A stretch of DNA of 44,526 bases from Halanaerobium saccharolyticum (GTDB taxonomy: Bacteria; Bacillota; Halanaerobiia; Halanaerobiales; Halanaerobiaceae). Shown one piece after another: positions 1 through 44,526 of this stretch. The notes below the pieces were generated by a model. That model saw only the letters and a list, made by a program, of their open reading frames with translations. It was not told the origin of the DNA and did no database searches. The position numbers were made by a program, and so were the translations under genes. The stretch covers positions 1-44,526 of the forward strand of contig NZ_SNWX01000027.1 in assembly GCF_004362045.1 (NCBI RefSeq). The letters are read 5' to 3'. Position 1 is the first letter of the stretch, and each line of letters opens with the position of its first letter.

Positions 1-2
1 AG

Positions 3-131
3 GGGGAGGGATTCCTGCATTTAATGCAGATTTCTAACCTGACAACCATGATAACTATTAATATTTTTAAAAAAACTATTAGATTTGACGTAACGAACAG
101 GAAAAACAGAGGCGGAAAATGCAGAAGATGA
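3..131 (+). CDS. possible 3' end of an upstream gene, function unknown
   Basis: A reading frame is open from the window edge to a TGA at 129-131 and encodes about 42 residues, ending in a basic RGGKCRR tail. The TGA overlaps an in-frame ATG (128-130) of the next small gene as ATGA, a classical coupling arrangement, which mildly supports it being a real gene end. I do not recognise the fragment. The other two forward frames stop at 22-24 and 35-37. The visible part is too short to assign a family, so this may be chance. Confidence 0.25.
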   Translation, partial: GEGFLHLMQISNLTTMITINIFKKTIRFDVTNRKNRGGKCRR

Positions 132-280
132 AAGAGGTTGCTGTAGAAAAAACAAATGATGTTGTCAATAAACAGATGCAGACTGTACAGGAAATTGCGG
201 GCCTGTTAGGAGAAACGACTGTAGAAACAAAGGCTGCACTGACAGAATTATCTGAACTCCTGCAGGCAGGTGATGATTAA
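119..280 (+). CDS. small acidic helical protein upstream of hydrogenase-associated phosphatase
   Basis: A 53-residue ORF starts at ATG 119, or alternatively at in-frame ATG 128. An AGAGGCGG ribosome binding site lies at 108-115. Its TAA overlaps the ATG of the following phosphatase gene (TAATG, 278-282), so the two are probably translationally coupled. The sequence is alpha-helical in character, rich in E, T, V and Q, has no cysteine and no membrane segment, and ends in two aspartates. I do not recognise a family. Position and coupling suggest a small partner or regulator of the phosphatase/sensory-hydrogenase module. That role is inference only. Confidence 0.6.
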   Translation: MQKMKEVAVEKTNDVVNKQMQTVQEIAGLLGETTVETKAALTELSELLQAGDD

Positions 281-1434
281 TGGAGTTAGTTTTTGAAGAA
301 TTTTATAGATCAATACCCAAAGCTGGAGAAGAAGTCTGTGGAGATAATGTAGAAATTATTAAAAAAGAAAATAAAACAATTGTTGTTTTGTCTGATGGAC
401 TGGGGAGTGGGATCAAGGCTAATATTCTTTCTACTTTGACATCTAAAATTGCTTCTGGACTCCTGGATAAAGAACTACCTTTAGAAGAAATACTTTCAAC
501 TATTCTGGCAACTCTACCTGTTTGTGAGGTTAGAGGGATTGCCTATGCAACCCTTGCTTTTTTAATAATTGATCAAAAACAGCAGCTGCGACTGATAGAA
601 ATTGACACCCCTTCAGCTTTTTTATTTAGAGATGATCAGGTTAAAAAATTAGAGTATCAGGAGTTTGAGCTGGAGGGTAAAAAAATTAAAGAAGCTAATT
701 TTAAATTTCAGCGCCAGGATCAGCTCTTTCTGGTAAGTGATGGGGTAACACATGCCGGGATAGGTGGATTATTAAATTTTGGCCTGGGATGGAGTGGAGC
801 TGCAGGAGAGATTGAGAGAACAGTTAATAAAAATCAGGAGAACTTAAAAGACAGCATCAATAATCTTGTTAAAATATTTAATACTTTTTATGGAGATCAG
901 GCTGGTGATGATTTTACTATAATTGGAATGAAATATAGAAAGAAAAGAAAATTAAATATCTGGAGTGGACCACCTTTAAATAAAGAAGATGATAAGCATC
1001 TGGCTCAGAAAATTTATAATGCAGAAGGCAAAAAGGTAATCAGTGGAGGTACAACTGCTCAGATAGCGTCCCGGGAGTTAGATGAAAAATTAGAGCCTGG
1101 CCTTAAGTATTATGATAAGGATATTCCCCCGACCAGCAAAATGAAAGGCTTTGATCTTTTAACAGAAGGATTATTAACTTTAAATAAAGTACTTTCCTTA
1201 CTAAAAAAATATAAACCGGGACAGATTCCAGTTGCGGGTAAGGATGGGGCATCTCGCTTCACTAGATTATTACTGGAAAGTGATAGTGTTCAATTTTTTG
1301 TGGGCAGGGCTGTTAATGAATCTCATCAGAGTTTAAATCTCCCCATTAATTTAGGGATTAGAAGCCAGATAATAAGTCAGATTGCCGAACAGCTGAGAAG
1401 AATAAAAAAAGAAGTTAAAATTGAATGGTTTTAA
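280..1434 (+). CDS. SpoIIE/PP2C-type serine phosphatase of a sensory hydrogenase operon
   Basis: This 384-residue cytoplasmic protein has an N-terminal PP2C/SpoIIE-like phosphatase domain (about residues 1-225). Metal-binding motifs are visible: GDN at 21-23, SDGLGSG at 38-44, a central VSDGVTHAG, and GDQAGDDFTIIG near the domain end. These place it with Mn/Mg-dependent Ser/Thr phosphatases that act on phosphorylated partner-switch proteins. The C-terminal ~150 residues form a separate domain I cannot name. The gene lies directly upstream of a [2Fe-2S] thioredoxin-fold protein and a hydrogenase-like protein. That arrangement is known for phosphatase-linked putative sensory [FeFe] hydrogenases, so the likely job is to convert an H2 or redox signal into protein dephosphorylation. 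The start overlaps the stop of the small gene before it. Family assignment is firm; substrate and signal are inferred. Confidence 0.87.
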   Translation: MELVFEEFYRSIPKAGEEVCGDNVEIIKKENKTIVVLSDGLGSGIKANILSTLTSKIASGLLDKELPLEEILSTILATLPVCEVRGIAYATLAFLIIDQKQQLRLIEIDTPSAFLFRDDQVKKLEYQEFELEGKKIKEANFKFQRQDQLFLVSDGVTHAGIGGLLNFGLGWSGAAGEIERTVNKNQENLKDSINNLVKIFNTFYGDQAGDDFTIIGMKYRKKRKLNIWSGPPLNKEDDKHLAQKIYNAEGKKVISGGTTAQIASRELDEKLEPGLKYYDKDIPPTSKMKGFDLLTEGLLTLNKVLSLLKKYKPGQIPVAGKDGASRFTRLLLESDSVQFFVGRAVNESHQSLNLPINLGIRSQIISQIAEQLRRIKKEVKIEWF

Positions 1435-1453
1435 AACAGAGGAGGTGGATTAG

Positions 1454-1693
1454 ATGCCTAAAAATACTTTAAAAATATGTATAGGAACTCCCTGTCATTT
1501 GATGGGTGCATCAGAGTTGCTGGAATTAATAGCTGAGCTTGATCAGAACTTAAGAGACAAAATTGAGCTCAAAACAAGTCACTGCATTGATGACTGCTGT
1601 GAGCAGGCTCCTGTTGCAGAATTTAACGGTAGAATCTATCAGGATTTGAATCCTGAAAAACTATATAAGATTATAAGAAATAATATAAGATAG
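1454..1693 (+). CDS. thioredoxin-fold [2Fe-2S] ferredoxin (NuoE-like)
   Basis: This 79-residue protein has four cysteines in the pattern CIGTPC (near residue 9) and CIDDC (near residue 44). That is the C-x4-C...C-x3-C signature of thioredoxin-like [2Fe-2S] ferredoxins and the NuoE/HydC C-terminal domain. It would carry single electrons between a redox partner and the hydrogenase-like protein encoded 11 bp downstream. It is shorter than NuoE (about 160 residues) because it consists of the ferredoxin domain alone. A strong GAGGTGG site precedes ATG 1454. It is probably co-transcribed with the genes on both sides. An additional cysteine follows the second pair (CC). Fold and cluster type are confident; the physiological partner is inferred from the operon. 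Confidence 0.9.
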   Translation: MPKNTLKICIGTPCHLMGASELLELIAELDQNLRDKIELKTSHCIDDCCEQAPVAEFNGRIYQDLNPEKLYKIIRNNIR

Positions 1694-1704
1694 GAGATGT
1701 TAAA

Positions 1705-3126
1705 ATGAGTAGGAATACTATTTCTGAGGTTATTAAATTAAAAAGAAGGTTATATATTGAACTGCTGAGACTTGTGAAAACAGGGAAACTGGTAGAAGAG
1801 ATTTCCAGTCTGTCTCAGAAGATGATAACAAAAGATTCTCCCCGCTATAGATGCTGCGAATTTAAAGAAAGAGCTATTTTTGATCAAAGAATTAAAGCAG
1901 TGATGGGATTTAATATTGCCAGTAATAAAGATAAAAGTTTAGAAGAGCTGGCAGAATCATTACCCCGACAGGAGAAAAAAAGAAATATTGTAGAAGTGAT
2001 TTACACTGCCTGTGACAGCTGTCCGATTGATAAATATATAGTTACTGATGCCTGTAGAAACTGTGTTGCTCATAAATGTGTTAATGCCTGTCCAGTGAGT
2101 GCAATTGTAATTATCCAGAATAAAGCCTATATTGATCAGGATAAATGTGTTGAATGTGGTAAGTGTGCAGGAGCCTGTTCCTATAATGCTATTTTAGAAA
2201 ATCAGCGTCCCTGCAGTAGAGCCTGTGAACTTGATGCCATCAATTCTGATTCAAATCGTCAGGCGAAAATAGATCGAGAAAAATGTGTCAGCTGCGGCAG
2301 CTGTATAACCGCCTGTCCATTTGGAGCAATTACTGAGACAGGAGATTTAATCCAGGTCGCTCTGGAATTATTTTCTGAGAAGAATAAGTTAGCTGCAATG
2401 CTGGCTCCCTCTTTTGTTGGTCAGTTTGGCTATCAACAGGGGCCAGCTAAAATTAAATATGCTTTAAAAAAACTGGGCTTTGAAAAGGTGATTGAAGTAG
2501 CTGCCGGGGCAGAAATAACAGCTGCTGCAGAAAGTAAAGAGTTAAAAGAAAAAATAATTGAAGAAGAAACACTACTATCATCCTGCTGTCCAGCTTTTAA
2601 GACTATGGTTTTAAATGAATTTGAAAGTCTTTCAAACTTGATTTCTAAAACTGATTCCCCAATGGCGGTTACAGCACAGGAAATTAAAAATGAAAACAAT
2701 GAACTAAAAACTATTTTTATTGGGCCCTGTACAGCCAAAAAAGAAGAGGCTTTACAAAATGAAAATGTTGATTATGTACTAAGCTTTGAAGAATTACTTG
2801 CTTTATTTACTGCCCATAATATTAATTTGGCTGAAATAGAGAAAGCTGAAAAATTAGAAGATGCAGGAGTTTTAGGTAGACAATTTGCTTATGCTGGTGG
2901 TTTGCAGAAGTCTCTGCAGGAACTGATAACAGTTGATTATAAAAGTAAACAGGTTGATGGGCTGGGTCGCTTAAAAAAAGAACTGTATTTAATTAAAGCT
3001 AAAAAAAATAATTATAATTTTCTGGAAGGAATGGCCTGTACTGGTGGATGTATTGGTGGTCCTTCGGCGATGATTTCTAAAAAAGCAGCCAAAAAACTGG
3101 TGCAGAATTTTGCAGCCTCTAATTAA
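1705..3126 (+). CDS. putative sensory [FeFe] hydrogenase (ferredoxin plus H-cluster domains)
   Basis: This 473-residue protein has several cysteine-rich ferredoxin motifs between about residues 100 and 215, then an [FeFe]-hydrogenase large-subunit domain. The H-cluster loops are recognisable but not those of catalytic group A enzymes. L1 is SSCCPAF (292-298, usually TSCCPGW). L2 is GPCTAKKEE (340-348, usually MPCxxKxxE). L3 is MACTGGC (443-449, usually MACPGGC). All four cysteine ligands (C295, C342, C445, C449) are present, so an H-cluster could be bound. Such variants are characteristic of the putative sensory hydrogenases linked to kinases or phosphatases. With the upstream phosphatase and [2Fe-2S] protein it probably senses H2 or redox state. 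No maturases (HydE/F/G) are in this window. Confidence 0.87.
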   Translation: MSRNTISEVIKLKRRLYIELLRLVKTGKLVEEISSLSQKMITKDSPRYRCCEFKERAIFDQRIKAVMGFNIASNKDKSLEELAESLPRQEKKRNIVEVIYTACDSCPIDKYIVTDACRNCVAHKCVNACPVSAIVIIQNKAYIDQDKCVECGKCAGACSYNAILENQRPCSRACELDAINSDSNRQAKIDREKCVSCGSCITACPFGAITETGDLIQVALELFSEKNKLAAMLAPSFVGQFGYQQGPAKIKYALKKLGFEKVIEVAAGAEITAAAESKELKEKIIEEETLLSSCCPAFKTMVLNEFESLSNLISKTDSPMAVTAQEIKNENNELKTIFIGPCTAKKEEALQNENVDYVLSFEELLALFTAHNINLAEIEKAEKLEDAGVLGRQFAYAGGLQKSLQELITVDYKSKQVDGLGRLKKELYLIKAKKNNYNFLEGMACTGGCIGGPSAMISKKAAKKLVQNFAASN

Positions 3127-3188
3127 TAGCGGTTGAAGTTGTCAGCCAAAGAATTTAAATAATTTAATATTTTAAATCTCTCTAAAAA

Positions 3189-3217
3189 TTGATAAAAACT
3201 AATAAATGTATTATAAT
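3189..3217 (+). promoter_or_regulatory. sigma-A-type promoter before the DUF123 gene
   Basis: TTGATA (3189-3194) and TATAAT (3212-3217) are separated by 17 bp, a near-consensus vegetative promoter. It lies about 90 bp upstream of the DUF123 gene. A terminator-like hairpin starts only about 6 bp downstream of the -10, at the predicted start site. Confidence 0.6.
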
Positions 3218-3222
3218 TGAAG

Positions 3223-3245
3223 TGCCGGGATACCGGCATTTTTTC
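3223..3245 (+). terminator. rho-independent terminator or promoter-proximal hairpin
   Basis: TGCCGG (3223-3228) pairs with CCGGCA (3233-3238) around a GATA loop, followed by six T. It is well placed to end the hydrogenase operon. It also sits at the start point predicted for the promoter at 3189-3217. Confidence 0.7.
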
Positions 3246-3308
3246 TGTTCAAAATGCAGGAAACTAATGACTTGAACTAGAATAAAGGTAGTTAGTGGAG
3301 TGGTATTT

Positions 3309-3752
3309 ATGCAAGTTTACCCTGATGGTGGGGTTTATATTTTGAAAATAAAATTGGAAGTAGAAAAGAAAATTGAAGTTGGAGCTCTGGGTAGAAAAAC
3401 TTTTGCTCCCGGTTATTATTTTTATACCGGTACAGCCCAGAGTAATCTTAAAGCAAGAGTGAAGCGTCATTACAGCAGTGACAAAAAATTTCACTGGCAT
3501 ATCGATTATCTTCTGGCAGAGGCAGATTTAGAAAATGATTTTGTTTTTGAGCTGCCGGGAGAAGGAGAATGTTTTCTGGCCCGGGTATTGATAGAAAATG
3601 GGGGCAGGACTCCTGCTGCTGGTTTTGGAGCCAGTGACTGCAGCTGTGACAGCCATCTGATATATTTTTCTTTAACTACAGGCAGCACTATTCTGGAAAA
3701 TTTAGTTAAGAATAATAATTTAGAAGCAGAATTTAATGATTTTAAGAAATAA
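3309..3752 (+). CDS. DUF123 / GIY-YIG-like nuclease family protein
   Basis: This protein of about 147 residues starts with GGVYILKIKL, followed by GYYFYTGTA and KARVKRHY...FHWHIDYLL. That is the pattern of the DUF123 family, which has a GIY-YIG-like nuclease fold. The family occurs alone or fused to nucleases in bacteria and archaea and is thought to act on DNA, but no specific substrate is established. A GTG at 3300 is also in frame. I prefer ATG 3309 because GGAG at 3297-3300 then sits 8 nt upstream. It appears monocistronic, between a promoter/terminator region and pcrA. The C-terminal part holds FGASDCSCDSHLIYF, with cysteine and histidine residues typical of the family. Confidence 0.8.
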   Translation: MQVYPDGGVYILKIKLEVEKKIEVGALGRKTFAPGYYFYTGTAQSNLKARVKRHYSSDKKFHWHIDYLLAEADLENDFVFELPGEGECFLARVLIENGGRTPAAGFGASDCSCDSHLIYFSLTTGSTILENLVKNNNLEAEFNDFKK

Positions 3753-3803
3753 TAGTTTAATTTGAATGAAATAATATGCTACTTAAAATAAGGAAGTGAT
3801 CTG

Positions 3804-5951
3804 GTGGAAGATAGCGAAATACTGAAAAATCTTAATCAAGCTCAAAAAAAAGCGGTTGAACACCACAAGGGACCGGAGCTTGTGCTTGCAGGTGCCGGGA
3901 GTGGTAAAACAAGAGTTTTGACCAGCAGAATTGGTTATTTGATTAATCATTATGGTGTTTCTCCCTATAATATTTTAGCTGTAACTTTTACCAATAAAGC
4001 AGCAAATGAGATGAAAGAAAGAGCTAAAGATATGGTAGGAGGAATAAACAGCAGTCTCTGGGTCAGTACTTTTCACTCCTTTTGTGTGCGAATTCTGCGT
4101 CGCGAAGCAGAAAAACTGGGTTATAATAAAAACTTTGTTATTTTTGACAGCCTTGATCAGCGCAAACTGGTTAAAGAGGTTTTAAAATCAAAAAATCTGG
4201 ATCCTAAAAAAACAAAGCCAAGGTCGGTTTTAAATAAAATTTCCAGTGCCAAAAATGAACTTAAAACTCCGGAGCAGATGAGTGCACTCTCAGGCAGCTT
4301 TTTTGATCAGACTGCTGCTGATATTTATGAAGAATATCAGAAACGGCTCAAGGAAAATAATGCGATGGATTTTGATGATTTAATCCAGCAGACTGTGAGG
4401 CTTTTTGAAGAATTCCCACTGGTTTTAGAACATTATCAGGAGCGTTTTAAGTATATTCTGGTAGATGAGTATCAGGATGTAAACCATGCTCAGTATCAGC
4501 TTGTAAATCTGCTGGCTGAACGCTACCGCAATGTCTGTGTAGTTGGTGATCCTGATCAGGGTATTTATGGTTTTAGAGGAGCAGATATCCGTAATATTTT
4601 AAACTTTGAGGATGATTATCCTGATGTTAGAACTATTCGCCTGGAACAGAATTACCGCTCAAAAGGTAATATTTTAAAAGCTGCCCAGGCAGTGATTAAA
4701 AATAATTCTTCCCGCAAGGAAAAAGAACTCTGGACAGACCAGGGAGAAGGACCCAAACTTGAGTTATATGAGGCAAAAGATGAAAAAGAAGAAGCTGACT
4801 TTGTCTGTCGGACAGCTAAAGAGCTGACAGAAAAAGAGGATTTAACTTTTGATGATCTGGCTGTACTTTATCGGACTAATTCTCAGTCCCGTGCTTTTGA
4901 AGATATGCTGATGAAATACGGGATACCCTATCAAATCGTTGGAGGAGTTCGGTTTTATGAGCGGATGGAGATCAAGGATATTATGGCTTATCTGCGCCTG
5001 ATTTATAATCCAGCGGATGACATTAGTTTTTTGAGAATAATTAATCGTCCTAAAAGAGGAATTGGAGCCGGAACTCTGGGCAAAGTTCAGGATTTTGCGG
5101 AGTCAGAAGGACTAAATTTGTATGAAGCAGCTTTAAAATCTAAAGAAAATCCTGCTTTAAGTGGAACCTATACTAAAAGGGTACTTCACTTTACAGAAAT
5201 TATAGAAGAATTGAGAGCAGAGCAGGAAGAGATCGCTCTGGCCCGCTTGACCGAAAAACTTCTGGATAAGAGTGGTTACCGCCATAATTTAGAAGAAGAA
5301 AAAACAGCAGAAGCAGAAAGCAGACTGGAAAATATTGAAGAACTGTTTTCTGTAATTAACGAGTATATGAAAAATAGTGATAATAATACACTGGCCGGTT
5401 TTTTAGAAGAAGTTACTCTGATGTCAGATATTGATTCAATGGATGAGCAGCAGAGTTCTCTAACTTTGATGACTATTCATTCTGCTAAGGGGCTGGAGTT
5501 TCCGGTAGTTTTTTTAGTAGGGATGGAAGATGGTATTTTTCCTCATTCAAATTCGATGTTTGAGCAGCAGGGGATGGAGGAAGAGAGGCGTCTCTGTTAT
5601 GTTGGAATGACCAGAGCTGAAGAAAGATTGTATTTAAGCAGGGCTCAGGTCAGGCTTCGTTTTGGAGAAAGAAAGGTCAATCCTCCCTCTCAATTTATAG
5701 AAGAGATACCGGCTGAACTGCTCTCTGGAGCAGCAGATACTCGTTCAGAAATGGCAAAAGAAGAGGAAATGATTCACAGCGATAATTCTGGAACAAATTA
5801 TGCCATTGGTCAGAAAATTGTTCATCCCCGCTGGGGAATTGGTACAATTCTTTCCATCAGAGGCGAGAAGAATCCAGAATTAAAGATTGCCTTTGAACAG
5901 GGAAAAACTAGAAATTTACTGGCAGAATATGCTCCAATTCAGAAAGTATAG
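3804..5951 (+). CDS. pcrA: ATP-dependent DNA helicase PcrA (UvrD/Rep family)
   Basis: This 715-residue superfamily 1A helicase unwinds DNA 3' to 5' in nucleotide excision repair and clears recombination intermediates and stalled replication. Visible motifs: the N-terminal Q-motif region LNQAQKKAV, Walker A GAGSGKT (30-36), motif II DEYQD, motif III GDPDQGIYGFRGAD, QNYRS (motif IV), LMTIHSAKGLEFPVVFLVG (motif V) and the VGMTRAEERLYLS block (motif VI). The C-terminal segment YAIGQKIVHPRWGIGTI matches the PcrA RNA-polymerase-interacting Tudor-like tail. Start is GTG 3804 behind AAGGAAGTGA. It is 12 bp upstream of ligA, an order common in Firmicutes, so it probably heads the pcrA-ligA-gatCAB operon. 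Confidence 0.97.
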   Translation: MEDSEILKNLNQAQKKAVEHHKGPELVLAGAGSGKTRVLTSRIGYLINHYGVSPYNILAVTFTNKAANEMKERAKDMVGGINSSLWVSTFHSFCVRILRREAEKLGYNKNFVIFDSLDQRKLVKEVLKSKNLDPKKTKPRSVLNKISSAKNELKTPEQMSALSGSFFDQTAADIYEEYQKRLKENNAMDFDDLIQQTVRLFEEFPLVLEHYQERFKYILVDEYQDVNHAQYQLVNLLAERYRNVCVVGDPDQGIYGFRGADIRNILNFEDDYPDVRTIRLEQNYRSKGNILKAAQAVIKNNSSRKEKELWTDQGEGPKLELYEAKDEKEEADFVCRTAKELTEKEDLTFDDLAVLYRTNSQSRAFEDMLMKYGIPYQIVGGVRFYERMEIKDIMAYLRLIYNPADDISFLRIINRPKRGIGAGTLGKVQDFAESEGLNLYEAALKSKENPALSGTYTKRVLHFTEIIEELRAEQEEIALARLTEKLLDKSGYRHNLEEEKTAEAESRLENIEELFSVINEYMKNSDNNTLAGFLEEVTLMSDIDSMDEQQSSLTLMTIHSAKGLEFPVVFLVGMEDGIFPHSNSMFEQQGMEEERRLCYVGMTRAEERLYLSRAQVRLRFGERKVNPPSQFIEEIPAELLSGAADTRSEMAKEEEMIHSDNSGTNYAIGQKIVHPRWGIGTILSIRGEKNPELKIAFEQGKTRNLLAEYAPIQKV

Positions 5952-7976
<2,025 letters not shown>

Positions 7977-7994
7977 AGTGAGGAGGAAATTTAG

Positions 7995-8282
7995 ATGATT
8001 GATAAAAAAGATGTAGAATATGCGGCAGGTCTGGCTCAACTGAAACTTGATGAAGAAGAAAAAGAAAAGTATACAGAGCAGATTGGTGAAATTTTAAATT
8101 ATGTTGATAAGCTGAGTGAACTGGATACAGATGATGTTGTGCCAACAGCCTATACTGTACCCATGAAAAATGTTCTGCGTGAGGATCAAGTAAAGGATTC
8201 TCTACCACGCGAGAAATCACTGGCAAATGCGCCAGACGAAAAAGATGGACACTTTAGAGCTCCAAAAATTATGTCAGATTAA
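7995..8282 (+). CDS. gatC: Asp-tRNA(Asn)/Glu-tRNA(Gln) amidotransferase subunit C
   Basis: This 95-residue protein is the small subunit of the GatCAB amidotransferase, which converts misacylated Glu-tRNA(Gln) or Asp-tRNA(Asn) to the correct amide form. GatC clamps the GatA-GatB interface. The sequence shows the family pattern: KDVEYAAGLAQLKLDEEE at the N-terminus, a middle YVDKLSELDTDDVVPT, and a C-terminal LREDQV..SLPREK...FRAPKIM. A GAGGAGG site lies just upstream of ATG 7995. gatA follows 25 bp later and gatB after that, so the full complex is encoded here. Length is typical. Confidence 0.97.
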   Translation: MIDKKDVEYAAGLAQLKLDEEEKEKYTEQIGEILNYVDKLSELDTDDVVPTAYTVPMKNVLREDQVKDSLPREKSLANAPDEKDGHFRAPKIMSD

Positions 8283-8307
8283 GCAGCTGAGGAGGTAGGA
8301 TAAGAAA

Positions 8308-9750
8308 ATGAATATTTATGATCTAACAATTCACGAATTAAAAGAAAAAATTGCTGCCGGAGAATTGACTCCAGCAGAGATAAAAAAAGCATATGCAGCT
8401 AGAATTAATGAGGTAGAAGATAGAGTTAAGTCTTATATTACAATAACTGATGAGCTTGCAGAGGAAGAGCTTGCAGACTATGAAAATAAAAAAGAAGGCC
8501 TGCTGGCTGGAATTCCAATTGCAGTTAAGGATAATATGTCTACTGATGGAATTAAAACCAGCTGTGGTTCTAAAATGCTGGAAAACTATAAACCACCCTA
8601 TGATGCAACAGTAGTTGAAAAATTAAATGAAGCCGGGGCAGTTATTATGGGAAAAACAAATATGGATGAGTTTGCTATGGGTTCTTCCACAGAGAACTCC
8701 GCCTTTTTTGATACTCATAACCCCTGGAACTTAAATCATGCTCCTGGTGGATCGAGTGGAGGTTCAGCAGCAGCTGTGGCCGCTGGAGAATGTGCAGCAG
8801 CCCTTGGCTCTGATACAGGTGGTTCGATCAGACAGCCCGCATCTTACTGTGGTGTAGTTGGTTTAAAACCTACCTATGGCATGGTTTCTCGTTATGGTCT
8901 GGTTGCTTTTGCATCTTCTCTAGATCAGATTGGACCGATTACCAAAGATGTTGAAGATAGTGCAATTTTAATGAATGTAATTGCAGGTCATGATCCAAAG
9001 GATTCAACCTCTATTGAGGGGAAAAAAGAAGATTATACTGAATATCTAAAAGAAGATGTCAGCGGGATGAAGATTGGAATTCCCGAAGAATATTTCAACC
9101 TGGAATTTGATGAGGAAGTTAAAGCCAGTGTGCTGGCAGCAGTCGAAAAGCTAAAGGAAGCCGGGGCTGAAGTGGAAACAGTACATATGATAGATGCCTC
9201 TTATGCACTGGCAGCTTATTATGTAATTGCACCTGCGGAAGCCAGCTCCAATCTGGCCCGTTATGATGGAGTCCGTTATGGACTGCGCAGTGAACAGGCA
9301 GCTGATATAAGTGAGATGTTTACCAATACCAGACTTGAGGGTTTTGGGGATGAGGTAAAAAGAAGAATTATGATCGGAACCTATGCTTTAAGTTCAGGTT
9401 ATTATGATGCCTATTACCTTAAAGCTCAGAAGGTTAGAACTCTGATTAAAGATGATTTTGACCGTATCTTTAATGATTTTGACCTGATCATAACCCCAAC
9501 TGCTCCTTCAACAGCGATTGAACTGGAATCAAAAAGTGATCCTTTAGAAATGTACCATACAGATATCTTTACAGTACCGATAAATATAGCCGGTGTACCT
9601 GCTATGTCTGTTCCCTGCGGTTTTGACAGCAGTGAGATGCCAATTGGTCTGCAGTTAATTGGACCTCACTTTGGCGAAGGGAAAATCATTCAGGCAGCTT
9701 ATACCTTAGAGAAATTATTAAATATTAAAGAAAAGAGAGCAGAATTATAA
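8308..9750 (+). CDS. gatA: Asp-tRNA(Asn)/Glu-tRNA(Gln) amidotransferase subunit A
   Basis: This 480-residue amidase-signature enzyme is the glutaminase subunit that releases ammonia from glutamine and channels it to GatB. The Ser-cisSer-Lys triad is visible: K74 in IPIAVKDN, and the serines within the glycine-rich signature [17 protein letters not shown] and [36 protein letters not shown] is also typical. Start is ATG 8308 with GGAGGTAGGA upstream. It sits between gatC and gatB in the same operon. Nothing unusual in length or motifs. Confidence 0.98.
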
Positions 9751-9771
9751 ATTATTGAGAGAGGTGAAAAA

Positions 9772-11217
9772 ATGACCACTAAATACGAAACAGTAATTGG
9801 ACTTGAAGTCCATGTCCAGTTAAATACCAATTCTAAAATTTTCTGCGGCTGCAGTACAGAATTTGGAAAAGAACCAAATGAAAATACATGTCCGGTCTGT
9901 CTGGGATTACCTGGAACTCTACCGGTTTTAAATAAAAAAGTAGTAGATTATGCGATTATGGCAGGACTTGCGTTAAATTGTGATATTGCAGAATACTCCA
10001 AGTTTGATCGTAAAAATTATTTCTATCCTGACTTACCTAAAGCCTATCAGATTTCTCAGTTTGACCTGCCGGTTGCAGAGAATGGTGAGATTGAAATAGA
10101 AACTGAAGCAGGGATCTTCAACATTGGAGTTACCAGAGTTCATCTGGAAGAAGATGCTGGCAAGTTGATTCACGAGGGGAGTATTGATAAATCTAAGGGT
10201 AGTTTAGTAGATTACAATAGAACCGGAGTCCCTCTGATCGAGATTGTAAGTGAGCCGGATATGAGAACTCCAGCTCAGGCAAAAGCCTATTTAACAGAGT
10301 TAAAAATGATTATGGAATATCTTGATATTTCTGACTGCAATATGGAAGAAGGATCACTGCGCTGTGATGCTAATGTTTCACTGCGGCCTGTAGGTCAGGA
10401 AGAGTTTGGTATCAAAGCAGAGCTGAAGAATATGAACTCCTTTAGTGCTGTAGAAAAAGGCTTAGAATATGAGGTCAAAAGGCAGCAGGAACTCCTTGAT
10501 GAAGGGAAAAAGGTAGTTCAGGAAACAAGAACCTGGGATGAGTCTTTAAATAAGACAATTTCTATGCGTGGGAAGGAAGAAGCACATGATTACCGTTATT
10601 TCCCGGAGCCTGACTTAGTTCCTTTAGAAATTGATGAAGCCTGGAAAGAAGAAATGCAAAAAGAAATCCCGGAGCTGCCAAGGGAAAAATACAAACGCTT
10701 TATTTCCGAACTGGGCCTGCCTGAGTATGATGCAGGAGTTTTAACTGGAGATAAAGATCTGGCAGTTTTCTTTGAAGAAGTTCTTTCTGATTATGATGAT
10801 CCTAAAAACTTAAGCAACTGGATGATGGGCGAATTTTTGCGATTATTAAATGAAAATGGTCATTCTCCTTTTGAATCTGGAGTTAGTCCAATTAATCTGG
10901 CAAAAATGCTTAAACTGATTGATCAGGATATTATCAGTGGTAAGATCGCTAAAGAAGTCTTTGAAAAAATGTACAATAGCGGCAGAGATCCGGAAACTAT
11001 TGTCGAAGAAGAAGGATTAAAACAGATTAGTGATCAGGATGAATTAGAAAATATTGTAGATGCGATTATTGAAGATAATCCAGATGCAGTAGAAGATGTA
11101 GAAAATGGCAAAGAGAGAGCAATTGGATTTTTAGTGGGCCAGGTTATGAAAGAAACAAGAGGTAAGGCCAACCCTGGTCTGGTTAATCAGATGCTCAGAG
11201 ATAAATTAATGAATTAA
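9772..11217 (+). CDS. gatB: Asp-tRNA(Asn)/Glu-tRNA(Gln) amidotransferase subunit B
   Basis: This 481-residue subunit phosphorylates the misacylated tRNA carboxylate using ATP and amidates it with ammonia from GatA. Signature blocks: [14 protein letters not shown] at the N-terminus, CGCS...[17 protein letters not shown] (zinc-binding cysteines), [16 protein letters not shown], and [11 protein letters not shown]. The C-terminal ~150 residues form the helical and YqeY-like tail that contacts the tRNA. Start is ATG 9772 behind GAGAGGTG. It is the last gene of the pcrA-ligA-gatCAB run, followed by a weak hairpin. Length and motifs are standard. Confidence 0.98.
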
Positions 11218-11266
11218 TTAGTTAGTAGTAAGTATTTAACTCAATTGTTATTGGACAAATTATCAG

Positions 11267-11309
11267 CTGGCTTCTGGATCTAAATAGTTCTGGAGGCCAG
11301 TTAAATTTT
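11267..11309 (+). terminator. probable terminator after gatB
   Basis: An 11-bp stem with several G-U pairs (CTGGCTTCTGG with CTGGAGGCCAG) spans 11267-11300 and is followed by the T-rich TTAAATTTT. The tail is interrupted, so termination may be partial. Confidence 0.45.
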
Positions 11310-11341
11310 GAAGTTAAATATTATTTTTGAGGGTGATTTTT

Positions 11342-11956
11342 TTGAAAATTAAAACTATAAAAGAAAAAATACAGAATAGAATACCCGGACCAACAAGAAT
11401 TCAGCACTATTATTCAGTTTTAATACCTTTAATAGAAATAAATGGAGAAATCCACCTAATATATGAGCTGCGGTCACAAAATTTAAAAACTCAGCCGGGA
11501 GAAGTATCATTTCCGGGGGGAAGAATTGAGCGGGGAGAAGAGTTTTCTCAGGCGGCAGTAAGGGAATGCAGTGAAGAACTTTTAATTCCAGAATCAAAAA
11601 TAGAACTTTTAGGAGAGGCTGATTATTTAATAACACCTTATAATTTTATAATTTACACTTTTGTCGGTAAAATTAATATTGATTCAATCGAGTCAATCAA
11701 GGTTAATAATTATGAAGTGGAAGAAATTTTTACAGTCCCTCTGGAATTTTTTCTTAATCATCAGGCTGAAAAATATGCAGCTGTTTTAAAAAGCGAATTT
11801 GATCAGGATTTCCCCTATCATCTCTTACCACAGGGAGAAAAATTTAACCCCCGTCAGGGAGATTATCAGATCTATTTTTACCGCTATCAGGATAGAGTTA
11901 TCTGGGGTATTACAGCAGAGATCACCAGATCTTTTATTGAGATTATAAAACACTAA
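11342..11956 (+). CDS. NUDIX hydrolase, CoA pyrophosphatase-like
   Basis: This protein of about 204 residues has a full Nudix box: GGRIERGEEFSQAAVRECSE followed by ELLI, which fits Gx5Ex7REUxEExGU. Just before it, LRSQNLKTQPGEVSFPGG matches the UPF0035 signature of CoA and acyl-CoA diphosphatases (YeaB/NudL type), which split CoA into phosphopantetheine and 3',5'-ADP. I chose TTG 11342 because GAGGGTGAT lies at 11329-11337. Another TTG at 11327 overlaps that site. The gene stands alone between gatB and the sulfur genes. A CoA pyrophosphatase next to a CoA-disulfide-reductase cluster may be coincidence. Nudix identity is firm; CoA specificity is inferred from the signature. Confidence 0.88.
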   Translation: MKIKTIKEKIQNRIPGPTRIQHYYSVLIPLIEINGEIHLIYELRSQNLKTQPGEVSFPGGRIERGEEFSQAAVRECSEELLIPESKIELLGEADYLITPYNFIIYTFVGKINIDSIESIKVNNYEVEEIFTVPLEFFLNHQAEKYAAVLKSEFDQDFPYHLLPQGEKFNPRQGDYQIYFYRYQDRVIWGITAEITRSFIEIIKH

Positions 11957-11992
11957 TTATTTTGTAAATTACAGGCTCAAAGTTGACTATTT

Positions 11993-12012
11993 TGAATAAA
12001 AATATTCACTAT
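11993..12012 (+). promoter_or_regulatory. AT-rich palindrome, candidate operator of the sulfur-transport genes
   Basis: TGAATA (11993-11998) and TATTCA (12003-12008) form a palindrome with a 4-bp spacer. It overlaps TATTCACTAT (12003-12012), which recurs exactly at 15891-15900 in the promoter of the ArsR gene. It is therefore a candidate ArsR-family operator. A TTGACT lies just upstream (11983-11988), but I see no convincing -10. Confidence 0.35.
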
Positions 12013-12049
12013 TAACCAATATTATTAGAGATAAAAGGGGTTGTTATCA

Positions 12050-12496
12050 ATGACTCAGTTAATTTTTGCAGACAGCTGGTCATCATATATTGTTGGTGCA
12101 TTAATAGGTATTTTAAGCTGGTTCTCTTTTATAATTTCTAAGAAACCTCTGGGAACTTCTACCTCTTATGCACGTGGTTCAGCCAGACTGGGATCTATCT
12201 GCTGTGGAACTACTGTTTTTAATTGGAAATATTATCAGAAGTATAAGCCAGAACTTGAATGGCAGTCAATGCTGGTAATAGGGATTGTCCTGGGGAGTTT
12301 TATTTCCTCCCTTCTTTCCGGACAGTTTAGTCTGATATTTCTTCCTTTGACTGAGTTTGAATCAATTTTAAATCAGAGCTGCACTTTTAATTCTTTAATT
12401 GAGGCAGGTGAATCTAAATGGAAAGTAAAGTTAGATTACTCAAGGGGCTCGGCACTGGAATTATCTTTGGTTTTCTTCTCCAGCGGGGTGGAGTAA
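12050..12496 (+). CDS. YeeE/YedE family sulfur transporter, N-terminal half
   Basis: This protein of about 148 residues is a membrane protein with hydrophobic segments near residues 12-30 and 75-95. It carries STSYARGSARLGSICCGTTVF, resembling the substrate-channel region of YeeE/YedE (DUF395, TsuA-like) proteins, which import thiosulfate or related sulfur compounds. ATG 12050 is preferred over TTG 12041 because AAAAGGGG at 12033-12040 fits it. The second half of the transporter is a separate gene overlapping the end of this one by 79 bp in another frame. Split YeeE/YedE pairs are known in other bacteria, so this need not be a broken gene. The substrate is inferred from family and from the neighbouring rhodanese-type genes. 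Confidence 0.75.
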   Translation: MTQLIFADSWSSYIVGALIGILSWFSFIISKKPLGTSTSYARGSARLGSICCGTTVFNWKYYQKYKPELEWQSMLVIGIVLGSFISSLLSGQFSLIFLPLTEFESILNQSCTFNSLIEAGESKWKVKLDYSRGSALELSLVFFSSGVE

Positions 12497-12954
12497 CGGA
12501 TTATAATGTGCTGGTGGGCCAGCTTCTTTTAGAAGATTTTACTGTGGCCAAAATTATTTTAACTGCTATAGTTGTTGGGATGGTTGGTGTTTATTTTTTA
12601 AGCGATAAAGATATTATTGAACTTAAGCCTAAATCGGGTTCTTTAAGACGTACTATTCCAGGAGGTTTGATTTTTGGTGTGGGTTTTGCTCTGCTTGGTT
12701 ATTGTCCGGGGACTATTGCAGGAGCAATTGGTCAGGGTAGAATAGATGCTCTTATTCCTGGACTTTTAGGAATCTTTACTGGTTCATTTTTCTTTGCTGC
12801 TTTTTATGAAAAATATAGTGATTTAATAGATAAGAATATATTTAAGGTCGATACTCTACCTGAACTTCTAAAAGTTAATCACTGGAAGCTTATTATTCCC
12901 TTATCAACGGTTATTATTTTATTTTTAGTCTGGCTGGAAAGTATAGGGTTTTAA
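12418..12954 (+). CDS. YeeE/YedE family sulfur transporter, C-terminal half
   Basis: This 178-residue membrane protein has four or five hydrophobic segments. The motifs GFLLQRGGVTDYNVLVGQL, PGGLIFGVGFALLGYCPGT and IDALIPGLLGIFTGSFFFAAFYE match the repeat unit of YeeE/YedE thiosulfate-uptake proteins. The cysteine in GYCPGT corresponds to a residue the family uses to relay thiosulfate. It starts at ATG 12418, inside the 3' end of the first half, behind GGCAGGTG. The stop lies one base before the ATG of the SLC13-type permease, so the three membrane genes are tightly coupled. It probably works with the first half as a two-chain transporter. Specificity is inferred. Confidence 0.8.
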   Translation: MESKVRLLKGLGTGIIFGFLLQRGGVTDYNVLVGQLLLEDFTVAKIILTAIVVGMVGVYFLSDKDIIELKPKSGSLRRTIPGGLIFGVGFALLGYCPGTIAGAIGQGRIDALIPGLLGIFTGSFFFAAFYEKYSDLIDKNIFKVDTLPELLKVNHWKLIIPLSTVIILFLVWLESIGF

Positions 12955-12955
12955 G

Positions 12956-14749
12956 ATGGATTTTGAAATAGCCTTAACCTTAATGATTCTGCTAACCACA
13001 ATCATACTATTTATAACTGAGTCTTTTCGGGTAGATATTATTGCTATACTAATAATGTTAACATTAGCCTGGACAGGACTTATTACTCCAGCAGAAGCTT
13101 TTTCGGGTCTTTCCAGTAATGCGGTAATAGCTATAATTGGTATTATGATTATAGGTTACGGGATGGAGAAATCTGGAGTTATGCAGAAGATAAGCAGACT
13201 GCTGCTTTCAGTTTCAGGTAAAGAGGAGAAGCAGCTAACAGTGATCCTCTCTCTTTCTGCAGGTGCAGTCTCTGCTTTGATGCAGAATATTGGAGTAATT
13301 GCCTTGTTTTTACCTGTTATCAGAAGGATGACTGAAAAGTTAAATTTATCTCTAAGAAAAGTATTAATGCCGGTTGGTTTTGCAGTTATCCTTGGTGGAA
13401 ATCTGACAATGGTTGGTGCTGGTAATTTAATTGTTCTTAATGATCTTTTGATTCAGCAGAATGCCGACCCATTTAATCTTTTTGCAGTATTTCCAATTGG
13501 ATTTGCAGTTTTAATTTTCGGGATTTTATATTTTTATTTTTTTGGAGGCAGGGTGCTGCCCTCAAATAAAAAAAGAGGAAACAGGTTTTTAGAAAGTCAG
13601 CAGAAATTAATTTCAAATTGGAAGCTGGCGACGACTGTTCACAGTTATTTAATCTCCAAAAATTGTGAGCTTTTAAATAAAACACTGGAAGAATCAAATC
13701 TCTGGTCTGATTATAATCTTTATCTTCTTGCCTTAAAAGAAGGTGATGATATATCATATGCACCCTGGCGTTTTACCAGATTTGCTGCTGAACAAAAAGT
13801 GATTATCATGGGAGAAAAAGATGATCTGCAGACTTTTGCTGAGGATTATAATTTAACTCTAAAAAAGGAATATAAAAATTATCTGGAACATCATGAATTG
13901 GAAGAAACTTCTTTTGCTGAGTTGATGGTACCTCCTCGTTCAGCTCTGGCTGGAAGAACTATTAGGGAAATTTCAATTCGAAAAAATTATTTTGTTAATC
14001 CTGTGCATTTGATCAGGGGGGAAAAAGAAATCAGAGGTGATTTTTCTGATTTCATTTTGCGAGCAGGAGATACATTAGTTGTTTATGGACCAAATGAAAA
14101 TATCAGACAGCTGAAGACCAAGACTGATTTTGTACTTCTGACTTCTCTGCCTCCTAAAGAGGCTGAAGGTAATAAACCATTTTTTGCAATCTGGTCATTT
14201 TTACTATCAATTTTATTGATAATTTTAGGATTTAATCTGGGCCTGTCTTTTTTTACAGGAGCAGCCCTTGTAATCATATCTGGAATTGTGAAACCCGGTG
14301 AGATTTATCAAGCAGTTGATTGGAAAACGGTTTTTTTACTCTCTGGTTTAATTCCTCTCGGAATAGCTATGGAAAATACGGGTGCGGCTCATTATTTGGC
14401 TGATTTAATAATTAGTCCCCTGGAAAATGGGCCGGTATTTTTAATACTTTTAGCTGTTTCTCTGCTGGCCAGTATCTTTACCTTATTTATGTCAAATGTT
14501 GCTGCTACAGTTGTGCTGGTACCGCTGGTAATGATTATTGGAAATCAACTGGGGATTGCTCCCAGGGGTCTTGCTCTCCTGGCTGCAGTTTCCGCTTCTA
14601 ATTCATTTATACTGCCTACACATCAGGTCAATGCTTTCTTTATGTCGGCTGGAGATTATAAGAGCAGTGATTATTTAAAAGCCGGAGGCTTTTTATCATT
14701 AATCTATATTTTCATCGCAAGTTTGATGATTTATTTATTTTATATTTAA
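12956..14749 (+). CDS. SLC13/DASS-type anion permease with two RCK_C domains
   Basis: This 597-residue inner-membrane protein has two transport halves: hydrophobic segments at about 1-200 and again at 400-597. Between them lies a soluble insert with two TrkA-C (RCK_C) type domains (about 215-300 and 310-395; LAGRTIREI and ILRAGDTLVVYGP are typical). The transport motifs SALMQNIGVIALFLPV, GGNLTMVGAGN and SNVAATVVLVPLV fit the divalent anion:Na+ symporter (CitT/SLC13) family, whose RCK_C-bearing members often carry sulfate or related anions. It starts 1 bp after the YeeE/YedE gene and lies before a rhodanese gene, so sulfate, thiosulfate or sulfite is a plausible substrate. The substrate cannot be read from the sequence. 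Confidence 0.85.
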   Translation: MDFEIALTLMILLTTIILFITESFRVDIIAILIMLTLAWTGLITPAEAFSGLSSNAVIAIIGIMIIGYGMEKSGVMQKISRLLLSVSGKEEKQLTVILSLSAGAVSALMQNIGVIALFLPVIRRMTEKLNLSLRKVLMPVGFAVILGGNLTMVGAGNLIVLNDLLIQQNADPFNLFAVFPIGFAVLIFGILYFYFFGGRVLPSNKKRGNRFLESQQKLISNWKLATTVHSYLISKNCELLNKTLEESNLWSDYNLYLLALKEGDDISYAPWRFTRFAAEQKVIIMGEKDDLQTFAEDYNLTLKKEYKNYLEHHELEETSFAELMVPPRSALAGRTIREISIRKNYFVNPVHLIRGEKEIRGDFSDFILRAGDTLVVYGPNENIRQLKTKTDFVLLTSLPPKEAEGNKPFFAIWSFLLSILLIILGFNLGLSFFTGAALVIISGIVKPGEIYQAVDWKTVFLLSGLIPLGIAMENTGAAHYLADLIISPLENGPVFLILLAVSLLASIFTLFMSNVAATVVLVPLVMIIGNQLGIAPRGLALLAAVSASNSFILPTHQVNAFFMSAGDYKSSDYLKAGGFLSLIYIFIASLMIYLFYI

Positions 14750-14786
14750 ACTACTGAAGAGGAGTGGTTATGAAGGAGCACCCTGG

Positions 14787-15773
14787 ATGGTATTTACAGG
14801 AGATGCTCTTTTTGCAGGTGATGTAGGCAGAATTGATTTTCTGGGGGAAGAAAATTTAGAGAAGACTGGAGGCTGGCTTTATGATTCCATTTTTAATAAG
14901 ATTCTGCCCTTAGGTGATGAAGTTATTCTCTGTCCGGCTCATGGTGCCGGTTCAGTCTGTGCAGCAGCTATTGCGGAAAGAGAATGGACAACTATTGGGA
15001 TAGAAAGGAAGTTAAATCCTAAACTGCAGGTTGAAAATAAGGAAGAATTTATTGAGCTGGTTGGTGAAATGCTGGAATATCCACCTTATTTTAAATATAT
15101 GGAAGAATCAAATTTAACTGGACTGGAACTTTTAGCTCATTATGAGCAGCCGGCGTCACTTTCAGCTGCTGAATTTGCTGAAGCAATGAAAGACGAGGAT
15201 AGCTATATTATTGATGTGAGAACTGAATCAAGTTATGCCTCTGCCCATATACCAGGTTCAATTTCCATTCCGCTGCAGAATCTCCCAAGTTTTGTAGGCT
15301 GGTTTATTCCAACTGGAGCTGAGATCCTGCTGGTAACTGAAGGGGAATATCCAGATGAGGCTATCAGGTATTTATATAGAACTGGTTATGATAATATTGC
15401 GGGTTATTTAAGCGGAGGAATTATTAGTTGGCATCTGGGTGGAAAGAAGAGTGACTCAGTTAATACAGTAACGGTTGATAAGCTCTGTACCATGCTGGAT
15501 ACGGAGCCTGAAGATTGGTTTATTCTTGATATTCGCTCAGAAGATGAACTAAAAACAGAAGGTGAGATCCAGAATGCTGAGAATATTCACTTAACCCAGC
15601 TGCCTGAGCATTATAATGAACTGCCTCAGGATAAACCTTTATATATATTCTGTGGAAGTGGTTTAAGATCGATGACTGCTGCAAGTTTACTTCAGAAAGA
15701 GGGTTTTATTAATCAGAGGGTAGTATTAGGTGGTTTGGTTGCCTGGAATTCAACTAGCTGTCCACTTGTTTAG
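14787..15773 (+). CDS. 5'-truncated metallo-beta-lactamase/rhodanese protein
   Basis: These 328 residues correspond to the C-terminal part of an MBL-fold hydrolase fused to two rhodanese domains, a family linked to persulfide and thiosulfate metabolism. Only the end of the MBL domain remains: VFTGDALFAGDVGR and CPAHGAGS. The N-terminal part with the HxHxDH metal site is missing. Codons just upstream of ATG 14787 still read GYEGAPW in frame, as in full-length relatives, and run into the 3' end of the permease gene, which argues for a deletion. Rhodanese 1 (about residues 130-215) has no cysteine in its active loop (LLVTEGEYP). Rhodanese 2 (about 230-328) keeps CGSGLRS. AAGGAG at 14773-14778 could drive translation of the remnant as a rhodanese protein. 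Confidence 0.82.
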   Translation: MVFTGDALFAGDVGRIDFLGEENLEKTGGWLYDSIFNKILPLGDEVILCPAHGAGSVCAAAIAEREWTTIGIERKLNPKLQVENKEEFIELVGEMLEYPPYFKYMEESNLTGLELLAHYEQPASLSAAEFAEAMKDEDSYIIDVRTESSYASAHIPGSISIPLQNLPSFVGWFIPTGAEILLVTEGEYPDEAIRYLYRTGYDNIAGYLSGGIISWHLGGKKSDSVNTVTVDKLCTMLDTEPEDWFILDIRSEDELKTEGEIQNAENIHLTQLPEHYNELPQDKPLYIFCGSGLRSMTAASLLQKEGFINQRVVLGGLVAWNSTSCPLV

Positions 15774-15800
15774 TGATTAAATAGATAAAAATTATAAATT

Positions 15801-15829
15801 AAATGGCCCATTTTGGGCCATTTTGTTTG
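15801..15829 (+). terminator. rho-independent terminator
   Basis: A 10-bp perfect stem, AAATGGCCCA with TGGGCCATTT around a TTT loop, is followed by T-rich sequence. It ends the transport/rhodanese unit before the ArsR promoter. Confidence 0.85.
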
Positions 15830-15881
15830 CGAATTTCAAAAATAGTTATTCGAACTTTGTTAAATAAATCTTTAATATAGC

Positions 15882-15910
15882 TTGACATTTTATTCACTAT
15901 ATCGTATTAT
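15882..15910 (+). promoter_or_regulatory. sigma-A promoter of the arsR-CoADR unit with candidate operator
   Basis: TTGACA (15882-15887) and TATTAT (15905-15910) are separated by 17 bp. The spacer contains TATTCACTAT (15891-15900), also found upstream of the YeeE gene. Around it, ATTC-N8-GTAT (15892-15907) is one base from the ATTC-N8-GAAT pattern I recall for persulfide-sensing ArsR proteins such as SqrR. Autoregulation is likely but inferred. Confidence 0.72.
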
Positions 15911-15949
15911 TTAGATAAAGCAATACAAATTCAGAATGGAGGTAGAAAA

Positions 15950-16279
15950 ATGCCTTTTTTTACAAGTGAACAAGGAAAAAAAGTTTTGAAAGACCAGGAA
16001 GAAATTTTAGAAAAAGAAGCAAAATTATTAAAAGCTCTGGCTCATCCAGTGAGACTGGTGATTGTTAAAGGTTTAATGGCCGAAGAAGGATGTAATGTTT
16101 CAGAAATGCAGGAATGTTTAAATATTCCGCAATCAACATTATCCCAGCATTTAGCAAAATTAAGGGAAGCTAATATTTTGAATAGTAAAAGAAATGGACT
16201 GGAAAGAAATTATTATGTTGTCAATGAAACAATTATGAAGATCATAAATGTACTCAGCGATTTCGAAAAAAATCAGTAA
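15950..16279 (+). CDS. ArsR/SmtB-family transcriptional repressor, probable sulfur sensor
   Basis: This 109-residue winged-helix protein has the ArsR pattern: LLKALAHPVRLVIVKGLM, then a recognition helix in IPQSTLSQHLAKLREANIL, and the wing SKRNGLERNYYVV. Two cysteines, C48 (EEGCNVSE) and C56 (MQECLNIP), lie near the DNA-binding helices. There is no obvious His/Asp metal site. Thiol-based (persulfide or metalloid) sensing is therefore plausible. It is preceded by a near-consensus promoter and followed 42 bp later by the CoA-disulfide-reductase fusion gene, so it probably represses its own unit until reactive sulfur accumulates. ArsR family is certain; the inducer is inferred from the neighbour. 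Confidence 0.9.
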   Translation: MPFFTSEQGKKVLKDQEEILEKEAKLLKALAHPVRLVIVKGLMAEEGCNVSEMQECLNIPQSTLSQHLAKLREANILNSKRNGLERNYYVVNETIMKIINVLSDFEKNQ

Positions 16280-16321
16280 ATAAAAAATAATTTTAGATTA
16301 AAAAAATCTAGGAGGAATAAA

Positions 16322-18835
16322 ATGTCAGATAAAGTAATAATAGTGGGTGGAGTTGCTGGAGGAGCAAGTACTGCAGCTCGCCTGCGGAGAATGGATGAAG
16401 ATCTTGAAATAATTATGTTAGAAAAAGGAGAACATATTTCCTTTGCCAATTGTGGTTTGCCATATCATATCGGAGAAGTAATTGAGGAAAGGGAAAAGCT
16501 TTTAGTTCAAACACCTCAATCAATGCAGGACAGATTTAAGATTGATGTTAGAATTCAACATGAAGCTGTAAAAATTAAGCGGGAGGAAAAAACAGTTGAG
16601 ATTAAAGATTTAAAAACTGGAGAAATATACAAAGAAAGCTATGATAAATTGGTTTTATCTCCCGGGGCAGAACCTATTAAGCCGCCGCTTCCTGGTCTGG
16701 ATTTTCCAGAAGTTTTTACCCTGAGAAATATTCCAGATACAGATAAGATTAAGAATTTTGTAGATAATCAAAAACCTAAACGAGCGGTAGTGGTTGGAGG
16801 AGGTTTTATTGGCCTGGAAATGGCTGAAAATCTTCATGAAAGAGGAATTGAAGTTTCAGTGGTTGAGATGATGGATCAGTTAATGGGTTCTTTAGATTAC
16901 GAAATGGCTGCAATGCTGCATAACCATCTCAGAACTAAAGGGATTGATCTTCACCTGGGAGATGGTATTGCAGCAGTAGAAGCGGCTGCTGAGAGAAAAA
17001 TAGTAAAATTACAGAGCGGCAGGACAATTAAGACTGATATGATCATTTTATCTATCGGAGTTAGCCCCCTGACTGAGCTGGCAGAAGAAGCTGGACTGGA
17101 AATCGGAAGCAGTAAGGGAATCAAAGTAAACGAATATCTGCAGACCTCTGATCCCAGTATTTATGCGATTGGTGATGCAATTGAAGTTAAAGATTTAGTT
17201 ACAGGTCAGCCTGCCCGAATTCCGCTGGCCGGTCCTGCAAATAAACAGGGTAGAATAGCTGCAGATAATATCTGCGGCAGAAAAGAAAAATATAAGGGTA
17301 CTCAGGGAACTTCAATTGCTAAAGCTTTTGATCTGTCAATTGCTTCCACAGGGGTTTCGGAGAAAACACTTCAGGATTTAAAATGGGATTATAAAGTTAT
17401 TCATACCAATTCCAATAATCATGCCGGTTATTATCCTGGTGCAGTACCCATGATGATTAAATTAATTTTTGCTCCCGAAAATGGTAGAGTACTGGGAGCA
17501 CAGATTGCCGGTTATGATGGGGTAGACAAAAGAATCGATATTCTGGCGACAGCAGTCAGACAGGAAATGGATGTTTTTGATCTGCAGGAGCTGGAGCTTG
17601 CTTATGCCCCACCCTTTGGTTCAGCAAAGGATCCCGTGAATATGGCCGGGTTTGCTGCAGGTAATCTCTTAAAAGGAGTTGTAGATACTGCTTACTGGCA
17701 GGAATTAGAGAATATTGATTTTGAGGAGACTGTTATTTTAGATGTTCGAGAAGAAGTCGAAACCCAGTTAGGTAGTATTGAGCTTGGGAACTCAATTAAT
17801 ATTCCTTTAAATGATTTACGTGATAATTTAGATAAACTTGACCCGACAAAAGAGTATATAGTTTATTGTGCCATTGGTTTAAGAGGCTATATCGCTGCGC
17901 GAATAATGCAGCAGAATGGGTTTTCTAAAGTCCGTAATTTGAGTGGTGGCTATAAATTGTATAAGGCTGTTCAAGATGATCAGGAAAAGGTTATTGAGGA
18001 TCCAGCTGAAGCAAGCTATAATTCTGCAGAAAGTCCAGAAGAGGCTAAACAGGTCGGTAAAGATATGCTCAAACATATTAGAGGTACAGTGGTAGAACTT
18101 GATGCCTGCGGTCTGCAGTGTCCGGGTCCAATTATGCAGGTTTATAAGAAGATGGAAACAATGGAAAATGGTGATCTTCTGGAAGTGACAGCAACTGATC
18201 CTGGCTTTATGCAGGACATTAAAGCCTGGGCTAAAAACACCGGCAATACAGTTTTAAGCATTGAGGAAGCTGCTGATAAAATTGAAGTTACACTTTTAAA
18301 AGGCCAAGCTAATAATCTGAAGCAGGAAAGTAAAAAAATTAATAACAGCGTTTCGGAGCCGGTCAAAAAAGGAAAAACTATGGTAGTTTTTAGTGGGGAA
18401 CTGGATAAAGCAATAGCATCATTTATTATTGCTAATGGAGCAGCTGCTATGGGAAATCAGGTAACCTTATTCTTTACCTTCTGGGGTTTAAATGTTTTAA
18501 GAAAAGATGGACCTGTAAATGCTGATAAAAATATGATGGAGAAAATGTTTGCTAAAATGATGCCTCAGGGAAGTAAAAAACTTCCTCTTTCCAATATGAA
18601 CATGATGGGAATTGGTCCCAAAATGATCAGGGGAATTATGGAGAAAAAGGGTGTTGATTCTCTGGAAGAATTGATTGAAGACGCTGTAGATAATGGAGTC
18701 AGACTTGTTGCCTGTCAGATGACAATGGATATGCTGGGTATTAAAAAAGAAGAATTAATTTCAGGCGTAGAAGTTGGAGGAGTTGCAACTTTCTTAGGTT
18801 CAGCCGATGAATCAAATATGAGTCTCTTTATTTAA
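16322..18835 (+). CDS. CoA-disulfide reductase-like / rhodanese / TusA / DsrE-like fusion protein
   Basis: This 837-residue cytoplasmic protein has four sulfur domains. Residues 1-445: FAD/NAD(P)H disulfide reductase with GGVAGGAS (9-16) and the CoADR/persulfide-reductase motif SFANCGLPYH with active C44, plus YAIGDAIEV for FAD. About 455-550: rhodanese with YCAIGLRG active loop. About 585-655: TusA-like domain with ACGLQCPGP. About 675-837: DsrE/DsrF-like domain (VVFSGELDKAIASFIIANGAA...) with a cysteine in VACQMTMDM. The enzyme could reduce CoA persulfide or disulfide and pass sulfane sulfur between its own cysteines. It is transcribed after arsR behind an AGGAGG site. In Halanaerobium, thiosulfate-to-sulfide conversion by rhodanese-type proteins has been proposed; this protein is a candidate participant. 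Domain identities are firm; the exact reaction is inferred. Confidence 0.93.
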   Translation: MSDKVIIVGGVAGGASTAARLRRMDEDLEIIMLEKGEHISFANCGLPYHIGEVIEEREKLLVQTPQSMQDRFKIDVRIQHEAVKIKREEKTVEIKDLKTGEIYKESYDKLVLSPGAEPIKPPLPGLDFPEVFTLRNIPDTDKIKNFVDNQKPKRAVVVGGGFIGLEMAENLHERGIEVSVVEMMDQLMGSLDYEMAAMLHNHLRTKGIDLHLGDGIAAVEAAAERKIVKLQSGRTIKTDMIILSIGVSPLTELAEEAGLEIGSSKGIKVNEYLQTSDPSIYAIGDAIEVKDLVTGQPARIPLAGPANKQGRIAADNICGRKEKYKGTQGTSIAKAFDLSIASTGVSEKTLQDLKWDYKVIHTNSNNHAGYYPGAVPMMIKLIFAPENGRVLGAQIAGYDGVDKRIDILATAVRQEMDVFDLQELELAYAPPFGSAKDPVNMAGFAAGNLLKGVVDTAYWQELENIDFEETVILDVREEVETQLGSIELGNSINIPLNDLRDNLDKLDPTKEYIVYCAIGLRGYIAARIMQQNGFSKVRNLSGGYKLYKAVQDDQEKVIEDPAEASYNSAESPEEAKQVGKDMLKHIRGTVVELDACGLQCPGPIMQVYKKMETMENGDLLEVTATDPGFMQDIKAWAKNTGNTVLSIEEAADKIEVTLLKGQANNLKQESKKINNSVSEPVKKGKTMVVFSGELDKAIASFIIANGAAAMGNQVTLFFTFWGLNVLRKDGPVNADKNMMEKMFAKMMPQGSKKLPLSNMNMMGIGPKMIRGIMEKKGVDSLEELIEDAVDNGVRLVACQMTMDMLGIKKEELISGVEVGGVATFLGSADESNMSLFI

Positions 18836-18905
18836 ATAGTGAATTTAATACTTAATATAGATTTGGAGTTTATTCTTAATTAAAAAAGAAAACTATTAAA
18901 TTAAT

Positions 18906-18952
18906 ATCCCCTGAGAAGGCAGCGCTTTTAAAGCTTTCTCAGGGGATTTTTA
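18906..18952 (+). terminator. strong terminator after the CoADR fusion gene
   Basis: A 12-bp perfect stem, ATCCCCTGAGAA (18906-18917) with TTCTCAGGGGAT (18936-18947), is followed by a T run. It lies between convergent genes, so it may also end the minus-strand MATE transcript, although the T run on that side is weak. Confidence 0.9.
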
Positions 18953-18997
18953 ATCTCAAAAATTATGTTTCAATCTTTTTGAAGGTAGAGAATCATT

Positions 18998-20368
18998 TTA
19001 AGTTTTTTGTTTTGCTTCCATATTTATAAAAATTCGTTTAAATTTATATCTAAGCCAGATTGAAGCCGGGAAAATACTGACAGCTTCTGAGATTGGAAAA
19101 GCAAACCAGAGGTACTCCAGACCAAACCAATGTCCTAAAAAATACATTACCGGCAGCAGCACAACAATTTGCCGTAAAAAAGAGAAAACGAGACTGGGGA
19201 ATCCATTACCCAGAGCCTGAAAAGTAGTTGAGATAATTATTGCAGGACCGATAACAGGGAAAGCAATACTTATTTTTTTGAGGGCGTCTGTACCAATCTT
19301 AAGCAGCTCTGGATCACTATTAAACATTTTAATTAATAATTCAGGAACAGTCTGAAAAAGAATAAAACCTGTAGTTGTAAAGGTTACAGCAACTAATAGA
19401 GCAGATTTAAAAGTCTTTTTCATTCTTTCAGGATTATTATGGCCAAAATTATAGCCCATAATTGGCATATAGCCCTGATTGAGACCAAAAACAGGCATAA
19501 AAACAAAGGACTGCAGCCTGAAATAAATACCGGCAGCTGCAATTGCTGTACTGCCAAAACCTGCCAGAATTTTATTCATTCCTCCCAGCATAAAACTTGC
19601 CAGAAACTGCATAACCATTGCCGGAAAACCAACCACATAAATATCTCTTATTATTTGAAAATCAAAAGAAAAATCTTTTAAAGAAATCTGAAGCTCATTT
19701 TTTTTGCTAAAAAGTAAGATGTAAATCAAAAAGCTGCCGCTAATTATACGCGCAGTTACTGTTGCAATTGCTGCTCCAGCTACTCCCATTTCCGGAAAAA
19801 TCCAGAGTCCGTAAATCAAAAAGGGGTCAAGGATAATATTCAAAACAGAGCCGATCAACATGGCTACCATTGGGGTAAATGTATTTCCCTCTCCCCGCAG
19901 TATATTATTACTAATCATCGGGAAAAACATAGCTATAGAACCAATTAAAATAATTTTGATATATTCACTTCCCATCCTGATCAAATTAGCTTCGTTTGTA
20001 AATAACTGCAGAATCTGATCAGAAAACAAAAAACCAAAAATAGCAACTATTATTCCATAAAATACAGAAAGCATAATACTGTGTTCCGCTGCATTAACAG
20101 CAGCATGTTCATTGTTTTCTCCCAGTCGTCTGGAAATTAATGAACTGGCTCCAACACCGGTACCTACTCCAATACCAATTAAAATAATTTGAATCGGAAA
20201 AGCTAAAGACAGAGCTGAAAGAGCATCAGTGCTGATTCTTCCTACATAAATACTGTCAACTACGTTATATAAAGCCTGAATTGCCATAGCAATAATTGAG
20301 GGAATCGAAAGCCTTATCAGCAGCGGAATTATTGGTTCTGTACCAAGTTTTTGAGAATTACTTTGCAT
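18998..20368 (-). CDS. MATE family efflux transporter
   Basis: This 456-residue inner-membrane protein with about 12 predicted segments belongs to the multidrug and toxic compound extrusion family, which uses Na+ or H+ gradients to export drugs or metabolites. Typical features: LGTEPIIPLLIRLSIPSIIAM at the N-terminus, VDSIYVGRISTDALSALSLAFP after segment one, and GVGTGVGASSLISRRLGE in the first loop. A GGAGGCAG site precedes ATG (20368, reading leftwards). It is 22 bp downstream of the AEC transporter gene on the same strand, so they are probably one operon. No substrate can be inferred. Confidence 0.93.
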   Translation of the reverse strand: MQSNSQKLGTEPIIPLLIRLSIPSIIAMAIQALYNVVDSIYVGRISTDALSALSLAFPIQIILIGIGVGTGVGASSLISRRLGENNEHAAVNAAEHSIMLSVFYGIIVAIFGFLFSDQILQLFTNEANLIRMGSEYIKIILIGSIAMFFPMISNNILRGEGNTFTPMVAMLIGSVLNIILDPFLIYGLWIFPEMGVAGAAIATVTARIISGSFLIYILLFSKKNELQISLKDFSFDFQIIRDIYVVGFPAMVMQFLASFMLGGMNKILAGFGSTAIAAAGIYFRLQSFVFMPVFGLNQGYMPIMGYNFGHNNPERMKKTFKSALLVAVTFTTTGFILFQTVPELLIKMFNSDPELLKIGTDALKKISIAFPVIGPAIIISTTFQALGNGFPSLVFSFLRQIVVLLPVMYFLGHWFGLEYLWFAFPISEAVSIFPASIWLRYKFKRIFINMEAKQKT

Positions 20369-20390
20369 TTTAACTGCCTCCAGTTATCTA

Positions 20391-21320
20391 TTATTTAAAA
20401 TATGTTGTCAAATACGAAATTGCAGGAATGCTCAGTGCTGCCATTAAAGTAGATAAAAATAGACTTTCAGCTGCAAAAACATAATTACCCTCATATCTTT
20501 CGGCGAAAATAACTCCATTAGCGGCAGCTGGCATTGCTATTTGTAAAACTAAAATGCTTCTTATTGGATCAGCAATATTAAAGTAATTTAAAATTAATAG
20601 AGCTGCAGCAGGAATTATTAATAGTTTTAAAGTTGAATAAGCAATAATATTTAAATCCTTAAAAATACCTGATATTTTAATCTCGGCCAGCCCACTCCCA
20701 ATAACCAGCATGGAAAGGGGAAAAGTAGCTTCTGCCAGCATATCAACAGCTGTCATTATTGGACCTGGAAGTTTGAGACCAGTTAACATTAAAAATAAGC
20801 CAATTATAATTGCAATTACACCGTTATTAAAAATATCCCTTAAATTGATCTCTTTTTCGTCATTTCCCCGCAAAAACAGATTGGCCCCATAGGTCCATAA
20901 AAAGATGTTAAAGACCACAACTCCAATCGAACCGAAAAAAATACCGTTTTCTGGAAATAAGACATCGATCACCGGCAGTCCCATATATCCAACATTTCCA
21001 AAGATCAGGAAAAATTTAAGTACAATTTTTTTGTCCCTGGAAATGGGGAAAAATCTGGCAATTAATGAGGCAGCTGCTATTAGAATTAAATAGAAAGCAA
21101 TCCAGTATAAAAATAAATCTTTAAAATCCCCCAGCATTTTAGCAGTGATCTCAATTTGGAGAGAGGAAATTAACATAGCGGGCAGAATTAAGTCCAAAAG
21201 CAGCTTAGAGATGGCACCGGTTTCTTTTTTATCGAGATGTTTGCTGCGCCTGAGAAAATAACCAACAGCAATTAATAGGAATAATGATATAATTTGTGTT
21301 ATGACCACCTGAAAATTCAA
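20391..21320 (-). CDS. AEC family transporter (auxin efflux carrier-like permease)
   Basis: This 309-residue protein has about ten hydrophobic segments and the AEC pattern: LLIAVGYFLRRSKHLDKKETGAISKLLLDLILPAMLISSL at the start and FGNVGYMGLPVIDVLFPENG in the middle. Bacterial members export or import malate and other organic acids; the substrate here is unknown. The start is TTG (21318-21320 on the reverse strand) behind GGAGGCAG about 7 nt away. It is the first gene of the minus-strand pair with the MATE transporter and diverges from the RNA methyltransferase gene. Confidence 0.9.
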   Translation of the reverse strand: MNFQVVITQIISLFLLIAVGYFLRRSKHLDKKETGAISKLLLDLILPAMLISSLQIEITAKMLGDFKDLFLYWIAFYLILIAAASLIARFFPISRDKKIVLKFFLIFGNVGYMGLPVIDVLFPENGIFFGSIGVVVFNIFLWTYGANLFLRGNDEKEINLRDIFNNGVIAIIIGLFLMLTGLKLPGPIMTAVDMLAEATFPLSMLVIGSGLAEIKISGIFKDLNIIAYSTLKLLIIPAAALLILNYFNIADPIRSILVLQIAMPAAANGVIFAERYEGNYVFAAESLFLSTLMAALSIPAISYLTTYFK

Positions 21321-21527
21321 AATACTGCCTCCTTGTGGAATGCTTTAGTTATCTGTAGGTTCTATTGTTATTAATTAAATTTAATTATTTGTTTCTAAAT
21401 CATAAATATTCTATCAAATTATTCTACCATAGAAGTATTAAGCTGTAAAGTTTGCTAAGCTGGAGTTTTATGTGATAAACTTTTATAAGGACATTACAGC
21501 AATAATAATTATAGAGGAGTGCCAATT

Positions 21528-22880
21528 TTGAAAAAAGATGAAATTAAAACTTTTAAAATAGAAGATTTAGCCCATGGTGGAGATGGAGTGGCCAGAGCAG
21601 AGAATGGAAAGGCTGTTTTTATTGCTCTAACTTTACCTGGAGATCTTGTAAAAGCAAAAATCACTAAGATTAAAAAAGATTATGCTTTTGCTGAGTTAGT
21701 AGAAGTTGTTGAAGCCGGTGAAGGAAGGATCAAAGCTTCCTGTCCAGTTTATAATGAGTGTGGAGGCTGTCAGCTTCAGCATATTAATTACCAAAAAGAA
21801 TTAGAATTTAAACAGAACAATCTTAAACAGCTAATTAATCGGATCGCAAAAATTGAAGACTTTAAATTAAGGGATGTGCTGGCTGCAGATGATGATTTTC
21901 GCTACCGAAATAAGGCTCAATTCCCCCTGGATTTAGATGACGAAGGTCAGATAACTGCCGGATTTTATAAAAGAGGAAGTCATGAGATTGTGCCCAATCA
22001 TGACTGTCTGATTCAGCATCCCTTAATCAACAGAATTTTAAGAATCACCCTGGAAGAATTAAATAAATTTCAGCTCAGTGTATATAATGAGAATACATTA
22101 AGTGGACTGCTGCGGCACCTGGTGATTAGAGTTGGAACCTGTACCAATCAGGCCTTACTGGTAATGGTCACTAATGGTGATGACTTTATCGATAAAAATT
22201 TAATTGCCAGAACTCTGGTGCGTAAAATTCCTGAGTTAAAAGGTGTAGTTCAAAATATAAATACTAAAAATACAAATGTTATTTTTGGTAAAGAGGATAT
22301 TCTGCTGGCTGGTGAAAATAAAATTACTGAATATATTGGTAAGACAGCTTATTCAATTTCTGCCAGATCATTTTTTCAGGTTAATACCATGCAGGCCAAA
22401 AAGTTATATGATACAGCAGCAAAATATCTTGGTGATGATGGTAATGCGAGAGTGATTGATGCTTTCTCCGGTACGGGTAGTATTGCTCTTTATCTGGCAG
22501 ATCAGGCAGAAAAAATTTATGCAGTTGAATCTTTAAAATCTGCTGTGGAAGATGCCAGAGCTAATGCTGAATTAAATAAAATCAATAATGTAGAATTTGA
22601 GCAGGGACTAGTAGAAGATAAACTGCCGGAATTACTAAAAAATGATCAAATTGATACAATTATTTTTGATCCTCCCCGAAAAGGACTGGATGAAAAAACA
22701 ATTAATTTGCTGCTGGAAAATAAGCTTGAAAAAATAATCTATATTTCCTGTAATCCTGCTACTCTGGCAAGAGATCTAAAGCGGTTAAAATCAAAATATA
22801 AATTAGTAGAAATTCAGCCTGTAGATCTTTTTCCTCAGACTTACCATATAGAATCTGCTGCTTTTTTGAATAAAACTTAA
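21528..22880 (+). CDS. 23S rRNA (uracil-5-)-methyltransferase, RumA/RlmD-RlmCD family
   Basis: This protein of about 450 residues methylates the 5-position of uridine in 23S rRNA using S-adenosylmethionine. It has an N-terminal TRAM domain (IEDLAHGGDGVAR...KAVFIALTLPGD), four [4Fe-4S] cysteines (SCPVYNECGGCQLQH plus a later NHDC), and the methyltransferase core with DAFSGTGSIALYLA, DPPRKGLD and the catalytic YISCNPATLARDL motif. I prefer TTG 21528 because GAGGAG (21514-21519) is 8 nt upstream. A GTG at 21519 would overlap that site. It could be RlmD- or RlmCD-like (B. subtilis YefA type); the exact uridine cannot be told. Confidence 0.93.
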   Translation: MKKDEIKTFKIEDLAHGGDGVARAENGKAVFIALTLPGDLVKAKITKIKKDYAFAELVEVVEAGEGRIKASCPVYNECGGCQLQHINYQKELEFKQNNLKQLINRIAKIEDFKLRDVLAADDDFRYRNKAQFPLDLDDEGQITAGFYKRGSHEIVPNHDCLIQHPLINRILRITLEELNKFQLSVYNENTLSGLLRHLVIRVGTCTNQALLVMVTNGDDFIDKNLIARTLVRKIPELKGVVQNINTKNTNVIFGKEDILLAGENKITEYIGKTAYSISARSFFQVNTMQAKKLYDTAAKYLGDDGNARVIDAFSGTGSIALYLADQAEKIYAVESLKSAVEDARANAELNKINNVEFEQGLVEDKLPELLKNDQIDTIIFDPPRKGLDEKTINLLLENKLEKIIYISCNPATLARDLKRLKSKYKLVEIQPVDLFPQTYHIESAAFLNKT

Positions 22881-22942
22881 AAATTGTGGGTGTTTTACGG
22901 AATATATCAAATACAAATGAAACAATATTTTTGATAAAAAGC

Positions 22943-22972
22943 TTGCCAAGACTGGTATTCTTATGATATATT
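22943..22972 (+). promoter_or_regulatory. probable sigma-A promoter of the small membrane protein gene
   Basis: TTGCCA (22943-22948) and TATATT (22967-22972) are separated by 18 bp, about 60 bp upstream of ATG 23031. Confidence 0.5.
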
Positions 22973-23030
22973 ATTATAAAGTTGGTCATTATTTTAAGAA
23001 TCAAGTTACTCCATAATTGGAGGTTGAATT

Positions 23031-23303
23031 ATGAATTTATTTCTATTAATTATATTTGTAATAGTTGGGATTGCCGGTTTGATTTATAATGTTGATTCTG
23101 GTGTTTTTATTGGGCTGGGATTAATACCCTGGCAGATTTTAAAAATTAAGATTAAGAGAAAATTTGTCTTAACCGCTATAATCATCTCTTCGGCAGCAGG
23201 GCTTGGATATTTTATTTATCATTCTAAGTGGTTAATCGCTGCTTTGTTTGTCTTTATCCAGCTCTATAATTATTGGGGTTATTTAAATATTGTTAATGAA
23301 TAA
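23031..23303 (+). CDS. small integral membrane protein of unknown function
   Basis: This 90-residue protein consists almost entirely of hydrophobic segments (about residues 2-20, 24-36, 46-62 and 67-84), with a basic KIKIKRK stretch at 38-44 that probably faces the cytoplasm. There is no cleavable signal and I recognise no family motif. A TTGGAGG site precedes ATG 23031 and a likely promoter lies at 22943-22972. The FmdB-type gene follows 39 bp later and may be co-transcribed. Function unknown. Confidence 0.72.
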   Translation: MNLFLLIIFVIVGIAGLIYNVDSGVFIGLGLIPWQILKIKIKRKFVLTAIIISSAAGLGYFIYHSKWLIAALFVFIQLYNYWGYLNIVNE

Positions 23304-23342
23304 AAATCAAATTAGAAAACAGGATATGAAGGAGGAATAAAA

Positions 23343-23585
23343 ATGCCGACATATTTATATGAATGCGAAAAATGTGGTAGATTTGAAGAATTTCAGAATA
23401 TTAGTGAGGATGCTTTAGAGGAATGTCCGGAATGCAGTGGTGAGGTTAAGAGGATTATCGGTTCTCCGGGAATTATTTTTAAAGGATCTAATTTTTATGT
23501 GAATCAGGATAAAAAAAGCTCAACTAATAATTCTACTAAAAGCTCAACTAAAAGTAATGAAAAAAAGAGTGAAAAAGTTTCTTAA
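23343..23585 (+). CDS. FmdB-family zinc ribbon protein
   Basis: This 80-residue protein starts PTYLYECEKCGRFEEFQ and has a second pair in ECPECSGEVKRIIG. Together these form the CxxC...CxxC zinc ribbon of the FmdB regulatory-protein family, followed by the typical GIIFKGSNFYV. The last ~25 residues are a low-complexity, disordered S/T/K/N tail. FmdB proteins were named from a putative regulator of formamidase, but their general function is unclear. A GGAGGAAT site precedes the ATG. Confidence 0.92.
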   Translation: MPTYLYECEKCGRFEEFQNISEDALEECPECSGEVKRIIGSPGIIFKGSNFYVNQDKKSSTNNSTKSSTKSNEKKSEKVS

Positions 23586-23644
23586 ATTATTTTTGGCTGG
23601 CGACAGTCCAGTTTATATTTGAGCCATAAAATTACGCAAATAAG

Positions 23645-23672
23645 CCGGCCTTAGTGCCGGTTTTAATTTTTT
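23645..23672 (+). terminator. rho-independent terminator
   Basis: CCGGC (23645-23649) pairs with GCCGG (23656-23660) around CTTAGT, with flanking A/T pairs and a T-rich tail. It ends the FmdB transcript. Confidence 0.7.
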
Positions 23673-23713
23673 CTATCTGTGATTTGACTTTTAATAACGA
23701 AAGAAGGTAAAAA

Positions 23714-24856
23714 ATGACTATTGTGGCTGCTAAAAAATGTTATAGTTATCAGGCAGAAGAACTTTCTGAAAAGTTGGATATTTTGCTGCAGGAGCTTGGG
23801 GGATTGGAAAATTTTATCCAGGCCGGTGATCAGGTAGTTTTTAAGACAAATCTTTTAATGGGCAAGGCGCCGGAGGAAGCTGTAACTACCAATCCTGAAT
23901 TTATAAGGGCTCTGGCTAGAAAGGTTAAAGCGCTAGGAGCAGAGGTAGTTATTGCCGATAGTCCAGGTGGTCCTTTTAATGAAAAATTACTCAAAAGAGC
24001 ATATCAGAAATCTGGTCTTTATGAGATGGCTGCTGTAGAAAATTTGAAATTGAATTATAATACTGATTCTCAAAAACATGAATATCGAGCAGGGAAGATC
24101 AATAAATCTTTTCAGCTGGTCTCTTATTTAGAAGCTGCTGATTTAGTAATCAACTTACCAAAGTTAAAAACTCATGGTTTAACAATGTATACAGGTGCAG
24201 TCAAAAATCTTTTTGGCTGTATTCCGGGAGTTTTGAAAGCAGAATACCATCTGCGGATGCAGTCAGTTGATGATTTCTCGCGGATGTTAAATGATCTGGC
24301 AGCACTTGTTGCTCCAGAATTAACAATTATGGATGCAGTTGTAGGTATGGAGGGAGAGGGTCCTTCTAATGGGCAGCCGCGGGAGTTTAATTATTTACTG
24401 GCTTCTACTTCCCCGTATTATCTTGATCTGGCAGCTGTCAGACTGATGGGAATTACACCGGAAGAAAAAGTTCCTTCAATTAAAGCCGCACTGGCTGATC
24501 AGTTTATCAACAGGGATAATTTAGAACTTAGAGGGGATCAGATTGAGCCGTTAACTAATGTTAAAATTCCAAAAATCGAAAAGGAAAATAATCTGCTTGA
24601 TGCAAAATTACCTAATTTTTTATCAGATATTATAGAGAAATTTTTGCGTCCTAAACCAGTTTTCAAAGAAGAAAATTGTGTAGGCTGTCGAAACTGTGCT
24701 GAAAACTGCCCACCTGAGGCAATTACAATGGTTGATAATTTTCCAGAAGTGGAGTTGGAGACATGTATTCGCTGTTTCTGCTGTCAGGAACTTTGTCCCT
24801 ATGATGCAGTAGAAATTAAATATCCACTGCTGGCGAAGCTGCTTTTTTCAAATTAA
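23714..24856 (+). CDS. DUF362 protein with C-terminal 2x[4Fe-4S] ferredoxin domain
   Basis: This 380-residue protein has a DUF362 domain (about residues 1-300; VVFKTNLLM, VTTNPEFIRAL, ADSPGGP, NLPKLKTHG and GAVKNLFGCIPG are typical). Two ferredoxin motifs follow: CVGCRNCAENCPP and CIRCFCCQELCPYDAV (about 320-370). The family is common in anaerobes and is presumed to be redox-active, but no reaction is established. An AAGAAGG site precedes ATG 23714. The phosphodiesterase and YlbF genes follow closely (17 bp, then 1-bp overlap), forming a likely operon. Confidence 0.9.
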   Translation: MTIVAAKKCYSYQAEELSEKLDILLQELGGLENFIQAGDQVVFKTNLLMGKAPEEAVTTNPEFIRALARKVKALGAEVVIADSPGGPFNEKLLKRAYQKSGLYEMAAVENLKLNYNTDSQKHEYRAGKINKSFQLVSYLEAADLVINLPKLKTHGLTMYTGAVKNLFGCIPGVLKAEYHLRMQSVDDFSRMLNDLAALVAPELTIMDAVVGMEGEGPSNGQPREFNYLLASTSPYYLDLAAVRLMGITPEEKVPSIKAALADQFINRDNLELRGDQIEPLTNVKIPKIEKENNLLDAKLPNFLSDIIEKFLRPKPVFKEENCVGCRNCAENCPPEAITMVDNFPEVELETCIRCFCCQELCPYDAVEIKYPLLAKLLFSN

Positions 24857-24873
24857 TGGAGGTTTAATAAAAA

Positions 24874-25368
24874 ATGAGAATAGGAGTTATTTCAGATACC
24901 CATTTACCCAATACAGATCAAGATTTTCCGGAAGAATTAATTGCAGAATTAAGAAAAGTTGACTTAATTATTCATGCTGGTGACCACTGTGAAGAACGAT
25001 ATTTAAATAAATTAAAATCGATTGCCGAAGTTAAAACTGTTGCCGGCAACAGAGACAGTTACCCCTTACAGAAGAAATTAAAAGATAAATTAACTTTTGA
25101 AGCTGCCGGTCAGAAAATTTCTGTGATTCACGGCCATCAATTTCGGGGTAAAAATATTCTTCAGGGTTTAAATTACACATTTGTGGATAGTGATATTATT
25201 GTCTTTGGTCATACACATCGGCCTTTTAATGAACGTTTAAGTGATAAATTATTTTTTAATCCGGGCTCACCAACTGATAAACGACTGGAAAAAAATTATA
25301 CATTTGGTATAATAGAAATTGAAGAAGAAATAAAAGCTGAAATTAAAATTTTGAAGGAGGAATCTTAA
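24874..25368 (+). CDS. YfcE/MJ0936-family metallophosphodiesterase
   Basis: This 164-residue calcineurin-like phosphoesterase has all five motifs: VISDTHLPN (6-14), HAGDH, VAGNRDS, VIHGHQ and VFGHTHRPF, ending with FNPGSP. Such enzymes hydrolyse phosphodiesters with two metal ions (Mn typical); the physiological substrate is unknown. Length is typical. It is preceded by TGGAGG, and the last base of its TAA is the first base of the ylbF ATG (TAATG), indicating translational coupling. Confidence 0.93.
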   Translation: MRIGVISDTHLPNTDQDFPEELIAELRKVDLIIHAGDHCEERYLNKLKSIAEVKTVAGNRDSYPLQKKLKDKLTFEAAGQKISVIHGHQFRGKNILQGLNYTFVDSDIIVFGHTHRPFNERLSDKLFFNPGSPTDKRLEKNYTFGIIEIEEEIKAEIKILKEES

Positions 25369-25793
25369 TGTCAGTACATGATACTGCAAGAAGACTGCAG
25401 AGAAAGTTAAAGAATTCCGATGAATATCAAAAGTATCAGGACTTACGCGAAAAAGTGATGGAAAAAGAGGGCTCTAAAAAAATGCTGCTGGATTATCAAA
25501 ATTTGATGATGGAGATGCAGAGTAAGAGGATGTCAGGAGAAGAATTGAGCCAGGAAGATAAAGAGAGACTGCAGAACCTGCAGAATTTTATTGAGATTAA
25601 TAATAATGTAAAAAAATATTTAGAGGCAGAATATGCTTTAAGCCAGACAATTCAGGATATCCAGAAAATTATATTTTCTGATATTGAAGTTGGAATTCCA
25701 GAGGAAGAACTGCAGCCTGAAAATGAAAATTCCGCAGCGGCTGATTCAGAAGAATATAGTGAAACAGCAGAGGCGGAAGACAGCGAAAAATAA
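25368..25793 (+). CDS. YlbF/YmcA-family regulator
   Basis: This 141-residue helical protein matches the YlbF/YmcA (Com_YlbF) family: LQRKLKNSDEYQKYQDLREKVME, then LLDYQNLMMEMQSKRMSGEE and EINNNVKKYLEAEYALSQTIQDIQKII. In Bacillus, YlbF, YmcA and YaaT form a complex that helps RNase Y process mRNA. The last ~30 residues are a strongly acidic tail (EELQPENENS...AEDSEK) with no family counterpart I know, which fits a halophilic proteome. It is coupled to the phosphodiesterase gene and followed by a strong terminator. Confidence 0.88.
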   Translation: MSVHDTARRLQRKLKNSDEYQKYQDLREKVMEKEGSKKMLLDYQNLMMEMQSKRMSGEELSQEDKERLQNLQNFIEINNNVKKYLEAEYALSQTIQDIQKIIFSDIEVGIPEEELQPENENSAAADSEEYSETAEAEDSEK

Positions 25794-25799
25794 ATTTAA

Positions 25800-25840
25800 A
25801 AAAGCATCCCCACCTGAGGATGCTTTTAAAATCTTTTTTT
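25800..25840 (+). terminator. bidirectional terminator between convergent genes
   Basis: AAAAGCATCC (25800-25809) pairs with GGATGCTTTT (25818-25827) around CCACCTGA, followed by AAAATC and a run of T. It separates ylbF from the convergent NifU-like gene. Confidence 0.85.
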
Positions 25841-25876
25841 ATTTAAATGTTAAAAACTTTAATTTGTTGAACTAAA

Positions 25877-26098
25877 TTAAACAGATTGTACTTCCTGAAC
25901 TCCGTCAACATTTTGTTTTAAAGTTCTTTCAATACCATTTTTTATGGTTAAGGTTGACATTGGACAACCACTACAGGCTCCTAAAAGTTTTACTTTAACG
26001 ACTCCATCTTCAGTTACTTCGACTAATTCAACATCTCCGCCATCAGCCTGAAGACTTGGTCTGATTTTATCAATATATTTTTGTACTTCTTCTTTCAT
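25877..26098 (-). CDS. NifU C-terminal domain protein (Fe-S scaffold, Nfu type)
   Basis: This 73-residue protein consists of the NifU/Nfu C-terminal domain: [17 protein letters not shown] followed by [20 protein letters not shown], with cluster-binding C42 and C45. Such proteins carry or transfer [4Fe-4S] clusters to apoproteins, useful in a cell rich in ferredoxins and hydrogenase-type proteins. A strong AGGAGGTGC site precedes ATG, and a -35/-10 promoter (26130-26158) is visible on the reverse strand. Length is standard for stand-alone members. Confidence 0.95.
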
Positions 26099-26129
26099 AC
26101 TTGCACCTCCTAAATTAACATTTGATTAT

Positions 26130-26158
26130 ATTATACAAAAAAACTCAAGATTTTACAA
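26130..26158 (-). promoter_or_regulatory. promoter of the NifU-like gene
   Basis: On the reverse strand, TTGTAA (26153-26158) and TATAAT (26130-26135) are separated by 17 bp, about 30 bp from the ATG at 26098. Confidence 0.65.
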
Positions 26159-26184
26159 GTATAAATTTAAAAGGAATGATTTAA

Positions 26185-29100
26185 ATGTCCGATTTTGTCC
26201 ATCTTCACAATCATACAGCCTTTAGTCTGCTGGATGGAGCAATTAGAGTGGATTCCTTAATCAAAAAAACAAAAGAATATGAGATGCCAGCAGCTGCGAT
26301 TACCGATCACGGTGTGCTCTATGGCATGATTGATTTTTATAGAAAAGCAAAAAAAGAGGGAATTAAACCGATTATTGGGGCAGAAATTTATCTGTCACCG
26401 GGCAGCCGCTTTGAAAAGAGCCGTAAGCGCTATCATCTGGTGCTGCTGGCTCAGAACAAGCAGGGATATCACAATTTAATTCAGCTGGTTTCTAAAGCCT
26501 GGCTGGAGGGGTTTTATTATAAACCCCGGGTTGATAAAGAGCTGCTGGCAGAATACAGTCAGGGTTTAATTTGTTTATCTGCCTGTCTGCAGGGAGAAAT
26601 CCCGCAGCTTTTACTTAACGGTAATTATGATCTGGCCCAAAAGGCCGCCTCTGATTATCAGGCTATTTTTGGTAAAGAAAATTTCTTTTTAGAGCTGCAG
26701 GACCATAATCTGCAGCAGGAGAAAGAAGCAGCCCAGGGTTTACTAAAGTTAAGCCGGGAAAATAATATTCCTGCTGTCGTTACTAATGACAGCCACTATC
26801 TAAATAAAGAAGATGCAGAACTGCAGGATATTTTACTGGCTCTGCAGACCGGGACAACTGTGGATGATGAAAATAGGATGACCTTTAGTGGAGAAGAATT
26901 TTATTATAAAACACCGACTGAGATGCGGGAACTTTTCCCGGAACTTGATTCTGCCTATCAAAATACTGTCCGGATTGCGGATCGGGTTGAGGTTGATCTT
27001 GATTTTAATCATTTTTATCTGCCCGAATATCCGGATCTGGGGGAAGAAAAATCTCCGGAGGATCTGCTGAAAAAATTATGTTTTAAAGGCTTAAAAGCAA
27101 AAGATATGTCTTCAAATCAGGAAGCTGTGGAAAGGCTCAAATATGAGCTCAGGATAATTTTTGAGATGGGTTATGCGGCCTATTTTTTAATTGTCTATGA
27201 TTTTGTAAAATATGCAGAGGATAATCAAATTATGGTTGGTCCCGGTCGGGGTTCAGCTGCCGGGAGTTTAGTTGCCTATCTTTTAAATATCACCAAAGTT
27301 AATCCTTTAAAATACGGCTTAATTTTTGAGCGCTTTTTAAATCCAGAAAGGGTAACAATGCCCGATATTGATATCGATTTTGATGAGAATCGGGATCAGA
27401 TTATTGAATATGTTAAGCAGAGATATGGGACAGAACGGGTGGCTCAGATTGGAACTTTCGGGACTATGGCGGCCCGGGCAGCAGTCAGAGATGTCGGTAG
27501 AGCTCTGGCTATTCCCTACGGAAAAGTTGATCGGGTGGCAAAATTAATTTCTTCTCGCAAAGGTATAGAACAGTCAATGAAAGATCAAAATAAACTGCAG
27601 GAGCTTTATCAAAATGATGGAGAAATTAAAGAACTGCTTGATTATGCTAGAGGGGTTGAAGGCCTACCGCGCCATATTTCGACTCATGCAGCCGGAGTTA
27701 TCATTGGGGCTGAACCGCTGGCCCAGATAGTTCCGCTGCAGAAGCAGGATGAGAGTGTAATTACCCAGCTGCCGATGGGTGATCTGGAAGCTCTGGGACT
27801 TTTAAAGATGGACTTTTTAGGATTAAGAAATTTAACAGTAATCAAAAATACTCTTAAATTGATCGATGAGCGTCATGGTGAAAATATAGATATCGATAAT
27901 CTTCCACTTGACGATCCAGATGTATACCAGTTTCTTTCAACTGGAAAGACAGCTGGTGTTTTTCAGATGGAATCTTATTTATTTCAGTCTTTAAATAAAA
28001 AAATGAAGCCGGAGCGCTTTAATGATTTAATTGCCATGCTGGCCCTGGGGCGTCCTGGTCCTTTAGGCAGTAATATTGTAGATGATTTTATTGCTATCAG
28101 GCACGGCAAAAAAGAAGCAGAATATTTACATCCTAAATTAAAGCCTATACTAGAAGAAACCTTTGGAATGATTTTATATCAGGAACAGGTTATGGAAATT
28201 GCAAGTACTCTAGCCGGTTACAGTATGGGTGAGGCGGATCTTTTACGTCGAGGAATGGGTAAAAAGAAATTAAAACTGGTTGCAGCCGAAAGAGAAAAAT
28301 TTGTTAAAGGGGCAGTAGAGCGGGGGATTGCGGAAGAAACTGCTCAGGAAATTTTCGACCAGATGGAGTATTTTGCTGGTTATGGTTTTAATAAATCACA
28401 CTCAACTGCCTATGCATTTTTAGCCTATCAGACTGCCTATCTAAAATATCATTACCCGGCTGAATTTATGGCCGCTTTATTTTCTTCTGTGATGGGCAAT
28501 CAGGATAAAATTTCAGATTATATTAAAGCTTCACGGGAAATTAATCTGGATATTTTACCACCTGATATCAATCAAAGCTACCATGATTTTACTGCTGAAA
28601 ATGAGGGACAAATTCGTTATGGACTGAAGGCAATCAAAAATGTGGGTTCTGGAACAATTAACGCTTTAATAAAGGCAAGAAAAGAAAAAGAATTTACTTC
28701 TTTGATCGATTTTTTGAAAAGAGTTGACATTTCAGCAATTAATGTACAGAGTCTGGAAGCTTTTATAAAAGCAGGTGCCTTTGATCAGATTTCTGTCAGC
28801 AGGGCTTCACTGCTTTTGAACTTTGAGGATTTATACAATAAATATAATAATTTATCAAAACATCGGGCGCAGGGACAGCAGTCTTTTGCAGAGTTATTTG
28901 AAGATCAGAATGAATTTTTAGAAGAAGACTTAAATTATACTGAGGTAGAGGAATTAAAGACCGAAACTATCCTGGAACAGGAAAAAGAATTTCTGGGGAT
29001 TTATCTTTCAGCTCATCCTCTTGACCAGTATCAGGATAAACTACGGCACTTAAACACTTATTCGATTAATAAAGTTTTGCAAGTGCCAGAAGGGCAGAAA

Positions 29101-29541
29101 GTATTGACAGCAGCCTATTTAATAAATTATAAAGAACATATTACCAAACGCAACAATAAAATGGCATTTTTAACAGTCAGTGACCGGGAAGAAAAAATTG
29201 AGGTAATAGTTTTTTCTGACTTATTTAAAAAAATAAACTTTGATTTAGAAGAAAATCGAGGCCTTTTAATTTACGGTGAAAAAAGTGATGAGCAGCTGAT
29301 TGCAAAAAAAGTAATTTCTTTAAAAGATAAATTACTATTAATTGATATTTCTGAGCTGCCTAAAAATAGGATTGTTAAGTTAAAAAGATATCTCTTAAAA
29401 AAAGAAGGTAATGTTTCGGTTCTGTTGAAAAGGAATAACAGGCTAATCATAACTGCTGATAAGTACAATATTAATATGAGTCAGCAGACTCAAAATGAAT
29501 TAGAAAGAGCTTTAAAAAAATCAGAGTATAAATTTATCTAA
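26185..29541 (+). CDS. dnaE: DNA polymerase III subunit alpha (DnaE)
   Basis: This 1118-residue replicative polymerase has an N-terminal PHP domain (FVHLHNHTAFSLLDGA; AAITDHGVLYG) and a polymerase core with GPGRGSAAGSLVAYLL and catalytic PDIDIDFDEN (D394, D396, D398). The KKMKPERFNDLIAMLALGRPGPL and GYGFNKSHSTAYA blocks follow, then helix-hairpin-helix and OB domains at the C-terminus (KMAFLTVSDREEKIEVIVF). It is of the DnaE1/DnaE3 class, not PolC, because no DEDD exonuclease is inserted. In Firmicutes it usually works beside PolC. It starts at ATG 26185 behind AAAAGGAATGA. It precedes the pfkA-pyk region, a conserved gene order in Firmicutes. Confidence 0.97.
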   Translation: MSDFVHLHNHTAFSLLDGAIRVDSLIKKTKEYEMPAAAITDHGVLYGMIDFYRKAKKEGIKPIIGAEIYLSPGSRFEKSRKRYHLVLLAQNKQGYHNLIQLVSKAWLEGFYYKPRVDKELLAEYSQGLICLSACLQGEIPQLLLNGNYDLAQKAASDYQAIFGKENFFLELQDHNLQQEKEAAQGLLKLSRENNIPAVVTNDSHYLNKEDAELQDILLALQTGTTVDDENRMTFSGEEFYYKTPTEMRELFPELDSAYQNTVRIADRVEVDLDFNHFYLPEYPDLGEEKSPEDLLKKLCFKGLKAKDMSSNQEAVERLKYELRIIFEMGYAAYFLIVYDFVKYAEDNQIMVGPGRGSAAGSLVAYLLNITKVNPLKYGLIFERFLNPERVTMPDIDIDFDENRDQIIEYVKQRYGTERVAQIGTFGTMAARAAVRDVGRALAIPYGKVDRVAKLISSRKGIEQSMKDQNKLQELYQNDGEIKELLDYARGVEGLPRHISTHAAGVIIGAEPLAQIVPLQKQDESVITQLPMGDLEALGLLKMDFLGLRNLTVIKNTLKLIDERHGENIDIDNLPLDDPDVYQFLSTGKTAGVFQMESYLFQSLNKKMKPERFNDLIAMLALGRPGPLGSNIVDDFIAIRHGKKEAEYLHPKLKPILEETFGMILYQEQVMEIASTLAGYSMGEADLLRRGMGKKKLKLVAAEREKFVKGAVERGIAEETAQEIFDQMEYFAGYGFNKSHSTAYAFLAYQTAYLKYHYPAEFMAALFSSVMGNQDKISDYIKASREINLDILPPDINQSYHDFTAENEGQIRYGLKAIKNVGSGTINALIKARKEKEFTSLIDFLKRVDISAINVQSLEAFIKAGAFDQISVSRASLLLNFEDLYNKYNNLSKHRAQGQQSFAELFEDQNEFLEEDLNYTEVEELKTETILEQEKEFLGIYLSAHPLDQYQDKLRHLNTYSINKVLQVPEGQKVLTAAYLINYKEHITKRNNKMAFLTVSDREEKIEVIVFSDLFKKINFDLEENRGLLIYGEKSDEQLIAKKVISLKDKLLLIDISELPKNRIVKLKRYLLKKEGNVSVLLKRNNRLIITADKYNINMSQQTQNELERALKKSEYKFI

Positions 29542-29624
29542 GCTTAAACTCTTCATTTCTTTGACTGTTGGTCGAAAAAATGTGATAAATTTGGCAAACT
29601 TTATCTTAAAAATATCAAAAATTC

Positions 29625-29652
29625 TTGACAATGCTTTTTAGCTTATTATATT
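29625..29652 (+). promoter_or_regulatory. promoter of the TRAP gene
   Basis: TTGACA (29625-29630) and TATATT (29647-29652) are 16 bp apart, 26 bp before ATG 29679, so the leader is very short. No series of GAG/UAG triplets is visible in this leader. Confidence 0.65.
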
Positions 29653-29678
29653 ATTAAGTGGGTAAAGGAGGAAAAACT

Positions 29679-29900
29679 ATGGATGTTAATGCTGATTATA
29701 TTTTAATTAAGGCTCTGGAAGATGGGGTTACAATTATTGGTTTAACCAGAGGCAAGGATACTAAATTTAATCATACAGAAAAATTGGATAAGGGAGAAAT
29801 CCTGGCTGCTCAGTTTACCGAAAATGTTTCTGCAATGAAAATTCGAGGCAAAGCAGAGATAATGAGCAAACACGGTAAAGTTAATTCTGAAGGTAAATAA
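29679..29900 (+). CDS. mtrB: trp RNA-binding attenuation protein (TRAP, MtrB)
   Basis: This 73-residue protein is clearly TRAP. The core IKALEDGVTIIGLTRGKDTK and EKLDKGEILAAQFTENVSAM line up with B. subtilis MtrB without gaps. RNA-contacting K35, K54 and R56 (B. subtilis K37, K56, R58) are conserved, as are tryptophan-pocket threonines T23, T28 and T47. The position matching T52 is V50. TRAP forms an 11-mer ring that, with tryptophan, binds 11 or so GAG/UAG triplets and attenuates trp genes. I start it at ATG 29679 because AAAGGAGG lies directly upstream; a longer frame from GTG 29658 would translate that site. No trp genes, folE or anti-TRAP are in the window. Confidence 0.95.
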   Translation: MDVNADYILIKALEDGVTIIGLTRGKDTKFNHTEKLDKGEILAAQFTENVSAMKIRGKAEIMSKHGKVNSEGK

Positions 29901-29957
29901 TAGCTTTGGTTTCCGATAGATGTTTCTAATTGTCGGAAAATTGAAAGGAGCTTACAA

Positions 29958-30134
29958 ATGTGGCAGGTTGTATATATAGCTTCTTCGAAAGAGGAAGCTG
30001 ATAATATTTTAAAAATTATGGAAAAAGAAGGCTTTATGGTTCAGGTTGATGATGCTGGAGCCGGTAGTTATCAGATTAAGGTTCCGGCAATTGAAGCTGA
30101 AGAAGCCTATTCCTGTTTACATACAAATATTTAA
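29958..30134 (+). CDS. small DUF2007-like protein upstream of pfkA
   Basis: This 58-residue ORF, ATG 29958 to TAA 30134, has a good GAAAGGAG site. It begins WQVVYIASSKEEADNILKIM and continues EKEGFMVQVDDAG and YQIKVPAIEAEEAYSCL. This beta-alpha-beta pattern resembles the DUF2007 family of putative signal-transducing small proteins. It ends 14 bp before pfkA and is probably co-transcribed with mtrB, pfkA and pyk. Its codon use matches its neighbours. The family assignment comes from pattern only. Role unknown. Confidence 0.72.
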   Translation: MWQVVYIASSKEEADNILKIMEKEGFMVQVDDAGAGSYQIKVPAIEAEEAYSCLHTNI

Positions 30135-30148
30135 TTGGAGGTATAGAA

Positions 30149-31147
30149 ATGAAAAAAATAGCAGTACTGACAAGTGGAGGAGATGCTCCAGGAATGAACC
30201 CTGCTATCAGATCTGTAGTGCGAACAGCTATCTACAAAGGTCTGGAAGTAGTTGGTGTAAAACATGGATATAAGGGTTTAATTGAAAAAGATTTTTTCCC
30301 AATGCACAGGGGATCTGTTGCAGATATCGTCCAGCGTGGAGGAACAATTTTACTATCAGCCCGCTGTGAAGAATTTAAAACAGAAGAGGGTAGAAAAAAA
30401 GCTTATGCTAATATGAAAGAAGAAGGTATAGATGCCCTGGTTGTAATTGGGGGTGATGGTTCTTTAAAAGGTGTGCAGAAAATTAATGCTGAAAGTGATA
30501 TTAAGGCAGTTGGTATTCCGGGTACTATCGATAATGATTTATCCTGTACTGATTATACAATTGGTGTTGATACAGCCATGAATACAATCCTGGATGCAAT
30601 CAACAAGATTAGAGATACTGCCACCTCTCATGAGAGAACCTTTGTAATTGAATGTATGGGACGTGATTCGGGCTATTTAGCATTAATGACCGGTCTGGCT
30701 GGTGGAGCTGAATATATCTTAGTTCCCGAAATAGATTTTACACCACAGCAGGTTTGTGATAAAATTACACAAGGATTTGATAGAGGTAAGTTACACAGTC
30801 TGATTTTAATTGCAGAGGGCGTCAAAGCACCATTTGCTGATTTAAGTGAATACAATGGAAGTCCCGGGATGGCTATGGGAGATTTGATTAGAGAAAGAAC
30901 AGGCATGGAAACCAGAGTAACCATTTTAGGCCATCTGCAGCGCGGGGGAAGTCCTACAGCAACAGATAGAATTGTTGCCAGCCGTATGGGTGGTAAAGCT
31001 ATTGACCTTTTACTGGCAGGTAAGAGAGATAAGATGGTTACCTATAAAGATAATTCAATTGGCTGTTGTGAAGTTGCAGATGCAATTAAAAAGACTGAAA
31101 CCATAAATATGGATATTTATAATTTAGCAAATATTTTATCAATGTAA
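30149..31147 (+). CDS. pfkA: ATP-dependent 6-phosphofructokinase
   Basis: This 332-residue enzyme phosphorylates fructose 6-phosphate in glycolysis. Motifs: TSGGDAPGMNPAIR (8-21), GGDGS (101-105, the form typical of ATP- rather than PPi-dependent enzymes), and PGTIDNDL with catalytic D in 124-131. The effector and substrate regions ECMGRDSGYLA and LGHLQRGGSPTATDR follow. Length is standard for bacterial PfkA. TTGGAGG precedes the ATG. It is followed 21 bp later by pyk, a common glycolytic pair. Confidence 0.97.
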   Translation: MKKIAVLTSGGDAPGMNPAIRSVVRTAIYKGLEVVGVKHGYKGLIEKDFFPMHRGSVADIVQRGGTILLSARCEEFKTEEGRKKAYANMKEEGIDALVVIGGDGSLKGVQKINAESDIKAVGIPGTIDNDLSCTDYTIGVDTAMNTILDAINKIRDTATSHERTFVIECMGRDSGYLALMTGLAGGAEYILVPEIDFTPQQVCDKITQGFDRGKLHSLILIAEGVKAPFADLSEYNGSPGMAMGDLIRERTGMETRVTILGHLQRGGSPTATDRIVASRMGGKAIDLLLAGKRDKMVTYKDNSIGCCEVADAIKKTETINMDIYNLANILSM

Positions 31148-31168
31148 GTTAATAATTGGGAGGTTAAT

Positions 31169-32923
31169 ATGAGAAAAACGAAGATAGTATGTACTTTAGG
31201 ACCAGCGACAAATGATAAAGAAATTATTAAGGAAGTTGTAGAGGCCGGGATGGATGTGGCCCGTATGAACTTCTCTCATGGAGATCATGCTGAACATAAA
31301 CAGAGAATGGACATGGTTAAAGCAGCAGAAAAAGAAACAGGTAAAACTGTAGGTATCATGCTTGATACCAAAGGCCCGGAGATTAGAACTGGAGAAATGA
31401 AGGGTGACAAGATTCAGTTAGAAGCAGATACTGAACTTGTGGTTACAAAAGAAGATGTTGAGGGTACAACTGAAATGATTTCTGTCTCCTATAAAGATTT
31501 AGCTCAGGATATGGAAGTAGGAAATAAAATTTTAATTGATGATGGCCTAATTGAGCTTGAAGTTACAGCAATTGATGGTGAAAATGTAATTACCAGAGTT
31601 GTTAACGGGGGAGAACTGGGTTCCCGTAAAGGTGTTAACCTGCCAGGTGTTAAGGTGAGCTTACCACCTTTAACTGAAAAAGATATTTCTGATATCCGCT
31701 TTGGTGTAGAACAGGGAATTCATTTTATTGCTGCATCTTTTGTGCGTAAAGCCAATGATGTTATTGAAATCCGTAAAATTTTAGAAGAAACAGGTAATGA
31801 AGATATTTTTATTATTGCTAAAATAGAAAACCAGGAAGGTGTAGAAAACCTGGATTCTATCTTAGAAGTAGCAGATGGAATCATGGTTGCCCGTGGTGAC
31901 CTGGGAGTAGAAATTCCTGCAGAAAAGGTACCAATAGTCCAGAAAATAATGATTAGAAAGAGTAATGAAGCTTCAAAACCTGTAATTACAGCAACCCAGA
32001 TGCTTGATTCTATGATTAGAAATCCTCGACCAACTAGAGCTGAGGCTTCTGATGTGGCAAATGCTATTTATGATGGAACAGATGCAACAATGTTATCTGG
32101 AGAATCTGCAGCCGGTAAATATCCTGTAGAATCAGTAAAAACTATGGCTCAGATTGCTAAAGAAGTCGAGAATTCTGAAAGTTATAAAGAAAAGTTTGCC
32201 GGTAAATATGAATTCGCAGCTGATTCTGTTACTGCTGCAATTTCACTTGCTACCTGTCAGACTGCCGAAGAACTTGGTGCAGAAGCAGTTATTACATCAA
32301 CAGGTTCTGGTCTAACAGCCCGTACAGTTTCTAAATATAGACCACAGACACCCATTATTGCTGTTACTCCAAATAAGAGAGTATTACATCAGCTGGCAAT
32401 GACCTGGGGAGTTTCTCCACTACTTGCTGCCAGAAGTTCTACAACTGATGAAATGATGGATAATGCCATTTCTACAGCTCTTGAACACAAGTTAATTGAT
32501 GAAGGAGATCTGGTAACAATTACTGCCGGTACTCCAGTTGGTATTTCTGGTACAACTAACTTAATCAAAGTAGATGTTGTAGGTAAACCAGTTGCTGATG
32601 GTCAGGGAATTGGTAAGAGTATAGCAGTTGGTAAAGCTAAGCTTGTTAAAACCGCAGAAGAAGCAATGGCCAAGATTGAAGAAGGAGACATTATGATTGC
32701 TCCGATGACTGATCGCGACTTTGTACCTGCAATGAAGAAAGCAGCTGCAGTAGTTACCTTCAGTGGAGGTTTAACTTCACATCCAGCAATTGTTGGTCTT
32801 AATATCGGTATTCCTGTGGTAGTTAATACAGGTGATATTAGTGATGACTTTAAAGATGGAGAAGTAATCACTGTCGATGGTGTTAGAGGTTTAGTTTATA
32901 GAGGTAAGGCACATCTTAAGTAA
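31169..32923 (+). CDS. pyk: pyruvate kinase with C-terminal PEP-utilizer domain
   Basis: This 584-residue enzyme makes pyruvate and ATP from PEP and ADP. Visible features: RKTKIVCTLGPAT at the start, MNFSHGDH, LDTKGPEIRTG, the active-site region IIAKIENQEGVENLD and MVARGDLGVEIP, and ATQMLDSMIRNPRPTRAE. The last ~110 residues (IEEGDIMIAPMTDRDFVPAM and VVTFSGGLTSHPAIVG) form the PEP-utilizer mobile domain found in many Firmicute enzymes, but without the canonical His motif (TSHPA here, usually TSHAA). It is the last gene before a terminator. Confidence 0.97.
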   Translation: MRKTKIVCTLGPATNDKEIIKEVVEAGMDVARMNFSHGDHAEHKQRMDMVKAAEKETGKTVGIMLDTKGPEIRTGEMKGDKIQLEADTELVVTKEDVEGTTEMISVSYKDLAQDMEVGNKILIDDGLIELEVTAIDGENVITRVVNGGELGSRKGVNLPGVKVSLPPLTEKDISDIRFGVEQGIHFIAASFVRKANDVIEIRKILEETGNEDIFIIAKIENQEGVENLDSILEVADGIMVARGDLGVEIPAEKVPIVQKIMIRKSNEASKPVITATQMLDSMIRNPRPTRAEASDVANAIYDGTDATMLSGESAAGKYPVESVKTMAQIAKEVENSESYKEKFAGKYEFAADSVTAAISLATCQTAEELGAEAVITSTGSGLTARTVSKYRPQTPIIAVTPNKRVLHQLAMTWGVSPLLAARSSTTDEMMDNAISTALEHKLIDEGDLVTITAGTPVGISGTTNLIKVDVVGKPVADGQGIGKSIAVGKAKLVKTAEEAMAKIEEGDIMIAPMTDRDFVPAMKKAAAVVTFSGGLTSHPAIVGLNIGIPVVVNTGDISDDFKDGEVITVDGVRGLVYRGKAHLK

Positions 32924-32948
32924 ATCAAAGTAAAATTATATAAATCAT

Positions 32949-32984
32949 GGAGGGCGGATTTTAATTCGGCCTCCTATTTTTTTT
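32949..32984 (+). terminator. terminator after pyk
   Basis: GGAGG (32949-32953) pairs with CCTCC (32970-32974), with further internal pairing, followed by eight T. It ends the glycolytic unit. Confidence 0.75.
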
Positions 32985-33044
32985 GGAGTCTTTCTAGATT
33001 TAAAAAATAAAGTCTAGTTTATTTATATTTTTTTACCTTATCAC

Positions 33045-33073
33045 TTTACAACGATAAAGTAATAAAGTATAAT
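33045..33073 (+). promoter_or_regulatory. sigma-A promoter of the amino acid ABC transporter
   Basis: TTTACA (33045-33050) and TATAAT (33068-33073) are separated by 17 bp, 30 bp before the start codon. This implies a short leader with no room for a riboswitch or T-box. Confidence 0.8.
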
Positions 33074-33102
33074 AGTATAAAAGAAATCGAGGGGGAAAAA
33101 TA

Positions 33103-33897
33103 GTGAAAAAAAATTTATTAAATATTTTTGTAGTCTTGGTTTTAGCAGTATTATTAATTGGTGGTAATGTAATGGCCCAGGATTCACTGGCTCAAATCAG
33201 GGAAAAAGGTAAAATGGTAGTTGGACTTGATGATAGTTTTCCGCCAATGGGTTTTAGAAGTCAAAGTGGAGAAATAGTTGGTTTTGATATAGATTTAGCA
33301 AAAGAAGCAGCCAAAAGAATCGGTGTTGATGTAGAATTTAAAGCTGTTGACTGGGATGGAGTTATTTTAAGTCTTAAAAACGGGATGATCGATGTAATCT
33401 GGAATGGTTTAACAATCACTCCCGAAAGAGAAGAGAGTATTGACTTTACTCAACCTTATCTTGAAAATTCCCAGAGTATTGTAGTTCAGGCAGATAGTGA
33501 AATTGATAGTAAAGAAGATCTGGCCGGTAAAGTTGTGGGAATTCAGCTCGGAAGTAGTGCTGTTAGTGCAGTGGAATCTGAGCCGAAAGTACTGGCAACT
33601 TTTGAAGAATTACGCAAATTCTCTAATAATACTGAAGCTTTAATGGATTTACAGACCGGAAGAGTTCAGGCAGTTGTTTTAGATGTGATTGTGGGACGCT
33701 ATTATATGAGTAAGCGTCCGGGACAGTTTAAAGTATTAGAAGATAACTTTGGAGCTGAAAAGTATGGGGTTGGTGTTCGTGAGGATGCAGATTCATTTAG
33801 AAAAGCTCTGAATAATGCTTTAGATGAAATGATAGCAGATGGAACAGCAGCTGAGATTTCCCAAAAATGGTTTGGAGAAGATATTGTGCTTAAGTAG
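33103..33897 (+). CDS. polar amino acid ABC transporter substrate-binding protein
   Basis: This 264-residue protein has a Sec signal peptide (about residues 1-24: KKN, then a hydrophobic stretch ending NVMAQ) and the SBP_bac_3 fold. The motifs VVGLDDSFPPMGF, GEIVGFDIDLAKEAAKRIG, WDGVILSLKNGMIDVIWNGLTITPEREE and VGIQLGSSA are typical of glutamine/histidine/cystine-type binding proteins. There is no lipobox cysteine, so it may be periplasmic rather than lipid-anchored, as expected in a cell with an outer membrane. Start is GTG 33103 behind GAGGGGG. The permease follows 11 bp later. The ligand cannot be decided. Confidence 0.93.
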   Translation: MKKNLLNIFVVLVLAVLLIGGNVMAQDSLAQIREKGKMVVGLDDSFPPMGFRSQSGEIVGFDIDLAKEAAKRIGVDVEFKAVDWDGVILSLKNGMIDVIWNGLTITPEREESIDFTQPYLENSQSIVVQADSEIDSKEDLAGKVVGIQLGSSAVSAVESEPKVLATFEELRKFSNNTEALMDLQTGRVQAVVLDVIVGRYYMSKRPGQFKVLEDNFGAEKYGVGVREDADSFRKALNNALDEMIADGTAAEISQKWFGEDIVLK

Positions 33898-33908
33898 GAG
33901 GCATTTAT

Positions 33909-34553
33909 TTGTTTGATTATATAATAAACGTATCAGGATATATTCTGGAAGGTAGTTTAATTACCTTCCAGCTTTATTTGGTCACAGCTATTTTTTCTGT
34001 AATTTTAGGTATAGCAGGAGCCCTGGGTAAGATTTCAAAAATACCACTTCTGGAATCAATTTTATCGTTTTATACCTGGGTCTTTAGAGGAACTCCTCTT
34101 TTATTACAGCTGTTTTTTGCCTATTATGGACTGCCGGTTCTGGGTATAACTTTACAGCCTTTTCCGGCTGCAGCTTTGACCTTTATTGTTAATTATGGAG
34201 CTTATTTTACCGAAATTTTTAGAGGTGGAATTGAATCTATCAATGAAGGTCAATACGAAGCAGCAAAGGTTTTAGGGATGAACTATAGACAGACAATGAG
34301 CAGAATTATAATACCGCAGACTGTAAAAAGAATTTTGCCTGCTACCAGTAATGAAGCCATAAATCTGGTTAAAGATAGTGCTTTAGTAGCTGTGATTGGA
34401 CTGGGTGATTTATTACGCGCAGCCAAGGTTGCTGTAACAAGAGATTTTTCTATAATTCCTTTTATAATAGCTGCAGTTTTTTATTTAATAATCAGCTCAG
34501 TTATTGTTACAGTATTCCGCAAATTAGAAGAAAAATATTCTGTTTACGAATAG
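33909..34553 (+). CDS. polar amino acid ABC transporter permease (HisM/GlnP type)
   Basis: This 214-residue inner-membrane protein has about five hydrophobic segments. It has the HisMQ-type pattern: LEGSLITFQLYLV, YTWVFRGTPLLLQLFFAYYG, and the ATPase-coupling EAA loop in EGQYEAAKVLGMNYRQTM followed by IIPQTVKRILPATSNEAI. It starts with TTG 33909, six bases after AGGAGG. It would homodimerise with the ATPase encoded next. Length is typical. Confidence 0.94.
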   Translation: MFDYIINVSGYILEGSLITFQLYLVTAIFSVILGIAGALGKISKIPLLESILSFYTWVFRGTPLLLQLFFAYYGLPVLGITLQPFPAAALTFIVNYGAYFTEIFRGGIESINEGQYEAAKVLGMNYRQTMSRIIIPQTVKRILPATSNEAINLVKDSALVAVIGLGDLLRAAKVAVTRDFSIIPFIIAAVFYLIISSVIVTVFRKLEEKYSVYE

Positions 34554-34562
34554 GTGATAATT

Positions 34563-35291
34563 TTGGAAATGATAAAAGCAAAAGATATTTATAAAAGCTT
34601 TGGTGAGCTTGAGGTGCTTTCTGGTATCTCTTTTGAAGTAGAGCAGGGAGAGGCCATTTCGATAATTGGTCCTTCCGGTTCCGGTAAAAGCACACTGCTG
34701 CGTTCACTAATTGGCCTGGAAGAAATTAATTCAGGTGAATTATATATTGAAGGAATTTCAGTCAGGGAATCCGGCAAAAAAGCCTATCAAAAAATGGGTA
34801 TGGTTTTTCAGGGCTTTAATCTTTTTCCTCATAAAACTGTGATGGGTAATTTAATCGAAGCTCCGCTGGTGGTAAAGGGTATCAAAAAATCTGCTGCTAA
34901 AGAAAATGCAGCAGCCTTATTAAAAAAAGTTGGACTTTCTGATAAAAAAGACAGTTATCCGGCCCAATTATCCGGGGGACAGAAGCAGCGAGTTGCTATT
35001 GCCAGAGCTCTGGCAATGGAACCTGATATTATGCTCTTTGATGAGCCTACTTCCTCTTTAGATCCCGAACTGGTTGGAGAAGTGCTGACTGTAATCAGAG
35101 ATTTAGCTGAGGAAAATATTACAATGCTAATTGTAACTCATGAGATGGGCTTTGCCAGAGATGTTTCTGATCGAGTATTTTTTATGGATCATGGTCAGAT
35201 TATTAGTGACACGGTTCCCGAAAAAATATTTGTCAATCCTGAATCAGAAAGAATTCAAAATTTCTTAACTAAAATATTAAGTCAGAATTAA
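34563..35291 (+). CDS. polar amino acid ABC transporter ATP-binding protein (GlnQ type)
   Basis: This ATPase of about 242 residues powers the transporter. Walker A GPSGSGKST, Q-loop QGFNLFPH, signature LSGGQKQR, Walker B IMLFDEPTSSLD and the H-loop TVIRDL...VTHEMGF are all present. The start is ambiguous: TTG 34563 fits AGGTGAT at 34552-34558, while ATG 34569 and GTG 34554 are in frame. It follows the permease by about 9 bp and is the last gene before a terminator. Confidence 0.94.
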   Translation: MEMIKAKDIYKSFGELEVLSGISFEVEQGEAISIIGPSGSGKSTLLRSLIGLEEINSGELYIEGISVRESGKKAYQKMGMVFQGFNLFPHKTVMGNLIEAPLVVKGIKKSAAKENAAALLKKVGLSDKKDSYPAQLSGGQKQRVAIARALAMEPDIMLFDEPTSSLDPELVGEVLTVIRDLAEENITMLIVTHEMGFARDVSDRVFFMDHGQIISDTVPEKIFVNPESERIQNFLTKILSQN

Positions 35292-35316
35292 GGCTCCCTC
35301 AAGGGGGCTTTTTCTA
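35291..35316 (+). terminator. terminator of the ABC transporter operon
   Basis: AGGCTCCC (35291-35298) pairs, with two G-U pairs, with GGGGGCTT (35303-35310) around TCAA, followed by a T run. The stem begins in the last base of the stop codon. Confidence 0.8.
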
Positions 35317-35487
35317 TTTTATAGCTAATATTTTAAAATAGTGCAAAATACCTGGGGTAAAACAAGTTTAATTTGCTTTTAGGCTGAAGGCCTGTTAAAA
35401 TGTTTACAGATAATTAGTAGAATATTAATGTATAATTAACCCGACTTTTATAAGTTTATAAGTAGAATAATGAAGGGAAGTGTTAAT

Positions 35488-36240
35488 GTGTTAAAAATAG
35501 ATACTGATCTGCATACTCATACAGTAGCAAGCGGCCATGCCTATTCCACAGTTGACGAAATGGCTAAGGGTGCTTTTACTAAAGGTATAAAATTAATTGC
35601 CGTAACTGATCACGGTCCACAGATGCCCGGTGGTCCTCATATCTATCACTTTGGTAATTTTTCTATTGTACCTGATAAATTGTATGGGGTTAGAATTATT
35701 AAAGGTGTAGAAGCCAATATCTTAGATGAGGGAAAACTAGATTTAGCAGCAGAAGAGCTGGAGCGTCTGGAATTTGTTTCTGCCGGGATTCATCGTTTAA
35801 CAGGACATAATTTAAAAAATAAGAAAGATTATACTGAGGCTACAATCAGGGCCATGGAAAATCCGCATCTTGATATGATTACCCATCCTGTACAGAGAGA
35901 ATATCCACTTGATTTAGAGAGGGTTGCCAGAGCAGCTGCCGAAAATAATGTTATTTTGGAGCTGAATGCAAGTTCTTACAGTCCTAAAAAAGATCACACC
36001 AGGGGTATAAAAAGTGAATCACTGAGATTATTAAAACTGGCCAAAAAATATGGATTTAAACTGGCAGTAAACAGTGATGCTCATTTTCATGATGAAATTG
36101 GAGAATATTCAAGCCTCAATTTTATTTTTGAAAGTGAGGATTTTGATAGAAATCTAATATTAAACCGCAGTCAAAAAAGTGTAATTAATTATTTAAAAAA
36201 GAGAGAAGAACGACTTTCAGAGTTAAAGAAGACAGTTTGA
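35488..36240 (+). CDS. PHP-domain phosphatase, YcdX-like
   Basis: This protein of about 250 residues has PHP metal-binding motifs: TDLHTHTVASGHAYST at the N-terminus, VTDHGPQMPGGPHIYHFGN, an ITHP motif in the middle and NSDAHF near the C-terminus. That is the order of trinuclear-metal YcdX-family phosphatases. Substrates are small phosphate esters in characterised members; the one here is unknown. I prefer GTG 35488 because GAAGGGAA lies 9-10 nt upstream. An in-frame ATG at 35470 has no ribosome binding site. It ends at 36240, 11 bp before the radical-SAM gene, so they are probably an operon. Confidence 0.9.
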   Translation: MLKIDTDLHTHTVASGHAYSTVDEMAKGAFTKGIKLIAVTDHGPQMPGGPHIYHFGNFSIVPDKLYGVRIIKGVEANILDEGKLDLAAEELERLEFVSAGIHRLTGHNLKNKKDYTEATIRAMENPHLDMITHPVQREYPLDLERVARAAAENNVILELNASSYSPKKDHTRGIKSESLRLLKLAKKYGFKLAVNSDAHFHDEIGEYSSLNFIFESEDFDRNLILNRSQKSVINYLKKREERLSELKKTV

Positions 36241-36251
36241 GGGGTGTAGAA

Positions 36252-37205
36252 ATGGAAGAACCATATTATAAATATTCACAGTTTTTAAAAGATAAATACG
36301 GAAAGAAAACATACAAACTGCCTGTAAATCTACCAACTACCTGTCCCAATCGAGACGGCAGTTTTGCAACAGAAGGATGTTATTTTTGTGGTGAGGAAGG
36401 GGCAGATTTTGAAATGCTGCCTGATGATATGTCAGTTAGAAATCAGCTGCTGGAAAATAGAGAATATATTGGAGAACGTTATGGTGTAGATCAATTTATT
36501 GCTTATTTTCAAAATTATACTAATACTTACTTACCACTGGATAAATTGCAGGAATATGCCAGAGAAGCGGCAGAGATTGAAGGAGTTGCTGCCGTATATT
36601 TTTCAACCAGACCGGATGCGATCAACGAGAGATACATTTCAGCTTTAAAAAGTTCTCTGCTGGAAGTTTCTTCAGAAATTGAATTGGCCTTTGAGTTTGG
36701 ACTGCAGACTGTAAATTATAAAACTTTAAAAAAAGTGAACAGACAGCACGGCCTGGCAGAGTTTATTGACGCAGTTTTAACCGCAAAAAGATTTAAAGTT
36801 GAGGTTGGAGCACATATGATTTTAAATTTACCGGGTGATGATCGGGAAGATGTTGTTGAGGGCGCCCGAATTTTATCAGCTCTGGAAGTCAATCATGTTA
36901 AACTACATGCACTTTATATCAGGGAAAACTCTGTTTTTGCAAAGCAATTTAAAGATGGAGAGCTTGAAATTTGTTCACTGGATGAATATATTGATCGAGT
37001 AATTTTGTTTTTAGAAAATCTGGCTCCAGATATAGCTGTCCAGCGTTTAATCGGCAGAGCACCTGGTGATGAAACAATTTTTGAAAACTGGGATACTCCC
37101 TGGTGGGAGATCCATGATTTGATAATCAAAAGGATGAACGAGCGCAATACTTATCAGGGTCGATCATTTAATTATTTAAAAGGAAAAGCACTGGCCAAGT
37201 TTTAA
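36252..37205 (+). CDS. TIGR01212 (YhcC-like) radical SAM protein
   Basis: This protein of about 317 residues belongs to the TIGR01212/YhcC radical-SAM family. The N-terminus (YYKYSQFLKDKYGKKTYKLP) and the cluster motif CPNRDGSFATEGCYFCG, with unusual C-x12-C-x2-C spacing, are diagnostic. Downstream, YFQNYTNTY, IEGVAAVYFSTRPD, FGLQTVN and AHMILNLPGDDRED follow. The family is proposed to act on tRNA or other macromolecules, but no reaction is settled. ATG 36252 is preferred because GAGGGGTG lies at 36239-36246. An earlier in-frame start at 36237 would overlap that site. Confidence 0.93.
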   Translation: MEEPYYKYSQFLKDKYGKKTYKLPVNLPTTCPNRDGSFATEGCYFCGEEGADFEMLPDDMSVRNQLLENREYIGERYGVDQFIAYFQNYTNTYLPLDKLQEYAREAAEIEGVAAVYFSTRPDAINERYISALKSSLLEVSSEIELAFEFGLQTVNYKTLKKVNRQHGLAEFIDAVLTAKRFKVEVGAHMILNLPGDDREDVVEGARILSALEVNHVKLHALYIRENSVFAKQFKDGELEICSLDEYIDRVILFLENLAPDIAVQRLIGRAPGDETIFENWDTPWWEIHDLIIKRMNERNTYQGRSFNYLKGKALAKF

Positions 37206-37243
37206 TTAGCTGGATTGATTAAAACAGCCAAAATGATTTGAAG

Positions 37244-37282
37244 CTGGTAGAGTTAAAATTTTACTTGAATTTTAACTGCCAG
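37244..37282 (+). repeat. long inverted repeat overlapping a promoter
   Basis: AGTTAAAATT (37251-37260) and AATTTTAACT (37268-37277) are perfect arms, extended by CTGG (37244-37247) and CCAG (37279-37282). The right arm covers the -35 and part of the spacer of a promoter at 37265-37293. It has no T run after it, so an operator is more likely than a terminator. Confidence 0.6.
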
Positions 37283-37293
37283 AGTATTATAAT
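37265..37293 (+). promoter_or_regulatory. promoter of the metallophosphoesterase gene
   Basis: TTGAAT (37265-37270) and TATAAT (37288-37293) are separated by 17 bp, 70 bp upstream of ATG 37363, and overlapped by the inverted repeat at 37244-37282. Confidence 0.6.
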
Positions 37294-37362
37294 TAAAGAT
37301 AATCAAAAGAATATAATTATGAAGTCAATCAGCAGACAGCAGAGCAGCAGAGGAGTGGTTTT

Positions 37363-37998
37363 ATGACTTCAGTAATCAAAAAGGTTTTTAGGGATTTCAG
37401 CACTGGAATTTCGGATTTTAAAAACCGTTATAAATTACCAGATGAGTTTCACAGTTCAAATGAATTAAAAATAATGCATATTAGTGATACACCAGAATCA
37501 ATTTATTCTCATATTTATAAAATGTTGAGCTATAGTCAGCCTGATGTAATAATTCATACAGGAGATCTGGTAGATAATTTAAAGCTGGAAGATTCTGGAG
37601 ATGAAATGCTGGATAAATATCAGAGAAAGTCAGCTGAGTTTATCAGCAATTTAGAAAAATTGACAGCAGCCAGAATTATTTATATACCAGGAAATCATGA
37701 TGATATTAAAGTTATCGAAAATAATAAAAACAGAAGTGAAATTATGGCTGAAGGAAGTATAATAGAGTTAGATGGGGTGAAGATTGGTCTTGCTCACTAT
37801 CCGGAAAATTTACCTCAAAATGCAGATATTAATCTTTATGGTCATAACCAGCAGCAAAATTTTGAGAGTGAAAATATATATTTGAATGGAATATTAAATA
37901 TTAATTATTTACTCTTACCTTCTAAAGAGGATTATAAGATTAATTATCCCTGGATAGTAAATCAGGGAAGACAGTATAAAACTTTCAATATGATTTAA
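37363..37998 (+). CDS. aberrant metallophosphoesterase-like protein
   Basis: This 211-residue protein has a calcineurin-like fold: MHISDTPES, HTGDLVDN, IPGNHDD and LYGHNQQ occur in the right order. Two of the usual metal-ligand histidines are changed. Motif I is D-T-P instead of D-x-H, and the last motif is GHNQ instead of GHxH. The central GD and GNHD motifs are intact, so one metal site may remain. It may have altered catalysis or bind without hydrolysis. GAGGAGTGG precedes ATG 37363. It appears monocistronic, with its own promoter and terminator. Fold is confident; activity is uncertain. Confidence 0.8.
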   Translation: MTSVIKKVFRDFSTGISDFKNRYKLPDEFHSSNELKIMHISDTPESIYSHIYKMLSYSQPDVIIHTGDLVDNLKLEDSGDEMLDKYQRKSAEFISNLEKLTAARIIYIPGNHDDIKVIENNKNRSEIMAEGSIIELDGVKIGLAHYPENLPQNADINLYGHNQQQNFESENIYLNGILNINYLLLPSKEDYKINYPWIVNQGRQYKTFNMI

Positions 37999-38012
37999 AT
38001 GAGAAATTATTC

Positions 38013-38049
38013 TTAGTCAGATTTGCAAGGATCTGGCTAATTTCTTTTA
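38013..38049 (+). terminator. terminator after the metallophosphoesterase gene
   Basis: TTAGTCAGAT (38013-38022) pairs with ATCTGGCTAA (38031-38040) through ten pairs including one G-U, followed by TTTCTTTT. Confidence 0.8.
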
Positions 38050-38100
38050 GGTTAAGTTTTTAGAAATTTTAAATAATTATCAAGCAGCAGGAGTGATTAG

Positions 38101-39105
38101 ATGAATTTTGTCCGCAGTGGTCCCCGATATCTTTTTTTAAAAGTAAAGGAACCTGATTTTTTCAGTCAGCAGCTTTCTCAGTTGACCGAAGTGAGACAAC
38201 TTGATTTTCAGACTGCAATCGGGCTGGCAGTAGAGGAATCGGTAATAGTATTTTTGAGTGATTGGGAGAAAGAAAGTTTTAAGGTTGAAGATTCAGATCT
38301 GATCTTATACTTGCCGATGAATTCCACAGCACTACTGGCAGTGATTTTAAATGAAGTTCAGTTGAATCAGGCAGTCGGAAAAGTTACTACTGGACCGGGG
38401 CAGCTGGTAATGCGGATTCCGGAAGCTGGGAAAAAAGTAATAGCTGAGATTATTGAAAATTATCAGGCGCGGGAAGTTTCAATTTTAGAAGGTATTAACC
38501 TGGGAAGTGCAGACAGCACAATTATTTCATTTACCGAACAGCCTATCAAATCAAGATTAAAATCTTTAAACAAAGTAAGAGATAATATATTAGTTAATAA
38601 AGATTCAACTTTAGTATTTGAGGAACTGAGACGGGATGCTGTAAGGTATATCACTCATGGGCTTAAAGATAATCAGTGGTCTGAACTTAAAATTAATATT
38701 TATGATTCCAGTGGACTTTATGATCTGGAATACCAGCGTTTAATGACGATTCTATCTGATTTAGAGGCAGGTATTATTCTGGGTGAATCCTGGACTAAAG
38801 ACCATGCCTTTGCTTTATTTTCAATTACTGCCTATCAGGTGAGGCTTTTTACATTTTTATCTCCTCTGGAAATAAAAAAGATATTATTTGCTTTTGAGTA
38901 CAGCAGTAATGGGGAAAGGTTGGTTGATTATGATCTTTTTAATAAAAGCAAAAAAATTAATTGGTCCGAAATTTTAAATGATAATCAGCGGCATGATCGC
39001 CAGAAGCTGGCCTTTAAATTTAGAGAAGAAATAATGGACGAACTTTCTCAAACTGCTAAAGCACGTTACTTTGAATTGGAAAAAGAAATAGAGGCTAAAT
39101 TATAA
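38101..39105 (+). CDS. hypothetical protein, no family recognised
   Basis: This 334-residue, apparently soluble protein has no signal peptide or membrane segment. I recognise no domain. Visible features: an N-terminal region with alternating hydrophobics (RYLFLKVKEPDFF...SVIVFLSDWEK), a middle part with many charged residues (FEELRRDAVRYITHGLKDN), and a helical acidic C-terminus (LAFKFREEIMDELSQTAKA). It has no cysteines. Codon use resembles the flanking genes. AGGAGTGATT precedes the ATG and its own terminator follows, so it is probably expressed alone. It may be lineage-specific. Function unknown. Confidence 0.75.
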   Translation: MNFVRSGPRYLFLKVKEPDFFSQQLSQLTEVRQLDFQTAIGLAVEESVIVFLSDWEKESFKVEDSDLILYLPMNSTALLAVILNEVQLNQAVGKVTTGPGQLVMRIPEAGKKVIAEIIENYQAREVSILEGINLGSADSTIISFTEQPIKSRLKSLNKVRDNILVNKDSTLVFEELRRDAVRYITHGLKDNQWSELKINIYDSSGLYDLEYQRLMTILSDLEAGIILGESWTKDHAFALFSITAYQVRLFTFLSPLEIKKILFAFEYSSNGERLVDYDLFNKSKKINWSEILNDNQRHDRQKLAFKFREEIMDELSQTAKARYFELEKEIEAKL

Positions 39106-39116
39106 AATTTGTTATT

Positions 39117-39147
39117 AAGTTGGGTTTGAAGCCTGACTTTTTCTTTA
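39117..39147 (+). terminator. terminator after the hypothetical gene
   Basis: AAGTTGGG (39117-39124) pairs with CCTGACTT (39132-39139), including G-U pairs, around TTTGAAG, followed by TTTTCTTT. Confidence 0.7.
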
Positions 39148-39250
39148 TCCAGACTAAAATATATAAATATGTATAAAGAATCACATATTTGCGCTATCCA
39201 TACTTTTGAGATAAAATATAGATATGGATAAGTTTAGAAAGGAGATATTA

Positions 39251-39799
39251 ATGAATACAGAGAAAATACTAACTGAGGTTGAAACAGCCATCAGAGAATT
39301 AATAGATATTGTTAAGCCGGAACCCAATTCAATCTTTTTACTGGGTGGAAGTACCAGTGAAATACAGGGTAAAGAAATTGGTTCTGCAACTGATTTGAAA
39401 CTTGGAAAAAAAATAATTAGGCGAGTTATAAAAATTATGGATGAATCTGAATTGTATCTTGCAGTTCAGGGTTGTGAACACATAAATCGTTCACTTGTAA
39501 TCGAAAAAAAATGCCAGCTACTCTATCACTTTCCAGAGGTGAATGTTATTCCTCAGCGTCATGCTGGTGGTGCTTTTTCGACAGAAGCATTCGAATTATT
39601 TGAAAATCCAGTTACGGTAGAAAGTATGGAAGCAGATTTAGGAATTGATATTGGGGATGCCTTAATCGGGATGCATCTTAAAAATGTTGCCGTACCTGTG
39701 AGATTATCAATCAAAGAAATTGGCAAAGCCCATCTTACTGCAGCGAGAACAAGGCTCAAACTTGTGGGTGGAGTAAGAGCAGAATATAAAGATTTATAA
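39251..39799 (+). CDS. UPF0340 / TIGR01440 family protein (YwlG-like)
   Basis: This protein of about 182 residues matches the YwlG/UPF0340 family: FLLGGSTSEIQGKEIGSA near the start, LAVQGCEHINRSLVIE in the middle, and NVIPQRHAGGAFSTEAFE and IGDALIGMHLKNVAVPVR later. The family is conserved in Firmicutes, often beside glyA or upp, but its function is not established. ATG 39251 is used because AAAGGAG lies at 39238-39244; an earlier in-frame ATG (39224) has no such site. It sits between an unknown gene and the curli-type locus. Confidence 0.93.
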   Translation: MNTEKILTEVETAIRELIDIVKPEPNSIFLLGGSTSEIQGKEIGSATDLKLGKKIIRRVIKIMDESELYLAVQGCEHINRSLVIEKKCQLLYHFPEVNVIPQRHAGGAFSTEAFELFENPVTVESMEADLGIDIGDALIGMHLKNVAVPVRLSIKEIGKAHLTAARTRLKLVGGVRAEYKDL

Positions 39800-39979
39800 A
39801 GCAATGCATAATAGTACACTTTTAAATTCGGCCGGTCAGGTTAAAGGAGAGGATATAAAAAGCATTTTAGAAGCAGCATTTTAATTTTTTTAAAAAATAA
39901 TGGACATTTGCCTAAAAAGACAGATGCCCCTTTTGATAGATTTTGTGGATTGATGTGCAGCACACATGGGGGTGTGTTT

Positions 39980-41116
39980 ATGAGCGAATTAGAGAAGATT
40001 AGTTTTTATGGTCTGGGTCCATTTTATTATGAGTATCAGGGGAAAAGATTTGATGGCAGCAGCTGGGTATCTAAGAGAGCCTTATATTTATTAATGTATC
40101 TTTTACTGGCTAAGGACAGAAATGTCGCTGCCGAAGAACTTGTTGATGTTTTCTGGGAAGAATCTGATCTGAATGATGGGAAAAATAAATTATATAACAC
40201 AATTTATTTATTGAGAAAGTCACTTGCCAGAGATGGGATTCCAAAAGATATTGTTGAATCAAAAAATGGCGGATATTCGCTTAATGACGCTTATCCTGTT
40301 AAAACAGACTGGAACTATTTTGAGAAAAATGCTAAGAAAGTAATCAAAGGAGAAGAACTATCTTTGTCAGAAGTGGAGGATTTATTAAGTCTTTATCGGG
40401 GAGATTTTTTTCCTCCTTTAAGGTATGAAGGCTGGACGGAAATTCACCGGGAGGATTATAGAGAATTATATTTAAATTTAATTGAAAATTTTACAGAAAA
40501 ATTATTTCAGGAACAGCGATATCGAGATGCAGTAAATTATCTACATAAAGGAATTGAATATGATCCTTATCGGGAAAATTTTTATTTATTTTATATTAAA
40601 GCTTTAGTTAAACTTGGACGAGTAGCAGAGGCGATAAATAGTTACAAAAAATGTGAAAGAATACTAAAAGAAGAACTTGATGTTTTTCCCGGCCGGAGTC
40701 TTAAAAAAGAGTATCACCGGATTAGAATGAGTCAGGATCTAACGGAAGATATAGAAGTAGAATTAAATGAAAGCCCTATTTTAGGTTCAGGTGCTATGCT
40801 TTGCGAAATGATGGTCTTTAAAAAGATATATGAGCTTGAGATCAGACATGTAAAAAGATTAAAAAAAGAGTTTGTTCTGATGACTATTGATTTTAATAAT
40901 GTTGAACTTAAGCTCCCTTTTCAGAAAGCAGCAGATAAAATCGGAAGTATGTTAAGAACAGGAGATGTAATTTGTGTTCTCAATAAAAAAGTATACATTT
41001 TGTTGAGAGATATGAGCCTTGTTAATAGTGGAATAATTATGAACAGATTTAATAAATTTTGTGAGGAGTTAGAATTGATTAAGAAACCTTCAATTGATAT
41101 TAGAGAAGTAAATTAA
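39980..41116 (+). CDS. BTAD/SARP-type transcriptional regulator with degenerate GGDEF-like C-terminus
   Basis: This protein of about 378 residues has three parts. Residues 1-100 are an OmpR-like winged helix (KRALYLLMYLLLAKDRNVAAEELVDVFW, KNKLYNTIYLLRKSL). About 105-255 is a BTAD bundle of TPR-like helices (GWTEIHREDYRELYLNLIENF, DPYRENFYLFYIKALVKLGR). About 270-378 resembles a GGDEF fold, but the signature is lost: the position reads LNKKVYILL after LRTGDVICV. It may be a ligand or dimerisation domain. ATG 39980 fits GGGGGT upstream; TTG 39908 and ATG 39953 are also in frame. Lying just before the curlin genes and TCGAG repeats, it is the likely local regulator. That link is inference. Confidence 0.85.
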   Translation: MSELEKISFYGLGPFYYEYQGKRFDGSSWVSKRALYLLMYLLLAKDRNVAAEELVDVFWEESDLNDGKNKLYNTIYLLRKSLARDGIPKDIVESKNGGYSLNDAYPVKTDWNYFEKNAKKVIKGEELSLSEVEDLLSLYRGDFFPPLRYEGWTEIHREDYRELYLNLIENFTEKLFQEQRYRDAVNYLHKGIEYDPYRENFYLFYIKALVKLGRVAEAINSYKKCERILKEELDVFPGRSLKKEYHRIRMSQDLTEDIEVELNESPILGSGAMLCEMMVFKKIYELEIRHVKRLKKEFVLMTIDFNNVELKLPFQKAADKIGSMLRTGDVICVLNKKVYILLRDMSLVNSGIIMNRFNKFCEELELIKKPSIDIREVN

Positions 41117-41132
41117 AAAAATATTTTTTGTT

Positions 41133-41160
41133 AAAACCACCTTTAGCGGGTGGTTTTTTT
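41133..41160 (+). terminator. terminator after the regulator gene
   Basis: AAAACCACC (41133-41141) pairs with GGTGGTTTT (41149-41157) around TTTAGCG, followed by T. It separates the regulator transcript from the curlin genes. Confidence 0.88.
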
Positions 41161-41161
41161 A

Positions 41162-41181
41162 TTTTTCGAGGTTTTTTCGAG
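41162..41181 (+). promoter_or_regulatory. TCGAG direct repeats, candidate SARP-type operator
   Basis: TTTTTCGAG occurs at 41162-41170 and again at 41173-41181, so the TCGAG cores (41166 and 41177) are exactly 11 bp apart. Streptomyces SARPs bind TCGAG-type heptamers in 11-bp-spaced direct repeats next to the -10. Here TATTAT/TATAAA sequences follow at 41185-41193 and the first curlin starts at 41271. Confidence 0.55.
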
Positions 41182-41270
41182 ATTTATTATAAATTTTTAT
41201 TAGTTTTTATTGTTATTATTAACTCAGTAGAAAGGAGGTGTGAAAAAGCAAGAAGGAGGTGGAGAAGAAG

Positions 41271-41714
41271 ATGAAAATAAAGAGAATAACATTGATTATG
41301 ATTTTGTCCTTATTGCTAACAATTATCCCTACTATAAATTCCTTTGCTCAAAGCGATTATTTATTTAATCAAAGACAATTTAGCAGTTCGATAGTTTGGG
41401 AAAATGAGAATTACAGCAATGAATTTGACTCTGTATCAAATAATAATTTTGCTTCGATAATTCAAATTGGCAGCTATAATAAGGGTGAGATCTGGCAGAA
41501 AAATTTATCTTCTCAAGAAAAAAGTAATTCGGCTTCAATAGTCCAGGTTGGGAACAGTAATACTGCTTTAATTAAACAGTTTACTGTAAATGCCAGAGCT
41601 GAAATAAGACAGTATGGCCATGATAACCTGGCTACAATTGAACAATCTCAATTTAACAGTCATGTTAGAATTACACAATTTACAAATGATAGTGTATTAA
41701 GAGTTGCAAACTAA
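41271..41714 (+). CDS. CsgB-like minor curlin / nucleator
   Basis: This 147-residue protein has a signal peptide (about residues 1-26, ending NSFAQ) and, after a linker, degenerate curlin repeats from about residue 58. Units such as NFASIIQIGSYNKGEIWQ, SASIVQVGNSNTALIKQ and AEIRQYGHDNLATIEQ fit the curlin pattern x6-Q-x-G-x2-N-x5-Q; a final unit is partial. Repeats are irregular and less acidic than in the next gene, with more K/R, as in CsgB nucleators. It would be exported through CsgG and seed fibre growth. ATG 41271 follows AAGGAGGTGG (41252-41261). A second SD-like AAAGGAGGTG at 41231-41240 leads nowhere obvious. The nucleator role is inferred from order and repeat quality. Confidence 0.8.
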   Translation: MKIKRITLIMILSLLLTIIPTINSFAQSDYLFNQRQFSSSIVWENENYSNEFDSVSNNNFASIIQIGSYNKGEIWQKNLSSQEKSNSASIVQVGNSNTALIKQFTVNARAEIRQYGHDNLATIEQSQFNSHVRITQFTNDSVLRVAN

Positions 41715-41733
41715 TAAAAAATGAGTTTCAATC

Positions 41734-41765
41734 TAAAACTTAAAATTTTTCGGGAAAGTTTTAGA
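41734..41765 (+). repeat. intercistronic hairpin between the two curlin genes
   Basis: CTAAAACTT (41734-41742) and AAGTTTTAG (41757-41765) form a perfect 9-bp inverted repeat with a 14-nt loop. It lacks a T run, so an mRNA-stabilising or processing element is more likely than a terminator. Confidence 0.55.
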
Positions 41766-41800
41766 ATTAAAAATCCAAAAAATATCAAGGAGGAAAAGTA

Positions 41801-42274
41801 ATGAAAAAATTATTTATTTTGTTAGCAGTTGCTCTTTTAGTAGTGGGTATGAGTGGTATGGCAGCAGCAAATGGTTCTGATGGCAATTTTGCTAAGGTTG
41901 ATCAGGATGGTTGGGGTAATGATGCATTAGTTAATCAGACAGGTGAAGATCATATTGGTCTCATTTACCAGGACGGCTGGGGAAATGATTCAGATTTATA
42001 TCAGGATGGAGATGATAACTTTGCTATAGTTAAATCAATGGGAGAATTTAACTCTGTTTCTCAATATCAAGATGGAGATGATTTATTAGCTTCAGTTTAT
42101 CAGGACGGTTTTGCAAACAAAGCCGAACAGTATCAAACTGGAGAAGATAATAAGAGCTTTATTGGTCAACTTGGCTGCTTTAACTTTGCCCGTACAGATC
42201 AGACAGATGAAGACGATTTTGCGATAATTTCTCAAAATGGCGCTGGCAACAGTGCAACTATTAACCAGTATTAA
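41801..42274 (+). CDS. CsgA-like major curlin with six 22-residue acidic repeats
   Basis: This 157-residue protein has a signal peptide (1-23, ending GMAAA) and six tandem repeats: 29-50, 51-72, 73-94, 95-116, 117-138 and 139-157 (the last short). Repeat 2 shows the theme: LIYQDGWGNDSDLYQDGDD, matching the curlin Q-x-G-x2-N-x5-Q strand-turn-strand unit. Each turn between repeats is acidic (GED, GDD, DED). By my count the mature chain has about 25 D/E and 5 K/R, as expected of a halophile. Repeat 5 holds a single cysteine (QLGCFN). It would be secreted unfolded and polymerise as extracellular amyloid. AGGAGG precedes the ATG. Confidence 0.88.
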   Translation: MKKLFILLAVALLVVGMSGMAAANGSDGNFAKVDQDGWGNDALVNQTGEDHIGLIYQDGWGNDSDLYQDGDDNFAIVKSMGEFNSVSQYQDGDDLLASVYQDGFANKAEQYQTGEDNKSFIGQLGCFNFARTDQTDEDDFAIISQNGAGNSATINQY

Positions 42275-42303
42275 AGTCTAATAATATTTAAATTTGTAAA
42301 CAG

Positions 42304-42341
42304 GCAATCTAAAGGTTAGTTTTCCTTTAGATTGCTTCTTT
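42304..42341 (+). terminator. terminator after the major curlin gene
   Basis: GCAATCTAAAGG (42304-42315) pairs perfectly with CCTTTAGATTGC (42324-42335) around TTAGTTTT, followed by TTCTTT. Partial read-through would give less barrel/csgF/csgG mRNA than curlin mRNA. Confidence 0.85.
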
Positions 42342-42380
42342 ACTGAGTATTTTAAATTACGTATTACCAGGAGTGATAAA

Positions 42381-42947
42381 ATGGATAAAAGAATATGGAT
42401 TTTAGATTATTTTTATATACTTCTAGTTTTTTTTATGTTTTTAATTATCAATTCACCATTAATCCTGGCTCAAGAAAATGAATCACAAGTAGTGGAACAA
42501 AATTTAACAGAAAGAATAGAATTAATTGAGGCCTCTCAACAGTTTAGCAAAGCTCAAACTAACATTAATCAGACTGCTGCAGTTAGTATGTATGCCTGTA
42601 ATTACCATACAAATAATACTCAATATAAGTTGGGAGCTAAATTTGAAAAAATATTCTATGGAAATAAGAACAGTACTAATTTTTCTTATGTGATAGAGGG
42701 CATTTATCTTGATAATGAAGAAGAGGATGTAGCAGCATTTTTATCTCTGCAGACAACTTTAAGTAATAGGTTGTTTTCCCCTTATTTTGGTCTGGGAGCA
42801 GAAGTCATGAATGTAGCAGATTACCAGGTTTTTCTTGGCCTAAATCTCAGTCAGTATTTTTTTGTGGAAACAAAATTTATTAATGAGAAAGATGATTTAG
42901 AAGATGGCGATTTTTATTCAGCTTTGGGATTTAAAATTCCTTTTTAG
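42381..42947 (+). CDS. unrecognised probable outer-membrane beta-barrel of the curli locus
   Basis: This 188-residue protein has a long hydrophobic N-terminal signal (to about residue 32, ending LILAQ) and a short acidic/glutamine-rich linker (QENESQVVEQNLTERIELI). The rest alternates polar and hydrophobic residues in beta-strand fashion: YKLGAKFEKIFYG, FSYVIEGIYL, PYFGLGAEVM, QVFLGLNLSQYFFVETKFI. It ends in FYSALGFKIPF, with the C-terminal aromatic residue used as an outer-membrane insertion signal. A small (about eight-strand) barrel is likely. It lies between the curlin terminator and csgF, 15 bp from csgF. I recognise no csg family for it. A role in anchoring or protecting fibres is speculation. 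Confidence 0.72.
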   Translation: MDKRIWILDYFYILLVFFMFLIINSPLILAQENESQVVEQNLTERIELIEASQQFSKAQTNINQTAAVSMYACNYHTNNTQYKLGAKFEKIFYGNKNSTNFSYVIEGIYLDNEEEDVAAFLSLQTTLSNRLFSPYFGLGAEVMNVADYQVFLGLNLSQYFFVETKFINEKDDLEDGDFYSALGFKIPF

Positions 42948-42962
42948 AAAGGAGCATTTAAA

Positions 42963-43376
42963 ATGTTAAAAAAAATATTTATCATCTCAATTCTCTTTTT
43001 TTTCTTTGTAATTAGTTTTAGTAGTTTTGTTGGAGCTGCATCAACTACCAGCTGGAGTTTTAAGGTCCTAAATGATCCTGATGCCAGGCAGGTTGCTTAT
43101 AATTTAGCTCAGGCTCAAAATGAGATGAGTGAGTCAGAAGATCCAATAGCACAGTTTGTTTCAGGTTTAGAAGGTAGAATAATGAGTAACATCCAGAGAG
43201 ATATTGTCAATAAAATGATTGAAGATGGTTCAGCTGCGGGAGTTTATGAAACCAATACATTATTAGTAACGGTAGAAGATGATAATGGTGATGTTACTAT
43301 TTATATAACAAATAAAGAAACAGGTGAGCAAACTAAAGTTGAATACGGAACAAATGACTGGGATTTTGATTTTTAA
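42963..43376 (+). CDS. csgF: CsgF-like curli assembly factor
   Basis: This 137-residue protein has a signal peptide (about 1-25, ending VGAAS). It aligns over its mature length with CsgF: WSFKVLNDPDARQVAYNLAQAQNE resembles the N-terminal region, FVSGLEGRIMSNIQRDIV matches the helix, and TNTLLVTVEDDNGDVTIYI then TNKETGEQTKVEYG matches the C-terminal strands (E. coli: RKTGQTSTIQV). In E. coli, CsgF's N-terminus plugs the CsgG pore and positions CsgB outside. The usual NPxFGG motif of that plug is absent here (LNDPDA). AAAGGAG precedes ATG 42963. csgG follows after 41 bp. Confidence 0.82.
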   Translation: MLKKIFIISILFFFFVISFSSFVGAASTTSWSFKVLNDPDARQVAYNLAQAQNEMSESEDPIAQFVSGLEGRIMSNIQRDIVNKMIEDGSAAGVYETNTLLVTVEDDNGDVTIYITNKETGEQTKVEYGTNDWDFDF

Positions 43377-43417
43377 AATCAGGATAATATATAGTAATTT
43401 TTGGAGGAGGGAGAATT

Positions 43418-44209
43418 ATGGAGATAATGATTGCTGCTTTACTAGTTATTTCTCTCCTGGGAGGCGGATCAGGTGGAGAAGTTCCTGAGATAAACACTGT
43501 TGAAAGACCAGTCACAGAGTCAGAGCAGATAATAGAAGAAGTAATACAATCTGACGAAGAAATTATGACTTCCAGAGAAAATATCACTACTGCAACTCAA
43601 CTTTTAGCAGCCTTACCGGAGAGAGAAGAGAAATATAAAGTGGCTATTTATGATATTCAGGACAAAACTGGCCAGTATAGTGAAATTGGTTCAAAAATAG
43701 TTACTCAGGGTGCTACTGAAATGCTTATCACTGCCTTAATTAGGTCCAGACAATTTGAAATTCTTGATAGAGTAAATTTAAATAATTTTATGACTGAACA
43801 AAATCTTGTAATCCAGGAAAGAACAATAAATAATGAAGGACCAGTAATTGGTGAGATGTTGGGCTCAGATTATATAATATCTGGGGCAATCACAGAATAT
43901 CAAATAGATAAAAAAACGGGAGGATTGGGATTAGTTATTGCTGGAAAAGGTGGACAGCAGGAATTTGCAGTTGCAAGCTGTGCAGTTGACTTAAGAGTAA
44001 CTGATTCTACTACAGGTAAAGTAGTCTGGGCAAAAAGTCTTAAGAAGGAAATAGTAGGAGAAAAGATAGGTTTACAACTCTTTTCATTTATGGGTAATAA
44101 CATTGTTGAATTTGAAAGTGGTAGAGGACAGCAGGAAGTTATAAATCTGGTAGTCAGAACTTTACTGGAAGAGGCAGTTTATAAACTAAGTGACAGTCAG
44201 ATCTTGTAG
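43418..44209 (+). CDS. csgG: CsgG-type curli secretion channel
   Basis: This 263-residue protein matches CsgG/HfaB secretion channels: KVAIYDIQDKTGQY, IVTQGATEMLITALIRSRQFEILDRVNL, GSDYIISGAITEY and VDLRVTDSTTGKVVW align with E. coli CsgG. The nonameric barrel exports curlins across the outer membrane. Three oddities: the N-terminus reads LLVISLLGGGSGGE with no lipobox cysteine; an acidic ~45-residue stretch precedes the core; and between TGQ and the ATEM motif there are about four fewer residues than in E. coli, where Y51/N55/F56 form the constriction. The start codon is firm because GGAGGAGGG lies just upstream, although the second residue is an unusual glutamate for a signal peptide. Confidence 0.88.
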   Translation: MEIMIAALLVISLLGGGSGGEVPEINTVERPVTESEQIIEEVIQSDEEIMTSRENITTATQLLAALPEREEKYKVAIYDIQDKTGQYSEIGSKIVTQGATEMLITALIRSRQFEILDRVNLNNFMTEQNLVIQERTINNEGPVIGEMLGSDYIISGAITEYQIDKKTGGLGLVIAGKGGQQEFAVASCAVDLRVTDSTTGKVVWAKSLKKEIVGEKIGLQLFSFMGNNIVEFESGRGQQEVINLVVRTLLEEAVYKLSDSQIL

Positions 44210-44279
44210 AGGAATAATTTTTTGAATATTTTATGAATTTGAGATTATTAATTTTACAAAGAAATAAACTTAATCAGCA

Positions 44280-44526
44280 GTGTAAGTGTTATAAAACTAA
44301 CACTTTTCCACTACAAGGCGGGGGCTGAAATTCATGGCCCCCGATCTTAAATAGTTTTACTCAGGACAGCTATCTGTTCTGTTTAGCCCCGGTTTAAATG
44401 CCGGGGTTATTTATGGTTTGCCTGGCATGAGTATTTGCTAATCAGTGAAAGTCTGATGTGGGGGTTAATAGTGCCAACCGCTAGCTGAAGACAAGGGTGT
44501 CCATCGCGAGGTGGAATCTGAAGGAA
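44280..44526 (+). mobile_element. 5' part of a group II intron (runs off the window)
   Basis: From about 44280 the DNA becomes GC-richer and is built of successive hairpins: GGGGGC/GCCCCC (44320-44342) and CCCCGG/CCGGGG (44387-44406). The stretch from 44472 to the end (GTGCCAACCGCTAGCTGAAG, then ACAAGGGTGTCCATCGCGAG and GTGGAATCTGAAGGAA) closely resembles the domain I segment I know from bacterial group II introns upstream of their reverse transcriptase. A possible 5' end is GTGTAAG at 44280, which only loosely fits the GUGYG consensus, so the boundary is uncertain. The RT ORF must lie beyond the window. The 70 bp between csgG and this point (44210-44279) hold nothing I recognise. Confidence 0.65.

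Follow-up and report, generated by a model that had tools for sequence, protein, structure and literature searches.

A single curli system of Firmicutes, from Halanaerobium and without csgC, csgD and csgE, was described by Dueholm et al. 2012 (PMC3521004; genus given in PMC4551309). Many accepted curli systems are likewise without csgE, which is thus not required (PMC3521004). In Escherichia coli, CsgG is a lipoprotein, and its Cys mutant fails to insert in the membrane (PMC4389571). A connection with c-di-GMP at the RNA level is known from glycine/c-di-GMP-I tandem riboswitches, which precede curlin-related genes in 2 of the 6 loci of the tandem (PMC9481103).

The window considered here, i.e., the whole stretch of 44,526 nucleotides that was analysed, contains at positions 39980-44209 a curli-type locus encoding a BTAD regulator, 2 curlin-repeat proteins, a barrel, CsgF and CsgG. 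The features are as follows:

39980..41116, + strand: SARP/BTAD-type transcriptional regulator with winged helix (Trans_reg_C), BTAD/TPR domain and C-terminal GGDEF-like domain
40790..41089, + strand: GGDEF-like C-terminal domain of the regulator, with the GG[DE]EF motif replaced by NKKVY
41133..41157, + strand: intrinsic terminator 3' of the regulator gene, 10-pair stem plus T-tail
41166..41181, + strand: predicted SARP operator, direct repeat TCGAG-N6-TCGAG, period 11 bp
41271..41714, + strand: curlin-repeat protein 1, three repeats (Pfam Curlin_rpt, E 2.6e-13)
41801..42274, + strand: curlin-repeat protein 2, four repeats (Pfam Curlin_rpt, E 7.5e-19)
42381..42947, + strand: CsgX, predicted 8-stranded outer-membrane beta-barrel with N-terminal periplasmic helix (AlphaFold2 model)
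42963..43376, + strand: CsgF (Pfam CsgF, E 2.6e-9)
43418..44209, + strand: CsgG export channel (Pfam CsgG, E 8.3e-37)
44500..44526, + strand: group II intron domain of which the contig end leaves only the 5' portion (Rfam RF02001, 27 bits)

The Pfam matches to Curlin_rpt (twice), CsgF and CsgG in one block bear out the curli-type locus proposed in the preliminary description, and the profile check that it had suggested for the CsgF and CsgG candidates returned these families rather than unrelated ones. Profiles of CsgG and CsgF relatives match the respective E. coli structures in PDB (E 2.5e-30 and about 1e-4 [1.2e-4]), and the CsgF region aligned to the N-terminus of mature E. coli CsgF is conserved. 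The CsgG model matches 4uv2 (Foldseek E 3e-15), its pLDDT of only 68.9 restricting its use to the family match alone. Curlin-repeat protein 1 carries a signal peptide and is Asn/Gln-rich; curlin-repeat protein 2 is acidic, with a pI of about 4.1. Judged from sequence, the case for the curli identity of the locus is strong, and the window probably carries a functional diderm-Firmicute locus for curli-type (type VIII) secretion and assembly of amyloid, which departs from E. coli in CsgG/CsgX, gating and regulation. The CsgG tree and synteny place the source in Halanaerobium, in agreement with the diderm Firmicute anticipated earlier. Curli genes in a Firmicute had likewise been anticipated and are indeed present, but curli of this genus without csgC, csgD and csgE had already been published (PMC3521004; PMC4551309); the new part is the architecture.

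The genome contains 3 csg loci, namely, the one in the window and those on contigs C9 and C18. Contamination as the origin of the latter 2 was rejected because their GC and tetranucleotide composition agree with the genome and, for C9, because the adjoining GGDEF-HD-GYP gene is 91% identical in a genome of the same genus. In the 22 complete Halanaerobiia loci, the conserved order is regulator, riboswitch (where present), curlins, CsgX, CsgF, CsgG, with the positions of CsgX and CsgF exchanged in some. Thus, the layout, considered unusual in the preliminary description, does differ from the E. coli csg arrangement but is no one-off, its order being conserved across the class. The existence of 3 loci, the sibling riboswitches and the absence of a lipobox as a group trait all lie outside the window and had therefore been missed; it had likewise gone unnoticed that barrel and CsgF strictly co-occur and that the regulator ends in a GGDEF-like domain. 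The intron predicted at the contig end was also recovered, positions 44500-44526 corresponding to the first 27 positions of group-II-D1D4-3; it marks an assembly break and lies outside the curli system.

Alignments across the group revealed no canonical lipobox in any of the 28 CsgG proteins. In the CsgG of the window, the lipobox cysteine is missing, the constriction loop is shortened compared to E. coli, and the N-terminus, MEIMIAALLVISLLGGG, is an unusual signal peptide, which is found in five other Halanaerobium loci (100/99 clade in the CsgG tree). We considered absence of the Lol pathway as the cause of the missing lipobox. A search of the genome with PF03548 found nothing; PF17131 gave 3 strong matches to LolA-like proteins, and LolA has been reported in Halanaerobiales (PMC5007114), so that Lol absence cannot explain the missing lipobox. 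Profile searches found CsgE neither in this genome nor in any of the 59 genomes of the class, the E. coli CsgE control being recovered in the latter search; this extends the lack of CsgE first noticed in the window.

The inserted barrel at 42381-42947, which had been described as unrecognised, indeed matched no named sequence family in Pfam and PDB sequence searches; the name CsgX is introduced in the present analysis. Its AlphaFold2 model (pLDDT 88.9) has eight strands and resembles the OprF N-domain (VIA Z 15.4) and OmpA (13.9), with Z scores of about 12-15 to OprF, OmpW, PagL and OmpA, and all CsgX sequences end in F or Y. CsgX is present in all 22 complete loci and in the same 12 of the 59 class genomes as CsgF, and in no others. 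An Aerophobetes locus (L076) lacks CsgX and encodes CsgF together with a CsgG that may have a lipobox, a single case that is consistent with CsgX replacing the role of the lipid. Judged solely by co-occurrence, gene position and fold, CsgX most likely takes over the docking and insertion or stabilisation that the lipid anchor provides in E. coli.

The linked regulator was correctly recognised in the preliminary description as BTAD/SARP-like (Pfam BTAD E 2.3e-22), and its Trans_reg_C match scores 26.1 bits (E 9.4e-6) against a cut-off of 26.2. Only 3 BTAD genes are found in the genome, 2 of which adjoin csg loci, the third being located at the start of contig C16; the ends of C16 and of C18, whose csg locus this third gene may adjoin, share no 16-mer. 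HHalign comparison of 15 regulator C-terminal domains with canonical GGDEF domains gave a probability of 96.5 (E 9.2e-10), and the C16 paralogue matches Pfam GGDEF above the cut-off (E 1.4e-5). The catalytic GG[DE]EF motif is missing, with NSKHF and KPRYY at its place in the paralogues. The TCGAG-N6-TCGAG repeat occurs only once in the window, against 0.03 matches expected by chance, and is followed by a candidate −10 element of the curlin promoter, TATTAT (41185-41190) or TATAAA (41188-41193). H. saccharolyticum and H. polyolivorans have the same repeat in the equivalent position, as do, imperfectly, H. kushneri and genome G006, and a lag-11 peak emerges over 12 regions downstream of regulators. 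Located between the regulator and curlin genes, the repeat is predicted to be a SARP-type operator of the curlin promoter. In line with a link between regulator and curli genes, the sister genome G003, from which a csg operon has been lost, retains only a frameshifted, N-truncated regulator.

The genome contains only 2 c-di-GMP-II riboswitches, located 33 and 26 nt upstream of curlin start codons; both score above gathering, the one at the C18 locus with RF01786 and the one at the C9 locus with RF03169. Across the group, 15 aptamers in 11 loci reach the Rfam gathering score, and 3 further aptamers of Halanaerobacter fall below it (E 3e-7 to 7e-9). No riboswitch was detected by Rfam in the curlin leader of the window, even at E 1. 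Folding of part of the leaders to determine the ON/OFF sign gave mixed results. From these distributions, we infer a role for c-di-GMP in curli control.

In the proposed mechanism, curlins would cross the inner membrane by Sec and exit through CsgG, and CsgF would hold and nucleate them at the surface. The non-lipidated CsgG would be docked, inserted or stabilised in the outer membrane by a dedicated barrel encoded beside CsgF and CsgG, with the conserved N-terminal helix of CsgX probably turned to the periplasm. With no CsgE and a shorter constriction loop in CsgG, gating would have to differ from that of E. coli. The SARP/BTAD activator would bind the direct repeats of 11-bp period that lie at the curlin promoter, its GGDEF-like domain being a probable ligand sensor, and in most sibling loci the riboswitch just 5' of the curlin start codon would read c-di-GMP directly; the window copy would have kept the activator and operator without the riboswitch. 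Tentatively, the whole may constitute a lipid-independent exporter in which CsgX inserts CsgG, under a double gate, separate in origin from the CsgD route of E. coli, formed by the riboswitches and a c-di-GMP (or GTP) sensor in the SARP GGDEF-like domain; in this full form the proposal is possible but on balance doubtful.

CsgX could instead be a surface anchor or minor adhesin tethering the fibre (or CsgF and the nucleator) and unrelated to CsgG assembly. Small barrels of 8 strands often serve in adhesion or anchoring at the cell surface, and the csgX gene is positioned between the curlins and CsgF; however, the conserved residues are concentrated in the N-terminal helix and strands and not in long surface loops, the loops being short and variable, which makes this role rather unlikely. 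The lack of CsgE in 59 of 59 genomes and the exact tracking of CsgF by CsgX would also suit a CsgX that substitutes for CsgE, acting as gatekeeper or substrate adaptor and using its periplasmic helix to plug CsgG or to feed it. The predicted topology places the conserved helix (R-x2-LI-x-ASQ, with R45, L48 and S52 invariant) on the periplasmic side. Yet CsgX is predicted to sit in the outer membrane as an integral barrel, whereas CsgE is a soluble periplasmic cap, and Alphaproteobacteria, which lack csgE, are not reported to carry such a barrel (csgH is reported from them in PMC3521004). Substitution for CsgE is unlikely.

The window locus itself might be a decaying copy, with working curli coming from the C9 and C18 loci. 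Its lack of a riboswitch and the odd CsgG signal sequence would fit decay, as would a riboswitch relic (18.5 bits) at the place in G006 that corresponds to the window leader and the loss of a csg operon in the sister genome G003. By contrast, all six ORFs of the window locus are intact, the CsgG N-terminus is shared with the five other Halanaerobium loci of the 100/99 clade, and the TCGAG operator is kept in those of the five whose leader is present; we regard decay as quite improbable. Export or anchoring of a non-amyloid cargo by the CsgG/CsgF pair, as for HfaB in the Caulobacter holdfast, is suggested by HfaB being the best NCBIfam match of the window CsgG (E 2.4e-24, ahead of CsgG but below the HfaB cut-off). 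Against it stand the curlin-repeat genes and CsgF present in each of the 22 complete Halanaerobiia loci, the absence, to our knowledge, of CsgF from hfa loci, and the Pfam and PDB matches to CsgG and CsgF, which render such a function very improbable.

The combination, throughout a class of diderm Firmicutes, of a CsgG without lipobox and a constant extra barrel makes the question of CsgG pore insertion directly testable. Curli would be tied to c-di-GMP at the mRNA level in bacteria without CsgD beside the locus, and the c-di-GMP-curli link would therefore have arisen at least 2 times, by different means. The SARP regulator with its GGDEF-like domain and visible predicted operator opens such a regulator to testing outside Actinomycetota. 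Biofilms matter in brines and fractured-shale wells, both common habitats of Halanaerobium.

Compared to E. coli csgBAC-csgDEFG, the Halanaerobium loci share the curlin-repeat subunits, a CsgF with its N-terminal region kept and a CsgG, the homology showing in profiles and predicted fold; unlike it, they lack CsgE and the CsgG lipobox, have a shorter CsgG constriction loop, add CsgX, carry a SARP/BTAD regulator instead of CsgD and, in sibling loci, have riboswitches in the curlin mRNAs. Dueholm et al. 2012 studied a system from the same genus that has csgA/B, F and G without C, D and E; the available text of that report (PMC3521004) contains no description of a barrel, a CsgG without lipobox, riboswitches, a regulator or more than one locus. 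With its eight predicted strands and C-terminal aromatic residue, CsgX resembles 8-stranded outer-membrane barrels. The glycine/c-di-GMP-I tandem (PMC9481103) similarly links a c-di-GMP riboswitch to CsgG/curlin genes, whereas here c-di-GMP-II (and I) aptamers stand alone, directly at curlin starts and class-wide. Finally, the regulator has the winged helix, BTAD domain and repeats with an 11-bp period near the promoter that typify Streptomyces SARP activators (OtcR, PMC4393881; reviewed in PMC10972967), but in Halanaerobium the predicted target is the curli operon and the C-terminal domain is GGDEF-like.

The window spans the entire contig C27, one of the 79 contigs of the 3.36-Mb genome. Its final 4.2 kb carry on the plus strand a BTAD regulator gene, a terminator and genes for two curlin-repeat proteins, a predicted outer-membrane barrel (here called CsgX), CsgF and CsgG. 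Scores exceeded the curated cut-offs for all named families except the winged helix of the regulator, which fell 0.1 bit short, and profiles made from relatives recovered E. coli CsgG and CsgF from the PDB, thereby confirming the curli-type locus with this gene content proposed in the preliminary description. The contig ends within a group II intron; the further claim that CsgE is missing is borne out even for the sequence past the intron, because no CsgE was found anywhere in the source genome or in 59 genomes of the class. An element, AAGTGTTATAAAACTAACACTTTTCCACTAC..GGGGGCTGAAATTCATGGCCCCC, located 3' of csgG (window 44284-44360) and present as a diverged copy inside the curlin leader of G006 (L045), may be where the intron inserts or part of its flank. 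Curli lacking csgC, csgD and csgE are known from a single Firmicutes strain (Dueholm et al. 2012, PMC3521004), which is a Halanaerobium according to a review (PMC4551309); the existence of curli in this genus is thus not new. In the passages of PMC3521004 consulted, we found no description of multiple loci, CsgX, lipobox loss, riboswitches, the regulator or module deletion. The csg loci would be expected to yield amyloid fibres.

Genes for CsgG, CsgF and curlins are also present on contigs C9 and C18, making three loci in the genome. In the CsgG tree, the window protein falls in a Halanaerobium clade (support 100/99), and those of C9 and C18 each group with a different locus of G020, a genome from another family; the composition of C9 and C18 matches the rest of the genome. 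The three loci represent separate lineages of the system that diverged long ago. Tandem csgG pairs occur in L045, L050, L053/L070 and L071. Loci of Halanaerobiales type were also seen on contigs binned as Elusimicrobia and Nitriliruptoria (L071, L072), which are likely misbinned.

By Rfam score, c-di-GMP-II aptamers lie 33 nt (C18) and 26 nt (C9) 5' of the curlin start, and these are the only two matches to RF01786 in the whole genome; that of C9 is 1.2 bits below the RF01786 gathering score and passes RF03169. Across the group, 15 c-di-GMP-II or c-di-GMP-I aptamers at gathering score precede curlin genes at 11 loci, most with the start codon 11-33 nt downstream. In Halanaerobacter jeridensis, the second, third and fourth curlin genes are each preceded by a c-di-GMP-II aptamer scoring below threshold (E 7e-9 to 3e-7). 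No c-di-GMP riboswitch was found in the window-clade leaders, and G006 retains a relic (18.5 bits). A glycine/c-di-GMP-I tandem near curlin genes has been noted previously (PMC9481103); c-di-GMP-I aptamers stand in tandem before a curlin gene that lies downstream of csgG in L061 (7850-8087) and L074 (1216-1452). Just past the C18 csgG, a c-di-GMP-I riboswitch (L042:3133-3208) immediately precedes a gene (3220-3738) whose 172-aa secreted product has no assigned family and is possibly a further surface protein under c-di-GMP control, and in H. kushneri a c-di-GMP-II riboswitch (L058:5682-5767) lies ~2 kb downstream of csgG, 5' of an unidentified ORF. The C9 csgG adjoins a PAS-GGDEF-HD-GYP protein gene, a type numerous in these genomes.

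A natural deletion bears on the role of the regulator. Both flanks of the C9 region have a match at 88-89% in G003, of the same genus. Missing from G003 are 3.8 kb comprising the riboswitch, the two curlins, CsgF, CsgX and CsgG, and its regulator is a frameshifted remnant without the DNA-binding domain. The module was lost as one unit and the regulator decayed afterwards, an argument for a role of the regulator in serving the module. BTAD genes are rare in the source genome. Of the three present, two adjoin csg loci (C27 and C9), and one that lies at the start of another contig may adjoin the C18 locus:

C16 of the source genome (G000), 396-1556 (L105), oriented toward the contig end: third BTAD-GGDEF-like regulator, followed by GCATCAT repeats with an 11-bp period

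The C-terminal domain of the family is GGDEF-like by HHalign (probability 96.5, E 9.2e-10; Pfam GGDEF E 1.4e-5 for the C16 protein), lacks the GGDEF motif and may act in sensing; stand-alone copies adjoin csg genes in L050, L054 and L061. Directly 3' of the regulator terminator lies TCGAG-N6-TCGAG, which occurs nowhere else in the 44.5 kb (0.03 expected by chance). It is conserved in H. saccharolyticum and H. polyolivorans and altered in H. kushneri and G006. In 12 regulator-downstream regions, repeats at a lag of 11 bp had a mean best match of 7.5/9 versus 5.3-6.3 at other lags, a signal mostly from five Halanaerobium regions that share kinship. SARP sites are marked by an 11-bp period (PMC4393881, PMC10972967), and the repeat is a predicted operator that the regulator would bind; ATCAT repeats might perhaps be used by the other regulator subfamily.

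The barrel gene adjoins csgF/csgG in all 22 loci complete for both, from Halanaerobiia and allied Bacillota-type contigs. Its profile matches 12 of the 59 class genomes, the same 12 that have CsgF above cut-off, and each genome has as many copies of one as of the other (G000, 3; G004, 2; G020, 2). CsgX matches no Pfam family; its model (pLDDT 88.9) comprises one N-terminal helix and eight strands, closest to the outer-membrane barrels OprF N-domain (Z 15.4), OmpW (14.8), PagL (14.5) and OmpA (13.9). Every sequence ends in F or Y, a trait of Bam machine substrates.

E. coli CsgG carries a lipid on its N-terminal Cys; when this residue is mutated, the protein fails to insert into the outer membrane (PMC4389571). 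A canonical lipobox is absent from all 28 CsgG proteins of Halanaerobiia and allied Bacillota MAGs whose N-terminus is readable. Among them, L045:7133-7903 carries a hydrophobic-core Cys that fits a relaxed pattern only, and window-clade proteins read LLGGG or LFAGG at the expected lipobox end. Lack of a Lol system was rejected as the cause, since LolA-like proteins are present in the source genome. Locus L076, from Candidatus Aerophobetes, encodes CsgF and no barrel, and its CsgG reads ILAC at the expected lipobox end. On the simplest reading, CsgX would help CsgG into the membrane or hold it there. Most CsgG of the group have a constriction loop 4-5 residues shorter than that of E. coli CsgG (KPYPASNF). 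In the L045 pair, one copy has a longer loop, close to the E. coli length.
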